Source of the DNA: an uncultured bacterium | GTDB lineage: Bacteria > Patescibacteriota > Minisyncoccia > Phycocordibacterales > PALSA-1337 | Reading direction: 5' to 3' | Assembly: GCA_903825415.1 (NCBI GenBank) | Contig: CAIKAN010000090.1 | Span: 1-44,342 of the forward strand | DNA: 44,342 bases | In this document: one piece after another, positions 1-44,342 of the stretch | Layout of the letters: every line of letters begins with the position of its first letter | Position numbering within the stretch: position 1 is the first letter of the stretch | Made by a program: the position numbers and the translations under genes | The notes under the pieces: generated by a model | The model's input: only the letters and a program-made list of their open reading frames with translations | The model's database searches: none | What the model was told of the DNA's origin: nothing

Positions 1-114
1 ACTCGTTGGGGTAAGCCTGCAGGCAAGGGCCAGAAGACTCGTACCCCTAAGAAATACTCCAACGTTTTCGTTGTCTCCAGGAGACAGGTGGGCAAGAAGA
101 AGACTATCCTGTAA
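1..114 (+). CDS. rplB: 50S ribosomal protein L2, C-terminal fragment (5' end outside window)
   Basis: Frame 1 reads TRWGKPAGKGQKTRTPKKYSNVFVVSRRQVGKKKTIL*, an L2 C-terminus; followed in order by rpsS/rplV/rpsC. Confidence 0.85.
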   Translation, partial: TRWGKPAGKGQKTRTPKKYSNVFVVSRRQVGKKKTIL

Positions 115-155
115 TCTCGCTTTTATTGTTCTCGATTGCGCGCTAAAATATAGCC

Positions 156-236
156 ATGTTCGATACTTTCATTAAAAAGGTCAAATCCCTTCTTGAACAT
201 TTTGTCTTGTCCATAGTGGGACATAAGCATTACTAA
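156..236 (+). CDS. possible 26-aa small ORF (MFDTFIKKVKSLLEHFVLSIVGHKHY)
   Basis: ATG..TAA between rplB and the next gene; no homology evidence. Confidence 0.2.
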   Translation: MFDTFIKKVKSLLEHFVLSIVGHKHY

Positions 237-302
237 GGTAAGGCGGCTTTTTAGCGCTATACAGCAACGCCTTTTGGTGATTTTGATTCCCCGAATCTAT
301 AT

Positions 303-332
303 TTGACATATAGGCATCTCGTATGCTATAAT
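303..332 (+). promoter_or_regulatory. sigma70-like promoter TTGACA-N18-TATAAT for ORF 428-1891
   Basis: Exact consensus hexamers at 303-308 and 327-332. Confidence 0.8.
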
Positions 333-427
333 CGAGGTTAGCTGGAGGTTCTTTGAAAGATTAGGGACTGACGGCTATACGGATAAAGCTAGTAGGGCCT
401 ATAGGCCCAGAAAGTGAGAGGGTAAAA

Positions 428-1891
428 GTGAAAAGAACAGTTACGGAAACCAGGAAAGCCATCGTCACCAGACAAGTGAGGGTACATAGGAATTTTCACC
501 AAGATGAGGTGGTGGCTTATGCATTAGTCCGCATGTTCGGGGAAGAATATTTCCCTGGAGTGCAAGATGCCACGATCGTGTATTTGGCCGATGATCCCTG
601 TGAGACACAGGATGAGGCAGATAGAAACGGTGATGTCGATCTCGGAATCGGACGCGACCGGCGCTTCAACGAGCACCTATTCGGGTGTGATGAGGAGCGT
701 ATGGACAACGAGTGCTGTGCGACCTTGGTTGCAGGATATCTCGAAGTCGCGGATCTTCCGTATTTATCGCGCCTTCTGACCGAGGTTTTGGCCTGTGATA
801 CTGGCAAGAAGTGCTTGCCGCATCGGCTCGCCGACCTTATCAAAGCTGGTCACCGGCATCATCATGATAACGAGGACGGGACGGTGTTCAACTGGGCACT
901 GACAGCTATATCGGCGGTGATGATCTGTGAAAGAGATCATCCTGAGAAAGCTCCCAGCGAGCTCACTCTCCAGCAGATCTTCGACCAAGTGGGCGAAGAT
1001 CTGTGTGAAGGCAATCCTGATGCTTTTGGAGTGTTGGGACAATACGTCGAGAAGAGCATGGAGCTGAAAGACGAGTGTGTCATTGAGATGGCGCATATCG
1101 TCGAATGCCTCTGCCGGACAGCCGCTCTCAAGGACACCATCGATTGGGTGATGTTTGCTCTCGATCTGCTTCTCAAGGATCAGATCGAATTCCAAAAAGT
1201 TCGAGCCATGATCGCCAAAATCGACCCCATCTCTATCCCGGTCAACTATTGCGGAAGACGTGAGTATGTCAAGCTGGTCGTCTGTCAAACGGACAGTCCG
1301 GCAGCGTCGAAAGCGGCGCGCTCGCTCGGGATGGAAATCGTTCTTGTCCGACAATCTTCCGGCAACTGTCAGATCCTGACAGCGGACAGGTTTCGGGCTA
1401 AAATGGAAAACCTTGTCCGGATGCTCCGTTTTACCGAGACGGAGGAAGGCGATCGATGCAATGCTGATTGGCAAGGTCTTGGCTGCGTCGGAAATCATTA
1501 CCAGGTCGGGAACTGGTACTTTTTCAAGGGAAGATCGATCTTCAACGGGAGTGACACCCATGCGGCTCGTCCTACGAGGACGGCGCTCCGTCACATTGTT
1601 GACATGATCAAACGAGCGTTCTGTTACGATCTCGTAAGAGAGTGGTGCGATGAGCGGGGGATCAGGATGAATGCACAGGAGGTCGTCGAGGTCGAGACTC
1701 ACGACGCCGCTTCTCAAGCCGACGAAGTGACTGTCCCGGAAATCCAAGCTCCTGTCCGAAACTGGCAGGATGCTTTGGCCGAGACATTCGATTTACCCTC
1801 GGTCGCGCAAAAGCGGCCTGATTCAGTTCCAGAGCGCCAAGGCGTAACGAACTGGGGAGATCGTTTTCAGCAAGTCGTCGGGAATACTTGA
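428..1891 (+). CDS. MYG1/DHH-like predicted hydrolase, inserted in the S10 operon
   Basis: 487-aa ORF; N-terminal VHRNFHQDEVVAYAL...DVDLGIGRDRRFNEH resembles the MYG1 HNGxFHxDE / DVG pattern; C-terminal part unassigned. Confidence 0.5.
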   Translation: MKRTVTETRKAIVTRQVRVHRNFHQDEVVAYALVRMFGEEYFPGVQDATIVYLADDPCETQDEADRNGDVDLGIGRDRRFNEHLFGCDEERMDNECCATLVAGYLEVADLPYLSRLLTEVLACDTGKKCLPHRLADLIKAGHRHHHDNEDGTVFNWALTAISAVMICERDHPEKAPSELTLQQIFDQVGEDLCEGNPDAFGVLGQYVEKSMELKDECVIEMAHIVECLCRTAALKDTIDWVMFALDLLLKDQIEFQKVRAMIAKIDPISIPVNYCGRREYVKLVVCQTDSPAASKAARSLGMEIVLVRQSSGNCQILTADRFRAKMENLVRMLRFTETEEGDRCNADWQGLGCVGNHYQVGNWYFFKGRSIFNGSDTHAARPTRTALRHIVDMIKRAFCYDLVREWCDERGIRMNAQEVVEVETHDAASQADEVTVPEIQAPVRNWQDALAETFDLPSVAQKRPDSVPERQGVTNWGDRFQQVVGNT

Positions 1892-1936
1892 TCTGCTAAA
1901 CGGAGCAGTTCAAGCGAAAACAAGTCAATCCGTTCA

Positions 1937-1966
1937 AGGGGGCCCGCCAGTATGGGGGCCCTTTTT
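1937..1966 (+). terminator. rho-independent terminator after ORF 428-1891
   Basis: aagggggccc-gccagtatg-ggggccc followed by TTTTTT. Confidence 0.75.
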
Positions 1967-2017
1967 TCATGGTCAAAAGTGTTTGTTCAAGATTCATGTT
2001 TGAACGGTTTACATGCT

Positions 2018-2121
2018 AGTCGGTGACTGTATCGCCTTATCGCCAAAACGAAAGGGGAAACTACCGCCATAGGTGTCTTGCTAAATTCGGCTTTGGCGAT
2101 AAGGCGATACAGTCACCGACT
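2018..2121. repeat. perfect 30-bp inverted repeat with 44-nt loop
   Basis: agtcggtgactgtatcgccttatcgccaaa (2018-2047) and its exact reverse complement (2092-2121). Confidence 0.95.
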
Positions 2122-2208
2122 CGGGTTCGAAGCTTGATTAATCTCTAGAAAAGAGTATAAATATCATCTGTCTAGCAGGGTGGAGCAGGGAGAAAAACGG
2201 CCTAGCAT

Positions 2209-2237
2209 TTGACTTAAAAATAAGGCTTTGTTAGTAT
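2209..2237 (+). promoter_or_regulatory. promoter TTGACT-N17-TAGTAT upstream of rpsS
   Basis: Hexamers at 2209-2214 and 2232-2237; same hexamers and spacing recur upstream of rpsN (9030-9058). Confidence 0.7.
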
Positions 2238-2303
2238 GCTAGGAAGCTCTATCGAGCTTCTTTTATTCTGCTACTACGCTATTGCGCGATAGACCCAAAA
2301 CAA

Positions 2304-2654
2304 ATGTCACGATCACTCAATAAAGGCCCATACGTGGATGAAAATCTTCTGAAGAAGATCGCCGGCAAGAAGCCGGGCTCTTTGCCTACGATCAAGACTT
2401 GGGCTCGCCGCTCTCAGATCTCCCCGGAAATGGTAGGTTTTACCTTTGGAGTCCATAACGGCAAGATACATATCGACGTATTCGTCACCGAAGACATGGT
2501 AGGACATCGTCTCGGTGAATTTTCTTCTTCACGCAAATTCACTCGTCATGGAGGCAAGATGCAGAAAGAGATCGAAATGAAAGCCAAGGAAGCCGAGATG
2601 ACTGCTGCCAAGTCCGCCAAGGAAGCTGCTACTACCGTGGCTGCCAAGAAATAA
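2304..2654 (+). CDS. rpsS: 30S ribosomal protein S19
   Basis: [19 protein letters not shown]...; operon context. Confidence 0.97.
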
Positions 2655-2664
2655 TCATACTCAT

Positions 2665-3027
2665 ATGATCAACGCTTCCCTCAAAAATTACCGAATATCG
2701 CCTCGCAAGGTCCGCGTTGTCGCTGATATGATCCGTGGCAAGAATGTACTGGATGCCAAGAACATCCTCGATAATGCCGATATGAAAGCTAGACATCCTA
2801 TCCATACCCTCCTTGATTCTGCTATCGCCAATGCCGTCAATAATGCCAAGCTCGACAAAGACCTTCTTTTTGTAAAAGAGATCCGCGTCGATCAGGGATT
2901 CATTTTGAAGAGGAGCATGCCTGTATCGCATGGTTCTGCTCATCCTATCAAGAAGAGGACGAGTCATGTTCTTATTACCTTAGCGCCGGTGGTGGTTAGC
3001 AAGAAGGGAAAGTCAATAAAAAAATAG
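2665..3027 (+). CDS. rplV: 50S ribosomal protein L22
   Basis: ISPRKVRVVADMIRGKN...; operon context. Confidence 0.96.
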   Translation: MINASLKNYRISPRKVRVVADMIRGKNVLDAKNILDNADMKARHPIHTLLDSAIANAVNNAKLDKDLLFVKEIRVDQGFILKRSMPVSHGSAHPIKKRTSHVLITLAPVVVSKKGKSIKK

Positions 3028-3030
3028 TAA

Positions 3031-3147
3031 CTCAAAAGTCAAAACGCAAAATGCAAAACTTAAACTCAAAACTCAAAAGTAACGCGATCTACGAAGTTTC
3101 GAACTTTGAGCTTAAGTTTTGCATTTTGAATTTTGAGTTTTGCATTT
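3031..3147. repeat. intergenic inverted repeat of 'ACTCAAAA/GCAAAAT' words
   Basis: 5' arm ctcaaaagtcaaaacgcaaaatgcaaaacttaaactcaaaa...; 3' arm actttgagcttaagttttgcattttgaattttgagttttgcattt. Confidence 0.85.
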
Positions 3148-3153
3148 AATACT

Positions 3154-3825
3154 ATGTCACACACCGTACATCCATATTCACACAGACTTGGGATCATCCG
3201 CGACTGGAAGAGCCGCTGGTTTGGCATGGACAAAGTTTATAGAGACGCTTTGAGGGGGGATATAGTCATTCGCGAGTATCTCCAGAAGGAACTCCGATCG
3301 TTCTATGTGGGCGGAGTCGATATAGAGAGGACGCAGAAGGCTTGGAGAGTGATCGTCAAGACATCTCGCCCTGGTATGATCATCGGCAAGTCTGGCGACG
3401 GCATAGTCAAGCTCCGCGCCAAGATCCTCGCACTGCTCCACAAGCACAAGGTCAATCTGGGAGAGCAGGAGCTCAAGCTCGATATAGAAGAAGTCCGCAA
3501 TCCTGAAGCCAATGCCGCTATCACTGCTATGATGATCGCAGAATCACTCGAGAAGCGCTTGCCTTTCCGTCGCGTCATGAAGCAGACGATCGAGAAAGTC
3601 ATGGCTCACAAGGAAGTCCTGGGTATCCGCATCCGTCTCGGTGGCCGTTTGGGAGGAGCGGAGATCGCCCGCACAGAAGAGCTCAAGAAAGGCCGTATTC
3701 CTCTGCAGACTTTGCGTGCGGATATCGATTTCATCAGGGAGAAAGCTCATATGACCTACGGAGATATCGGCATCAAGGTGTGGATCTATAAGGGCGATAT
3801 CTTCAAGAAGGATCAGGTTAAATAA
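3154..3825 (+). CDS. rpsC: 30S ribosomal protein S3
   Basis: MSHTVHPYSHRLGIIRDWKSRW... KH-domain S3; ATG at 3154 preferred over ORF start 3133. Confidence 0.96.
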   Translation: MSHTVHPYSHRLGIIRDWKSRWFGMDKVYRDALRGDIVIREYLQKELRSFYVGGVDIERTQKAWRVIVKTSRPGMIIGKSGDGIVKLRAKILALLHKHKVNLGEQELKLDIEEVRNPEANAAITAMMIAESLEKRLPFRRVMKQTIEKVMAHKEVLGIRIRLGGRLGGAEIARTEELKKGRIPLQTLRADIDFIREKAHMTYGDIGIKVWIYKGDIFKKDQVK

Positions 3826-3834
3826 ACTACTACC

Positions 3835-4260
3835 ATGTTATTCCCCAAGAAAGTAAAGCATCGAAAATGTTTCACCAAGCGCAAGAATCCCGTGAAGGAG
3901 GCTGCCAAGAATGAGACCCGCGGAGTAGATTTGGCTTTCGGCTCATTCGGCCTCAAGGCCATGAAGTATGCCCGCGTCACTTCCAATCAGATAGAATCCG
4001 CTCGTAAGGTCATGACCCGCTACGCTACCAAGTCTGGCAAAGTCTGGATCCGCGTCTTCCCTGATATGCCTTTCACGCAGAAGCCGGCCGAGGTCAAGAT
4101 GGGAAAGGGCAAGGGCGATCCTCAGGGCTATGTTGCCGAGGTCAAGCCTGGACGCATACTCTTTGAGATCGACGGTATCGAAGCTACTGTCGCCAATGAA
4201 GCTTTGCGCAAGGCTGGGACCAAGCTCCCCATGAAGACGAGGATAGTCAGCCGCATTTAA
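3835..4260 (+). CDS. rplP: 50S ribosomal protein L16
   Basis: [13 protein letters not shown]... L16 signature. Confidence 0.96.
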
Positions 4261-4283
4261 TGAAAGAATATATACCTACCACT

Positions 4284-4475
4284 ATGAAAATGAATGATTT
4301 TGCAAATAAAACTATCGCCGATCTGGCCAAGATGCTTGGGGAGAAGCGCGAGGCTTTGCGAGTCTTCCGCTTCGGAGCGGCTGGTTCAAAGTCCAAGAAT
4401 GTCAAAGAGGGCAGGATGATCAACAAAGACATCGCTAGGATAATGACAGCCATGACTGCCTTATCTGCGAAGTAG
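4284..4475 (+). CDS. rpmC: 50S ribosomal protein L29
   Basis: MKMNDFANKTIADLAKMLGEKREALRVFRFGAAGSKSKNVKEGRMINKDIARIMTAM; operon position. Confidence 0.88.
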   Translation: MKMNDFANKTIADLAKMLGEKREALRVFRFGAAGSKSKNVKEGRMINKDIARIMTAMTALSAK

Positions 4476-4523
4476 AGGACTTTCTGGACAAATTCATGGA
4501 ACTAAAGTAATATCACCAACCAC

Positions 4524-4784
4524 ATGGCAAACACAGCAACAATCAAGACAAAGACCGTCAATCACCAGACATTCAATGGTATTGTGACGTCTGACAAGAT
4601 GAAGGACACAGCTGTCGTCTTGGTCGAGCGCTACGTGAAGCACAAGAAATATCAGAAATTCATGAAGCTTAAGACAAAGCTCATGGCTCAAGATACAGGC
4701 AATACCAAGAAGATCGGCGACAAGGCTACCATAGAGGGTTGCAGGCCGATATCCAAGAATAAAGCCTTTAAGGTCATCGCATAA
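4524..4784 (+). CDS. rpsQ: 30S ribosomal protein S17
   Basis: FNGIVTSDKMKDTAVVLVERYVKHKKYQKFMK. Confidence 0.95.
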   Translation: MANTATIKTKTVNHQTFNGIVTSDKMKDTAVVLVERYVKHKKYQKFMKLKTKLMAQDTGNTKKIGDKATIEGCRPISKNKAFKVIA

Positions 4785-4791
4785 CGCGAAG

Positions 4792-4922
4792 AATTTCAAA
4801 ATCCAAAGCTCAAATGTCAAATCAAATCCAAAATCCAAATATCAAATTAAACCGATTGTCTGGGTTTTGTCATTTGGGCTTTGGATTTGATTTGACATTT
4901 GGATTTTGGGCTTTGAAATTTT
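4792..4922. repeat. intergenic inverted repeat of 'CAAAATCCAAA' words
   Basis: aatttcaaaatccaaagctcaaatgtcaaatcaaatcc... mirrored by ...ggatttgatttgacatttggattttgggctttgaaatt. Confidence 0.9.
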
Positions 4923-4929
4923 AACTACT

Positions 4930-5301
4930 ATGATACAACCACGAACAATCGTAACCATCGCAGATAATTCCGGAGCCAAGGTCGGACGCATCTTCAAGGT
5001 GCTCGGAGCGACCAGGAAGCGCTATGCTGAGCTTGGCGATATCGTCGTCCTTTCAGTACAGAAGGCTGAGCCTCGTAAAGCGGTCAAGAAGAAAGATGTC
5101 TTACAAGCCGTAGTCGTGCGCCAGAGGAAGCCGACCAGGAGGAAGGATGGTTCATATGTGCGTTTTGACGAGAATGCCGTGGTTATTATAGAAAAGGGCA
5201 AGAAAGAGCCGATTGCCGGACGCATATTCGGGCCTATACCTCGCGAGATCGCCGAGAGAGGATTCAAGACTATCGCCTCGAGAGCGGCGGAGATCGTATA
5301 A
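4930..5301 (+). CDS. rplN: 50S ribosomal protein L14
   Basis: MIQPRTIVTIADNSGAKVGRIFKVLG. Confidence 0.97.
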   Translation: MIQPRTIVTIADNSGAKVGRIFKVLGATRKRYAELGDIVVLSVQKAEPRKAVKKKDVLQAVVVRQRKPTRRKDGSYVRFDENAVVIIEKGKKEPIAGRIFGPIPREIAERGFKTIASRAAEIV

Positions 5302-5314
5302 TTTCAATACTGAC

Positions 5315-5581
5315 ATGAATATAAAAAAGGGAGACATAGTCAAGATAATCGCAGGCGATGACAAAGGCAAGAAAGCCAAGGTCATCAAGGCTTTTCCTGG
5401 TGAAGATAAGATCCTCGTCGAGGGGGTCAATGTCGTCAAGCATCATGAGCGCCCACGCCAGCAGGGTGCCAAGGGGCAGATAGTGGACAAGGCTATGCCC
5501 ATCCATATCTCCAATGTCGTCAAGGCCGATGAAGCAGTCGCCGCTCCCAAGAAGGCCAAGAAGGCAGCAGTCAAAAAATAA
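5315..5581 (+). CDS. rplX: 50S ribosomal protein L24
   Basis: MNIKKGDIVKIIAGDDKGKKAKVIKAFPGEDKILVEGVNVVKHH (KOW). Confidence 0.95.
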   Translation: MNIKKGDIVKIIAGDDKGKKAKVIKAFPGEDKILVEGVNVVKHHERPRQQGAKGQIVDKAMPIHISNVVKADEAVAAPKKAKKAAVKK

Positions 5582-5596
5582 GATCGAAATACTATC

Positions 5597-6154
5597 ATGA
5601 CCCATAAAACCGTATCAGAACTGAATAAAGATTCATTCAAGGCTCTCAAAGAAAAGCTGGGACTAAAGAATGCCATGCAAGCGCCTCATCTCAATAAGAT
5701 CGTCATCTCTACCGGTTTCGGATCGGTCAAAGACAAGAAGAAGATCGAGCTGATCAATGATCGCCTGATGAAGATCACCGGGCAGAAGCCTGCGGTCCGT
5801 GTAGCCAAGAAGGCTATCGCTACATTCAAGACCCGCACCGGAGATCCTTTGGCATATCAGATCACTCTTCGCGGCAAGAGGATGACAGATTTCCTCGATC
5901 GTCTCATCCATGTCGCTCTTCCTCGCACCAAAGACTTCCGCGGCCTCACTCGCACCGCTATCGACAATATGGGCAACTATACTTTGGGCATCAAGGAGCA
6001 TACTATCTTCCCAGAGACTGCTGATGAGGACCTCAAGGACGTCTTCGGTATGGGCATCACCATCGTCACCACTTCAAATGACAAGAAAGTCACTGCCGCA
6101 TTTCTCGAGCATATTGGCATGCCTATGAAGAGGGAGGAGGAAGGGAAGAAATAG
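5597..6154 (+). CDS. rplE: 50S ribosomal protein L5
   Basis: NKIVISTGFGSV...RGKRMTDFLDRLIHVALPRTKDFRGL. Confidence 0.97.
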   Translation: MTHKTVSELNKDSFKALKEKLGLKNAMQAPHLNKIVISTGFGSVKDKKKIELINDRLMKITGQKPAVRVAKKAIATFKTRTGDPLAYQITLRGKRMTDFLDRLIHVALPRTKDFRGLTRTAIDNMGNYTLGIKEHTIFPETADEDLKDVFGMGITIVTTSNDKKVTAAFLEHIGMPMKREEEGKK

Positions 6155-6175
6155 TCTTTTGATTATATTCTGGAA

Positions 6176-6202
6176 AACAACCCGCTGTAGAGGCGGGTTG
6201 TT
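6176..6202. terminator. hairpin/terminator after rplE
   Basis: aacaacccgc...gcgggttgtt; no strong T-tract. Confidence 0.5.
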
Positions 6203-6762
6203 CTACAAATAAATAGGGTGGCGAAGTACAGACTCCGCCACCCGTAACCAAATTGCCAACTGAGATTTTGCGCACCTCTTCTTCTAGGGTGTCGGCTTAC
6301 CCACCAAGTCTATTATCAAGCCTTGGTCTATCGTTTTCCTCGTTTTTATCCTACTAGTCTCTCTTGAAACACTTGAACCTTCAACGGAACTGCCTTTCAT
6401 CTCCGTGTCACGGCACCACCATTTGTTGCCAAGCTGGTTCATTCGCTAGCTCACAGGTAAGGGAGCGGAGCGTCTCTCGATACTACATTCGGCCGAGGAT
6501 GCTGGATATACCTTTTATGGGGAACGATAGTCATTCCCATTCCAAAGAACTATTGTTGACAGACGGGGGCCGGTGAAGTTTATGCCCCCTAGTTTCTCTG
6601 GCTGTTCTTGCGAACAGAAGGCATCTCTAGATAACATCACCTACCCGTTCTTGGTGGATGGTCGGGTCTTTGTCATGAGACCTTCCTTTCTACCGCTCAC
6701 TCGAACGGCTTTCACAATGTATCACATCGGCGTTATTTGTACCATTAACCGCTTTCTTCCTC

Positions 6763-6768
6763 TATAAT
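6763..6768 (+). promoter_or_regulatory. -10 element TATAAT, 6 nt upstream of the helicase ATG (leaderless)
   Basis: TATAAT 6763-6768, ATG 6775; -35 weak. Confidence 0.6.
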
Positions 6769-6774
6769 ACCCCC

Positions 6775-8601
6775 ATGACTCAAAAGGAAGCTTTGGACAT
6801 CATGAAGACGGGGGCGAATGTGTTCCTGACGGGAGCGGCGGGAAGCGGCAAGACATACGTGCTGCGCGAATATTTGAAGTGCCTGCGGGAAAGAGACATA
6901 CCCGTCGGAATAACAGCTTCTACAGGCATTGCCGCCACTCACATGGGTGGTGTGACTATACATTCATGGGCGGGAATAGGCATCAACGATTCATTAACGA
7001 AACAGGAGATAGAGGAGATCGCCGAGAAAGATTATGTCCGCAGGAAGGTGGCCGCCGCCAAGGTCCTGATAATCGACGAGATCTCCATGCTCCATCATTT
7101 CCGTCTGGATCTTATCAACCGAGTCTTAAAGAAGATCAGAAATTCGCAAGCTCCTTTTGGCGGTTTGCAGATCATCGTCTGCGGAGATTTCTTCCAGCTT
7201 CCTCCAGTGGCAAGAATGGGTGAGCCTGACGCGCAGTTCGCATACCATTCAGAGGCTTGGAAGGAGGCACAATTCAAGGTCTGTTATTTGGAAGAACAGC
7301 ATCGCCAGAATGACCCTCATTATTTGAAGATCTTGAATGAAGTGCGCGCCGACAAAGTGTCTGCCGAAACGATCAACATGTTGCGGTCTCGATTTGTTTC
7401 ACAAGTTCCGGAAGAGATCGATGGTCAGGAGATAGAGAGCAGCTTTGAAGAGGAGACTATTCTGTTGGATGATGGCTTGAATGCTGAACTGAATGAATCG
7501 TTCCAGGCTTCACAAGAAGCGGGGATGGTCGAAACATCTTCTTCGAAGGTAAGGCCGGCTGTAGGTTCGACGAGGCTCTATTCTCACAACATGAACGTCG
7601 ATTCCGAGAATGATCGCGAGCTCGGAAAAGTTTCAGGGACGATGCTCGAATACACCATGAATTGCAGCGGTAATCGTAAGCTCGTTGAGACCTTGAAGAA
7701 GAGCTGCTTGGCTCCGGAAGTTTTGCGATTAAAAAAAGGCGCTCGGGTGATGTTCGTGAAGAATAATTATGAGCTTGGATATGCCAATGGCACTCTTGGA
7801 ATAGTAGAAGATTGCGGATACGAAACGATTACAGTTCGTACTTCGAGGGGGATGGTCAATGCGATCAGGGAAGTATGGATGATAGAAGAGAATGGCAAGG
7901 TTTTGGCGGAGCTTGAACAGTACCCATTAAGGCTGGCTTGGGCTATCACTATTCACAAGAGCCAAGGCATGTCACTGGACGCTGCCCACATTGATCTATC
8001 TAGAACATTCGAAAAGGGTATGGGCTATGTGGCTCTTTCTCGCGTGCGGTCTTTGGCGGGTCTTTCTTTGGTAGGTTTGAATCGGACCGCTCTTGAAGTC
8101 CACGGCGAAGCCTTACAATATAACCGTCACTTCCGTGAATTGTCCGCCAAGCAAGGCGCTGAGTTCTCGGTCCTTTCAGGCGATGAATTGAAGAGAAAGC
8201 AAAACGCATTTTTGGGTCCAGATCCATCAGAAGAGGAGAAGGCTGTGAATTCGAAGCGGGGGAAGAAGATGAAGACGCCAAAGGCGAAGAAGATTCCTAC
8301 TATCGATCAGACCAAAGAGCTATTCGATTCAGGCATGTCTCTCCGAGAAGTGGCGGCCAAGAGGGGGCTTGAAGTCGATACGATCATCAATCACATCGAT
8401 CAGATAAAGGAAAAGGATCCAAAATGGGATATCTCTTTTTTGAAAGACCTCATTCCTGTGACTAAATTCAAGAAGATAGCCATGGCTTTTCATAAAGTCG
8501 GAGTCAAAGAGGGAGGTTTGAGGCCCTTGGGGCCGGTGAAGGGGATACTCGGCGGGGCGTATTCTTATACGGAGTTGAAGATCGTGAGGATGTTTTTGTA
8601 A
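6775..8601 (+). CDS. PIF1-family DNA helicase with C-terminal HTH domain
   Basis: Walker A FLTGAAGSGKTYVLR, DEISM, GDFFQLPPV, AWAITIHKSQGMSLD, GYVALSRVRS; C-terminal SLREVAAKRGLEVDTIINHI HTH_40-like. Confidence 0.92.
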   Translation: MTQKEALDIMKTGANVFLTGAAGSGKTYVLREYLKCLRERDIPVGITASTGIAATHMGGVTIHSWAGIGINDSLTKQEIEEIAEKDYVRRKVAAAKVLIIDEISMLHHFRLDLINRVLKKIRNSQAPFGGLQIIVCGDFFQLPPVARMGEPDAQFAYHSEAWKEAQFKVCYLEEQHRQNDPHYLKILNEVRADKVSAETINMLRSRFVSQVPEEIDGQEIESSFEEETILLDDGLNAELNESFQASQEAGMVETSSSKVRPAVGSTRLYSHNMNVDSENDRELGKVSGTMLEYTMNCSGNRKLVETLKKSCLAPEVLRLKKGARVMFVKNNYELGYANGTLGIVEDCGYETITVRTSRGMVNAIREVWMIEENGKVLAELEQYPLRLAWAITIHKSQGMSLDAAHIDLSRTFEKGMGYVALSRVRSLAGLSLVGLNRTALEVHGEALQYNRHFRELSAKQGAEFSVLSGDELKRKQNAFLGPDPSEEEKAVNSKRGKKMKTPKAKKIPTIDQTKELFDSGMSLREVAAKRGLEVDTIINHIDQIKEKDPKWDISFLKDLIPVTKFKKIAMAFHKVGVKEGGLRPLGPVKGILGGAYSYTELKIVRMFL

Positions 8602-8616
8602 AAAATTAAAAATCCT

Positions 8617-8973
8617 ATGAAGAAATTAACATCAGAAGAAAAAAGAGTGATTATAGGTAAGGGCACAGAGGCGCCGTTTACTGGTGAGTATGTGAATAAC
8701 AAAGAAACGGGTGTTTATGTCTGCAGACAATGCGAGGCGCCATTGTATGATTCAAAAGACAAATTTGAGCACGATTGCGGATGGCCATCTTTTGACGATG
8801 AAATACCAGGTTCTGTTCATAAGAGTTTGGACGCTGATGGACAGCGCGTGGAAATAACTTGTGCAAAGTGTGGCGGGCATTTGGGACATTTGTTTGTCGG
8901 AGAGCATTTAACAGACAAAAATACTAGATATTGTGTCAATTCGATTTCCATGAAATTTATTCCTGGAAAATAG
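8617..8973 (+). CDS. msrB: peptide-methionine (R)-S-oxide reductase
   Basis: SelR domain: [35 protein letters not shown]. Confidence 0.93.
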
Positions 8974-9029
8974 TTGTAAAATTGAGATTATCGAAATTAT
9001 ATAAATATAGGTCTAGCCTCTGGAGGCCA

Positions 9030-9058
9030 TTGACTCCCACCGCGCCATTTGCTAGTAT
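9030..9058 (+). promoter_or_regulatory. promoter TTGACT-N17-TAGTAT upstream of rpsN
   Basis: Hexamers 9030-9035 and 9053-9058; match the rpsS promoter, including a TTTGYTAGTATNCTA context. Confidence 0.7.
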
Positions 9059-9182
9059 CCTAATACCTCCGATAACGATGATTTAGCGAGGAAATGATTG
9101 GAAGCAGGTTCGCCACAGAGCGAAAAGCTAACCAATCTCCTTTTCTTTGTTAAGATCGATCGTTCTTGCAGGCATCAAATTC

Positions 9183-9368
9183 ATGGCAACACAAGCAGTC
9201 ATAGCCAGATCCAAGAAAAAGCCGAAATTCGCTTCGCGCGTAGTCAGGCGTTGTTTCCGCTGTGGAAGGAAGCATGGCTATATGAGGGATTTCGATCTCT
9301 GCCGCATCTGTTTCCGCGAATTCGCCAATGAAGGCATGATCCCTGGCATCAAGAAATCATCGTGGTAA
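9183..9368 (+). CDS. rpsN: 30S ribosomal protein S14, zinc type
   Basis: CFRCGRKHGYMRDFDLCRICFREFANEGMIPGIKKSSW. Confidence 0.96.
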   Translation: MATQAVIARSKKKPKFASRVVRRCFRCGRKHGYMRDFDLCRICFREFANEGMIPGIKKSSW

Positions 9369-9389
9369 TGCATATTATATTTTCATAAC

Positions 9390-9776
9390 ATGGTAACAGA
9401 CCCAATCTCAGACTTAATAATCCGCTTGAAGAATGCCAGCTTTGTCGGCAAGCCTTCAGTCACGATCATCCAGTCGAAATTCTCCGAGAATGTCGCGCAT
9501 GCCTTGAAGAAGGCGGGATTCCTCTCATCCGTGGTCAAAGACAAAGAGAAGAGGGAGATCATCCTCGGCTTGGTCTATTTCGGCAGCGAGCCTCGCATAC
9601 ATGGAGTCGACCGCGTTTCCAAATCATCTCGCCGCGTCTATCAGAAGGCTCGTGATATACGTTCATATAGGAGCGGATTCGGAAATGTCTTCCTTTCAAC
9701 GCCAAAAGGCATTTTGACTGGTGATGAAGCCAAGAAGCTCGGTGTCGGTGGAGAGGTTCTATTTAAAATCTGGTAA
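9390..9776 (+). CDS. rpsH: 30S ribosomal protein S8
   Basis: MVTDPISDLIIRLKNAS... Confidence 0.96.
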   Translation: MVTDPISDLIIRLKNASFVGKPSVTIIQSKFSENVAHALKKAGFLSSVVKDKEKREIILGLVYFGSEPRIHGVDRVSKSSRRVYQKARDIRSYRSGFGNVFLSTPKGILTGDEAKKLGVGGEVLFKIW

Positions 9777-9780
9777 TAAT

Positions 9781-10314
9781 ATGTCAAGAATCGCAAAAAA
9801 ACCTATCGCTATCCCGCCAAAGACAGAAGTGTCATTTTCTGAGGGCGTCTTCACTGTCAAAGGCCCTTTGGGAACGCTCAAGAAGAATTTCAAGAGCGAT
9901 ATTTCTGTGATCATCGAGAACGGCACGGTCACTTTCGCCCTTCTTGGGACTTCTATCCAAGCCAAGGCTCTTTGGGGCACATACGCTTCGCATGCCAAAA
10001 ATATGATCGCTGGCGTCAACAAAACTTATGAGAAGAAGCTCATCGTAGAGGGCATAGGCTTCAAATCAGATGTCAAAGGAACTGATCTGGTCATGGCCTT
10101 GGGATTCTCTCATCCTGTCATCATTCCCATTCCTTCAGATATCAAGGTGACTACCGAGAAGAACAATGTGACTATTTCTGGCATCGATTGCGAGTCTGTT
10201 GGTCAATTTGCCGCCAAGGTCCGTGCCATGAAGAAGCCTGAACCATATCTGGGCAAGGGTATCAGATATTCAGATGAAGTCATCAGAAGGAAGCAGGGTA
10301 AGAAGGCCGCATAA
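9781..10314 (+). CDS. rplF: 50S ribosomal protein L6
   Basis: MSRIAKKPIAIPPKTEVSFSEGVFTVKGPLG. Confidence 0.97.
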   Translation: MSRIAKKPIAIPPKTEVSFSEGVFTVKGPLGTLKKNFKSDISVIIENGTVTFALLGTSIQAKALWGTYASHAKNMIAGVNKTYEKKLIVEGIGFKSDVKGTDLVMALGFSHPVIIPIPSDIKVTTEKNNVTISGIDCESVGQFAAKVRAMKKPEPYLGKGIRYSDEVIRRKQGKKAA

Positions 10315-10318
10315 AACC

Positions 10319-10672
10319 ATGAAAAACGCCAAACAAGAAAAAAATAGGAAATTCGCAAGACGTCATGCGCGCGTCAGGGCCAAGATCTCTGGAACAGCCG
10401 AGAGACCGCGTCTTTCTATATTCAAGTCTCACAAATATACCTATGCCCAGCTTATCGACGATGACAAGGGTATCACTCTAGTTTCCTGCAATTCCAGAGA
10501 AGCAAAAGGCAAGCTCCCGACTGAGCGTGCTAGAGAGGTTGGTGTAGGTATCGCCAAGAAAGCCATAGCTGCCAAGATAAAGAAAGTCGTCTTCGATCGC
10601 GGAGGCTATCTCTATGCCGGAAAGGTCAAACTGATCGCTGAAGGCGCCAGGGAAGGAGGGCTCGAATTCTAA
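10319..10672 (+). CDS. rplR: 50S ribosomal protein L18
   Basis: RHARVRAKISGTAERPRLSIFKSHKYTYAQLIDDDKG. Confidence 0.96.
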   Translation: MKNAKQEKNRKFARRHARVRAKISGTAERPRLSIFKSHKYTYAQLIDDDKGITLVSCNSREAKGKLPTERAREVGVGIAKKAIAAKIKKVVFDRGGYLYAGKVKLIAEGAREGGLEF

Positions 10673-10701
10673 GATCGCAATTTATTTATCACACATTTAC
10701 T

Positions 10702-11436
10702 ATGAAAGATTCAGAAATCAAAATCAATAATGACGGTAAGCCGATAATGGATGGCAGTGTCAAGGCTGCAGAGCCGGTTACGGTTGTTCCTGCTGCTGCC
10801 GTGATCGCTAATGCACCAGTTGCTTCTGTCAATAAGATCACTCCGGGAAGGCGTATGAGAGATTCTGCTCGCAAGGGCGGGCATGGAGCCGGCATGGGTG
10901 GCGGTGCTGGTAGCAATAGGAACGCTCGAGGCAAAGGAGGTTCTCGCGGAGGAGACAATAGAGAGCGCGTCAAGCCAGAATTCGATTCAAAGATGATCGA
11001 TATCCGCCGTGTGACCCGCGTGGCCGCCGGAGGACGCCGCTATAGCTTCAGTGTCGCTGTCGTCGCTGGAGACCGCAAAGGACGCGTTGGTGTCGGTTTG
11101 GGAAAGGGTATAGACACGTCTTTGGCGATCGAAAAGGCTACTCGTGAAGCCAAGAAGCATCTGATCAAAGTCCCTCTTTCTCCAAAGATGACCATCCCTC
11201 ACGCCATCGAAGCCAAATACAGCAGCGCTTATATCAAGATCTTTCCAGCAAGAGGCAGCGGTATAGTCGCCGGAAGCTCGGCTAGGAATGTCATCGAATT
11301 GGCCGGTATCAAGGATATCTGTGCCAAGATCATGTCTGGTTCCAAGAATAAGATCAATATCGCTCGTGCGGCTATCTTGGCTTTGAGCAGGCTATCAAAG
11401 GTTCCAAGATCTGCTTTGATGCAAAAAAAGGATTAA
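10702..11436 (+). CDS. rpsE: 30S ribosomal protein S5 with long Gly/Arg-rich N-terminal extension
   Basis: DIRRVTRVAAGGRRYSFSVAVVAGDRKGRVGVGLGKG. Confidence 0.96.
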   Translation: MKDSEIKINNDGKPIMDGSVKAAEPVTVVPAAAVIANAPVASVNKITPGRRMRDSARKGGHGAGMGGGAGSNRNARGKGGSRGGDNRERVKPEFDSKMIDIRRVTRVAAGGRRYSFSVAVVAGDRKGRVGVGLGKGIDTSLAIEKATREAKKHLIKVPLSPKMTIPHAIEAKYSSAYIKIFPARGSGIVAGSSARNVIELAGIKDICAKIMSGSKNKINIARAAILALSRLSKVPRSALMQKKD

Positions 11437-11449
11437 GAAATTCACTATC

Positions 11450-11917
11450 ATGCAAACCAATCAACTCAAAAGGCTGAACAAGAATAAAAAGCGCATGATC
11501 GTCGCTCGTGGCGGAAAGCGCGGCAAGACTGCTGGTCGCGGTGGCAAAGGCCAAACGGCTCGTGCCGGTAACAAGCGCCGCCCTGAATGGAGGGATATCA
11601 TCAAGAAGCTCCCAAAGCTGCGCGGACGCGGCAAGAATTCCAACAAATCTTTTGCGCCAAGGAACGCCGTAGTCAATCTCTCGATCATCGAGGAATCGTT
11701 CTTGGTAGGCGATTCCATCACCCCGACGGTTCTGATCCAAAAAGGCCTGGTCGGTCTCGATTCCGGAGTCAATCCCAAGGTCAAGATCCTTGGAGACGGA
11801 GAGCTCACCAAAGCCTTCAAATTTTCAGGATGCTTGATTTCTGGTTCCGCCAAAGCCAAGATTGAGAAAGCGGGCGGTTCCGTCGATTCAAAGAAGAATA
11901 AAGCCAAGCAGGTATAA
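11450..11917 (+). CDS. rplO: 50S ribosomal protein L15
   Basis: RGKRGKTAGRGGKGQTARAG...; between rpsE and secY with no rpmD. Confidence 0.93.
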   Translation: MQTNQLKRLNKNKKRMIVARGGKRGKTAGRGGKGQTARAGNKRRPEWRDIIKKLPKLRGRGKNSNKSFAPRNAVVNLSIIEESFLVGDSITPTVLIQKGLVGLDSGVNPKVKILGDGELTKAFKFSGCLISGSAKAKIEKAGGSVDSKKNKAKQV

Positions 11918-11956
11918 GTGTCGGTATTTAGAATGGTTTGACTTCGCTCACCATAA

Positions 11957-13240
11957 ATGCAAAACTTTCTAGAAAAATTCGCAAGAGCTTTGAAAGATCC
12001 AGTGCTTCGAAGGAGGATCGGATTTACGGCATTGATGCTGGTCCTTTTCCGTCTGCTCTCTACTATCCCAGTCCCTGGAGTCGATCTAGCCAATCTATCC
12101 AAACTCCTGTCTTCTAGCCAGTTCTTCGGCTTTTTGAATATCTTTTCCGGAGGAGGATTGTCCAATCTCTCTATCATGATGCTCGGCGTGGGTCCATTCA
12201 TCACGGCTTCGATCGTGATCCAGCTTCTGACCATGATGTATCCGAAATGGAAGGCTTTGATGCACGAAGAGGGAGATGCAGGGCGCTTGAAATTGTCTCA
12301 ATATTCTAGGCTCATCTCTGTTCCGCTGGCATTCATCTCTGCGGTCGGTTTCATCATGCTCCTCCAGTCTCAGAACGTCCTGCCTCATCTCACGACATCT
12401 TCTCTTCTTATTAATGCCGTCGTCGTCTCGGCTGGATCAGTCTTCCTGATGTGGCTCGGCGAGCTCATATCTGAATTCGGCATCGGCAATGGCGTATCTC
12501 TCCTCATTTTTGCCGGTATCATCGCACGCTTGCCTTCAAGCACAGGACAGGCCTATCAGAAGATCCTTGCAGGCGGAGCTGGTGCTATCCCTATGTACAT
12601 CGCTATCGTGGTCGTTGCAGTCATCGTCGTGGCAGCAGTCGTATATGTGACCGAAGCTGAACGCTCGGTACCGGTGACGTATGCTAAGCAGGTCCGTGGC
12701 AACAAAGTCTATGGCGGAGCTTCTACGTATCTGCCATTGCGCCTCAATCAGGCTGGTGTCATCCCTATAATCTTCGCCCTTTCTATCTTGTTATTCCCGC
12801 AGATCATCACCAATTTCATGGCGCATATGTCCAATCCGACCATCTCTTCTTACGGTATAGCGCTCACAGGATTCTTGAATGACCCCTGGATCTATGGAGG
12901 CCTGTATTTCTTGCTGGTAGTCGCTTTCACATACTTCTATACAGCTGTGACTTTCGATCCAAAGATGATATCCGAGAATCTTCAGCGCTCTGGCGCTTTC
13001 ATCCCAGGAGTCCGTCCGGGAGAGCATACAATGGAATATCTCGCTGCTATAGTCACCCGCATCACTCTCGTGGGCGCTGTATTCCTCGGTATTGTCGCGG
13101 TTTTGCCTCTCATAATCCAAGCTTTCAATAACGGCGATCGTACCGTGGCTGTCGGCGGCACAGCTCTCCTCATCGTGGTCTCCGTGGTCCTCGATCTCCT
13201 GAAGAAGATAGATGCTCAGGTGGCGATGAGGGAGTACTAA
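11957..13240 (+). CDS. secY: preprotein translocase subunit SecY
   Basis: Multi-TM; GVGPFITASIVIQLL, YGGASTYLPLRLNQAGVIPIIFA. Confidence 0.97.
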   Translation: MQNFLEKFARALKDPVLRRRIGFTALMLVLFRLLSTIPVPGVDLANLSKLLSSSQFFGFLNIFSGGGLSNLSIMMLGVGPFITASIVIQLLTMMYPKWKALMHEEGDAGRLKLSQYSRLISVPLAFISAVGFIMLLQSQNVLPHLTTSSLLINAVVVSAGSVFLMWLGELISEFGIGNGVSLLIFAGIIARLPSSTGQAYQKILAGGAGAIPMYIAIVVVAVIVVAAVVYVTEAERSVPVTYAKQVRGNKVYGGASTYLPLRLNQAGVIPIIFALSILLFPQIITNFMAHMSNPTISSYGIALTGFLNDPWIYGGLYFLLVVAFTYFYTAVTFDPKMISENLQRSGAFIPGVRPGEHTMEYLAAIVTRITLVGAVFLGIVAVLPLIIQAFNNGDRTVAVGGTALLIVVSVVLDLLKKIDAQVAMREY

Positions 13241-13242
13241 CG

Positions 13243-13365
13243 CCAAATTTCAAATTTCAAAATCCAAATTTCAAATCAAGCTCAAAATCCAAATTCAGCA
13301 CATGCGGTATTTTGATATTTGAGCTTTGGATTTGATTTGGCATTTGGGCTTTGGATTTTGACATT
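13243..13365. repeat. intergenic inverted repeat of 'CAAAATCCAAA' words
   Basis: caaatttcaaatttcaaaatccaaatttcaaatc... mirrored by gatttgatttggcatttgggctttggattttg. Confidence 0.9.
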
Positions 13366-13422
13366 CGATTCGATCTGTTAGAAATGGTGACTCTTGTATT
13401 CTCATCATTTCAATGTCAAACT

Positions 13423-14028
13423 ATGCCTATCATGATTCCTCAAACATATATCTTTATCGGCCGTTCAGGCTGCGGCAAAGGCACACAAGCTGCCTTGCTC
13501 CAGAAAATCCTTGAGACTGATCATGGCGATATGCCTATTGTCCATGTGGAGACTGGCAAGATTTTCCGCGAATTCATAAAAGGCACGACCTATACTCATG
13601 AGATCGCCAAGAAGATATACAATGAAGGCGGTCTGCAGCCTGAATTCTTGGCAGTCAATCTCTGGTCAAATTTTTTCATAGAGAATATGGTCGACAATTG
13701 CAATCTGATCATCGATGGCACTCCCAGAAAATTCGAGGAAGCTTATATTCTAGACAGCACATTCAGATTTTATAGCCGTCACAAGCCGCATATCATCTTT
13801 GTGAATGTTTCCAGGAAATGGTCTGAAGAGAGGATGACGGAGCGCAAGCGCAAAGACGATACCAAACACGATATCAAAGCGCGCTTGGATTGGTTCGAGA
13901 CTGAGGTCATGAGGGTGGTCGATTATTACAAGAGCAATCCTGATTATGCTTTTCATGATGTGAATGGGGAGAGGGCGATCGAGGAGATACATGATGATAT
14001 CGTCAAGATGACCGGGTTATCCAAATAG
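13423..14028 (+). CDS. adk: adenylate kinase family protein
   Basis: YIFIGRSGCGKGTQAALLQK, LIIDGTPRKFEEA; secY-adk-map order. Confidence 0.88.
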   Translation: MPIMIPQTYIFIGRSGCGKGTQAALLQKILETDHGDMPIVHVETGKIFREFIKGTTYTHEIAKKIYNEGGLQPEFLAVNLWSNFFIENMVDNCNLIIDGTPRKFEEAYILDSTFRFYSRHKPHIIFVNVSRKWSEERMTERKRKDDTKHDIKARLDWFETEVMRVVDYYKSNPDYAFHDVNGERAIEEIHDDIVKMTGLSK

Positions 14029-14046
14029 CCGTGCGAATAAGCCACC

Positions 14047-14814
14047 ATGGTCACCATCAAAACAAAAGAAGATATCGCTATTCTCCGTGAAGGAGGCAGA
14101 CGCCACGCGGAGATCCTGCGCGTCCTCTCTGCTATGGTGAAGCCTGGTCTTCCTGTGATCGAGTTGGAGAATAAAGCTAGAGAGATGATCGATTCTCGTG
14201 GGGATGTGGCATCTTTCTTGAATTTCAAGCCTCGTGGCGCCAGACGCGCTTATCCAGCGGCGCTTTGCGTTTCTATAAACGATGAGGTTGTTCATGGCAT
14301 TCCCAATGAAGGGGAGAAGATCCTCAAAGAAGGCGATATAGTCAGTCTCGATCTTGGTCTGACTCATAAAGGCCTGGTCACTGATTCTGCTGTGACTGTT
14401 GCTGTGGGGAAGGTTGCTCCAGAATTAGAAAAGCTCATAGCTGCCACCAAAGAAGCTTTGATGGCGGGGATAAAGGCAGCCAAAGGAGGGAAGAGAGTGA
14501 GCGATATTAGTAGGGCTATAGAGATGGTGGGGAGGAGATACGGATTTGGCGTAATCGAGCTTTTGGGGGGACATGGCGTTGGTTATAGCGTACACGAAGA
14601 GCCTTGCATACCGAATTACGATGATGGCGACAAAGGACCCGTTCTGAAGCCCGGTATGGTGCTAGCAATCGAACCTCAATTCAATATCGGCACCAAAGAT
14701 GTCTATTTGGATGATGACGATTACACCTATCGCACTGCAGATGGCTTGCCGAGCGCGCATTTCGAGCATACTGTTGTCATCACCAAAAGCGGGGCGGAGA
14801 TACTGACGGCGTGA
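14047..14814 (+). CDS. map: methionine aminopeptidase type I
   Basis: SINDEVVHGIP, GDIVSLDLGL, GHGVGYSVHEEPCIPN, IEPQF. Confidence 0.97.
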   Translation: MVTIKTKEDIAILREGGRRHAEILRVLSAMVKPGLPVIELENKAREMIDSRGDVASFLNFKPRGARRAYPAALCVSINDEVVHGIPNEGEKILKEGDIVSLDLGLTHKGLVTDSAVTVAVGKVAPELEKLIAATKEALMAGIKAAKGGKRVSDISRAIEMVGRRYGFGVIELLGGHGVGYSVHEEPCIPNYDDGDKGPVLKPGMVLAIEPQFNIGTKDVYLDDDDYTYRTADGLPSAHFEHTVVITKSGAEILTA

Positions 14815-14872
14815 TTTGTATTCATGTATAGAGTGGCAACATGTTCTTGTTTTTAGCCATTTTTTACGACTA

Positions 14873-14901
14873 TTGACAAGTATACATTATAGGTGTATAC
14901 T
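14873..14901 (+). promoter_or_regulatory. sigma70-like promoter TTGACA-N17-TATACT for the DGR target gene
   Basis: Near-consensus hexamers with 17-nt spacer. Confidence 0.85.
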
Positions 14902-14934
14902 CTTGGTGTAAGTTCTTTGATATGCTGATTTGTG

Positions 14935-14987
14935 AGTGGTCATAGCCAATAGAGGCTTGAAATAGGCCTTTTCTGGCTATGACCACT
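14935..14987 (+). promoter_or_regulatory. 5'-UTR hairpin of the DGR target gene
   Basis: agtggtcatagcca ... tggctatgaccact; core GTCATAGC/GCTATGAC recurs upstream of ORF 20604. Confidence 0.8.
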
Positions 14988-15056
14988 ATGGCTCATAGTT
15001 CCTCCTCGGATTAGAGGAAAAACTCAATGCGCGATTAAGCGCAAGGAGATAGAGTT

Positions 15057-15719
15057 ATGAATACGAATACCGAATTTGCGTCTGCCAATTACACGGCTGG
15101 TCAACTGAATGCAGTTATTAAGTTGATTAGAAAGCAAGCTGGCGAGGATGGACCAGAACGCTTTCTTCGTGGCGAGCTAGTGGTATCCGAACTACCCAAG
15201 TGTTGGACGGAAAAGGATGGCGTGATTTACTTCACTCTACCGCCCACTGAAGGCCTTACTGGCTCCCAGTGGGTCACGCGTCTCGAGAGGAAAGGCTTCA
15301 AGCTCTCGAAATGGGCGAAAGATGTTCTGAACTCCAAAGACTTCGTGCCCACCACCGGCGTCGTTAACAACATCGCGGTCCTCAAAGGGGAACTGTTCTC
15401 CGATGATGACCGGATCACCAGCAAGATCGTCGCTGAAGGAGACCGTCGGCTATGGAAGCATGGCAAGGATATCAGTCCTGAAATCGCTTGTCAGATCCGC
15501 GAGATGTTCACAGACGAGGAGATTGAAGCCATGGGCTTAATCTGGATCACCACCATGCACGAACCCATCAATGACTCAGATGGCGATCCGGACCTCCTCG
15601 GCACGGACCGGTACGACGATGGTCAGGGTCTGCTCGCTTACTGCGACCGCCTTGGCAACGGGTGGTATCGTGAGGACGGGTTTGCGTTCGTCGTCCCGCA
15701 AGTTAGTCCTCAAAGCTAA
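15057..15719 (+). CDS. DGR target protein with hypervariable C-terminus
   Basis: ORF carries VR (15576-15701) at its 3' end; RBS aaggag upstream; own promoter. Confidence 0.93.
   Translation: MNTNTEFASANYTAGQLNAVIKLIRKQAGEDGPERFLRGELVVSELPKCWTEKDGVIYFTLPPTEGLTGSQWVTRLERKGFKLSKWAKDVLNSKDFVPTTGVVNNIAVLKGELFSDDDRITSKIVAEGDRRLWKHGKDISPEIACQIREMFTDEEIEAMGLIWITTMHEPINDSDGDPDLLGTDRYDDGQGLLAYCDRLGNGWYREDGFAFVVPQVSPQS
15576..15701 (+). repeat. DGR variable repeat (VR)
   Basis: 126 bp aligned to TR 16082-16207 at constant offset 506; 13 mismatches, every one opposite an A in TR. Confidence 0.97.
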
Positions 15720-15752
15720 GTTCTTTGAACCTCGGTTCTCTGCACTTAGCCC

Positions 15753-15792
15753 TTGGCTCTGTTCCGATTGTCGGAATGGAGCCAATTTTTTT
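15753..15792 (+). terminator. rho-independent terminator downstream of VR (or DGR-associated hairpin)
   Basis: ttggctctgttccga-ttg-tcggaatggagccaa (15-bp stem with 2 G.U) then T7. Confidence 0.85.
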
Positions 15793-16081
15793 GTACGAAA
15801 ATGATATACTGATATTGGTAGTAGGCGCATCATGCGGGCGGTCATGGCTTCCCGCGGCCGAATCCAGTATCCATAAGCTGAGAGCGTTTGCGGTTACGGC
15901 TTCAAACGGAGGGCTTATGTAGACACTTCATCCCTCGATAAAAACTCGGGATGATCCTGAGCGAGGTCGAAGGATCAAAAATGAAGATACTTGGTGCAAG
16001 ATGCTAGGGCATTACGATGCCGAATTCGATTCAACCCTGAGAGCATTCGAGGGGTGGTGGCATGGAAGGCATTCTGCACAT

Positions 16082-16207
16082 TCAGATGGCGATCCGAACC
16101 TCCTCAACACGAACCGGTACGACGATGGTCAGGGTCTGAACGCTTACTACGACAACCTTGACAACAGGTGGAATCGTGAGAACGGGTTTGCGTTCGTCGT
16201 CCCGCAA
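16082..16207 (+). repeat. DGR template repeat (TR)
   Basis: Encodes SDGDPNLLNTNRYDDGQGLNAYYDNLDNRWNRENGFAFVVPQ; AAY-rich codons at VR-variable positions. Confidence 0.97.
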
Positions 16208-16219
16208 CTCTCTTCATTT

Positions 16220-16254
16220 CTCCCCTTACTTCTTTTGAAGTTGAGGGGAGTTTT
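16220..16254. terminator. hairpin between TR and the avd 3' end
   Basis: ctccccttacttc-tttt-gaagttgaggggag then TTTT. Confidence 0.6.
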
Positions 16255-16609
16255 GCTTGTCACGGGCGGAGTCGAGTGATTTCGTAAGTTGCCCATTCCA
16301 ACCTCCCAGATTCCTGCCGATCTCATCCAATTTCAAGGAAAGTGCGATATACTCTTTGTTGTCGATAGATTTGGTTTCCCAGAGAATCATAAGGAGAATT
16401 TTGAGCGCATCGAGCTTTTTGATGGCATGGCGGACATAAGGCTGTTTCTCTTGCGGTGAGAGGAAACTGGCGGCGGCGATGGCCTCTATGATCTCTATAA
16501 ACAAAGAATCAATGCGATACCCGAAAGAGTTTCTGTGGAATTTTGGTAAATCTTTATAATAACTATGCCACAGCAGATAAGCATCTTTGACCTTGCTCAA
16601 AACCGGCAA
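16226..16609 (-). CDS. avd: DGR accessory variability determinant (four-helix bundle, Avd/23S-IVP-like), antisense to TR-RT direction
   Basis: KVKDAYLLWHSYYKDLPKFHRNSFGYRIDSLFIEIIEAIAAASFLSPQEKQPYVRHAIKKLDALKILLMILWETKSIDNKEYIALSLKLDEIGRNLGGWNGQL; TTG start. Confidence 0.85.
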   Translation of the reverse strand: MPVLSKVKDAYLLWHSYYKDLPKFHRNSFGYRIDSLFIEIIEAIAAASFLSPQEKQPYVRHAIKKLDALKILLMILWETKSIDNKEYIALSLKLDEIGRNLGGWNGQLTKSLDSARDKQNSPQLQKK

Positions 16610-17687
16610 AATCCGACTGGGGGGGGGGAGCTTTCACTGTTTGCGACGAATTCAATTCAGTCATACATACGATGATATCATTTCTCTCGAGAATCTGCTT
16701 GAAGCCTGGAAAGAATTCAGAAAAGATAAAAGATCTCGCAAAGATGTACAAGAATTTGAGCGCGATCTGATGGGTAATATCATATCGCTCCATAAAGAGC
16801 TTGTTTCTAAAACCTACAAGCATTCCGCATACGAAGCATTCAAGGTAAATGATCCAAAGCCTAGAGATATTCATAAAGCTACCGTTAGGGACCGACTATT
16901 GCATCGCGCACTATATAGGAAATTGTATCCTTTTTTCAATAGAGTCTTCATATCAGATTCCACTTCATGCAGATTGGAAAAAGGCACTCATAAAGCCGTG
17001 AATAGATTTCGCGTATTCGCGCGCAAGGCTTCTTTTAACCACACGAAAACGGTCTGGGTTCTAAAATGCGATATCAGGAAATTCTTCGCATCTATTGATC
17101 AGACAAAGCTTCTTGCCATTCTGGCTAAATATATTCTAGACAAGGATATTCTTGGTCTTATTTCAAAAATCATAGGTAGTTTCCATTCAATGGAGAAAGG
17201 AATAGGACTACCTCTAGGCAATCTAACTTCTCAATTATTCGTGAATATCTATATGAATGAATTCGATCAATTCATGAAGCATAGAATCAAAGCGAAATAC
17301 TATATCCGTTATTCTGATGACTTCGTGATCATTTCAAGAGATAGAGATTGGTTAGTCAGCACAATTTCAAGGATAAGAAACTTCCTGTGGTATGAATTGA
17401 GACTTTCACTTCATCCGAATAAAGTGTCGATTGGCACAGTCGCTTCAGGGATCGACTATCTCGGCTGGGTCAACTTCAATGATCATCGAGTTCTGAGGAC
17501 GGCCACGAAGAAGCGGATATTTAGGAGAATAAGAGAGATGCAAGGAAAGAAGGAAACAGTGCAATCATATTTGGGGATGATAGGGCATGGGAATTGCCAG
17601 AAATTGGAGATGAAAGTTCGGCTGTTAATTGTTTATAAAGAGATGAATACTCAAGCAACAATTACACAAGGTGTAGGTTATATTTAG
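16587..17687 (+). CDS. DGR reverse transcriptase (N-terminus uncertain)
   Basis: Motif A CDIRKFFASID, motif B GLPLGNLTSQLFVNIYMNEFD, catalytic YIRYSDDFVIIS, motif D LHPNKVSIGTVASGIDYLGW. Confidence 0.96.
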   Translation: MTLLKTGKIRLGGGSFHCLRRIQFSHTYDDIISLENLLEAWKEFRKDKRSRKDVQEFERDLMGNIISLHKELVSKTYKHSAYEAFKVNDPKPRDIHKATVRDRLLHRALYRKLYPFFNRVFISDSTSCRLEKGTHKAVNRFRVFARKASFNHTKTVWVLKCDIRKFFASIDQTKLLAILAKYILDKDILGLISKIIGSFHSMEKGIGLPLGNLTSQLFVNIYMNEFDQFMKHRIKAKYYIRYSDDFVIISRDRDWLVSTISRIRNFLWYELRLSLHPNKVSIGTVASGIDYLGWVNFNDHRVLRTATKKRIFRRIREMQGKKETVQSYLGMIGHGNCQKLEMKVRLLIVYKEMNTQATITQGVGYI

Positions 17688-17782
17688 TGGATCATATTAA
17701 ATAAAACTTGCGCCTTGCGTACTTTACTCTTGCGCACTTTAACATTTGCTCAAACGCTTGTTATTTCCTATACTACTCTCAA

Positions 17783-18391
17783 ATGAAAAATCACCCTAAA
17801 TACGAGCGCACCCTCGTCATTATCAAGCCAGATGGAGTGCAGAGGACTTTGGTAGGAGAGATCATCAGGAGATATGAGCGCACAGGTCTGAAATTAGCCG
17901 CTATCAAGATGTGCGTACCGACTGCCGAGATGGTCGAGAGGCATTATACTCTTGATCCCGAATGGAGGCTCAAGACCGGGCTCAAATCTATCAAAGGCTA
18001 CACTGACAAAAATCTCACTCCGCCGCATACTGATCCTCTGAAGGTCACTGAGATAGTCTTGAAGAATCTGACGAAATATTTGACTAGCGGTCCAGTGATC
18101 GCCATGGTTTGGCAAGGAGCTCATGCCGTAGAACTAGTCAGGAAGATCACCGGAGGCACGGAGCCTAGGACTTCCGATGTTGGCACCATAAGAGGAGACT
18201 ATGTCCTCGATTCATATGTGATGAGCGATGTAGATGGCAGAGCCGTTCGCAATCTTGTGCATGCCTCTGGTTCGGTCAAAGAAGCCGAAGATGAGATCGC
18301 TCATTGGTTCAAAAAGAGCGAGATAATGGACTATAATATCGTGAGCGATAAGATCTTGTATGATGTCAATCTTGATGGAATTCTTGAATAG
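17783..18391 (+). CDS. ndk: nucleoside-diphosphate kinase
   Basis: ERTLVIIKPDGVQRTLVGEIIRRYE... RNLVHASGSVKEAEDEIAHWF. Confidence 0.93.
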   Translation: MKNHPKYERTLVIIKPDGVQRTLVGEIIRRYERTGLKLAAIKMCVPTAEMVERHYTLDPEWRLKTGLKSIKGYTDKNLTPPHTDPLKVTEIVLKNLTKYLTSGPVIAMVWQGAHAVELVRKITGGTEPRTSDVGTIRGDYVLDSYVMSDVDGRAVRNLVHASGSVKEAEDEIAHWFKKSEIMDYNIVSDKILYDVNLDGILE

Positions 18392-18673
18392 TGTCCCAAC
18401 TCTCTATTCACTTGCATTGTTCTCTGAGAGAGATAAAATTAGTTCAGATTGCGGGAGTAAAACCCTATACCAATAAATACGGGAAACCAATGAGTGGCTC
18501 GACACTTCAAACGAAATCCGCTTGCAGTGTCGAGCCTCTCGAATTCGTCGGCACCTTGGTGCTCGATGTGAGGTCACCCACCTGGTAAACCAGGTATGGT
18601 ACTCCTGCAGTCCATGAAGCACATCCGAAATACGACAGTATGGCGGGTGTTTTTCATTTAGGGGCATTTCCCG

Positions 18674-18679
18674 TATAAT
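18674..18679 (+). promoter_or_regulatory. -10 TATAAT 8 nt upstream of ATG (leaderless)
   Basis: TATAAT 18674-18679, ATG 18688; TTTTCA at -35 with 17-nt spacer. Confidence 0.55.
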
Positions 18680-18687
18680 GGTCAGAT

Positions 18688-19068
18688 ATGAAGACATATC
18701 TTTTCGCTCTGCTGGTCCTCTGTGTCGTCTTGCTCATGCACATGATCGGGCTCCGAGGGCTATATGTCCACTTTCCTCCATACGATATCATTCTTCACAT
18801 CTTAGGCGGCATAGGCATAGGTTTGGCCGTATCTGCCTTTATTAAGATTCATGGCCGAAATATAGTCCATAAGCGCTTGGCTGTTATTATCGGGGTGCTT
18901 ATCATCGGTTTGATCTGGGAATTGTTCGAAGTCTATTATGATATAGCTGGTTATCCTCTATGGACGACGCCTTATTTCATCGACACAGCAAAGGATCTAC
19001 TCGACGACATTATCGGGGGTTCATTGGCTGCTTGGATCGCTATAAGGCCATTAATAACGAATAAATAA
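18688..19068 (+). CDS. small integral membrane protein
   Basis: Four hydrophobic helices; IIGLIWELFEVYYD. Confidence 0.75.
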   Translation: MKTYLFALLVLCVVLLMHMIGLRGLYVHFPPYDIILHILGGIGIGLAVSAFIKIHGRNIVHKRLAVIIGVLIIGLIWELFEVYYDIAGYPLWTTPYFIDTAKDLLDDIIGGSLAAWIAIRPLITNK

Positions 19069-20435
19069 TGGATTCGAAGACTTCCATCACATTCTGTTCA
19101 GGAGTCAGCACGGTGACTGGCGCTAATTTTCTCTTGGAAACATCCAGCAAGTCTCGTATCCTCATTGATTGCGGCATGATCCAGGGTGAGAAGTTCTCCG
19201 AGGAAATGAACCGAGAGCCGTTCTTGTATGAACCGGCATCCATTCAAGCCTTGATAGTGACACATGCCCATCTTGATCATGTTGGTAGAATTCCAAAACT
19301 GGTCAAGGAAGGATTCAAGGGCGCCATATATTCGACGCCGGAAACAAGAGATTTGGCGGAATTGGTCATGGAAGACGCCGCGGGTATATTGGCTATGGAT
19401 GCCGAGCGCGATGGTGTCGATCCTTTATATACCTTGACTGATGTGCAGGCTGTTTATCCTTTTTGGAAGACTATTCCATATCACCAAAGTACGGAGATAA
19501 CTCCGGATGTCTCTATTTACTTGAAAGATGCAGGGCACATTCTGGGGTCTTCCATGACTGAATTCACCATACCAAGCGGCAAGATCCTATTCACTGGCGA
19601 TCTTGGCAATTCTCCAGCTCCTCTTTTGAGAGATACGGAAGAGGTCGGGGAAGTCGATTATTTGGTAATGGAGAGCACGTATGGCGACAAGAATCATGAT
19701 TCCAAAGAATTGCGCGTCTCTGAATTCGAAAGGATCATAAAGGAGACTCTGGCTAGTGGAGGGACATTGGTCATACCGACATTTTCAATAGATAGAACAC
19801 AGGTTTTACTCTATGAATTGAATAATATGGTCGAACAAAAGCGGATACCGTCTGTGCCGATCTTTGTCGATTCTCCTATGGCCATCAAGGCTACGGATAT
19901 CTATTCCAAGAGCAGCGATCTATTCAATGATGCTGTGAAGAAACAGATAGCGGGAGGCGACGACATCTTCAAATTCCCTAGGCTTGAATTTACCATGTCC
20001 CAGAATGAATCTCGCGATATCGATCGCGCCAAAGGAGCGAAGATCATTCTAGCCGGTTCGGGCATGTCCGTAGGTGGCCGCGTCACCAGTCATGAGCAAA
20101 AATTCCTGCCAGATCCCAAGAGCACTATCTTATTGGTGGGCTATCAGACCAATGGTTCGCTCGGGCGCAGGCTGGCGGATGGCGATAAGATCGTGAGCAT
20201 TCACGGCAACAACGTTCAAGTTAAGGCTCACATAGAAACTCTCTATGGATTTTCGGCTCATAAAGATAGCGATCATCTAGTGGAATTCGTTTCCACAGCG
20301 ACCAAGAAATTGAAACAAGTCTTCGTCGTCATGGGCGAGCCCAAGTCTTCGATGTTCCTGACGCAGAGGATAAATGATGAGCTGGATGTGAAGGCGGCCA
20401 TGCCGGATAGGGGAGTGGGGTATGAGGTGAAGTGA
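19068..20435 (+). CDS. MBL-fold metallo-hydrolase with beta-CASP/RNA-specificity domain
   Basis: THAHLDHVGRIPKL, GDLGN, VMESTYGDKNH, C-terminal VKAHIETLYGFSAHKDSDHL. Confidence 0.93.
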   Translation: MDSKTSITFCSGVSTVTGANFLLETSSKSRILIDCGMIQGEKFSEEMNREPFLYEPASIQALIVTHAHLDHVGRIPKLVKEGFKGAIYSTPETRDLAELVMEDAAGILAMDAERDGVDPLYTLTDVQAVYPFWKTIPYHQSTEITPDVSIYLKDAGHILGSSMTEFTIPSGKILFTGDLGNSPAPLLRDTEEVGEVDYLVMESTYGDKNHDSKELRVSEFERIIKETLASGGTLVIPTFSIDRTQVLLYELNNMVEQKRIPSVPIFVDSPMAIKATDIYSKSSDLFNDAVKKQIAGGDDIFKFPRLEFTMSQNESRDIDRAKGAKIILAGSGMSVGGRVTSHEQKFLPDPKSTILLVGYQTNGSLGRRLADGDKIVSIHGNNVQVKAHIETLYGFSAHKDSDHLVEFVSTATKKLKQVFVVMGEPKSSMFLTQRINDELDVKAAMPDRGVGYEVK

Positions 20436-20546
20436 TGCAAGAATATGAAGGTTACATTTCTCCTAGTAAATATTTGTAAGACATCCACGACCAGACTGGA
20501 CAAATTACAGTACGTATGTTAATCTAATCAAAGATACTTTGACACA

Positions 20547-20595
20547 TTCGTCATAGCAGAAAGTGGCCATGATACTGCCTTTTTCTGCTATGACG
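20547..20595 (+). promoter_or_regulatory. 5'-leader hairpin of ORF 20604
   Basis: ttcgtcatagcaga ... tctgctatgacgaa; shares GTCATAGC/GCTATGAC core with 14935-14987. Confidence 0.75.
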
Positions 20596-20603
20596 AAACC
20601 ATC

Positions 20604-21434
20604 GTGGCCAAGTCGATAGCGGAACATATCAACGAAAGGTATAAACTCATGAATAATGAGGTAAAAACTATGTCACCGGGACTAGCGTTTCAGCTTCTCG
20701 CGGTTATTGCACAGCAGATTGGAAAAATCGGTCTCGGGTTTGATCAGGCGAAATTGCTGGTCGATAAGCCGAGTATCACGCGTCGACGCCTCGAGGCGTT
20801 GTGTGGAGAAAAAACGAGCTTGATCGTGCCGAACCATCAGTATGCGACGCTTGAACGTCTCGAAGTAGACCCCAACGGTTATCATCGCGATGACCCATGC
20901 GGCGAATACTTAGTAACGGTGGGTAAGGAAATTGAAGAGGCACTTGCTGCCTCGAATTCTCTTACCCGCAAATATGGAAATCGCGAAAAGCCTGCCAGTG
21001 TCCACAGATGTGACGTCGTCCATTCTGTCTCTGAAAAGGATGGTGCTCTCTATCCCGTTTTCCGTGAAGTGATGAGGTATCACGGCGCGGACGACTATTT
21101 GTGGGAGACTCTCCATGAGCGTCGTGCTCTCTGGACCACAAACGCTGTCTTGGGCATCCTCAGTGACGAGATTCATGATGGTAATGACCCGCTTGGTCTT
21201 ACGGAAATCAACGAGGAGGCCGTATTTCCAGTACTCCTCACGGAGAAGGAAAATATGTGTGAGCGCTTCAAGAGGAGTCCAGACCGCGTCGGTGCCTTGT
21301 TCGTGAGTCGGCGTGCTCCGATTCGTCAAAAAAGGGGATGGAGCGTTTCTCTAGTCGAAAGCCGTAATATTCCGCAGTTCCTGCGGAATCTCATTTATTT
21401 CGCTAATGACCCAGGTCCTTGTGTAGAAAGTTAG
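20604..21434 (+). CDS. hypothetical protein (cassette unit A cargo)
   Basis: 276-aa ORF; GTG/ATG start uncertain; flanked by leader hairpin and terminator. Confidence 0.7.
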   Translation: MAKSIAEHINERYKLMNNEVKTMSPGLAFQLLAVIAQQIGKIGLGFDQAKLLVDKPSITRRRLEALCGEKTSLIVPNHQYATLERLEVDPNGYHRDDPCGEYLVTVGKEIEEALAASNSLTRKYGNREKPASVHRCDVVHSVSEKDGALYPVFREVMRYHGADDYLWETLHERRALWTTNAVLGILSDEIHDGNDPLGLTEINEEAVFPVLLTEKENMCERFKRSPDRVGALFVSRRAPIRQKRGWSVSLVESRNIPQFLRNLIYFANDPGPCVES

Positions 21435-21464
21435 GCTGGGCTGCCAAATCGTTCATTGTTGTCA

Positions 21465-21500
21465 ACACCGTGGGGGTTAATACCCGCGGTGTATTTTTTT
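21465..21500 (+). terminator. rho-independent terminator after ORF 20604
   Basis: acaccgtgggggttaatacccgcggtgt followed by a T-rich run. Confidence 0.8.
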
Positions 21501-21542
21501 GGATAATTCAAGAAGAGAAACTTAATCTATCATAAAGACAAT

Positions 21543-21765
21543 TTCAAACAAAAAACCGCTCTTCGCGGTCTTTTGTTTGAAAGTAAAAAATGCTCTACTT
21601 GACCATCTTTGCGACCTTGGCGAAAGTCACAGGCTTAAATTCAGCGAGATGGGAGAGCCAAGTCTTCGATGTTTCTGACGCAGAGGATAAATGATGAGCT
21701 GGATGTGAAGGCGGTTATGTTGGATAGGGGGGTGGGGTATGAGGTGGAGTGATGCAAGAAATATG
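21543..21765. repeat. hybrid scar 1: rplT 3'-end remnant fused to MBL-gene 3'-end remnant
   Basis: gcgaccttggcgaaagtcacaggcttaaattcagcgagatggg (matches rplT 3' end) then gagccaagtcttcgatgtttctgacgcagaggataaatgatgagctggatgtgaaggcgg (matches 20337-20397). Confidence 0.92.
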
Positions 21766-21809
21766 ATTATGATATAAGATGGCTCGTAAATGATAAATTT
21801 GCCTACCTG

Positions 21810-21838
21810 TTGACAGACTATTAAGATTGGTGTAAGAT
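21810..21838 (+). promoter_or_regulatory. promoter TTGACA-N17-TAAGAT
   Basis: Hexamers at 21810-21815 and 21833-21838. Confidence 0.65.
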
Positions 21839-21949
21839 GTGTTTGGATTAAAAACAGCTTGGCTCAGCATCTCGGCTGGAGCAAAGCGGGCGCATGCCCA
21901 GTTGATGAGTCTTCTCAACGTACGGTTGAGGTAGCTCAAAGGAGCACAT

Positions 21950-22321
21950 ATGAAAATCAAAATATTCGAATCAACGGCGGCAGCAATCGCCGCACTGGTA
22001 GAATCGGCTGAATTGGTCCTTGGTCAACGGCTTCGGATGGGCCAGCACACCATCGAGTTTAACCCCGAACCTCAAGATGTGAAGGTGGTGGAAATCAACG
22101 GGACGTTACTCGGCTATGACCCAAATCAACCCATGCGGATTGATTTCGGTAGCCGTTTCTTCATGGCGTTCAATGAGGGCAATGATCAGCGTTGGAAACC
22201 GCGGGCGTCAGAATCGGTTTTCTATCTCGACCATCCAACTGATCGTTCGAATGTTTTCCGGCCTAAAACGTACCGCGTCACATGGGACGGCAAGGCCGGT
22301 CGACCGAAGCTAGTTGATTAG
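21950..22321 (+). CDS. hypothetical protein (cassette unit B cargo)
   Basis: 123-aa ORF preceded by AAAGGAG RBS and its own promoter. Confidence 0.7.
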   Translation: MKIKIFESTAAAIAALVESAELVLGQRLRMGQHTIEFNPEPQDVKVVEINGTLLGYDPNQPMRIDFGSRFFMAFNEGNDQRWKPRASESVFYLDHPTDRSNVFRPKTYRVTWDGKAGRPKLVD

Positions 22322-22500
22322 ACAAAACAAATTTTTCACACAACGCCGCAGCGAGAGCAGTCTCTCCCTGCGGTTTGCCTTATATGCTGTATATTGTTGG
22401 GCGAAATTGAAAGAGAATATACAGATTGTCGCATCATTCTTCATTCCAAAAAACGATTCAAATATCCGCTACGACTCCACTCATTGTTAAAAGCTGCATA

Positions 22501-22670
22501 TTCTTCAAACAAAAAACCGCTCTTCGCGATCTTGGCGAAGGTCTCAGGCTTGAATTCGGCGAGATGGGCGAGCCGAAGTCTTCATGTTTCTGACGCAGAG
22601 GATAAATGATGAGCTAGATATCAAAGCGGCCATGCCGGATAGGGGAGTGAAGTATGAGGTGGAGTGATGT
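22501..22670. repeat. hybrid scar 2: rplT 3'-end remnant fused to MBL-gene 3'-end remnant
   Basis: cttggcgaaggtctcaggcttgaattcggcgagatgggcgag then ccgaagtcttcatgtttctgacgcagaggataaatgatgag; same junction ATGGGCGAG as scar 1. Confidence 0.92.
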
Positions 22671-22803
22671 GGAAATGTTGGTGGGTGAATTATTCCTCGG
22701 TCCAAAAAAGTCTTCTAACATCCGCCATGTTGGTACAGTGTTTTTAATAAAATGCGACAACATCGAAATGACTTTTTAGCTCTAACCTGATAGACTTTTG
22801 TGT

Positions 22804-23370
22804 ATGGATCAAACTACTCAAAAAGTTGCCGATTATTGTGAAAAGCACTTCACAACAACCTTATTGAAGGCCGGCCCAGAATTTTCATATTTGGGAAAAC
22901 ATTTGCCATTGGTTATAAAATGGGCCAAACGATTACTTCAATTATATCCATATGCGAATAAGGAGGTTGTCATGAGTGCAGTTTGGTTACACGACATTGG
23001 TCAAATGATTGGAGATAAGAATATTGATCATGCGATTAACTCCGAAAATGAAGTTAATCGATTATTTTCAGAGGCAGGAATTTCAAAAGAGATTATGGAC
23101 AAAACAGCTCATTGTGCGAGAGCTCATAGATGTAAAGACGTTCAACCAGAGACACTCGAAGCTAAAATTGTGGCTGTTTCTGATTCGGCTAGTCACATGA
23201 CGGATTATGTTTATGTATCAATGATCACGACACAGGGAAAGGGAGCGGCATTGGGAAAATTAGAAAGGGACTATCGTGACATCAGGTTACTCCCAGAGCT
23301 AAAAAATGAATTAACTGAATTGTATTCAGCTTGGAAACATTTATTGGATGTGTTTCCGGTTATGGAGTAG
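22804..23370 (+). CDS. HD-domain phosphohydrolase (cassette unit C cargo)
   Basis: VVMSAVWLHDIGQMIG...HCARAHRCKD...AKIVAVSDSASH. Confidence 0.8.
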   Translation: MDQTTQKVADYCEKHFTTTLLKAGPEFSYLGKHLPLVIKWAKRLLQLYPYANKEVVMSAVWLHDIGQMIGDKNIDHAINSENEVNRLFSEAGISKEIMDKTAHCARAHRCKDVQPETLEAKIVAVSDSASHMTDYVYVSMITTQGKGAALGKLERDYRDIRLLPELKNELTELYSAWKHLLDVFPVME

Positions 23371-23530
23371 GGTAAGGTATAGGAATATATACACTAGCAT
23401 CATTCCTCTTCTCAAGAAGAGTTCGAACATCCTCTACGACGGCACGGTAATAACTTTTCAAAAAGGGGTATTCTTTAAACATAAGAACCGCGATTTGATT
23501 CGCGGTTCTTCTTTTGAGATTTAGAATGGA

Positions 23531-23875
23531 TTACTTTACCATCCTCGCGACCTTGGCGAAGGTCTCAGGCTTGAATTCGGCGAGATGGGCGAGAGATTTG
23601 CGATCGAGAGCAATGCCTTGCTTCTTGGCGGCACCGATCCATTTGCTGTAGGTGAGGCCGAGAGGGCGGAGGGCAGCGTTGATCTTCACATTCCAGAGAC
23701 GGCGGAATTCGCCTTTCTTGTCGCGGCGATGGGCGAAGGCATAGACTCCAGCATGCATGAGGGCGTCATTGGCGGCGCGCTCTGTGGTAGACCTGCGGAA
23801 ACGGAAGCCTTTGGCGGCTTTGAGGACACTCCTCCTATTCTTCATCGCATTGACTGCTTTTTTGACTCGGGACAT
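23531..23875 (-). CDS. rplT: 50S ribosomal protein L20
   Basis: MSRVKKAVNAMKNRRSVLKAAKGFRFRRS...RRLWNVKINAALRPLGLTYSKWI. Confidence 0.96.
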   Translation of the reverse strand: MSRVKKAVNAMKNRRSVLKAAKGFRFRRSTTERAANDALMHAGVYAFAHRRDKKGEFRRLWNVKINAALRPLGLTYSKWIGAAKKQGIALDRKSLAHLAEFKPETFAKVARMVK

Positions 23876-23886
23876 GGTAGTTAAAT

Positions 23887-24013
23887 TAAAAATAATTTCA
23901 AAATCCAAATTTCAAATTTCAAATCAATTTCAAAATCCAAAATCCAAAAAAAGCACCGTGATTTTGATATTTGGGCTTTGGATTTGATTTGAAATTTGAA
24001 ATTTGGATTTTGA
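23887..24013. repeat. intergenic inverted repeat of 'CAAAATCCAAA' words
   Basis: atttcaaaatccaaatttcaaatttcaaatc... mirrored by gatttgatttgaaatttgaaatttggattttg. Confidence 0.9.
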
Positions 24014-24023
24014 CATTCTATTG

Positions 24024-24212
24024 TTAAATATTCGCTAGGAAACGGCTCTTGGTCTTGTTATCCATCTTGACGTTCAACATGCGATGCTTGTTCAAGCTGG
24101 TAGATGAGCGCTCCTTGGCATTGTAATGGTTCTGTCCGGCTTTGCGCGAAAGGATCTTGCCGGTGCGGGTGACCTTGAGGCGCTTGGTATATGATTTGTT
24201 TGTTTTTATCAT
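24024..24212 (-). CDS. rpmI: 50S ribosomal protein L35
   Basis: MIKTNKSYTKRLKVTRTGKILSRKAGQNHYNAKERSS. Confidence 0.92.
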   Translation of the reverse strand: MIKTNKSYTKRLKVTRTGKILSRKAGQNHYNAKERSSTSLNKHRMLNVKMDNKTKSRFLANI

Positions 24213-24213
24213 G

Positions 24214-24858
24214 TTATTTTTTCTCGACTATTACGGTGATGCCTTTGGGACCTTTCAAAGGCAATTGCGACACTTTGTATTCTACGGTGATGAGCTTCAT
24301 GATGCGCTCCAATCGCTCTTTCAAGAAATTGAAGTCCATGTATTTGGCGCGGCCGATGAGATAGAGGTCTATCTTGACGCGATTGCCTTCAGCAAGCCAT
24401 TCGGAGACCCTCTTGGCTTTGAGCTCTAGGTCATGCTCGCCTGTGCCGATCTTGACCTGAACGCTCTTCATCTCGCTGGTTACGACGCGTGATTTGGTAG
24501 CTTTGGTCTTCTTCTTTTCATCGTACTGATACTTGCCATAATCCATTATCTTGGCAACCGGAGGATTCGCCAGAGGCGATACTTCGATCAAATCAAAACC
24601 TCGATTCTGTGCCTCTGTCAGGGCTTGGCTCAATGACAGAACACCTAGGTTTTCACCGTCTGCGGTTATTACGCGCAATGTGGCGGCCTTTATTTGATGG
24701 TTGATTCGTACTTTGATCAAGGGATTACAGGCTTTATTTATAGCATAGGGCGTGTTTTTACGCAACTTCTTAAAGAGCTCGGCACATATCGTTTTCTCGT
24801 GCAGGTTAAGGTCGCCTTCGCCGATTGCAACCGTATCTTGCTTTACCGGAGGCAGCAA
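24214..24858 (-). CDS. infC: translation initiation factor IF-3 (true start internal, near RINHQIKA)
   Basis: RINHQIKAATLRVITADGENLGVLSLSQALTEAQNRGFDLIEVSPLANPPVAKIMDYGKYQY; infC-rpmI-rplT order. Confidence 0.93.
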   Translation of the reverse strand: MLPPVKQDTVAIGEGDLNLHEKTICAELFKKLRKNTPYAINKACNPLIKVRINHQIKAATLRVITADGENLGVLSLSQALTEAQNRGFDLIEVSPLANPPVAKIMDYGKYQYDEKKKTKATKSRVVTSEMKSVQVKIGTGEHDLELKAKRVSEWLAEGNRVKIDLYLIGRAKYMDFNFLKERLERIMKLITVEYKVSQLPLKGPKGITVIVEKK

Positions 24859-24930
24859 GATACGGGCAATCGCTGCTACGGCTCAGATCGCATTAACCTG
24901 CACGAGAAAACGATATGTGCCGAGCTCTTT
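24772..24930. repeat. perfect 38-bp inverted repeat in the infC leader
   Basis: aaagagctcggcacatatcgttttctcgtgcaggttaa (24772-24809) and exact reverse complement (24893-24930), with nested ccgtatcttgct/agcaagatacgg stem. Confidence 0.95.
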
Positions 24931-26014
24931 ATAAAAACTTCCTTACCAGCTTAATGAGTATCTCCGGTATCTTGTCTATGAAGAACCTGTTGTGCCATTC
25001 TTTCAGAGATACTTCTTTTGATTCCTTGATGTCTCTTTCAAAATGAGAAGTCAGCGTCTTTGCGAATTCGGAGTCGGTGGTGATTATGTTCGCTTCGAAA
25101 TTATATAAGAGACTGATGCTATCGAGATTCATACTGCCGACAGACGACCATTTGCCATCAATGACTATCGTCTTGCCGTGAATGATATTGCCGTGATAGA
25201 GGAAGATATGAACTCCAGCTTCCAGAAGCGTATTGAAGAATGAGCGGGCTCCCAAATCGAGGGCAAAGTGGTCAGACTTTTCTGGAATGAGGATATTTAC
25301 GGATACGTCTCTTTTGGCGGCCAGCTTAAGGGAGTGAGCCAACCTCAGTGTAGGTACGAAATATGGAGCCGTCATATATATTGATCGTTCTGACTTGCGG
25401 ATCGCATGCAGAAGTTCCTTGTAGATATGTTTGCGACCAGGTCCCGGAGAATTGGTCACATATCGGAACTCATTATTTCTGGTGATGAAATGCTTGGTCA
25501 AGGGTCTGATCTTCTTGGAGCGTTCCCACATCCTATCGAATGAGCTCTCCATATCTGTGGCCACATCTCCTTCAAGGCGCACATTGGTATCGCGCCAATT
25601 CTTCATGCTGTCATTGATGCAGATGCTGCCGGTATAGCCTATATGGCTGTCGATCACTAGGGTGCGCCTGTGATTCCGAAGGAACCATGAACGGATATTA
25701 GGCATCTTGAGATAGCTGGGGGCCAAGGTCCTCCAGAAGACCAGCTCTATGCCTTTGTTCTCGAGCTCGTCAATGATGCCTGAGCCCCAGAAAGTGAAGC
25801 TGCCAGCTGCATCCCAGAGGAACCTCACTCTCACTCCGGCTTTGGCTCTTTCGGCGCAGATATTGATAAGCCTATTTCCCAGCTCATCGGCTGTGAAGAT
25901 GAATTGTTCCAAGACAATGCTCCTCTCAGCCTTGGCACAATCTGCCAGCATGGAATTCCAGGCTTGATGGTTATCGGGGTAGAGTGTCCAGTTTGTAGAA
26001 GGGTTTGAAGTCAT
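24929..26014 (-). CDS. phospholipase D / cardiolipin synthase-like protein
   Basis: NHRRTLVIDSHIGYTGS and HGKTIVIDGKWSSVGSMN motifs; ORF extension to 26068 lies in a repeat. Confidence 0.88.
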   Translation of the reverse strand: MTSNPSTNWTLYPDNHQAWNSMLADCAKAERSIVLEQFIFTADELGNRLINICAERAKAGVRVRFLWDAAGSFTFWGSGIIDELENKGIELVFWRTLAPSYLKMPNIRSWFLRNHRRTLVIDSHIGYTGSICINDSMKNWRDTNVRLEGDVATDMESSFDRMWERSKKIRPLTKHFITRNNEFRYVTNSPGPGRKHIYKELLHAIRKSERSIYMTAPYFVPTLRLAHSLKLAAKRDVSVNILIPEKSDHFALDLGARSFFNTLLEAGVHIFLYHGNIIHGKTIVIDGKWSSVGSMNLDSISLLYNFEANIITTDSEFAKTLTSHFERDIKESKEVSLKEWHNRFFIDKIPEILIKLVRKFL

Positions 26015-26019
26015 TACCA

Positions 26020-26140
26020 TAATAACCAATAACCAAACACCAATAACCAAGGAATAATCAATAACCAAGCTTCTACAGCGTCTTTTGATTATTGGGTATT
26101 GTTTGGTTATTGTATCTTGGTTATTGGTTATTTGCTAACC
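26020..26140. repeat. intergenic inverted repeat of 'AATAACCAA' words
   Basis: ataataaccaataaccaaacaccaataaccaagg... / ...ttgattattgggtattgtttggttattgtatcttggttattggttatt. Confidence 0.9.
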
Positions 26141-26156
26141 ATGTTAACATTATTCC

Positions 26157-26603
26157 ATGCCTATTCTGGTTGATTACAAAAAGGCGCATTTCAACTACGA
26201 GATCCTGGAGAAATTCGAGGCCGGTATAGAGCTGTCCGGCTTTGAAGTCAAATCCTTGAAGAAGAAGCAGGGCTCTCTGGAAGGGTCGTATGTCATCGTC
26301 CGCGGGGGAGAGGCTTTTGCCGTGGATGTGTTCGTGCCGCCATATCAGGAGAACAATACTCCCAAGGGCTATGAAGCCAGGAGGAATCGCAAGCTCATGC
26401 TCGATCGTACTGAGATACGGAGGCTGGCGGATATGGAAGGCGGCAAAGGGTTGACAATCGTCCCTATTTCAATATACAATAAAGGCGATCTCATCAAGGT
26501 TTCCGTAGCGGTAGTCAGGGGCAAGAAGAAATTCGACAAGAGAGAGACTATAAAGAAGAGGGAAACTGATAGGGAGATCAGGAGAGATATGAGAGATCGT
26601 TGA
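26157..26603 (+). CDS. smpB: SsrA-binding protein SmpB
   Basis: YEILEKFEAGIELSGFEVKSLKKKQGSLEGSYV; immediately upstream of tmRNA. Confidence 0.96.
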   Translation: MPILVDYKKAHFNYEILEKFEAGIELSGFEVKSLKKKQGSLEGSYVIVRGGEAFAVDVFVPPYQENNTPKGYEARRNRKLMLDRTEIRRLADMEGGKGLTIVPISIYNKGDLIKVSVAVVRGKKKFDKRETIKKRETDREIRRDMRDR

Positions 26604-26661
26604 CATAATTTGCATGCTCCACAGTGGTCAGGTTGAAAATTTTTTGTCGCAAGTGACAAAC

Positions 26662-26762
26662 AATATCTCGATCCGATTTTTGTGGTGCAAAAATTGGCCT
26701 CGGATCATTCTCTGCTTACGCAGAGAATGATATCTCGGCACGATTTTTGTGGTGCAAAAATC
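26662..26762 (+). repeat. two direct copies of a hairpin-forming ~33-bp repeat abutting the tmRNA 5' end
   Basis: cgatttttgtggtgcaaaaat at 26674-26694 and 26741-26761, separated by hairpin tcattctctgcttacgcagagaatga. Confidence 0.85.
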
Positions 26763-27122
26763 GGGGATGATCGGCATAGACAGCTGACAGCGTCCGTTCG
26801 TGCGGCGCGAGCACCATTAACTCGTAAATCTGATGGAAAAACTAAATGCTAAATCAACCGTTTCTCCGTATTTCGGAGCTAAGGAATTTGCATTCGCCCT
26901 TGTTTAAGGGCCGTCATACCGAGGGGATCCTGACCTCGGTGTTGGCGTAAATATCTGGATGTAGGCGGGAGAGCTTCTCACTCTCTCGTCCGAAGCCATG
27001 AGATCGCGATCGTGCGTTTTGTGTCCTTTCCTAACACGGTCGTTAAACCTTAAAGGATTCTACCGCCGTAGAATCGTTCGGTCTGCTTCGGTTGCACGCG
27101 GGTTCGATTCCCGCCATCTCCA
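26763..27122 (+). ncRNA. ssrA: transfer-messenger RNA
   Basis: 5' GGGGATG pairs with 3' CATCTCC; T arm GCGGGTTCGATTCCCGC; GGCATAGACAGC; putative tag ORF ending ...KEFAFALV* at 26907; adjacent to smpB; CCA not encoded. Confidence 0.9.
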
Positions 27123-27163
27123 CAACTATTAAAAAGCCGCTTCAGAAGCGGCTTTTTAATAGT
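27123..27163 (+). terminator. terminator of tmRNA
   Basis: aactattaaaaagccgcttcagaagcggctttttaatagtt. Confidence 0.85.
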
Positions 27164-27180
27164 TGCTGGTTGATAAGGAG

Positions 27181-27324
27181 CGAGCCGCCTGCGCGGCTCG
27201 CGTCGGGAATCGAAAAGTCTGAGCATGCGGCGCGGACGATCCAGCAGGATCGCCTACTGGGTCGAAGCGAGCACCGCGCGAAGACTCTACCGAGTCTGTA
27301 AGACTCGATTCCCGCCATCTCCAC
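27181..27324 (+). repeat. tRNA-tail-mimic element T1 (direct copy of tmRNA 3' end plus conserved hairpins)
   Basis: cgattcccgccatctccac copied exactly from 27105-27123; inverted cgggaatcga at 27204; gagtc-TGTAA-gactc hairpin; cgatcc-AGCA-ggatcg hairpin. Confidence 0.75.
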
Positions 27325-27456
27325 TAGCGATGATTTTTGAGCATCTTGGAGGGTAAATACTTTTTGAGGTAGCGACAGAATAGCGGTTTCAAACCCATCT
27401 CATAGTGTGACCCCTATAGCGAACTATAACCAGCAGAACTCAACAGGTTTGCTGGT

Positions 27457-27625
27457 CGATCGAGCACGATCGCCTACTGGGTCGGCTCGCGTCGGGAATC
27501 GAAAAGGTCGACGATCCAGCAGGATCGCCACTGGGTTAATATTTTCGAGCCTCTGGAGCGAAGCGGAGGAAGGGAGAAAATACGAGACCTCTACCGAGTC
27601 TGTAAGACTCGATTCCCGCCATCTC
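27457..27625 (+). repeat. tRNA-tail-mimic element T2 (second, degraded copy)
   Basis: gtcgggaatcgaaaa, cgatcc-AGCA-ggatcg, ctaccgagtc-TGTAA-gactc, cgattcccgccatctc shared with T1. Confidence 0.72.
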
Positions 27626-27631
27626 TCAACC

Positions 27632-27661
27632 TTGACATACAAGCTATTCTTTGTATATAAT
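27632..27661 (+). promoter_or_regulatory. promoter TTGACA-N18-TATAAT for ORF 27688
   Basis: Exact consensus hexamers. Confidence 0.75.
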
Positions 27662-27687
27662 AATCCCAGCTAACAGAAAGGCATTCT

Positions 27688-28314
27688 TTGAAAACATTGT
27701 TACTCTTTCTGGGGAACTTGATCCCCATTTCCACCCTTCTAGCCATATTCGAAATCTGGCTAGAAGGATTCAAGGCCGGCCCTTGGGGTCAGACTGTGTT
27801 CGCCTCCCCTTGGTGGGAGAAGAGGATAGAAAGGAGCGAGTCGGCTCCAAAGTCGCTTAAGGAAAAAATCAAATACATCTTTATCGACGGGATCCTAAGG
27901 ATCACGGAGAAAGATTATTTTTGCAGGTACCACGTCGTCTTGTTTGGCGGAATCATACCCGCCATCACGATGATCAACTATGTCGTGCTCTGGTGTATGT
28001 CAGGGAATGTCTGGTCGATTCATGGGTTGTTGCTGATGACGATCGCTGGCACAAAGATCTTCACCCCGCTATTCATCGTCGCGGTCTGGATCGGCAACCT
28101 TGTTCTGGAAGACTTCCTCTGGTTCGCCATCCAGTCCCTTACCGGCTGGCGCGAACCCCATGCCCTGCGTCGGCTCCTCCACGGAGATTTCGCCTGGCAC
28201 AAGAAGTGGTGGACATTCTTCGGACTTTCAGTACCACGCTTCTACGTGACAACACCGATGATCGTCGCAGTCCTCCTCATCGCCCAATGGGCGGTCGCGC
28301 TCGCTTTCAGGTAA
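27688..28314 (+). CDS. hypothetical membrane protein
   Basis: 208 aa, several hydrophobic segments; promoter upstream and terminator downstream. Confidence 0.75.
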   Translation: MKTLLLFLGNLIPISTLLAIFEIWLEGFKAGPWGQTVFASPWWEKRIERSESAPKSLKEKIKYIFIDGILRITEKDYFCRYHVVLFGGIIPAITMINYVVLWCMSGNVWSIHGLLLMTIAGTKIFTPLFIVAVWIGNLVLEDFLWFAIQSLTGWREPHALRRLLHGDFAWHKKWWTFFGLSVPRFYVTTPMIVAVLLIAQWAVALAFR

Positions 28315-28330
28315 GCTCTTCGGTAACACC

Positions 28331-28358
28331 GCCGGCCATCTCCTTGGCCGGCATTTTT
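28331..28358 (+). terminator. rho-independent terminator
   Basis: gccggccatctccttggccggc then TTTTT. Confidence 0.8.
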
Positions 28359-28384
28359 CTTGGAACAATTCAAGCCATGGATCT

Positions 28385-29239
28385 TTACTTCCTCGGCAAA
28401 ATCACTTTGAACATCGCTCCTCTGTCTTTTCCTGCAGAGAAGACCTCGATCTTGCCCCCATGTCTTTTTACAATTGAATTGGCCATGAATAGGCCGATGC
28501 CGAAGCCTTCGGTATCCATGGATTTCGCATTCGGAGCGCGAAAGAATTTATCGAAGATATGAGGGATATCGGAAGGATCGATGCCGATGCCATTGTCTGA
28601 AACGGCGAAGATAGCTTTTCGACCGCTTACACCTACCGCGACATCCACTCTCCTGCCCGTCGGGGTATAGATGAAGGCATTATCTAGGAGAGTCTGCATC
28701 ACGAATTCCATGCGCGGCTTATCCATCTTGACCATGATGTCTTCGGTAGGCATCTGGACGAAAAATCCGATATTCTTCTCGTGGAACATGTCTTTGGCTG
28801 TGCTGGTGATCTCCTTGGCCAGCTCAGAAAGGGAAGCGTTCTCGAATTTGTAGAGAGCTTTTGATTCGGTATCCGTCTCAGTGAGCTCGATCAGAGTCCC
28901 TGTGAGCTTGATCAGATGATCGGTTGAATTCTCGAGGTCGATCATATTCTCGCGCTCGGACGCATCTTGGATGGTCGATATCCTTTCCTCGGCGATCCAT
29001 TTTATATGAGTGAGAGGTGTGCGGAATTTATGGGCGATGATAGTGATGAATTCGTATTTCAAAGTATCGTTCTCTCGGAGCTTTTTTGAGATCATCCTGA
29101 TCAGTCCTCCTAGTATCAATACCACGATGAAGATTATTAGGATTAGGCTTGCCGTATTTCCTTGGACGGCCGGGCTTCCATTGATTAAGATTTGATAGGT
29201 CATAGAGTTTGTACTGTACGCACGTCTTAATAATAACAT
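28385..29239 (-). CDS. sensor histidine kinase
   Basis: IIAHKFRTPLTHIKWI H-box, DNAFIYTP, DNGIGIDPSDIPHIFDKFFRA, GFGIGLFMANSIVKRHGG. Confidence 0.92.
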   Translation of the reverse strand: MLLLRRAYSTNSMTYQILINGSPAVQGNTASLILIIFIVVLILGGLIRMISKKLRENDTLKYEFITIIAHKFRTPLTHIKWIAEERISTIQDASERENMIDLENSTDHLIKLTGTLIELTETDTESKALYKFENASLSELAKEITSTAKDMFHEKNIGFFVQMPTEDIMVKMDKPRMEFVMQTLLDNAFIYTPTGRRVDVAVGVSGRKAIFAVSDNGIGIDPSDIPHIFDKFFRAPNAKSMDTEGFGIGLFMANSIVKRHGGKIEVFSAGKDRGAMFKVILPRK

Positions 29240-29354
29240 GATTCATATTAAGAATGGATGTTTACATGAATTTTCAATTATCAAATTCCAATTTTCGAGA
29301 TGAAGAGACTGAGCATTTTCTTCCTTTTGTCTCATTTTTATGTATAATCAAGCC

Positions 29355-31289
29355 ATGGATCCATTATTCGGGAATAATCAAGCAAAGCCGCAAAATAAGC
29401 CTGAAAACAAAGGCAAGAATGGCATGCTCCGTCCAAGAAAGCTGGGATTCGTGAATGCTGTGGTCATCGCCATACTCGTCCTACTCCTCATTACGGGGGT
29501 ATATTCACAGATCGCTTCGCAGCAGGCTGATATACCGACTGTCTCTATATCGGAGATCGCCAATGATATCAAGGCTGGTAGCATCGCTTCTCTCACTATC
29601 CAGGGGGATCAGATCACTGCCACATATTCCGATAAGTCTATCAAGCATGCTCAGAAAGAGACCGATTCTGCTGTCACCGATAGTCTGACGAAATTGGGCG
29701 TTCCAGTAGCTCGCCTCGCTTCTACTACCATAGCCGTAGCGGAGCCGTCCGGTTTCTGGTACTGGTTCGAACAGGTCGGACCATTCCTAGCTCCATTGCT
29801 GCTGCTTATCTTCTTTGTCTGGTTCCTCACTAGGCAGGTCAAGGGCGCCGGAGTCCAAGCTTTGACCTTTGGCCAATCGAAAGCGCGCATGACTCTGCCT
29901 TCAGACGAGAAGCAGAAAGTCACCTTCAAGGATGTCGCGGGAGCCAAAGAGGCCAAGCAGGAATTATTGGAGATCGTAGATTTTCTCAAGAATCCAAAAA
30001 AGTTCATCGAGATCGGGGCAGAGATTCCAAAAGGCGTCATCCTCATGGGTGCTCCGGGAACGGGTAAGACCTTGCTCGCTCGAGCCGTGGCTGGTGAGGC
30101 TGGTGTAGCCTTCTTCTCTATTTCAGGATCTGAATTCGTGGAGATGTTCGTTGGCGTAGGCGCTTCGCGCGTCCGCGACCTCTTCAGTATGGCCAAGGTC
30201 CAAGCGCCAGCGATCGTCTTTGTGGATGAGATAGATGCTGTTGGACGCACTCGCGGATCGGGTATGGGCGGAGGCAATGACGAGAGGGAACAGACCCTCA
30301 ATCAGATCCTCGTCGAGATGGACGGCTTCGAGCAGAATCAGAAAGTCATAGTCATGGCAGCTACCAATCGCCCTGACGTTTTGGATCCTGCCCTTTTGAG
30401 GCCGGGAAGATTCGATCGTCGCGTGGTCATAGATCTCCCTGATCGCGGCGATCGCGAAGAGATCTTGAAGATCCATTCAGTCAAGAAACAATCAGCCGAG
30501 GATGTTAATTTGAAGATAGTAGCAGAACGCACTCCTGGATTTTCCGGAGCCGATCTCGCATCGCTCATGAATGAAGCAGCCATCCTGGCCGCGCGCGAGA
30601 ATAGGAATAAGATCGGGCAATTCGACCTTATCCGTTCTATCGAAAAAGTCATGCTCGGTCCTGAAAGGCGCAGTCATATCCTTTCTATCAAAGAAAAAGA
30701 GATCACGGCTTACCATGAAGCCGGCCATGCCGTCGTTGCTTCTGTTCTCCAATACGCCGACCCTGTTCATAAGATCTCGATCATCTCCCGCGGCCGCGCC
30801 GCTGGTTATACCCTTAAACTTCCTATTGAAGACAGGAAGCTCCAGTCGCGCAAGGAATTTCTAGATGATATCGCAGTATCTCTCGGGGGCTATGCTTCCG
30901 AAAAGATGATGTTCGATGATATCACTACCGGTGCTTCCAATGACCTTCAGGTTTCTACGGCATTGGCACGAGATATGGTTACGCGCTACGGTATGTCCGA
31001 CAAAATCGGTCCTGTAGCTTTGGAAAGCCCAGCTGGCCGAGCGATGTTCGGCATGGGGGTGGTGGATAAAGATTATTCCGAGAAAGTCTCAAGCGAGATA
31101 GATGGCGAAGTGACTCGCATCATGACGGAAGCTCGCGAGCGCGCGGTGAAAGTATTGGCGGATCATAGGAAGGCCTTTGAAATCATAGCGAAGAGGCTGA
31201 TCGAGACGGAGACTATAGAGCGCGATGAATTCGATGCTTTGCTTCTGGCCAATGGCATACAGCCCAAGAGGGAGGTGAAGATCGCCTAG
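29355..31289 (+). CDS. ftsH: ATP-dependent zinc metalloprotease FtsH
   Basis: [23 protein letters not shown] region, HEAGHAVV zinc motif; ATG at 29355 preferred over 29340. Confidence 0.97.
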
Positions 31290-31386
31290 CCTAAAATATC
31301 CCTCTTCACTCTTTCTGGTCAAAACTGAATGATAATGTTAATTTATAGCGTAGAGCCTATGGCTTTGATATTGCTTTAGATTTTAC

Positions 31387-31460
31387 CCGCCCCTAGCTCA
31401 GTCGGTTAGAGCATCGAGCTTATACCTCGAGGGTCCTTGGTTCGAATCCAAGGGGGCGGA
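31387..31460 (+). tRNA. tRNA-Ile, anticodon UAU
   Basis: Full cloverleaf: ccgcccc/ggggcgg acceptor, gctc/gagc D stem, tcgag-cttatac-ctcga anticodon arm (TAT 31421-31423), cttgg-ttcgaat-ccaag T arm, discriminator A. Confidence 0.93.
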
Positions 31461-31568
31461 CAGACATTTGCATAATGTAATGGTATCGTGAGTATGTGAT
31501 ATGCTAATATAGATGAGGTTCGTAGGTTGGATAATAAGGACCTGTGCTATTACAATTAATAAAATATC

Positions 31569-31934
31569 ATGAACTATTATTTCGATGTTTTGAAGAAGTA
31601 CACTGTCTTTGGTGGGCGCGCGGCTAGGAAAGAATATTGGATGTTTGTGCTTTTGAATTTTATCGTATCTCTGATCATCGGGATCATTGGTGGCATACTG
31701 CATTTCGGTAACATACTAAGCATTCTTTATGCTCTAGCGGTGCTATTGCCCGGCTTGGCGGTTCTTTTTCGAAGGCTTCATGACACTGGCCGCAGTGCCT
31801 GGTGGGTATTGATATGCTTTGTCCCTTTTGTCGGGGCGATAGTATTGATCGTTTTTGCTTGCTTAGATAGCCAGCCTGGAGACAATCAATATGGCCCCAA
31901 TCCAAAAGGCGTAACAGCTCAACCTCAAGCTTAA
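31569..31934 (+). CDS. DUF805 family membrane protein
   Basis: MNYYFDVLKKYTVFGGRAARKEYWMFVLLN...RRLHDTGRSAWW. Confidence 0.92.
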   Translation: MNYYFDVLKKYTVFGGRAARKEYWMFVLLNFIVSLIIGIIGGILHFGNILSILYALAVLLPGLAVLFRRLHDTGRSAWWVLICFVPFVGAIVLIVFACLDSQPGDNQYGPNPKGVTAQPQA

Positions 31935-31966
31935 TTTAAAATCTTAGTGGGTTAGGAAAAGGGGGA

Positions 31967-34369
31967 TCACTCAAAATGCATCTCCTTTTTCTTTTCCTCG
32001 ACTTGTTTTTGCAGCACAGGATACGCCTTTAATTTATCGTCTTCAACGACCATTCTGATCGCTTCCGTCCTGGCCGCCTCTACCATTTTGAGATTCTTGA
32101 GAGCTTCCATAGCCACATCTGAAACGCCCCACTGTTGGATGCCAGATAATTGGCCAGCCCCACGCTGAGCTAGATCTATTTCCGCGAGCTCGAAGCCATT
32201 CTTGGCGGTCTGCAGAGCTTTCAACCTTTCAAGAGATTTCGCCGAGGTCGTTTCGGTGAATACATAGCAGTAAGCTTGATCGCTGCTCCTCATCACGCGG
32301 CCTCTCAATTGATGCAATTGAGCGAGCCCGAATCTCTCGGCACCTTCGATTAAGATCACCGTGGCATTTGGTATATTCACGCCCACTTCCACGACAGAGG
32401 TAGCACAGAGTATTTGAATGCGATTGTCTTTAAAATTATTCATTACCTCGTCTTTTTCATTCGGGCGCATTCGGCTATGGAGCACACCTATCTCATATTC
32501 TGGGAATACGGATGCTTTCAATCGAAGAGCCTCGGCTTTTACCGATTTGGCATTCAAGGCCAGTTCCTTGTCTGGATCAGGCTCGTCGATCCTAGGACAG
32601 ATGACAAAGACTTGGCGACCGCTCACCAATTCAGCGCGGACTTTCTCATAAGTAGATTCGCGCTTATCGGGTAGGACGAGTTCAGTGATTATAGGCTTAC
32701 GGCCAGCAGGGGATTCATCGAGCAGGGTTAAGTCTAGGTCACCATAAAGAGTCAGAGCTAATGTTCTTGGAATGGGGGTGGCGGTCATTGAAAGCAAATG
32801 GGGAGCCAGTCCGGCACCGGCTCTATTCAAGGCTTCTATGTCGGATGGTTTGAGAATGGCAGGTGAAGGATTATTCGAAGCCTTAGTCAGGGTCAAACCC
32901 TCTTCGGCTCGACGAAATGCCTTCGTTTGGCTACGCTGTGCTCCGCCAAAGTGACACTTGTCCTGCCCCTCCGAAGCTCCGAGGAACGAGGAGCGAAGGG
33001 GGGTCGACGCCTCGACGGATTTGATCCCTGACTCATTCTGCAGATTCTTCTTAACAAGCTGTGCTCTCTGAGAAGTTCCGAATCGGTGCTGCTCGTCGAT
33101 GATGACATAAGCGAGCTTTTTGAATTTAACGGACTTCTGAATGAGAGAATGAGTGCCGATAACTATGGGGATTTCGCCATTCTCAACCCATTTCAAGAGT
33201 TGAGCGCGAGAAATGTCAGTCCAACCCTTGGGATTTATTTTGGAAGGAAATTTTCGGCAACCGGAAGAAGTTATAAGAGCAATCTGGACTCCGAGATAGG
33301 CGAAATATTTTATGAAAGATTCGAAATGCTGTGAGGCTAGAATTTCTGTAGGGCACATATAGGCGACTTGGAGATTCAGAGGCTTATTGGAAGATGTTTC
33401 TCTGGCTGTAATCACGGCGTATGCAGTCGTAGCGGCTACGGCAGTTTTGCCCGACCCCACATCTCCTTCAAGGAGACGCGACATGGCTTGGCCTCTCTTC
33501 ATGTCCATCAGGATCGTTTCAATAGACCTCTGTTGGGCATTAGTTGCCGTGAATGGGAAGCGCTTGATGAATTCTTGGACATGCCTCTCGTCGGCTTCGA
33601 TACTAAAAGTAGGGCAGGCCTCATATGCCTTGCGAGCTTGCTGTTTGCCCAGCTGGATCACGAATATCTCTTCAAAGGCGAAGCGCTTGCGGGCGGAAAG
33701 GGCATCGTCCGTTTTCAGAGGCGCGTGGATCCAGATGAGAGCGGTTTTGATTCCTGGAAGATTGTATTTGCTCAAGATATCCTCGGGTATGAGCTCTTGT
33801 ATCTGATCTAGAAGCCCGCTCTTGAAGATCTTTTGCAGAGCATGATAGAGCCAATGAGAACTGATGCCGCGTGATTCTGGGTAAACAGGGTAGAGGGTAT
33901 GAGCTTCATTGCCATCGCCAAATAGAGAATCGCCAACGCCGGTAGGTAACTGGTCAACTTTCTCAATCTTCGGATTGGAGAAGTATAGCTTACCGGTCTT
34001 CTGTCTCTCGCTGACTTTGCCTTCCAACCTAACCATCATCCCATCACTGAACATCTTTGCGACATAAGGCTGATTGAACCATACGCATTGGATCTTGCCG
34101 CTCTCATCCTCGACCGTGCCTTGAGCCATAGGGATTTTGCTCTTGAATCCTTTCAGAGTCTCCAGGCCGCTCACCTTGCCGAATATCACAGATAGATCGC
34201 CTTTTCGCAGAGAATCGATGCTGTGAGTCTCGGCGGTATCGCCATAGCGGATGGGGAAATGATAGAGGAGGTCTCGGACATTCTCTATGCCCAGCTTCTT
34301 CAAAGCTATCTTCTGTACGGGGGTCAGTCGGAAATGTTCGGTGACGGCATCGGTGAGGGAGATGTGCAT
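31967..34369 (-). CDS. recG: ATP-dependent DNA helicase RecG, with an in-frame low-complexity insertion
   Basis: LLEGDVGSGKTAVA, IIDEQHRFGTSQRAQL, MTATPIPRTLALT, QLHQLRGRVMRSS. Confidence 0.95.
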   Translation of the reverse strand: MHISLTDAVTEHFRLTPVQKIALKKLGIENVRDLLYHFPIRYGDTAETHSIDSLRKGDLSVIFGKVSGLETLKGFKSKIPMAQGTVEDESGKIQCVWFNQPYVAKMFSDGMMVRLEGKVSERQKTGKLYFSNPKIEKVDQLPTGVGDSLFGDGNEAHTLYPVYPESRGISSHWLYHALQKIFKSGLLDQIQELIPEDILSKYNLPGIKTALIWIHAPLKTDDALSARKRFAFEEIFVIQLGKQQARKAYEACPTFSIEADERHVQEFIKRFPFTATNAQQRSIETILMDMKRGQAMSRLLEGDVGSGKTAVAATTAYAVITARETSSNKPLNLQVAYMCPTEILASQHFESFIKYFAYLGVQIALITSSGCRKFPSKINPKGWTDISRAQLLKWVENGEIPIVIGTHSLIQKSVKFKKLAYVIIDEQHRFGTSQRAQLVKKNLQNESGIKSVEASTPLRSSFLGASEGQDKCHFGGAQRSQTKAFRRAEEGLTLTKASNNPSPAILKPSDIEALNRAGAGLAPHLLSMTATPIPRTLALTLYGDLDLTLLDESPAGRKPIITELVLPDKRESTYEKVRAELVSGRQVFVICPRIDEPDPDKELALNAKSVKAEALRLKASVFPEYEIGVLHSRMRPNEKDEVMNNFKDNRIQILCATSVVEVGVNIPNATVILIEGAERFGLAQLHQLRGRVMRSSDQAYCYVFTETTSAKSLERLKALQTAKNGFELAEIDLAQRGAGQLSGIQQWGVSDVAMEALKNLKMVEAARTEAIRMVVEDDKLKAYPVLQKQVEEKKKEMHFE

Positions 34370-34410
34370 AGGGTAATTGTAGCGGGGAGGGGGAGGCGGG
34401 GCAAGCGCAA

Positions 34411-34485
34411 GTAGTTAGCCATTAGTGATTAGCCACTAGGGCTTTGCTGCTGGCGTTCACTAGTGGCTAATCACTAATCGGAGCA
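34411..34485. repeat. inverted repeat of 'TTAGCCACTAGTGATTAGC' words
   Basis: gtagttagccattagtgattagccacta / tagtggctaatcactaat. Confidence 0.8.
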
Positions 34486-34524
34486 TTTCCACTAAAATCT
34501 TGATGAGCAAGATGACAGGCTTTT

Positions 34525-35034
34525 TTACTTCAGCTGCTCTACGATATTTTCCTTGAATGTCTCTATTATCATCTTTGCCATCTTTGCTGATGAGAAGCCG
34601 TTGTCTTCATTTGTAGGTATCCCTATTTCAACCACTTTAACCTTCTTTGTATTTTCCGTAGATGTGCCAGCAGAGATCACGAATGACAGCCACCCATTAG
34701 CGTCTTTGTCCGTATACGTTATTCCGGCAGGATTCTTAGGAAGGATATCAGGGTGCATGATAGGACTCGGCTGCAAGCTTGCTTTGATCTTCATGCTCGG
34801 CGCGATCACGCTCTCGAATGGCGCGCTGAACCAGATGCTCCGCTGATCTCCATTGGCATTGATATAGGGTTTCCATCCCTTAAATTCAGGGTATTGAAAA
34901 GAGAAGCTGCCATCGGGAGCTTGGTACGTCTTTGTGTCTATCACGCTGTATCTATTCGAAGCTACAAAGTAGACGATGGCTATGATTATGACGATAGCGA
35001 CTGCGCTCGATAGAATGATCATTTTATTGTTCAT
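34525..35034 (-). CDS. hypothetical secreted/anchored protein
   Basis: N-terminal TM then FSFQYPEFKGWKPY. Confidence 0.7.
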   Translation of the reverse strand: MNNKMIILSSAVAIVIIIAIVYFVASNRYSVIDTKTYQAPDGSFSFQYPEFKGWKPYINANGDQRSIWFSAPFESVIAPSMKIKASLQPSPIMHPDILPKNPAGITYTDKDANGWLSFVISAGTSTENTKKVKVVEIGIPTNEDNGFSSAKMAKMIIETFKENIVEQLK

Positions 35035-35067
35035 AGAGATGATAAGGCCTGCGAATCAAGATGGGTA

Positions 35068-35132
35068 TAATGATATCATAATCATCTGAAACTTCCATTT
35101 CATCAAATTGTATGATAACATATGATATCATC
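35068..35132. promoter_or_regulatory. candidate TA operator: two ATGATATCAT palindromes
   Basis: aatgatatcataatc and catatgatatcatcatataat upstream of the antitoxin. Confidence 0.6.
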
Positions 35133-35158
35133 ATATAATCAAATTTAACCTAAACATC

Positions 35159-35386
35159 ATGACTACCATATCCATACCGATGCCCAAAGACCTGCTCGAC
35201 TTCGTCGATAGCATCATCCATTCTGGCGAAGCCGAGAATCGCGCTCAGGCTGTGAGAAAGGCTATACGCAAGATGCGAGAACAATCGGAGATCGATGAGA
35301 TATTCGAAGCTTCTCGCCAGATAAGACAGGGCAGGGCTTATTCTGGAGATCTTAAGGCTATCTTAGCGGCAAGGAAACATGCTTAA
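35159..35386 (+). CDS. type II antitoxin, ribbon-helix-helix/CopG-like
   Basis: TISIPMPKDLLDFVDSIIHSGEAENRAQAVRKAIRKM; overlaps toxin ORF. Confidence 0.82.
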   Translation: MTTISIPMPKDLLDFVDSIIHSGEAENRAQAVRKAIRKMREQSEIDEIFEASRQIRQGRAYSGDLKAILAARKHA

Positions 35387-35639
35387 GATCCTCTTTTCTG
35401 AGAAATTCATCTCCCAATTCGAGGCCTTAAATCACAAGATGCAGAGATTGGCGGAGAATAAGATAGATATCTTCAAGAAGGACCCTAGGCATCCTTCTCT
35501 CAAAACTCATAAGCTCAACGGAGCTTTGGCTGGGTATCTTTCATACTCGGTAGATCATCAAATGCGCATCGTCTTTGAATATGGCGAAAAAGATACGGTT
35601 CACTTTCTGAAGATAGGGAATCACGATGTTTATAGGTGA
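35379..35639 (+). CDS. type II toxin, RelE/ParE superfamily
   Basis: KKDPRHPSLKTHKLNGALAGYLSYSVDHQMRIVFEYGEKDTVHFLKIGNHDVYR. Confidence 0.88.
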   Translation: MLKILFSEKFISQFEALNHKMQRLAENKIDIFKKDPRHPSLKTHKLNGALAGYLSYSVDHQMRIVFEYGEKDTVHFLKIGNHDVYR

Positions 35640-35705
35640 CGGATATACAGCTACGGTTTAATTTATTCTTTGTCTTTATCCCTATCGAAGGATATAATTA
35701 CACAA

Positions 35706-36101
35706 ATGAAAAAAACTCCCTTTTATCTTAGGCTTTGGTTTTTTTGGTTAGTTCTGACTGTCGTCTACTCGATACCGGCATACTATTCTTCAGCTGGTCA
35801 TTCATACGATCTCACAGTCCTAGGGTCATTTGTCCCTTGGGGCCCGTTTACTTTTGAGCTTGGAGTATTGGGTCTCATAAAACCCGCAGTATTTTTTGCG
35901 ATTATCTTGACCGTGGTACTTCTGTGGCCGGCAGAAAAGATATTCGAAGCGGCGAGAGCTCGAATGAGCGCAACGGCATATATCGTACTCAGAACGATCT
36001 CGAATCTCGTTATCCTATTCTTGCTCACTATGGTTGTCGAGTATCTTGTTATAGGAGAATCTGTGTCATTGAAACTATTGCAAGGAGAGACGTTGTTATA
36101 G
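35706..36101 (+). CDS. small membrane protein (leaderless)
   Basis: ATG 35706 7 nt after TATAAT (35693-35698), TTGTCT at 35670; hydrophobic helices. Confidence 0.65.
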   Translation: MKKTPFYLRLWFFWLVLTVVYSIPAYYSSAGHSYDLTVLGSFVPWGPFTFELGVLGLIKPAVFFAIILTVVLLWPAEKIFEAARARMSATAYIVLRTISNLVILFLLTMVVEYLVIGESVSLKLLQGETLL

Positions 36102-36282
36102 ACAAGATAAGCCTTCGCTTATTGCTGTAGAGGCAATGGTAGGTAGGATTGTTCGTCTTTTGAAGATAGGGAACAATGATCATTATTAGGTGACAATTTT
36201 GATAATTATTCTTTTTTATGCAAGAATGGCGAGGTGCAGTTCGCCTTCGCTTCTGCGGAGCTGTGACGAACTGAATGAAGCA

Positions 36283-36369
36283 GGAGACGTGGCTGAGTGG
36301 TCGAAAGCGGCACCGTGCTAAGGTGTTAGGGGCGAAAGTCCCTCGTGGGTTCGAATCCCACCGTCTCCG
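36283..36369 (+). tRNA. tRNA-Ser, anticodon GCU
   Basis: ggagacg/cgtctcc acceptor, loop gtGCTaa, long variable arm ggggcgaaagtccc, T arm gtggg-ttcgaat-cccac. Confidence 0.93.
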
Positions 36370-36398
36370 CATCGAATTTTGCGGAGCAAAATGAGTAA

Positions 36399-36528
36399 GG
36401 GGACGAGGAAGCGCCAAAGCGCTTCCGTGTGGGATTCGAAGCCCGATTGAGCATTTTTTATGAGCGAAGCAAAATAAAAAATCCAATCGGGATACTGGTC
36501 CTGTAAGGACCGAATCCCACCGTCTCCA
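36399..36528 (+). repeat. tRNA-tail-mimic element S1 downstream of tRNA-Ser
   Basis: cgaatcccaccgtctcc at 36511-36527 copies tRNA-Ser 36352-36368; 5' ggggacg can pair with cgtctcc; gtgggattcg pairs cgaatcccac; ggtcc-TGTAA-ggacc hairpin. Confidence 0.75.
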
Positions 36529-36558
36529 CAGCGAATGAATATGGCGAGCGAGCAAGGT

Positions 36559-37371
36559 TTATATCTCTCCTACGCTTTCCAGAAAGCTATCCGTATTCCA
36601 CGGCTCAGACTTGATAGGTTTCGAGATCTTCCAGATGGCCTCGAATTGAGTTTTCATGAGATTGGCAAAATCTCGGCTATGGACTACAAAGCCGAATGAT
36701 TCTTTCTGCGAGGAAATAAAGGCGACTTTGTCAGCGTACATCCAGTATCCCATATCCCAAGCCATATCCTTTGGCGCAAGACGGATTTCTCGGAGGTGCC
36801 CTCCGCTTACTCCTAGGAAGGGATACTTTTTGAAATCAGGCTTAGTGCTGTGAGGATATATGCCTCTGATAGCGATATGGCGCTTGAGCCTTTTCCTGTT
36901 CAGCTCTTCCAGATAATCTGCTCCAAGGACACGGATGATCTCTTGCATCGGCCACATGAGAGTGGTCGTTATATCTCTATGCCACATGATATGGTTCATA
37001 ACCTGACGCAAGCCCTCCTTGCCGGAATAGAATTTGATCTTTGGCTCTATGAAGTCTACTTTCTTGAGTAGGGAAGGGAGGAGTTCTTTGAAAGCGTCTT
37101 TTTCATTTTCTAGAGAGTCTATCCTCGACTGCAAAAGCTCGGGAATGTTCTGTATATCGTCGATGGAAAATATCTTCTTGTTCTCTTCATCGCGCTCTGT
37201 GACCAGTCCCTTATCTATGAGCAAGCGGAGATTGTCGTATATGGAAGGCCTAGGCATCGCTAGCCTCTCGGCGATCTGGCGCGCAGTAGAAGGCCCTTTG
37301 TCCAGAAGGTCGCTGAAGACTCTCTGGGCATTCATGGAAAGGTCTAGTTCGTTTAATATCCTATCAAGCAT
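36559..37371 (-). CDS. TrmB-family transcriptional regulator
   Basis: N-terminal HTH GPSTARQIAERLAMPRPSIYDNLRLLIDKGLV. Confidence 0.85.
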   Translation of the reverse strand: MLDRILNELDLSMNAQRVFSDLLDKGPSTARQIAERLAMPRPSIYDNLRLLIDKGLVTERDEENKKIFSIDDIQNIPELLQSRIDSLENEKDAFKELLPSLLKKVDFIEPKIKFYSGKEGLRQVMNHIMWHRDITTTLMWPMQEIIRVLGADYLEELNRKRLKRHIAIRGIYPHSTKPDFKKYPFLGVSGGHLREIRLAPKDMAWDMGYWMYADKVAFISSQKESFGFVVHSRDFANLMKTQFEAIWKISKPIKSEPWNTDSFLESVGEI

Positions 37372-37472
37372 ATTTATATTAATTTGTCGGATTTCGACGG
37401 CAGATATACACTATAATACACATAGTGTAGTATCACGTCAAGTTATTATTAATGTAAATAACATTGACTTCA

Positions 37473-38555
37473 ATGAACAAAAAGGTGGCCGCGATACTGG
37501 CTATCATCATTATCGTAGGGATAGTTATATTCGTCAGTTTGGGTACGAAAGGACAGGATCAGATTAGAACCATCAAGATAGGCGCGGTTCTGCCTATGTC
37601 TGGCACCCAGGCCTATTTTGGGGAAGGGATGAAGGATGCCCTTGAATTGGCGAAGAAGAATCTTGGAAATACCAAATATAAATATGACCTTGTTGTAGAG
37701 GATGGCGCCTTTGACGTGAAGACTTCGGTTAGCGCTGCTAATAAGCTAATAAACATAGACAAAGTAGATGTGATCATCGATGCCTATGCTCCCATAGGAG
37801 ATGCGATTTCTCCTATAACTGAAAAGGCTCAGGTGGTCCATATCGGGGTAGCCTTCGATCCAAAGATGGCCGAGGGAGATTATAACTTCATACTCTTCAC
37901 CACTCCCGATACAGCCGCCAAGTCATTCTTATCGGAGATGCAGAAACGCGGATTGCATACATTGGGAATCTTCCGAGTGAATAATCAGGGAATATCCGCG
38001 GTCAATTCTGCGATCACGAGCCTTGCGAGCCAGTATGGAATAACGGTCGTCTCCAATGAGATGTTCCAGCCAGGCGAACGCGATTTTAAGAGCGTCATCG
38101 CCAAGAATGCTTCCGCAAGACCGGACATTTACGCCCTGCTCGCTCTTTCTCCGGAGATAGAGATCTTGACCAAGCAAATGCGCGATCAGAATATCCAGAA
38201 TATCTCATCCACGATCTACTTCGAATTGGCCAAGGACAAAGCTCCTTTCGAAGGGTTGTGGTCAATAGGCTATGGAAAGGTCTCCTCAGATTTCGAATCG
38301 CAATACAAGACTGCTTATAACAGGGAACTTGGTTTCGGAGCAGCTAATGTCTATGATGCCTTCAATGCTATAGTCCAGGCTTCTGAATTGAACACTGCAA
38401 TCAATAGACCTACCACTCAATTCATAGCAAAAAGCTTGCAAGGTATGTCTGATTTCGATGGTGTGTTAGGAAAGCTCCATATCGATAGCGCAGGGATCAT
38501 CGATACTCCGACTATGGTCAAAATAGTCAAGGATGGAAAATTGATAGCGCAATAA
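37473..38555 (+). CDS. ABC transporter substrate-binding protein (Peripla_BP_6-like)
   Basis: IKIGAVLPMSGTQAYFGEGMKDALELAKKN...; N-terminal signal/TM. Confidence 0.88.
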   Translation: MNKKVAAILAIIIIVGIVIFVSLGTKGQDQIRTIKIGAVLPMSGTQAYFGEGMKDALELAKKNLGNTKYKYDLVVEDGAFDVKTSVSAANKLINIDKVDVIIDAYAPIGDAISPITEKAQVVHIGVAFDPKMAEGDYNFILFTTPDTAAKSFLSEMQKRGLHTLGIFRVNNQGISAVNSAITSLASQYGITVVSNEMFQPGERDFKSVIAKNASARPDIYALLALSPEIEILTKQMRDQNIQNISSTIYFELAKDKAPFEGLWSIGYGKVSSDFESQYKTAYNRELGFGAANVYDAFNAIVQASELNTAINRPTTQFIAKSLQGMSDFDGVLGKLHIDSAGIIDTPTMVKIVKDGKLIAQ

Positions 38556-38580
38556 GACATCAGTCTTTCATTCTGGATAA

Positions 38581-38612
38581 GCAGAAACCGCAATTCATAT
38601 TGCGGTTTCTGC
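38581..38612. terminator. hairpin terminator
   Basis: gcagaaaccgcaa...ttgcggtttctgc. Confidence 0.55.
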
Positions 38613-38701
38613 TATAAGCTTATTGTTACGCTTCAAGAGTCTGACGTTTGGATGCTATAATTCATCACTATAACAGCTTCGGATAATAATCATCTTTAAA
38701 C

Positions 38702-39754
38702 ATGCCCACCACCCCTTCTCTCCCTCTCGAACACAAGCCCCACGAAGCCATCGTCGAATGGTGGTATTGGAACGGACATCTCACCGATGAAGACGGCAAT
38801 CGATATAGCTTCATGGACTGCCTATTCAAGACTGATATCGAGAAGGTGGATCCTCCTTACTTGAAGCATCTGCCGCTCCGGAAGATCTTGAGGGATCACA
38901 AATATATCTATTTCGCGCATTCGATCATATCTGATCTCACGAATAGAAAGAATTACAAAGACATACAGAATATCTCCCTCGTTTCGAGCGATAGCTATTC
39001 CAAAGACAAGCTTTTCATCAACTACATCGATCCAGTGATGGCAAACGGTCTCATCAATAATGAGATGGCAGAGATCGCTCCAGATACATTTCATATCAAG
39101 ACGGGACAATTGGACATGACTCTGACTTCAAAGAAACCCATGATGCTCGAGGGCGGGGTTGGCTATATCTCTGTTTGCGGCCGCGAAAGCTATTATTATT
39201 CTCTGACCGATCTAGAGACGGAAGGGACTATTATGATCGAAGGGAAGAGAGTGAAGGTGAAAGGAAAGTCTTGGATGGATCATCAGTGGGCGGATACGCC
39301 TTATGTGGGAGATGGATGGACATGGTTCTCCATGCAGCTTGATAACGGCACCGATATTATGTGTTGCGAGTATGATGATGGGAAAGCCAAAGACTACCTT
39401 ATAGATATTATCTCCATGTCTGCTGAACAGTTTCATTTCAAGGCTTTGAATTTAATGCCTGGCAAAGATGTTTGGAAGAGCGAGCTCACCAAAGCAGAGT
39501 ATCCTGTTTCTTGGGATATAGAGATCCCAGAGTATGATGCTAGACTTCATGTGAAATCGCCCATGAAAGATCAAGAAATGGTATTTACGGCGATCAATTA
39601 CTGGGAAGGACCGATAGAAGTATCTGGAGTCATCAAAGGACAGAATGTTAGCGGTGTCGGATTCATGGAATTGAATGGCTATCCAGCGGATTTCAATTTC
39701 CTTTTGTATTCAGGCAAGGAGATAGCAAAAAAGCTCTTATTAATCGTACAATAG
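38702..39754 (+). CDS. CrtC/AttH lipocalin-like domain protein
   Basis: EWWYWNGHLTDEDGNRYSFMDCLFK ... GKSWMDHQWAD ... WTWFSMQLDNGTDIM. Confidence 0.8.
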   Translation: MPTTPSLPLEHKPHEAIVEWWYWNGHLTDEDGNRYSFMDCLFKTDIEKVDPPYLKHLPLRKILRDHKYIYFAHSIISDLTNRKNYKDIQNISLVSSDSYSKDKLFINYIDPVMANGLINNEMAEIAPDTFHIKTGQLDMTLTSKKPMMLEGGVGYISVCGRESYYYSLTDLETEGTIMIEGKRVKVKGKSWMDHQWADTPYVGDGWTWFSMQLDNGTDIMCCEYDDGKAKDYLIDIISMSAEQFHFKALNLMPGKDVWKSELTKAEYPVSWDIEIPEYDARLHVKSPMKDQEMVFTAINYWEGPIEVSGVIKGQNVSGVGFMELNGYPADFNFLLYSGKEIAKKLLLIVQ

Positions 39755-39756
39755 AT

Positions 39757-40155
39757 ATGCCAAATCCTCAAAAGACCCATACTCTCATGAAAGCGGCCTT
39801 GGGCGCTGTCATAATTGCTATCATCATTCTATGTGTTCTCTTGGTCCAGCAATATCGATATATAAATCGATTGGATTACATATCCCATCGACAGTCGCTC
39901 TTCAGATCCCTTCATGGATCAGGCCCGCTCACTTCGGCCAATGCCAGCTCTACCCAAGCTTGGATGACCTTTGATTATATCAATCGCGCTTTCACGCTCC
40001 CTTCTCAATATCTGCAGGTGACCTTATCGATAAATGATAGCCGTTATCCGCGTATGACTATCGCTCAATATGTAAAAGCCTCTGGAAGATCACAGAATGA
40101 GGTCCTGAAAGCCGTACAGGATGCGATCAGAGCTTACGCATCTGCCAAACAATGA
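39757..40155 (+). CDS. hypothetical membrane-anchored protein
   Basis: N-terminal TM; tight spacing with flanking genes. Confidence 0.65.
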   Translation: MPNPQKTHTLMKAALGAVIIAIIILCVLLVQQYRYINRLDYISHRQSLFRSLHGSGPLTSANASSTQAWMTFDYINRAFTLPSQYLQVTLSINDSRYPRMTIAQYVKASGRSQNEVLKAVQDAIRAYASAKQ

Positions 40156-40745
40156 GCAGTATCCTGACATTCCTGCTGTCATTTTTGCTCCTCTATAAAT
40201 ACTGGGCCCTATTCGCCGTAGTCTTCATGGCTGCGGTCATCGTGCCTATTCCAGCCAATACTTTGATCTTGGCGGCCGGAGCTTTTGCCAGTCAAGGATA
40301 TTTCAACTTTTGGATATCTCTGCTCGTCATCGTTCTGGCCAATATGGTCGGGGATTGCATCGATTATTTTTTGGCTAGGATATATGGCAGACGGATCCTT
40401 CGTAAGATTCATGTCCGTATGCCTAGCTATCTCGAACGACTGGAGAAGTTCGTTGCCGAATACCCAAGATCGGCGATATTTTTCACCAGATTCGTCGGCA
40501 CTATCGAGCCCATAACTAGCTTGCTCTGCGGATTCTCTGGCATAAGGATCTGGACATTCTTGGTATATGACTTTTTGGGAAATCTTGCCTCTGATGGACT
40601 AATACTGTATTCGGGATATTTTCTCGGAGTGCATTGGCAGGACTTTACGGGTCTGTTCAGTCTTACCGACTATATTCTCGTAGGGGTGACGATAATCGCG
40701 ATCGTAGGCGTGCTATATTGGCGAAAAAAGCATAATCGCACTTAG
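40152..40745 (+). CDS. DedA-family (VTT domain) membrane protein
   Basis: NTLILAAGAFASQGYFNFW...NMVGDCIDYFLARIYGRR...FTRFVGTIEPI. Confidence 0.82.
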   Translation: MSSILTFLLSFLLLYKYWALFAVVFMAAVIVPIPANTLILAAGAFASQGYFNFWISLLVIVLANMVGDCIDYFLARIYGRRILRKIHVRMPSYLERLEKFVAEYPRSAIFFTRFVGTIEPITSLLCGFSGIRIWTFLVYDFLGNLASDGLILYSGYFLGVHWQDFTGLFSLTDYILVGVTIIAIVGVLYWRKKHNRT

Positions 40746-40773
40746 GCGGAATGAAGCGATTGGCGCCGATTAC

Positions 40774-41892
40774 CTAATACGGCATATCTTCTTTTGTCTG
40801 AGTTTGAACACTGCTTTCGATTGTGTTGATGGGAGAGGCATTCTCCGAGTTAGATTTATTTGTTGGGCTCGAGACCACTTTTAGTGATTTATTAGAAACA
40901 TTTTCGTCCACCTGTATTTTATTAGACGCTCCATCTTTGATCTGAACGGTTGACTGATAGCTTTTATTCCAATCGGATGACCCTATATCCCTGACGCTCT
41001 TCTCAGCTTGTTCGACTACGTTTTTTACCGATGAATAAACAGGCACTTGAACAGCCTCTGTCTCAACAGATTGTGTCTTTTTGATGTCCGACATCTCTAC
41101 AGGGGATCCTTGTTCAAGGGGCGCGATCTTATTTATATTCCTGACCTTATCCATAGATTGTTCTATAATGGCATCTTTCGTTTTATTCTGCGGCTGTTCT
41201 GCTTGGTTTTGGATCTTGGTGCCTTGTATAACGTCCGTTTTGATGGTGCTTGTTGAGACAATGTTTGTCTGTCTATTCGACAGGACTCCAGTCAGTGCAT
41301 CCAGCTTTCTTGCTCTGGCATCCATCATCTTCTTGAAACCCGAACTGATATCCGTTGCGGCGATCGGATCGGTAGCGGCTACAGCCTTGAGGCTGGCATT
41401 CAGATCCTTGGTCTGATCCTCTATCATATTCGATATCTGGGCTTGTTTTGAAGCATCCAGCCGGCCTTCGGTCGCCAGGCTTTCAGCCTCTTGGACTCTT
41501 TGGATGGTCAGATCGGCTTTCAATTGTGCTTTGGCGACGGATGAAAAGGTGAGGGCTTCTTGGAGAGGCTCGGCGACATGGACCTTGATAGGGTAGAGGA
41601 CATCGCCGGGCAGGGAGCCTTTGGCGGCTTGTACTATGCCATCACTGCCTATGGAGACGATCAGGATAATGGCGACTGTTAGGGCGAAAGCGCGATGGGC
41701 GGTGAACCAGTTATTGAAGGAATATATGGTCCAAGGGCTTTTGACAGGCGCGATTCGCTCGAGAGCTGCGTTTTTGACCTCGCCCTGTTCCAAGATGTGA
41801 GAAAAGACAGCCTGTTTTTCTTTCGAAGTCATAGCGATCTCCTTTATTTCAGTTATTCCTTTTTGGAGTTTATTATTCATGGTCTTGATCAT
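40774..41892 (-). CDS. DUF5667-like, putative anti-sigma/envelope protein
   Basis: TM segment then AAKGSLPGDVLYPIKVHVAEPLQEALTFSSVAKAQLKADLTIQRVQEAESLA; overlaps the ECF sigma gene. Confidence 0.75.
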   Translation of the reverse strand: MIKTMNNKLQKGITEIKEIAMTSKEKQAVFSHILEQGEVKNAALERIAPVKSPWTIYSFNNWFTAHRAFALTVAIILIVSIGSDGIVQAAKGSLPGDVLYPIKVHVAEPLQEALTFSSVAKAQLKADLTIQRVQEAESLATEGRLDASKQAQISNMIEDQTKDLNASLKAVAATDPIAATDISSGFKKMMDARARKLDALTGVLSNRQTNIVSTSTIKTDVIQGTKIQNQAEQPQNKTKDAIIEQSMDKVRNINKIAPLEQGSPVEMSDIKKTQSVETEAVQVPVYSSVKNVVEQAEKSVRDIGSSDWNKSYQSTVQIKDGASNKIQVDENVSNKSLKVVSSPTNKSNSENASPINTIESSVQTQTKEDMPY

Positions 41893-42451
41893 ATTTCTCT
41901 ATATCATACCCCGTGAGCTTTTTCAGCTCTTCTATACCCCTGTTTATCCTGACAGAAGCCGCATTCATCGAGATCCCCAGTATCTCTGCTATATCTCCTG
42001 GTGAGATATCTTCCACGAAGCGAAGATATACAGCCGAATGATTCGATGGAGATATCTCATATATTTTGCTTAGAAGGTGCCTGCCCTCGGCTCCGATGAA
42101 AGTGCCGTCGCTGCTCTTGTCATCTGGCGGGTCAAAAGGGTCTTCCGACTCGTTGTCCTGTATTTCATGGAATGGAATGGCTTTCTTCTTCCTATACCAA
42201 TCTATGATCAGATTATTCGCTACCTTGAAAAGGAAGGCTCGGGTATTCTCTATCTTCTTTCCTTTGGAAAAGGTCTGCCACAAGCGGACAAAAGTTTCCT
42301 GAACGATATCGATCGCGATCTCTCTTTCCGAAACCTTGACTATGCAGAAACGAAAAATAGCGTCAGATTCAGCGTTGTAAATAGTTGTGAATTGCTCTTT
42401 CAAAGCTTTGGTGGCATGAGATAAGACGTATGAAGCCGGCTTTTCTTTCAT
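41873..42451 (-). CDS. ECF-type RNA polymerase sigma factor
   Basis: DIVQETFVRLWQTF...AFLFKVANNLIIDWYRKKK...GDIAEILGISMNAASVRINRGIEELKKL. Confidence 0.92.
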   Translation of the reverse strand: MKEKPASYVLSHATKALKEQFTTIYNAESDAIFRFCIVKVSEREIAIDIVQETFVRLWQTFSKGKKIENTRAFLFKVANNLIIDWYRKKKAIPFHEIQDNESEDPFDPPDDKSSDGTFIGAEGRHLLSKIYEISPSNHSAVYLRFVEDISPGDIAEILGISMNAASVRINRGIEELKKLTGYDIEKYDQDHE

Positions 42452-42569
42452 GGAACATGTATACGATACTACATGATCCGTGATCCGTCTATGTAAGAAA
42501 GTACGCGCTGTTACGTTATTACCTGTACGAGAAAGCGTAACCATTATCATCATTAATCATAATATCACC

Positions 42570-43376
42570 ATGAAATATCACAAATCAGCTATCATTGTCG
42601 CCTCAGCCATGAGCCTCATGCTCATCGCTTCGCCTTTTGTGGCTTTTGCCGATACCGGCGAAAGCACCACTACGAAAGATATCGGTATCATCACCAACAG
42701 TCGAGCTACTAACAAATTATCAGGAGATCTTACTGCTCTGTTGACGAAGATGCGTTCAAGCATGTTCAATAAGGTCAATTTCCTTGGAAAGAAGCCTGGC
42801 ATACCTGTGGTCAATCAGATTTCTGTAACAAGCACGGTCGCGGATAAGACTAATAGCGATCTTGAAAGCGGTACTGTCAGTTCGAAAGTTATCTTGGAGA
42901 AAGAGCCGGTCTCCGGCACAGTTTCTACTGGTATTAAGAATGATATCAAGACAGGAATATACGATGTTGATGGCATAGCCACTCCTGCGGACGGAACATT
43001 TTATAGTGGTATAGCCACACCAGTAGACGGAACAGCTTATAGCGGCAACGCTACTCCTACAGATGGAATCTTCTATGATAAGAAGCCGCCATCACAGCAT
43101 CTCGTGATCGCCAAGGTGAATGTGATTCCGGGTAAGCTCAACTCTGCCGAAGTCTCTTGGGTGACGAATGCGAAAGCGAATAGCTCTATCTGGTTCAGCA
43201 CTTCATCTCCAGTCGATACTTCTACGCCTCCGCAGTTGATGGATAAGACATGGACCAATATCCATCAGTTCACTTTGAAAGGTTTCACTGCGAATACGAC
43301 TTATTATATGGTTGTAGGTTCGATGGATACGAAGGGGAATAGCGTCGTATCATCGCAGATCAGTTTCAAGATTTAG
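42570..43376 (+). CDS. secreted surface protein with ATPxDGTxYS repeats and a fibronectin-III-like domain
   Basis: Signal peptide; GIATPADGTFYSGIATPVDGTAYSGNATPTDGIFY; AEVSWVTNAKANSSIWFST...FTLKGFTANTTYYMVVGSMDTKGN. Confidence 0.75.
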   Translation: MKYHKSAIIVASAMSLMLIASPFVAFADTGESTTTKDIGIITNSRATNKLSGDLTALLTKMRSSMFNKVNFLGKKPGIPVVNQISVTSTVADKTNSDLESGTVSSKVILEKEPVSGTVSTGIKNDIKTGIYDVDGIATPADGTFYSGIATPVDGTAYSGNATPTDGIFYDKKPPSQHLVIAKVNVIPGKLNSAEVSWVTNAKANSSIWFSTSSPVDTSTPPQLMDKTWTNIHQFTLKGFTANTTYYMVVGSMDTKGNSVVSSQISFKI

Positions 43377-43396
43377 TTTTTGAAAGAGATCTGATC

Positions 43397-43426
43397 AAAA
43401 ACCGCCTTATTAATAAGGCGGTTTTT
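43397..43426. terminator. bidirectional hairpin terminator
   Basis: aaaaaccgccttattaataaggcggttttt. Confidence 0.85.
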
Positions 43427-43506
43427 GAGTTAGAAGTGTTAATTGCGGAATAAACATTACAAAGGATATGTTATATACTTTACGTATTACCAATAATATA
43501 AATAAA

Positions 43507-44019
43507 ATGGGATTTGAAACGGAAAATCAACAGAGTGAATCGGCTCAACCTGAGACTGGCCGTGAAAGAGAGGGAAGCAAGGAGTCATTATTCCCGATTT
43601 TGAAGCAAGAGATAGCCAAATTGAAAGATCCAGAAGGAGGCTTCTTGTGTGATGGGTTTGTTGGGAATTTTATAGATGTGATAAGGAATCCAAGGAATTA
43701 TGCCAGCAGCGTTTTTGGAGTCAGGGGTGATCTTTCCCGTGTGAAACCAGAGCAAATCGATGTATTGATCAAACCTGCTTTGGCTGAATATGTGAGAAAA
43801 CAGCAGGAAGAAGCCACTAGGCGGCTTATAGCTTATATGGATATATGCAGCATGTTTTCTATGAGTCATCGTAGCCAAGCTTTGGGTGGGCTTAGGACTA
43901 TACTGAGTTCATGCCAACAAGCTGTCGATAATGAGAATTGGCAAGGATATAGAGAGCTCGCTCTTAAGGCGCACGGATACCTTTGCGGTATGGAGGATAC
44001 CATCTCCAATTTCTCCTGA
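43507..44019 (+). CDS. hypothetical protein
   Basis: ORF MGFETENQQSESAQPETG...; no recognised domain. Confidence 0.6.
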   Translation: MGFETENQQSESAQPETGREREGSKESLFPILKQEIAKLKDPEGGFLCDGFVGNFIDVIRNPRNYASSVFGVRGDLSRVKPEQIDVLIKPALAEYVRKQQEEATRRLIAYMDICSMFSMSHRSQALGGLRTILSSCQQAVDNENWQGYRELALKAHGYLCGMEDTISNFS

Positions 44020-44035
44020 GGCTTACTGGGCTTCT

Positions 44036-44230
44036 CTATCTCCACAAGAAATACCAAGACAGCAGAGCTATGATCACTCCTATCGGATACATGGCAGGAA
44101 GTATCTTCTTGCCGCCTATCTTGATCCACGGATAATAGTCAGAGAACGGGCTCCATAGCTCCTTGAACTTCACCACGGGATTGACGATATACCAGCCGAG
44201 ATCCTTGAATTCTAGCCTGAAGCACAACAC
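44036..44230 (-). CDS. small hypothetical membrane protein
   Basis: MLCFRLEFKDLGWYIVNPVVKFKELWSPFSDYYPWIKIGGKKILPAMYPIGVIIALLSWYFLWR; 64 aa. Confidence 0.45.
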   Translation of the reverse strand: MLCFRLEFKDLGWYIVNPVVKFKELWSPFSDYYPWIKIGGKKILPAMYPIGVIIALLSWYFLWR

Positions 44231-44342
44231 CTCCGAGGTAGAATAGCCGGTATACCATTACTAGCTAATCACCAACGGAGATGTTGTACAAACAGTTTAC
44301 CCGAGACACTCGGGTTGAGCTAGCGATTCTTCTCTCTGCGAA

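Follow-up and report, generated by a model that had tools for sequence, protein, structure and literature searches.

What is a second copy of the tail of a tmRNA gene doing downstream of the gene itself? The window that raises this question, a stretch of 44,342 nucleotides analysed as a whole, comes from an uncultured patescibacterium whose own genome (1.05 Mb) is called G000 here. The last 19 nt of the tmRNA region, CGATTCCCGCCATCTCCAC (27105-27123), have an exact second copy at 27306-27324 and a partial one of 16 nt at 27610-27625. The sequence CGGCTCGCGTCGGGAATCGAAAAG also occurs at two sites (27194-27217 and 27483-27506), and AGCA hairpins lie at about 27237, 27457 and 27512. All of these tail copies, inverted blocks and hairpins had been reported in a first-pass annotation, and all are present. 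With up to two mismatches allowed, the 19-mer occurs only twice in the entire genome and a reversed control not at all, so chance is excluded.

The copies turn out to be the ends of elements about 150-200 bp in size that lie directly 3' of tRNA or tmRNA genes, on the same strand. Read from the host gene onwards, the order of parts is T1 - S - a' - hairpin A - t' - GAAAAG - P4 - NTAC - hairpin C - T2. T1 is the tail of the host, nt 57-74 in tRNA numbering (RANNCCNNN, the acceptor strand, the discriminator and C), and T2 is a copy of the same nucleotides. The spacer S is usually a terminator-like hairpin. The two arms are reverse complements of the tail, a' of nt 66-74 and t' of nt 57-65, and either T1 or T2 is able to pair with them. 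Hairpin A (hpA; 8-9 bp, loop often CTGC) lies between the arms, exactly at the junction of acceptor and T-arm. In the P4 stem there are a tandem GA/GA mismatch and an AT bulge, and its interior varies; hairpin C (hpC) has a GTA triloop. No substantial open reading frame was found in the elements, where the longest complete ATG frame has a median length of 13 aa and a maximum of 58 aa. Three elements lie in the window, two at the tmRNA gene and a third, missed in the first-pass annotation, behind tRNA-Ser(GCT):

26763-27123, + strand: tmRNA gene (ssrA), host of elements 1 and 2 (ARAGORN; Rfam RF00023, E=3.7e-46)
27106-27123, + strand: T1, the copied host tail GATTCCCGCCATCTCCAC, nt 57-74 in tRNA numbering
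27124-27324, + strand: element 1, inserted unit of 201 bp with the tail copy at its end (empty site in G003 and G023)
27124-27164, + strand: spacer S of element 1, a long terminator-like hairpin with perfect 21-nt arms
27180-27201, + strand: hpA, 9-bp hairpin GCGAGCCGC-CTGC-GCGGCTCGC, between the two reverse-complement blocks
27204-27211, + strand: t', reverse complement of host nt 57-64 (3' half of the T-arm), pairing with T1 or T2
27212-27286, + strand: core, comprising GAAAAG, P4 (tandem GA/GA; AT bulge) and the variable interior
27235-27263, + strand: nested REP-like insert 1, CGATCC-AGCA-GGATCG-CCTACTGGG, distinct from the element proper
27292-27306, + strand: hpC, 6-bp hairpin with GTA triloop
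27307-27324, + strand: T2 of element 1, an exact copy of the tmRNA tail
27430-27625 (left edge approximate), + strand: element 2, degenerate, with two nested REP-like inserts and hpA mostly replaced
27458-27483, + strand: nested REP-like insert 2, CGATCG-AGCA-CGATCG-CCTACTGGG
27510-27537, + strand: nested REP-like insert 3, CGATCC-AGCA-GGATCG-CCACTGGG
27611-27625, + strand: T2 of element 2, the first 15 nt of the tail
36283-36370, + strand: tRNA-Ser(GCT), host of element 3 (ARAGORN)
36371-36529, + strand: element 3, behind tRNA-Ser(GCT)

Elements 1 and 2 have in common a 37-nt block that is 100% identical (27285-27321 and 27589-27625). Folding, suggested in the first-pass annotation as a check, bears out element 1 (27172-27330; -74.2 kcal/mol, z = -3.9 against shuffles) but not the degenerate element 2 (27440-27630; z = -0.9), which is matched by the covariance model described below at 27462-27624 (E=1.2e-11). 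The T2 of element 3 (36512-36529) is 1/18 off the tail of its host, and its t' matches fully.

The surroundings of the tmRNA gene have features of their own. Just upstream (26663-26764), CGATTTTTGTGGTGCAAAAAT blocks, repeated and inverted, surround a perfect 12-bp hairpin. The sequence between elements 1 and 2 (27325-27430) is homologous to that directly behind the tmRNA gene in G003 and G023; its antisense strand seems to contain the last part of an ORF that runs into the tmRNA tail. The gene downstream of element 2, considered as a guide to orthologous sites, is not conserved in place.

Is the tmRNA gene special in carrying such elements? When 27166-27640 is compared by blastn with its own genome, relatives of the whole block appear at about a dozen further sites, nearly all directly behind different tRNA genes. 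The hosts include Gly-CCC, Leu-TAG, Leu-TAA, Arg-GCG, Tyr, Val-CAC, Val-TAC and Ser-GCT, along with Glu-CTC, where the end of the contig cuts the copy, and a tRNA labelled Pyl(CTA) by ARAGORN. In each copy the terminal tail and the internal inverted block fit the copy's own tRNA and not the tmRNA. Searched with a covariance model (R1, E <= 4.4e-4), the genome yields 15 copies; only some of the tRNAs of a genome have an element. Behind one tRNA-Met(CAT) of G000 (L021, contig C71) lie three tandem tail copies about 40 bp apart, with a short near-palindrome between them and no full element.

Adjacency to tRNA genes is not built into the covariance model. Among 99 distinct copies drawn from many genomes, 88 have a recognised tRNA or tmRNA gene upstream on the same strand, the distance from the tRNA to the start of the model match being 32 nt in the median and at most 56 nt in 82 of the 88; of the six that lie farther off, most are the second copy in an array. 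Tail and inverted arms match the adjacent gene. The first-pass annotation had seen here a structured repeat family that copies the 3' end of its host RNA, and had suggested a covariance search to find out whether copies adjoin tRNA or tmRNA genes and have tails matching the adjacent gene. They do, and the family stands. Several of the 11 copies with no recognised host lie at contig ends (L073, L134, L253), and two (L137, L250) have upstream a tRNA-like gene that ARAGORN missed, leaving about six apparent true orphans (L064, L066, L072, L135, L196, L264). The tail of one of these (L064, C51:23634-23771) resembles tRNA-Asn, the gene for which was not found in the assembly, and two others (L264, L072) have tRNA-like tails with no tRNA upstream. 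Yet another (L066, C73:113-235) is chimeric, with an inverted arm that fits a degenerate tRNA-like neighbour and a tail that fits a different tRNA; it is possibly an intermediate of retargeting.

The match between element and host is specific. In one cluster of tRNA genes (L222) the order is Cys-element-Leu-element-element-Lys-element-Leu, and every element fits its own tRNA. Over all, t' differs from its own host at a mean of 0.59 of 9 positions, as against 3.16 of 9 for the tails of other hosts, and the corresponding values for T2 are 3.0 and 7.8 of 18. There are 35 exact copies of the tail, and T2 lies within 3/18 mismatches of the host in more than half of 85 copies. The exceptions have a pattern. 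In 33 copies within 100 nt of the tRNA, T2 is more than 3 nt off the host, and the differences lie mainly in the acceptor half. In these same copies t' still shows 0.36 mismatches to T1 and a' shows 2.1 of 9, where 3.9 are expected, and a' is usually unfit to pair with the local T2. What is kept, then, is the complementarity of the arms to the real tRNA tail, plus the stem-forming part of T2.

Then there is the evidence on mobility. In two congeners (G003 and G023; L114 and L115) the tmRNA tail is joined directly to TAGC...TTTTTGAGCCTCTGG..., which in G000 is the flank that follows element 1. From this empty site, a clear one at this locus only, it follows that element 1 is a 201-bp insertion exactly at the 3' end of the tmRNA gene, with the tail duplicated. 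One correction to the first-pass annotation is that the elements are not confined to the tmRNA gene, nearly every tRNA being used. Another genome (G026) has an element at its tmRNA gene, where most congeners have none, and copy numbers per genome lie between 0 and 15 in the genus and reach 31 in the order. There exists, in short, a family of DNA hairpin elements that copy the tails of their hosts and show insertion-type polymorphism. How they move, and how their arms come to match their hosts, I can only infer.

I propose, with a probability of roughly 0.55, that these are short, non-autonomous DNA-hairpin elements that insert at the 3' ends of tRNA and tmRNA genes and have their arms rewritten by template switching. 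They would act as folded hairpins of single-stranded DNA. The insertion point lies directly behind the 3' end of the gene, all targets sharing the conserved T-loop GTTCRANNC, and insertion preserves the host tRNA while duplicating nt 57-74. An enzyme or a host process may recognise the folded strand by its conserved unpaired bases. After landing, a' and t' would be rewritten from the tail of the adjacent tRNA, through template switching within the imperfect palindrome T1-S-a'-hpA-t', and from then on only nt 57-65 of T2, the stretch that pairs, would be constrained by t'. Template switching perfects imperfect palindromes and creates compensated stems (PMC8794818, PMC7202029). A bolder version I put forward only tentatively: that this is mobile DNA with no fixed termini, its inverted arms and terminal repeat rebuilt from each target so that it would at all times be complementary to its host gene, and that it may spread without any dedicated enzyme, through template switching driven by hairpins during host replication at the 3' ends of tRNAs.

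The elements might instead be MITE-like, moved in trans by an HUH/Y1 transposase of the IS200/IS605 or RAYT type, with the arm as a long guide by which the tRNA is chosen. The hairpins are indeed of the DNA type and have conserved unpaired bases, and among genomes at least 90% complete those with a Y1 transposase contain more copies (mean 7.4) than those without (3.4; p = 0.017), a weak association uncorrected for phylogeny. But ten genomes with at least five copies have no detectable Y1 (a divergent one could be missed), among them G055, with 26 copies, and G062, which is 100% complete, has 13 copies, and contains one tyrosine recombinase and no detectable Y1 or reverse transcriptase. Many of these genomes have RAYT-like genes, but no element was seen next to the one in G000 (L171). 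On balance I consider such a transposase an unlikely, though respectable, explanation.

Other mobilisers fare worse. Reverse transcriptase shows no association with copy number (p = 0.94; genomes at least 90% complete, 100 relatives), nor does a second tyrosine recombinase (p = 0.73, among the 100 relatives), and both were rejected as movers. A SINE-like retroelement dependent on reverse transcriptase was rejected on the same grounds and also because genomes rich in copies (G066, G074, G055 and G091, with 21-31 each) have no RVT_1 match. The window does encode an RVT_1 domain (16857-17468), one of five in G000; it is not associated with elements. Host replication or repair, an undetected Y1, or another class of enzyme remain candidates for the mover.

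Could the conserved structure be that of an RNA? A functional trailer, transcribed together with the tRNA, might regulate 3' processing or termination, with the tail copy as a decoy to release the tRNA from the arm complementary to it. Such a trailer would account for the strict position on the same strand directly behind tRNAs, for a spacer that often looks like an intrinsic terminator, and for the strong covariation: in ten aligned copies from the window's own genome 93% of the cells are paired, both partners vary in 27 of the 34 pairs, and covariation scores 0.60, as against 0.06-0.13 in slid controls. The kind of base pair tells otherwise. If the structure served as RNA, G.U should be tolerated on just one of the strands. 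The stems of 74 unique aligned copies contain 37 G.T and 29 A.C oppositions in about 2,400 pairs, G.T being barely in excess even though the fit of the element model favours G.U, but tRNA acceptor stems at the same loci contain 51 G.T and 5 A.C, under a tRNA scoring that itself somewhat favours G.T. The near-symmetry implies that pairing is enforced at the level of DNA, by use of the folded strand, by template switching, or by both. These counts point to a structure kept as DNA and not as RNA, and the conserved unpaired bases suggest that the folded strand is recognised by some protein. Furthermore, elements are patchy among congeners and found at only some tRNAs of each genome, and Rfam, searched at gathering score, returns only tRNA and tmRNA and no family for the element. 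An RNA trailer is improbable.

It is no more attractive to view the elements as old residents, one lineage to each tRNA, inherited vertically and with cores homogenised by gene conversion. In G066, cores of 79 nt are 97.5-100% identical behind the tmRNA gene, tRNA-Pro and a third site, and the arms each fit their own host, which speaks for retargeting. In favour of old residents, hairpin A differs between such copies as well as the arms and tail, so exchange of cores among resident elements could mimic retargeting and has to be reckoned with. Against it, copies at the same type of tRNA in different genomes are barely more alike than unrelated copies (0.652 and 0.632), and presence is patchy within the genus. 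Core identities of at least 85% are fourfold more frequent among copies at different tRNAs of one genome (8.7%) than among copies from different genomes that share the tRNA type (2.1%). I give this view little credence.

It is very improbable that the repeats are attL/attR remnants of a tyrosine-integrase element that crossed over in the T-loop, as phage Ms6 does at tRNA-Ala (PMC1762012), and later lost its island: a duplicated tRNA 3' end beginning in the T-loop, the classical footprint, does flank the insert, but the same internal anatomy recurs at many different tRNAs, an inverted tail copy lies inside the element, near-identical cores have different tails and arms where an att sequence would be fixed by lineage, and there is no integrase. 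The attachment site and the satellite of the first-pass annotation are not borne out either: the search for an integrase, phage, plasmid or helper linked to the element found none.

The hairpin elements are found in 69 of 100 relatives, at 0-31 per genome, and are centred on one order of Patescibacteria. A scan of 84,980 species genomes for the core pattern gave 101 stretches, 80 of which were made into loci, and those confirmed by the model either have names of the Parcubacteria type (Taylor-, Nomura-, Lloyd- and Adlerbacteria, Paceibacterota) or come from metagenome-assembled genomes labelled uncultured or simply 'bacterium'. Matches to the core pattern in Proteobacteria, Firmicutes and others were not confirmed by the model and are put down to chance, which disposes of a wide distribution. 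A viral origin was likewise rejected: 17 IMG/VR contigs matched the core pattern and the covariance model confirmed none, and blastn against phage and plasmid records gave no match. At the level of the phylum, a search of reduced sensitivity found matches in 17 of 380 genomes, centred on the same order. The weaker matches examined in other families, other classes and the wider phylum lie mostly behind tRNAs and have fitting arms, and these (L307-L315) show a second type of core, GGAGCGAT...CGCGAG...GGGTCG, with a long hairpin C that has no GTA loop. No prior description of the element was found in open-access papers, and the family, a large one, is apparently undescribed so far.

The AGCA hairpins, taken in the first-pass annotation for part of the family, prove to be separate, nested REP-like inserts (hairpin plus CCTACTGGG), absent from most copies. 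Their form is CGATCC-AGCA-GGATCG-CC(T)ACTGGG, the reverse complement of which has GTAG next to the hairpin, the layout of GTAG-type REPs (PMC3733652). Those observed in G000 lie within tRNA elements: three are in the window and one is in the element at tRNA-Tyr (L006). Similar inserts lie within hairpin C of two other copies (L099 and L245). A RAYT-like gene is present in G000 (C94:6765-6986), with no AGCA-type palindrome in the adjoining stretch that was read.

Repeats that follow tRNAs in the Candidate Phyla Radiation could be due to the hairpin elements, as could breaks in assemblies at tRNA loci and the annotation of surplus, spurious tRNA tails. The elements may also provide marker loci for the history of strains in uncultured bacteria. 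How do they compare with systems already known? The palindromic elements of Rickettsia (RPE) are 105-146 bp, form long stem-loops, occur in reduced genomes, and are found even in the genes for tmRNA and RNase P RNA (PMC2229807). In shortness, palindromy, long stem-loops and reduced hosts the two are alike, but RPE also lie within genes and have a 12-bp duplication. RPE are not known to copy host-gene sequence into their arms. REP/BIME sequences moved by RAYT (Y1) proteins are likewise non-autonomous DNA hairpins, but they have a fixed GTAG foot and no tie to tRNA tails. The element has no such foot: its conserved feet, judging from the alignment, are GAAAAG and NTAC, CTAC/GTAG occurs in the nested inserts only, and its carriers need no detectable Y1 gene. 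Integrative elements targeted to tRNAs, such as phage Ms6, similarly duplicate the tRNA 3' end from the T-loop and keep the tRNA functional, but the element has neither integrase nor cargo, is present in hundreds of copies at nearly all tRNAs, and contains an inverted, host-specific copy of the tail.

Integron attC sites are imperfect inverted repeats conserved as a single-stranded DNA structure with extrahelical bases. The element resembles them in its imperfect inverted repeats and, on the reading proposed here, in its single-stranded structure with extrahelical bases, but paired core sites of the attC type (RYYYAAC/GTTRRRY) were found in 0 of 99 elements, there are no cassette ORFs, and identity with attC was rejected. 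What normally marks out a mobile element is its fixed ends, recognised by a matching enzyme. Here it is the core that the copies have in common, while the ends vary with the target, both arms and tail being copied from the adjacent tRNA, and hundreds of natural replicates stand ready for the question of how a piece of DNA re-templates itself on the site where it lands.

Follow-up and report, generated by a model that had tools for sequence, protein, structure and literature searches.

Miniature hairpin elements, probably mobile, behind tRNA and tmRNA genes of Parcubacteria

We propose that the DNA behind tRNA-Ser(GCT) in the stretch analysed here (44,342 nt, hereafter the window; contig C90 of a 1.05-Mb, 99-contig genome) belongs to a family of non-coding, non-autonomous mobile elements of approximately 130–200 bp which enter the 3' ends of tRNA and tmRNA genes in the Parcubacteria. 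We regard this as the best overall explanation, and as a probable one. The family is real, widespread and apparently undescribed: no earlier description was found in a literature search whose scope excluded preprints and most subscription journals. Throughout the family the insert, approximately 130–200 bp long, consists of hairpins and encodes neither an integrase nor cargo.

The tRNA-Ser(GCT) gene is intact and lies at 36283–36369 on the forward strand, as do the parts of its element and the tmRNA gene with its element copies. Its tail, cgaatcccaccgtctcc (nt 56–72 of the gene, 36352–36368), is repeated exactly 159 nt downstream at 36511–36527, where it is followed by an A in the discriminator position and CA. 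Allowing up to three mismatches, this tail occurs five times in the window against 0.06 expected from shuffled sequences. The gene is separated by a spacer hairpin (P0, 36370–36398, from sequence and folding) from a structured element of approximately 130 nt which holds the second tail copy. In order, the element comprises GGGGACG (A5', 36399–36405), the 8-bp hairpin H1 (GGAAGCGC-CAAA-GCGCTTCC, 36407–36426, from sequence, folding and covariation), GTGGGATTCG (T5', 36429–36438), the long irregular hairpin P3 which forms the conserved core (36442–36491, arms 36442–36449 and 36484–36491, from folding and covariation), the tetranucleotide ATAC (36492–36495), an instance of the guide-like NTAC, and the hairpin P4 (GGTCC-TGTAA-GGACC, 36497–36511, from sequence and covariation), which abuts the second tail copy. 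Sequence and an arm-pairing check indicate that T5' is the complement of the 3' strand of the T-arm and the end of the T-loop, and that GGGGACG complements the acceptor 3' strand CGTCTCC; an earlier reading of this DNA from sequence only had suggested the latter as a pseudo-acceptor stem. The tail, T5', H1, P4 and GGGGACG all lie where that sequence-only reading had placed them, and the 17-nt tail duplication it described is exact. Upstream of tRNA-Ser, a small ORF (35379–35639) weakly resembles YoeB-like toxins (Pfam E 0.0009, below cut-off).

The intact tmRNA gene of the window (26763–27122, first tail copy 27105–27121) shows the same arrangement. It is followed by its P0 (27124–27164), a hairpin and T run resembling an intrinsic terminator, and by an element copy at 27173–27325, identified by a model match and by an empty allele in relatives, with H1 at 27180–27201, T5' at 27204–27212, CTAC at 27287–27290, P4 at 27292–27306 and the tail copy at 27306–27322. 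A decayed second copy, whose tail ends in CGATTCCCGCCATCTC, is situated farther behind the gene (27453–27628). The tRNA-Ser and tmRNA loci are, as had been claimed, two instances of one element, with a shared plan and the same covariance model. Both tmRNA-side copies also carry a small palindromic repeat, approximately GACGATCCAGCAGGATCGCC(T)ACTGGGT, nested in the core hairpin (27238–27267 and 27508–27537).

For the genome-wide scan which the sequence-only reading had proposed, the sequence downstream of each of the 46 tRNA matches in this genome was taken. Nine genes, namely the tmRNA and eight tRNAs, are followed at 130–181 nt by an exact tail repeat of 17–22 nt; the tail of a tenth element is degenerate, and all ten, including those behind tmRNA and tRNA-Ser, have a common plan. 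The sole other occurrence of TCCTGTAAGGA in the genome lies approximately 150 bp behind a tRNA. With a covariance model the genome yielded 15 matches; nearly every one immediately follows a tRNA or tmRNA on the same strand and bears a copy of that gene's own tail.

Of 61 relatives, 39 also carry matches to the model; the count per genome ranges from 0 to 37 and differs widely inside the genus. Even sampling of the class gave matches in 49 of 289 genomes, which is probably a lower bound since the model was built from this genome. Among the matches examined, 79 of 89 lie behind a tRNA or tmRNA on the same strand, and in 51 of these at least 17 of 18 tail bases are identical to that gene; in a second, partly overlapping set the proportion behind a tRNA or tmRNA was 85/105, several of the remaining matches being cut by contig ends. 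About 17 tRNA isotypes plus tmRNA are represented among the host genes, and tandem copies were seen. Elsewhere, the element-bearing contigs are named Parcubacteria/Paceibacterota or uncultured bacteria, and a search for viral carriers, with one P4 pattern against viral contigs, returned no exact match.

To score covariation, a structure given by hand was applied to ten loci, with the same structure slid by one to three columns as control. Standard pairs filled 90% of pair cells (30–45% in the slid controls), and two-sided changes were present in 30 of the 38 pairs. This very strong covariation, together with recurrence across the genome and its relatives, bears out the earlier claim that the element is real. 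NTAC precedes P4 in 142 of 151 copies (GTAC in 120/151), usually one nucleotide from a hairpin of 5–6 bp, and the tail begins with GA in 133/151. The sequence-only reading had described a UGUAA loop as conserved while stem and tail change to match the neighbouring RNA. What is conserved in the P4 loop is in fact GTA, with a T-A or C-G pair closing it, and the NTAC before the hairpin is the more telling feature. The match of the tail held; the P4 stem does not follow the neighbour and varies by compensatory changes, the other neighbour-matching parts being the arm complementary to the tail (36429–36438) and the acceptor-like arm (36399–36405).

Matching of these arms to the host tRNA is strong and imperfect. 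Among 51 elements whose tail copy is good, inner T-like pairs were nearly always formed, and the outer T-like and acceptor pairs mostly so, single mismatches being common. The inner match is partly trivial, since almost all tRNAs contain GANTCC. The cores that resemble each other most are often found on different tRNAs within one genome, and near-identical P3–P4 segments, accompanied by arms that match the respective tRNA, occur on tRNA-Pro and tmRNA in G050, on tRNA-Pro and tRNA-Gly in G039, and on tRNA-Ser and the tRNA at C54:7050 in G000. Despite their near-identical P3–P4, the tRNA-Pro and tmRNA copies of G050 differ in T-like arm, acceptor-like arm and tail.

That the tmRNA element is an insertion follows from three relatives of the same genus (G003, G007 and G024), whose tmRNA loci are uninterrupted and element-free. 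In these three genomes the DNA directly behind the tmRNA is homologous to what the window has past its second tail (ACTAGCGATGATTTTTGAGC...), with 88.7% identity over 71 nt in the case of G003. The host gene stays intact because the tail (about nt 57–73 plus CA) stands on both sides of the element. In G015 the tmRNA locus has a truncated element copy. The tmRNA is the one locus with a clean empty site; in the empty-site search at the tRNA-Ser locus, G016 and G006 were found to possess TrmB orthologues which are not beside tRNA-Ser. The tandem copies, and the decayed copy at 27453–27628, fit repeated insertion. Taken together, a mobile insertion family is very probable: the case for mobility draws on an empty site at one locus with support from the distribution, and the mechanism is our inference. 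Behind the tmRNA of G029 and G009 (L241/L242) there is a different insert of approximately 150 nt, which has an acceptor-like arm and a copied tail with another interior, and is a second element family.

The main alternative is a functional RNA, structured and ending like a tRNA, which would be transcribed together with the tRNA, be processed like it and act as a regulator or decoy. The very strong covariation, the tRNA-like plan of acceptor-like and T-like stems with a copied tail, and the constant position on the tRNA strand would all suit it, but the same-strand rule is forced by the position of the tail alone. The sequence-only reading had likewise implied a processed or CCA-tailed RNA, and here it fared less well, given the patchy presence within the genus, the empty alleles, the tandem and degenerate copies and the cores common to different tRNAs. 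Moreover, P0 is a terminator-like hairpin with a T run, standing ahead of the element body, in 32 of 123 copies, including the tmRNA copy of the window, and in such copies the body would therefore rarely be transcribed with the tRNA. The helices also show little of the G-U tolerance of tRNA: G-T and A-C mismatches number 26:9 in H1, P3 and P4 and 80:51 over all helices, against 61:5 in the acceptor and T stems of tRNAs from the same loci. Since selection for RNA pairing would strongly favour G-U, and the ratio here is far below that of tRNA, a DNA element is favoured; it explains more than a processed RNA, which we consider unlikely.

The element is built of hairpins (P0, the acceptor-like arm, H1, the T-like stem, P3 and P4). 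As we envisage it, an enzyme provided in trans would move or copy it in the form of folded single-stranded DNA. P4 and its NTAC foot may form the end recognised by this enzyme, and a cut at the GA of the T-loop (TTC|GA) would join the element to the tail. The matching of the arms could come from copying of the target at insertion, from exchange of cores between resident elements, or from both. Perhaps the core (P3–P4) jumps, the tail complement being copied from the new target at each insertion and the arms thus rewritten, an idea we put forward tentatively. If so, one selfish core could settle behind any tRNA without breaking the gene. We know of no bacterial element which rewrites its arms from the target at each insertion, and the match between arms and host tRNA makes it testable whether a mobile element can template part of itself on its target.

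As to the enzyme, mobilisation by HUH/RAYT chemistry is conceivable, though doubtful. A diverged Y1/HUH family related to RAYT is present (NF047646 at 1.3e-9, below its cut-off), and in the order sample elements were found in 23 of 26 genomes with RAYT and 16 of 35 without (p=0.001). At class level the difference is weak (34/49 vs 135/240, counted by hand) because RAYT is so common in the class. Several element-rich genomes had no RAYT match, and no match to the element model was found at 43 RAYT-bearing loci. TnpA-REP enzymes have a GTAG tetranucleotide before the hairpin, and in one of them a change from GTAG to GTAC moved cleavage to GA and GT (PMC8266576); an NTAC before a small hairpin and a tail starting with GA would fit this chemistry. 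A further point against is that copies behind tRNAs with a TTCAA loop retain GTAC. RAYT was rejected as a proven mobiliser and retained as a candidate, in view of palindromes of its own, no element nearby and the weak association at class level. Canonical IS200 and tyrosine integrases were rejected as partners, their presence not tracking the element. RAYT-like genes of these Parcubacteria (L243–L289) often have palindromes of their own on the flanks; these take the form RAGGTYNRACCTY and are unlike the element.

A second alternative is that the elements are scars of tRNA-integrating islands, in which a tyrosine integrase left the tail copy as attR and the interior was later deleted. An intact tRNA gene is the normal outcome of such integration (PMC8371274), tyrosine recombinases are common in the genus, and other islands here appear to use acceptor ends. 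Deletion scars, however, would not share one covarying interior across an order and at about 17 isotypes, nor would they carry arms that complement the local tail, and the integrase does not track the element: G009 has seven elements and no PF00589 match, and several element-free genomes have one. We therefore judge this origin improbable. Still less probable is an intron-like T-loop insertion, removed from the RNA, of which the first tail would be a part. In most copies the minimum-energy fold of the whole transcript does pair the arms with the first tail and the 5' half of the tRNA with the second, but a normal tRNA is already complete with the first tail, which leaves splicing unneeded, and no known intron family was matched. 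Chance tail duplications, which had been named as the more parsimonious reading should no other tRNA show the arrangement, can practically be dismissed, since several further tRNAs of the same genome and loci in relatives have it and no support for chance was found.

The mobile element combines two known strategies, those of miniature hairpin elements and of integration at tRNA ends. Like REPINs and REP sequences (RAYT, TnpA-REP), it is a short, non-coding palindromic unit in many copies, with a small perfect hairpin, a tetranucleotide foot and a Y1/HUH relative in many carriers. REPINs, however, are scattered extragenically with no known tRNA targeting, whereas the element sits at tRNA 3' ends; its NTAC is equivalent to the REP GTAG in position and not in sequence, it has a two-junction fold with arms matched to the host tRNA, and the local RAYT palindromes differ from it. 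With prophages, ICEs and tycheposon-like islands, which use tyrosine integrases, it shares insertion at the 3' end, an intact gene and a direct repeat of the tail; unlike them it is 130–200 bp long and gene-free, with one unit behind most isotypes and an internal complement of the tail. MITEs and the Rickettsia palindromic elements are likewise small, palindromic and non-autonomous, and lie in or near genes; to our knowledge they have neither 18-nt tRNA-tail repeats nor tRNA-matched arms. The acceptor-like and T-like stems ending in a tail recall tmRNA and other tRNA-like RNAs, from which the element differs in behaving as an insertion and in matching nothing in Rfam, where no family reached its gathering score (the best tmRNA score over the element was 5.7 bits against a cut-off of 47). 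It would be a frequent, undescribed occupant of tRNA loci in a large group of uncultured bacteria whose genomes are reduced, and it affects how tRNA 3' regions and attachment sites are annotated there.

Orphan copies, which have no tRNA, retain the acceptor end of the tail, and several of them come after a recurrent sequence, GTTCNAAYRTYGTCCCA. Several orphans are probably displaced copies, and in the simplest reading islands which integrated at the acceptor end would have pushed the element from its tRNA. The tRNA-Tyr copy at L123 has a counterpart 5.2 kb away which differs by one mismatch, identity starting at tail nt 67. This counterpart was first considered a unit transposed to a site without a tRNA, its ends at the junction of T-stem and acceptor; the idea was dropped because the counterpart's left flank GTTCNAAYRTYGTCCCA recurs before acceptor ends elsewhere and a gene for a phage/plasmid-type Rep lies between; a tandem pair split by an acceptor-end island explains it better. 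At L123 7179, L075 1444, L088 1449 and L320–L340, GTTCNAAYRTYGTCCCA(GA/CA) stands before an acceptor end resembling that of a tRNA (CGGCGCACA or GCGCGCACA); this sequence was observed only in this genus, in 11 of 61 relatives. It looks like the right end of islands, one of which has a Rep ORF2/G2P gene (L123, 5-kb stretch).

Tail copies which are element-free were also seen. Those behind G000 C71:4194-4265 (L036) belong to two tandem 40-bp units, CAACCAAATGGCAAATTGCCGTTC+ATTCCGGCCCCCGCAA, and that behind C13:9297-9367 (L043) is a 55-nt case; the tail copies at both loci begin at GTTC|ATTCC.
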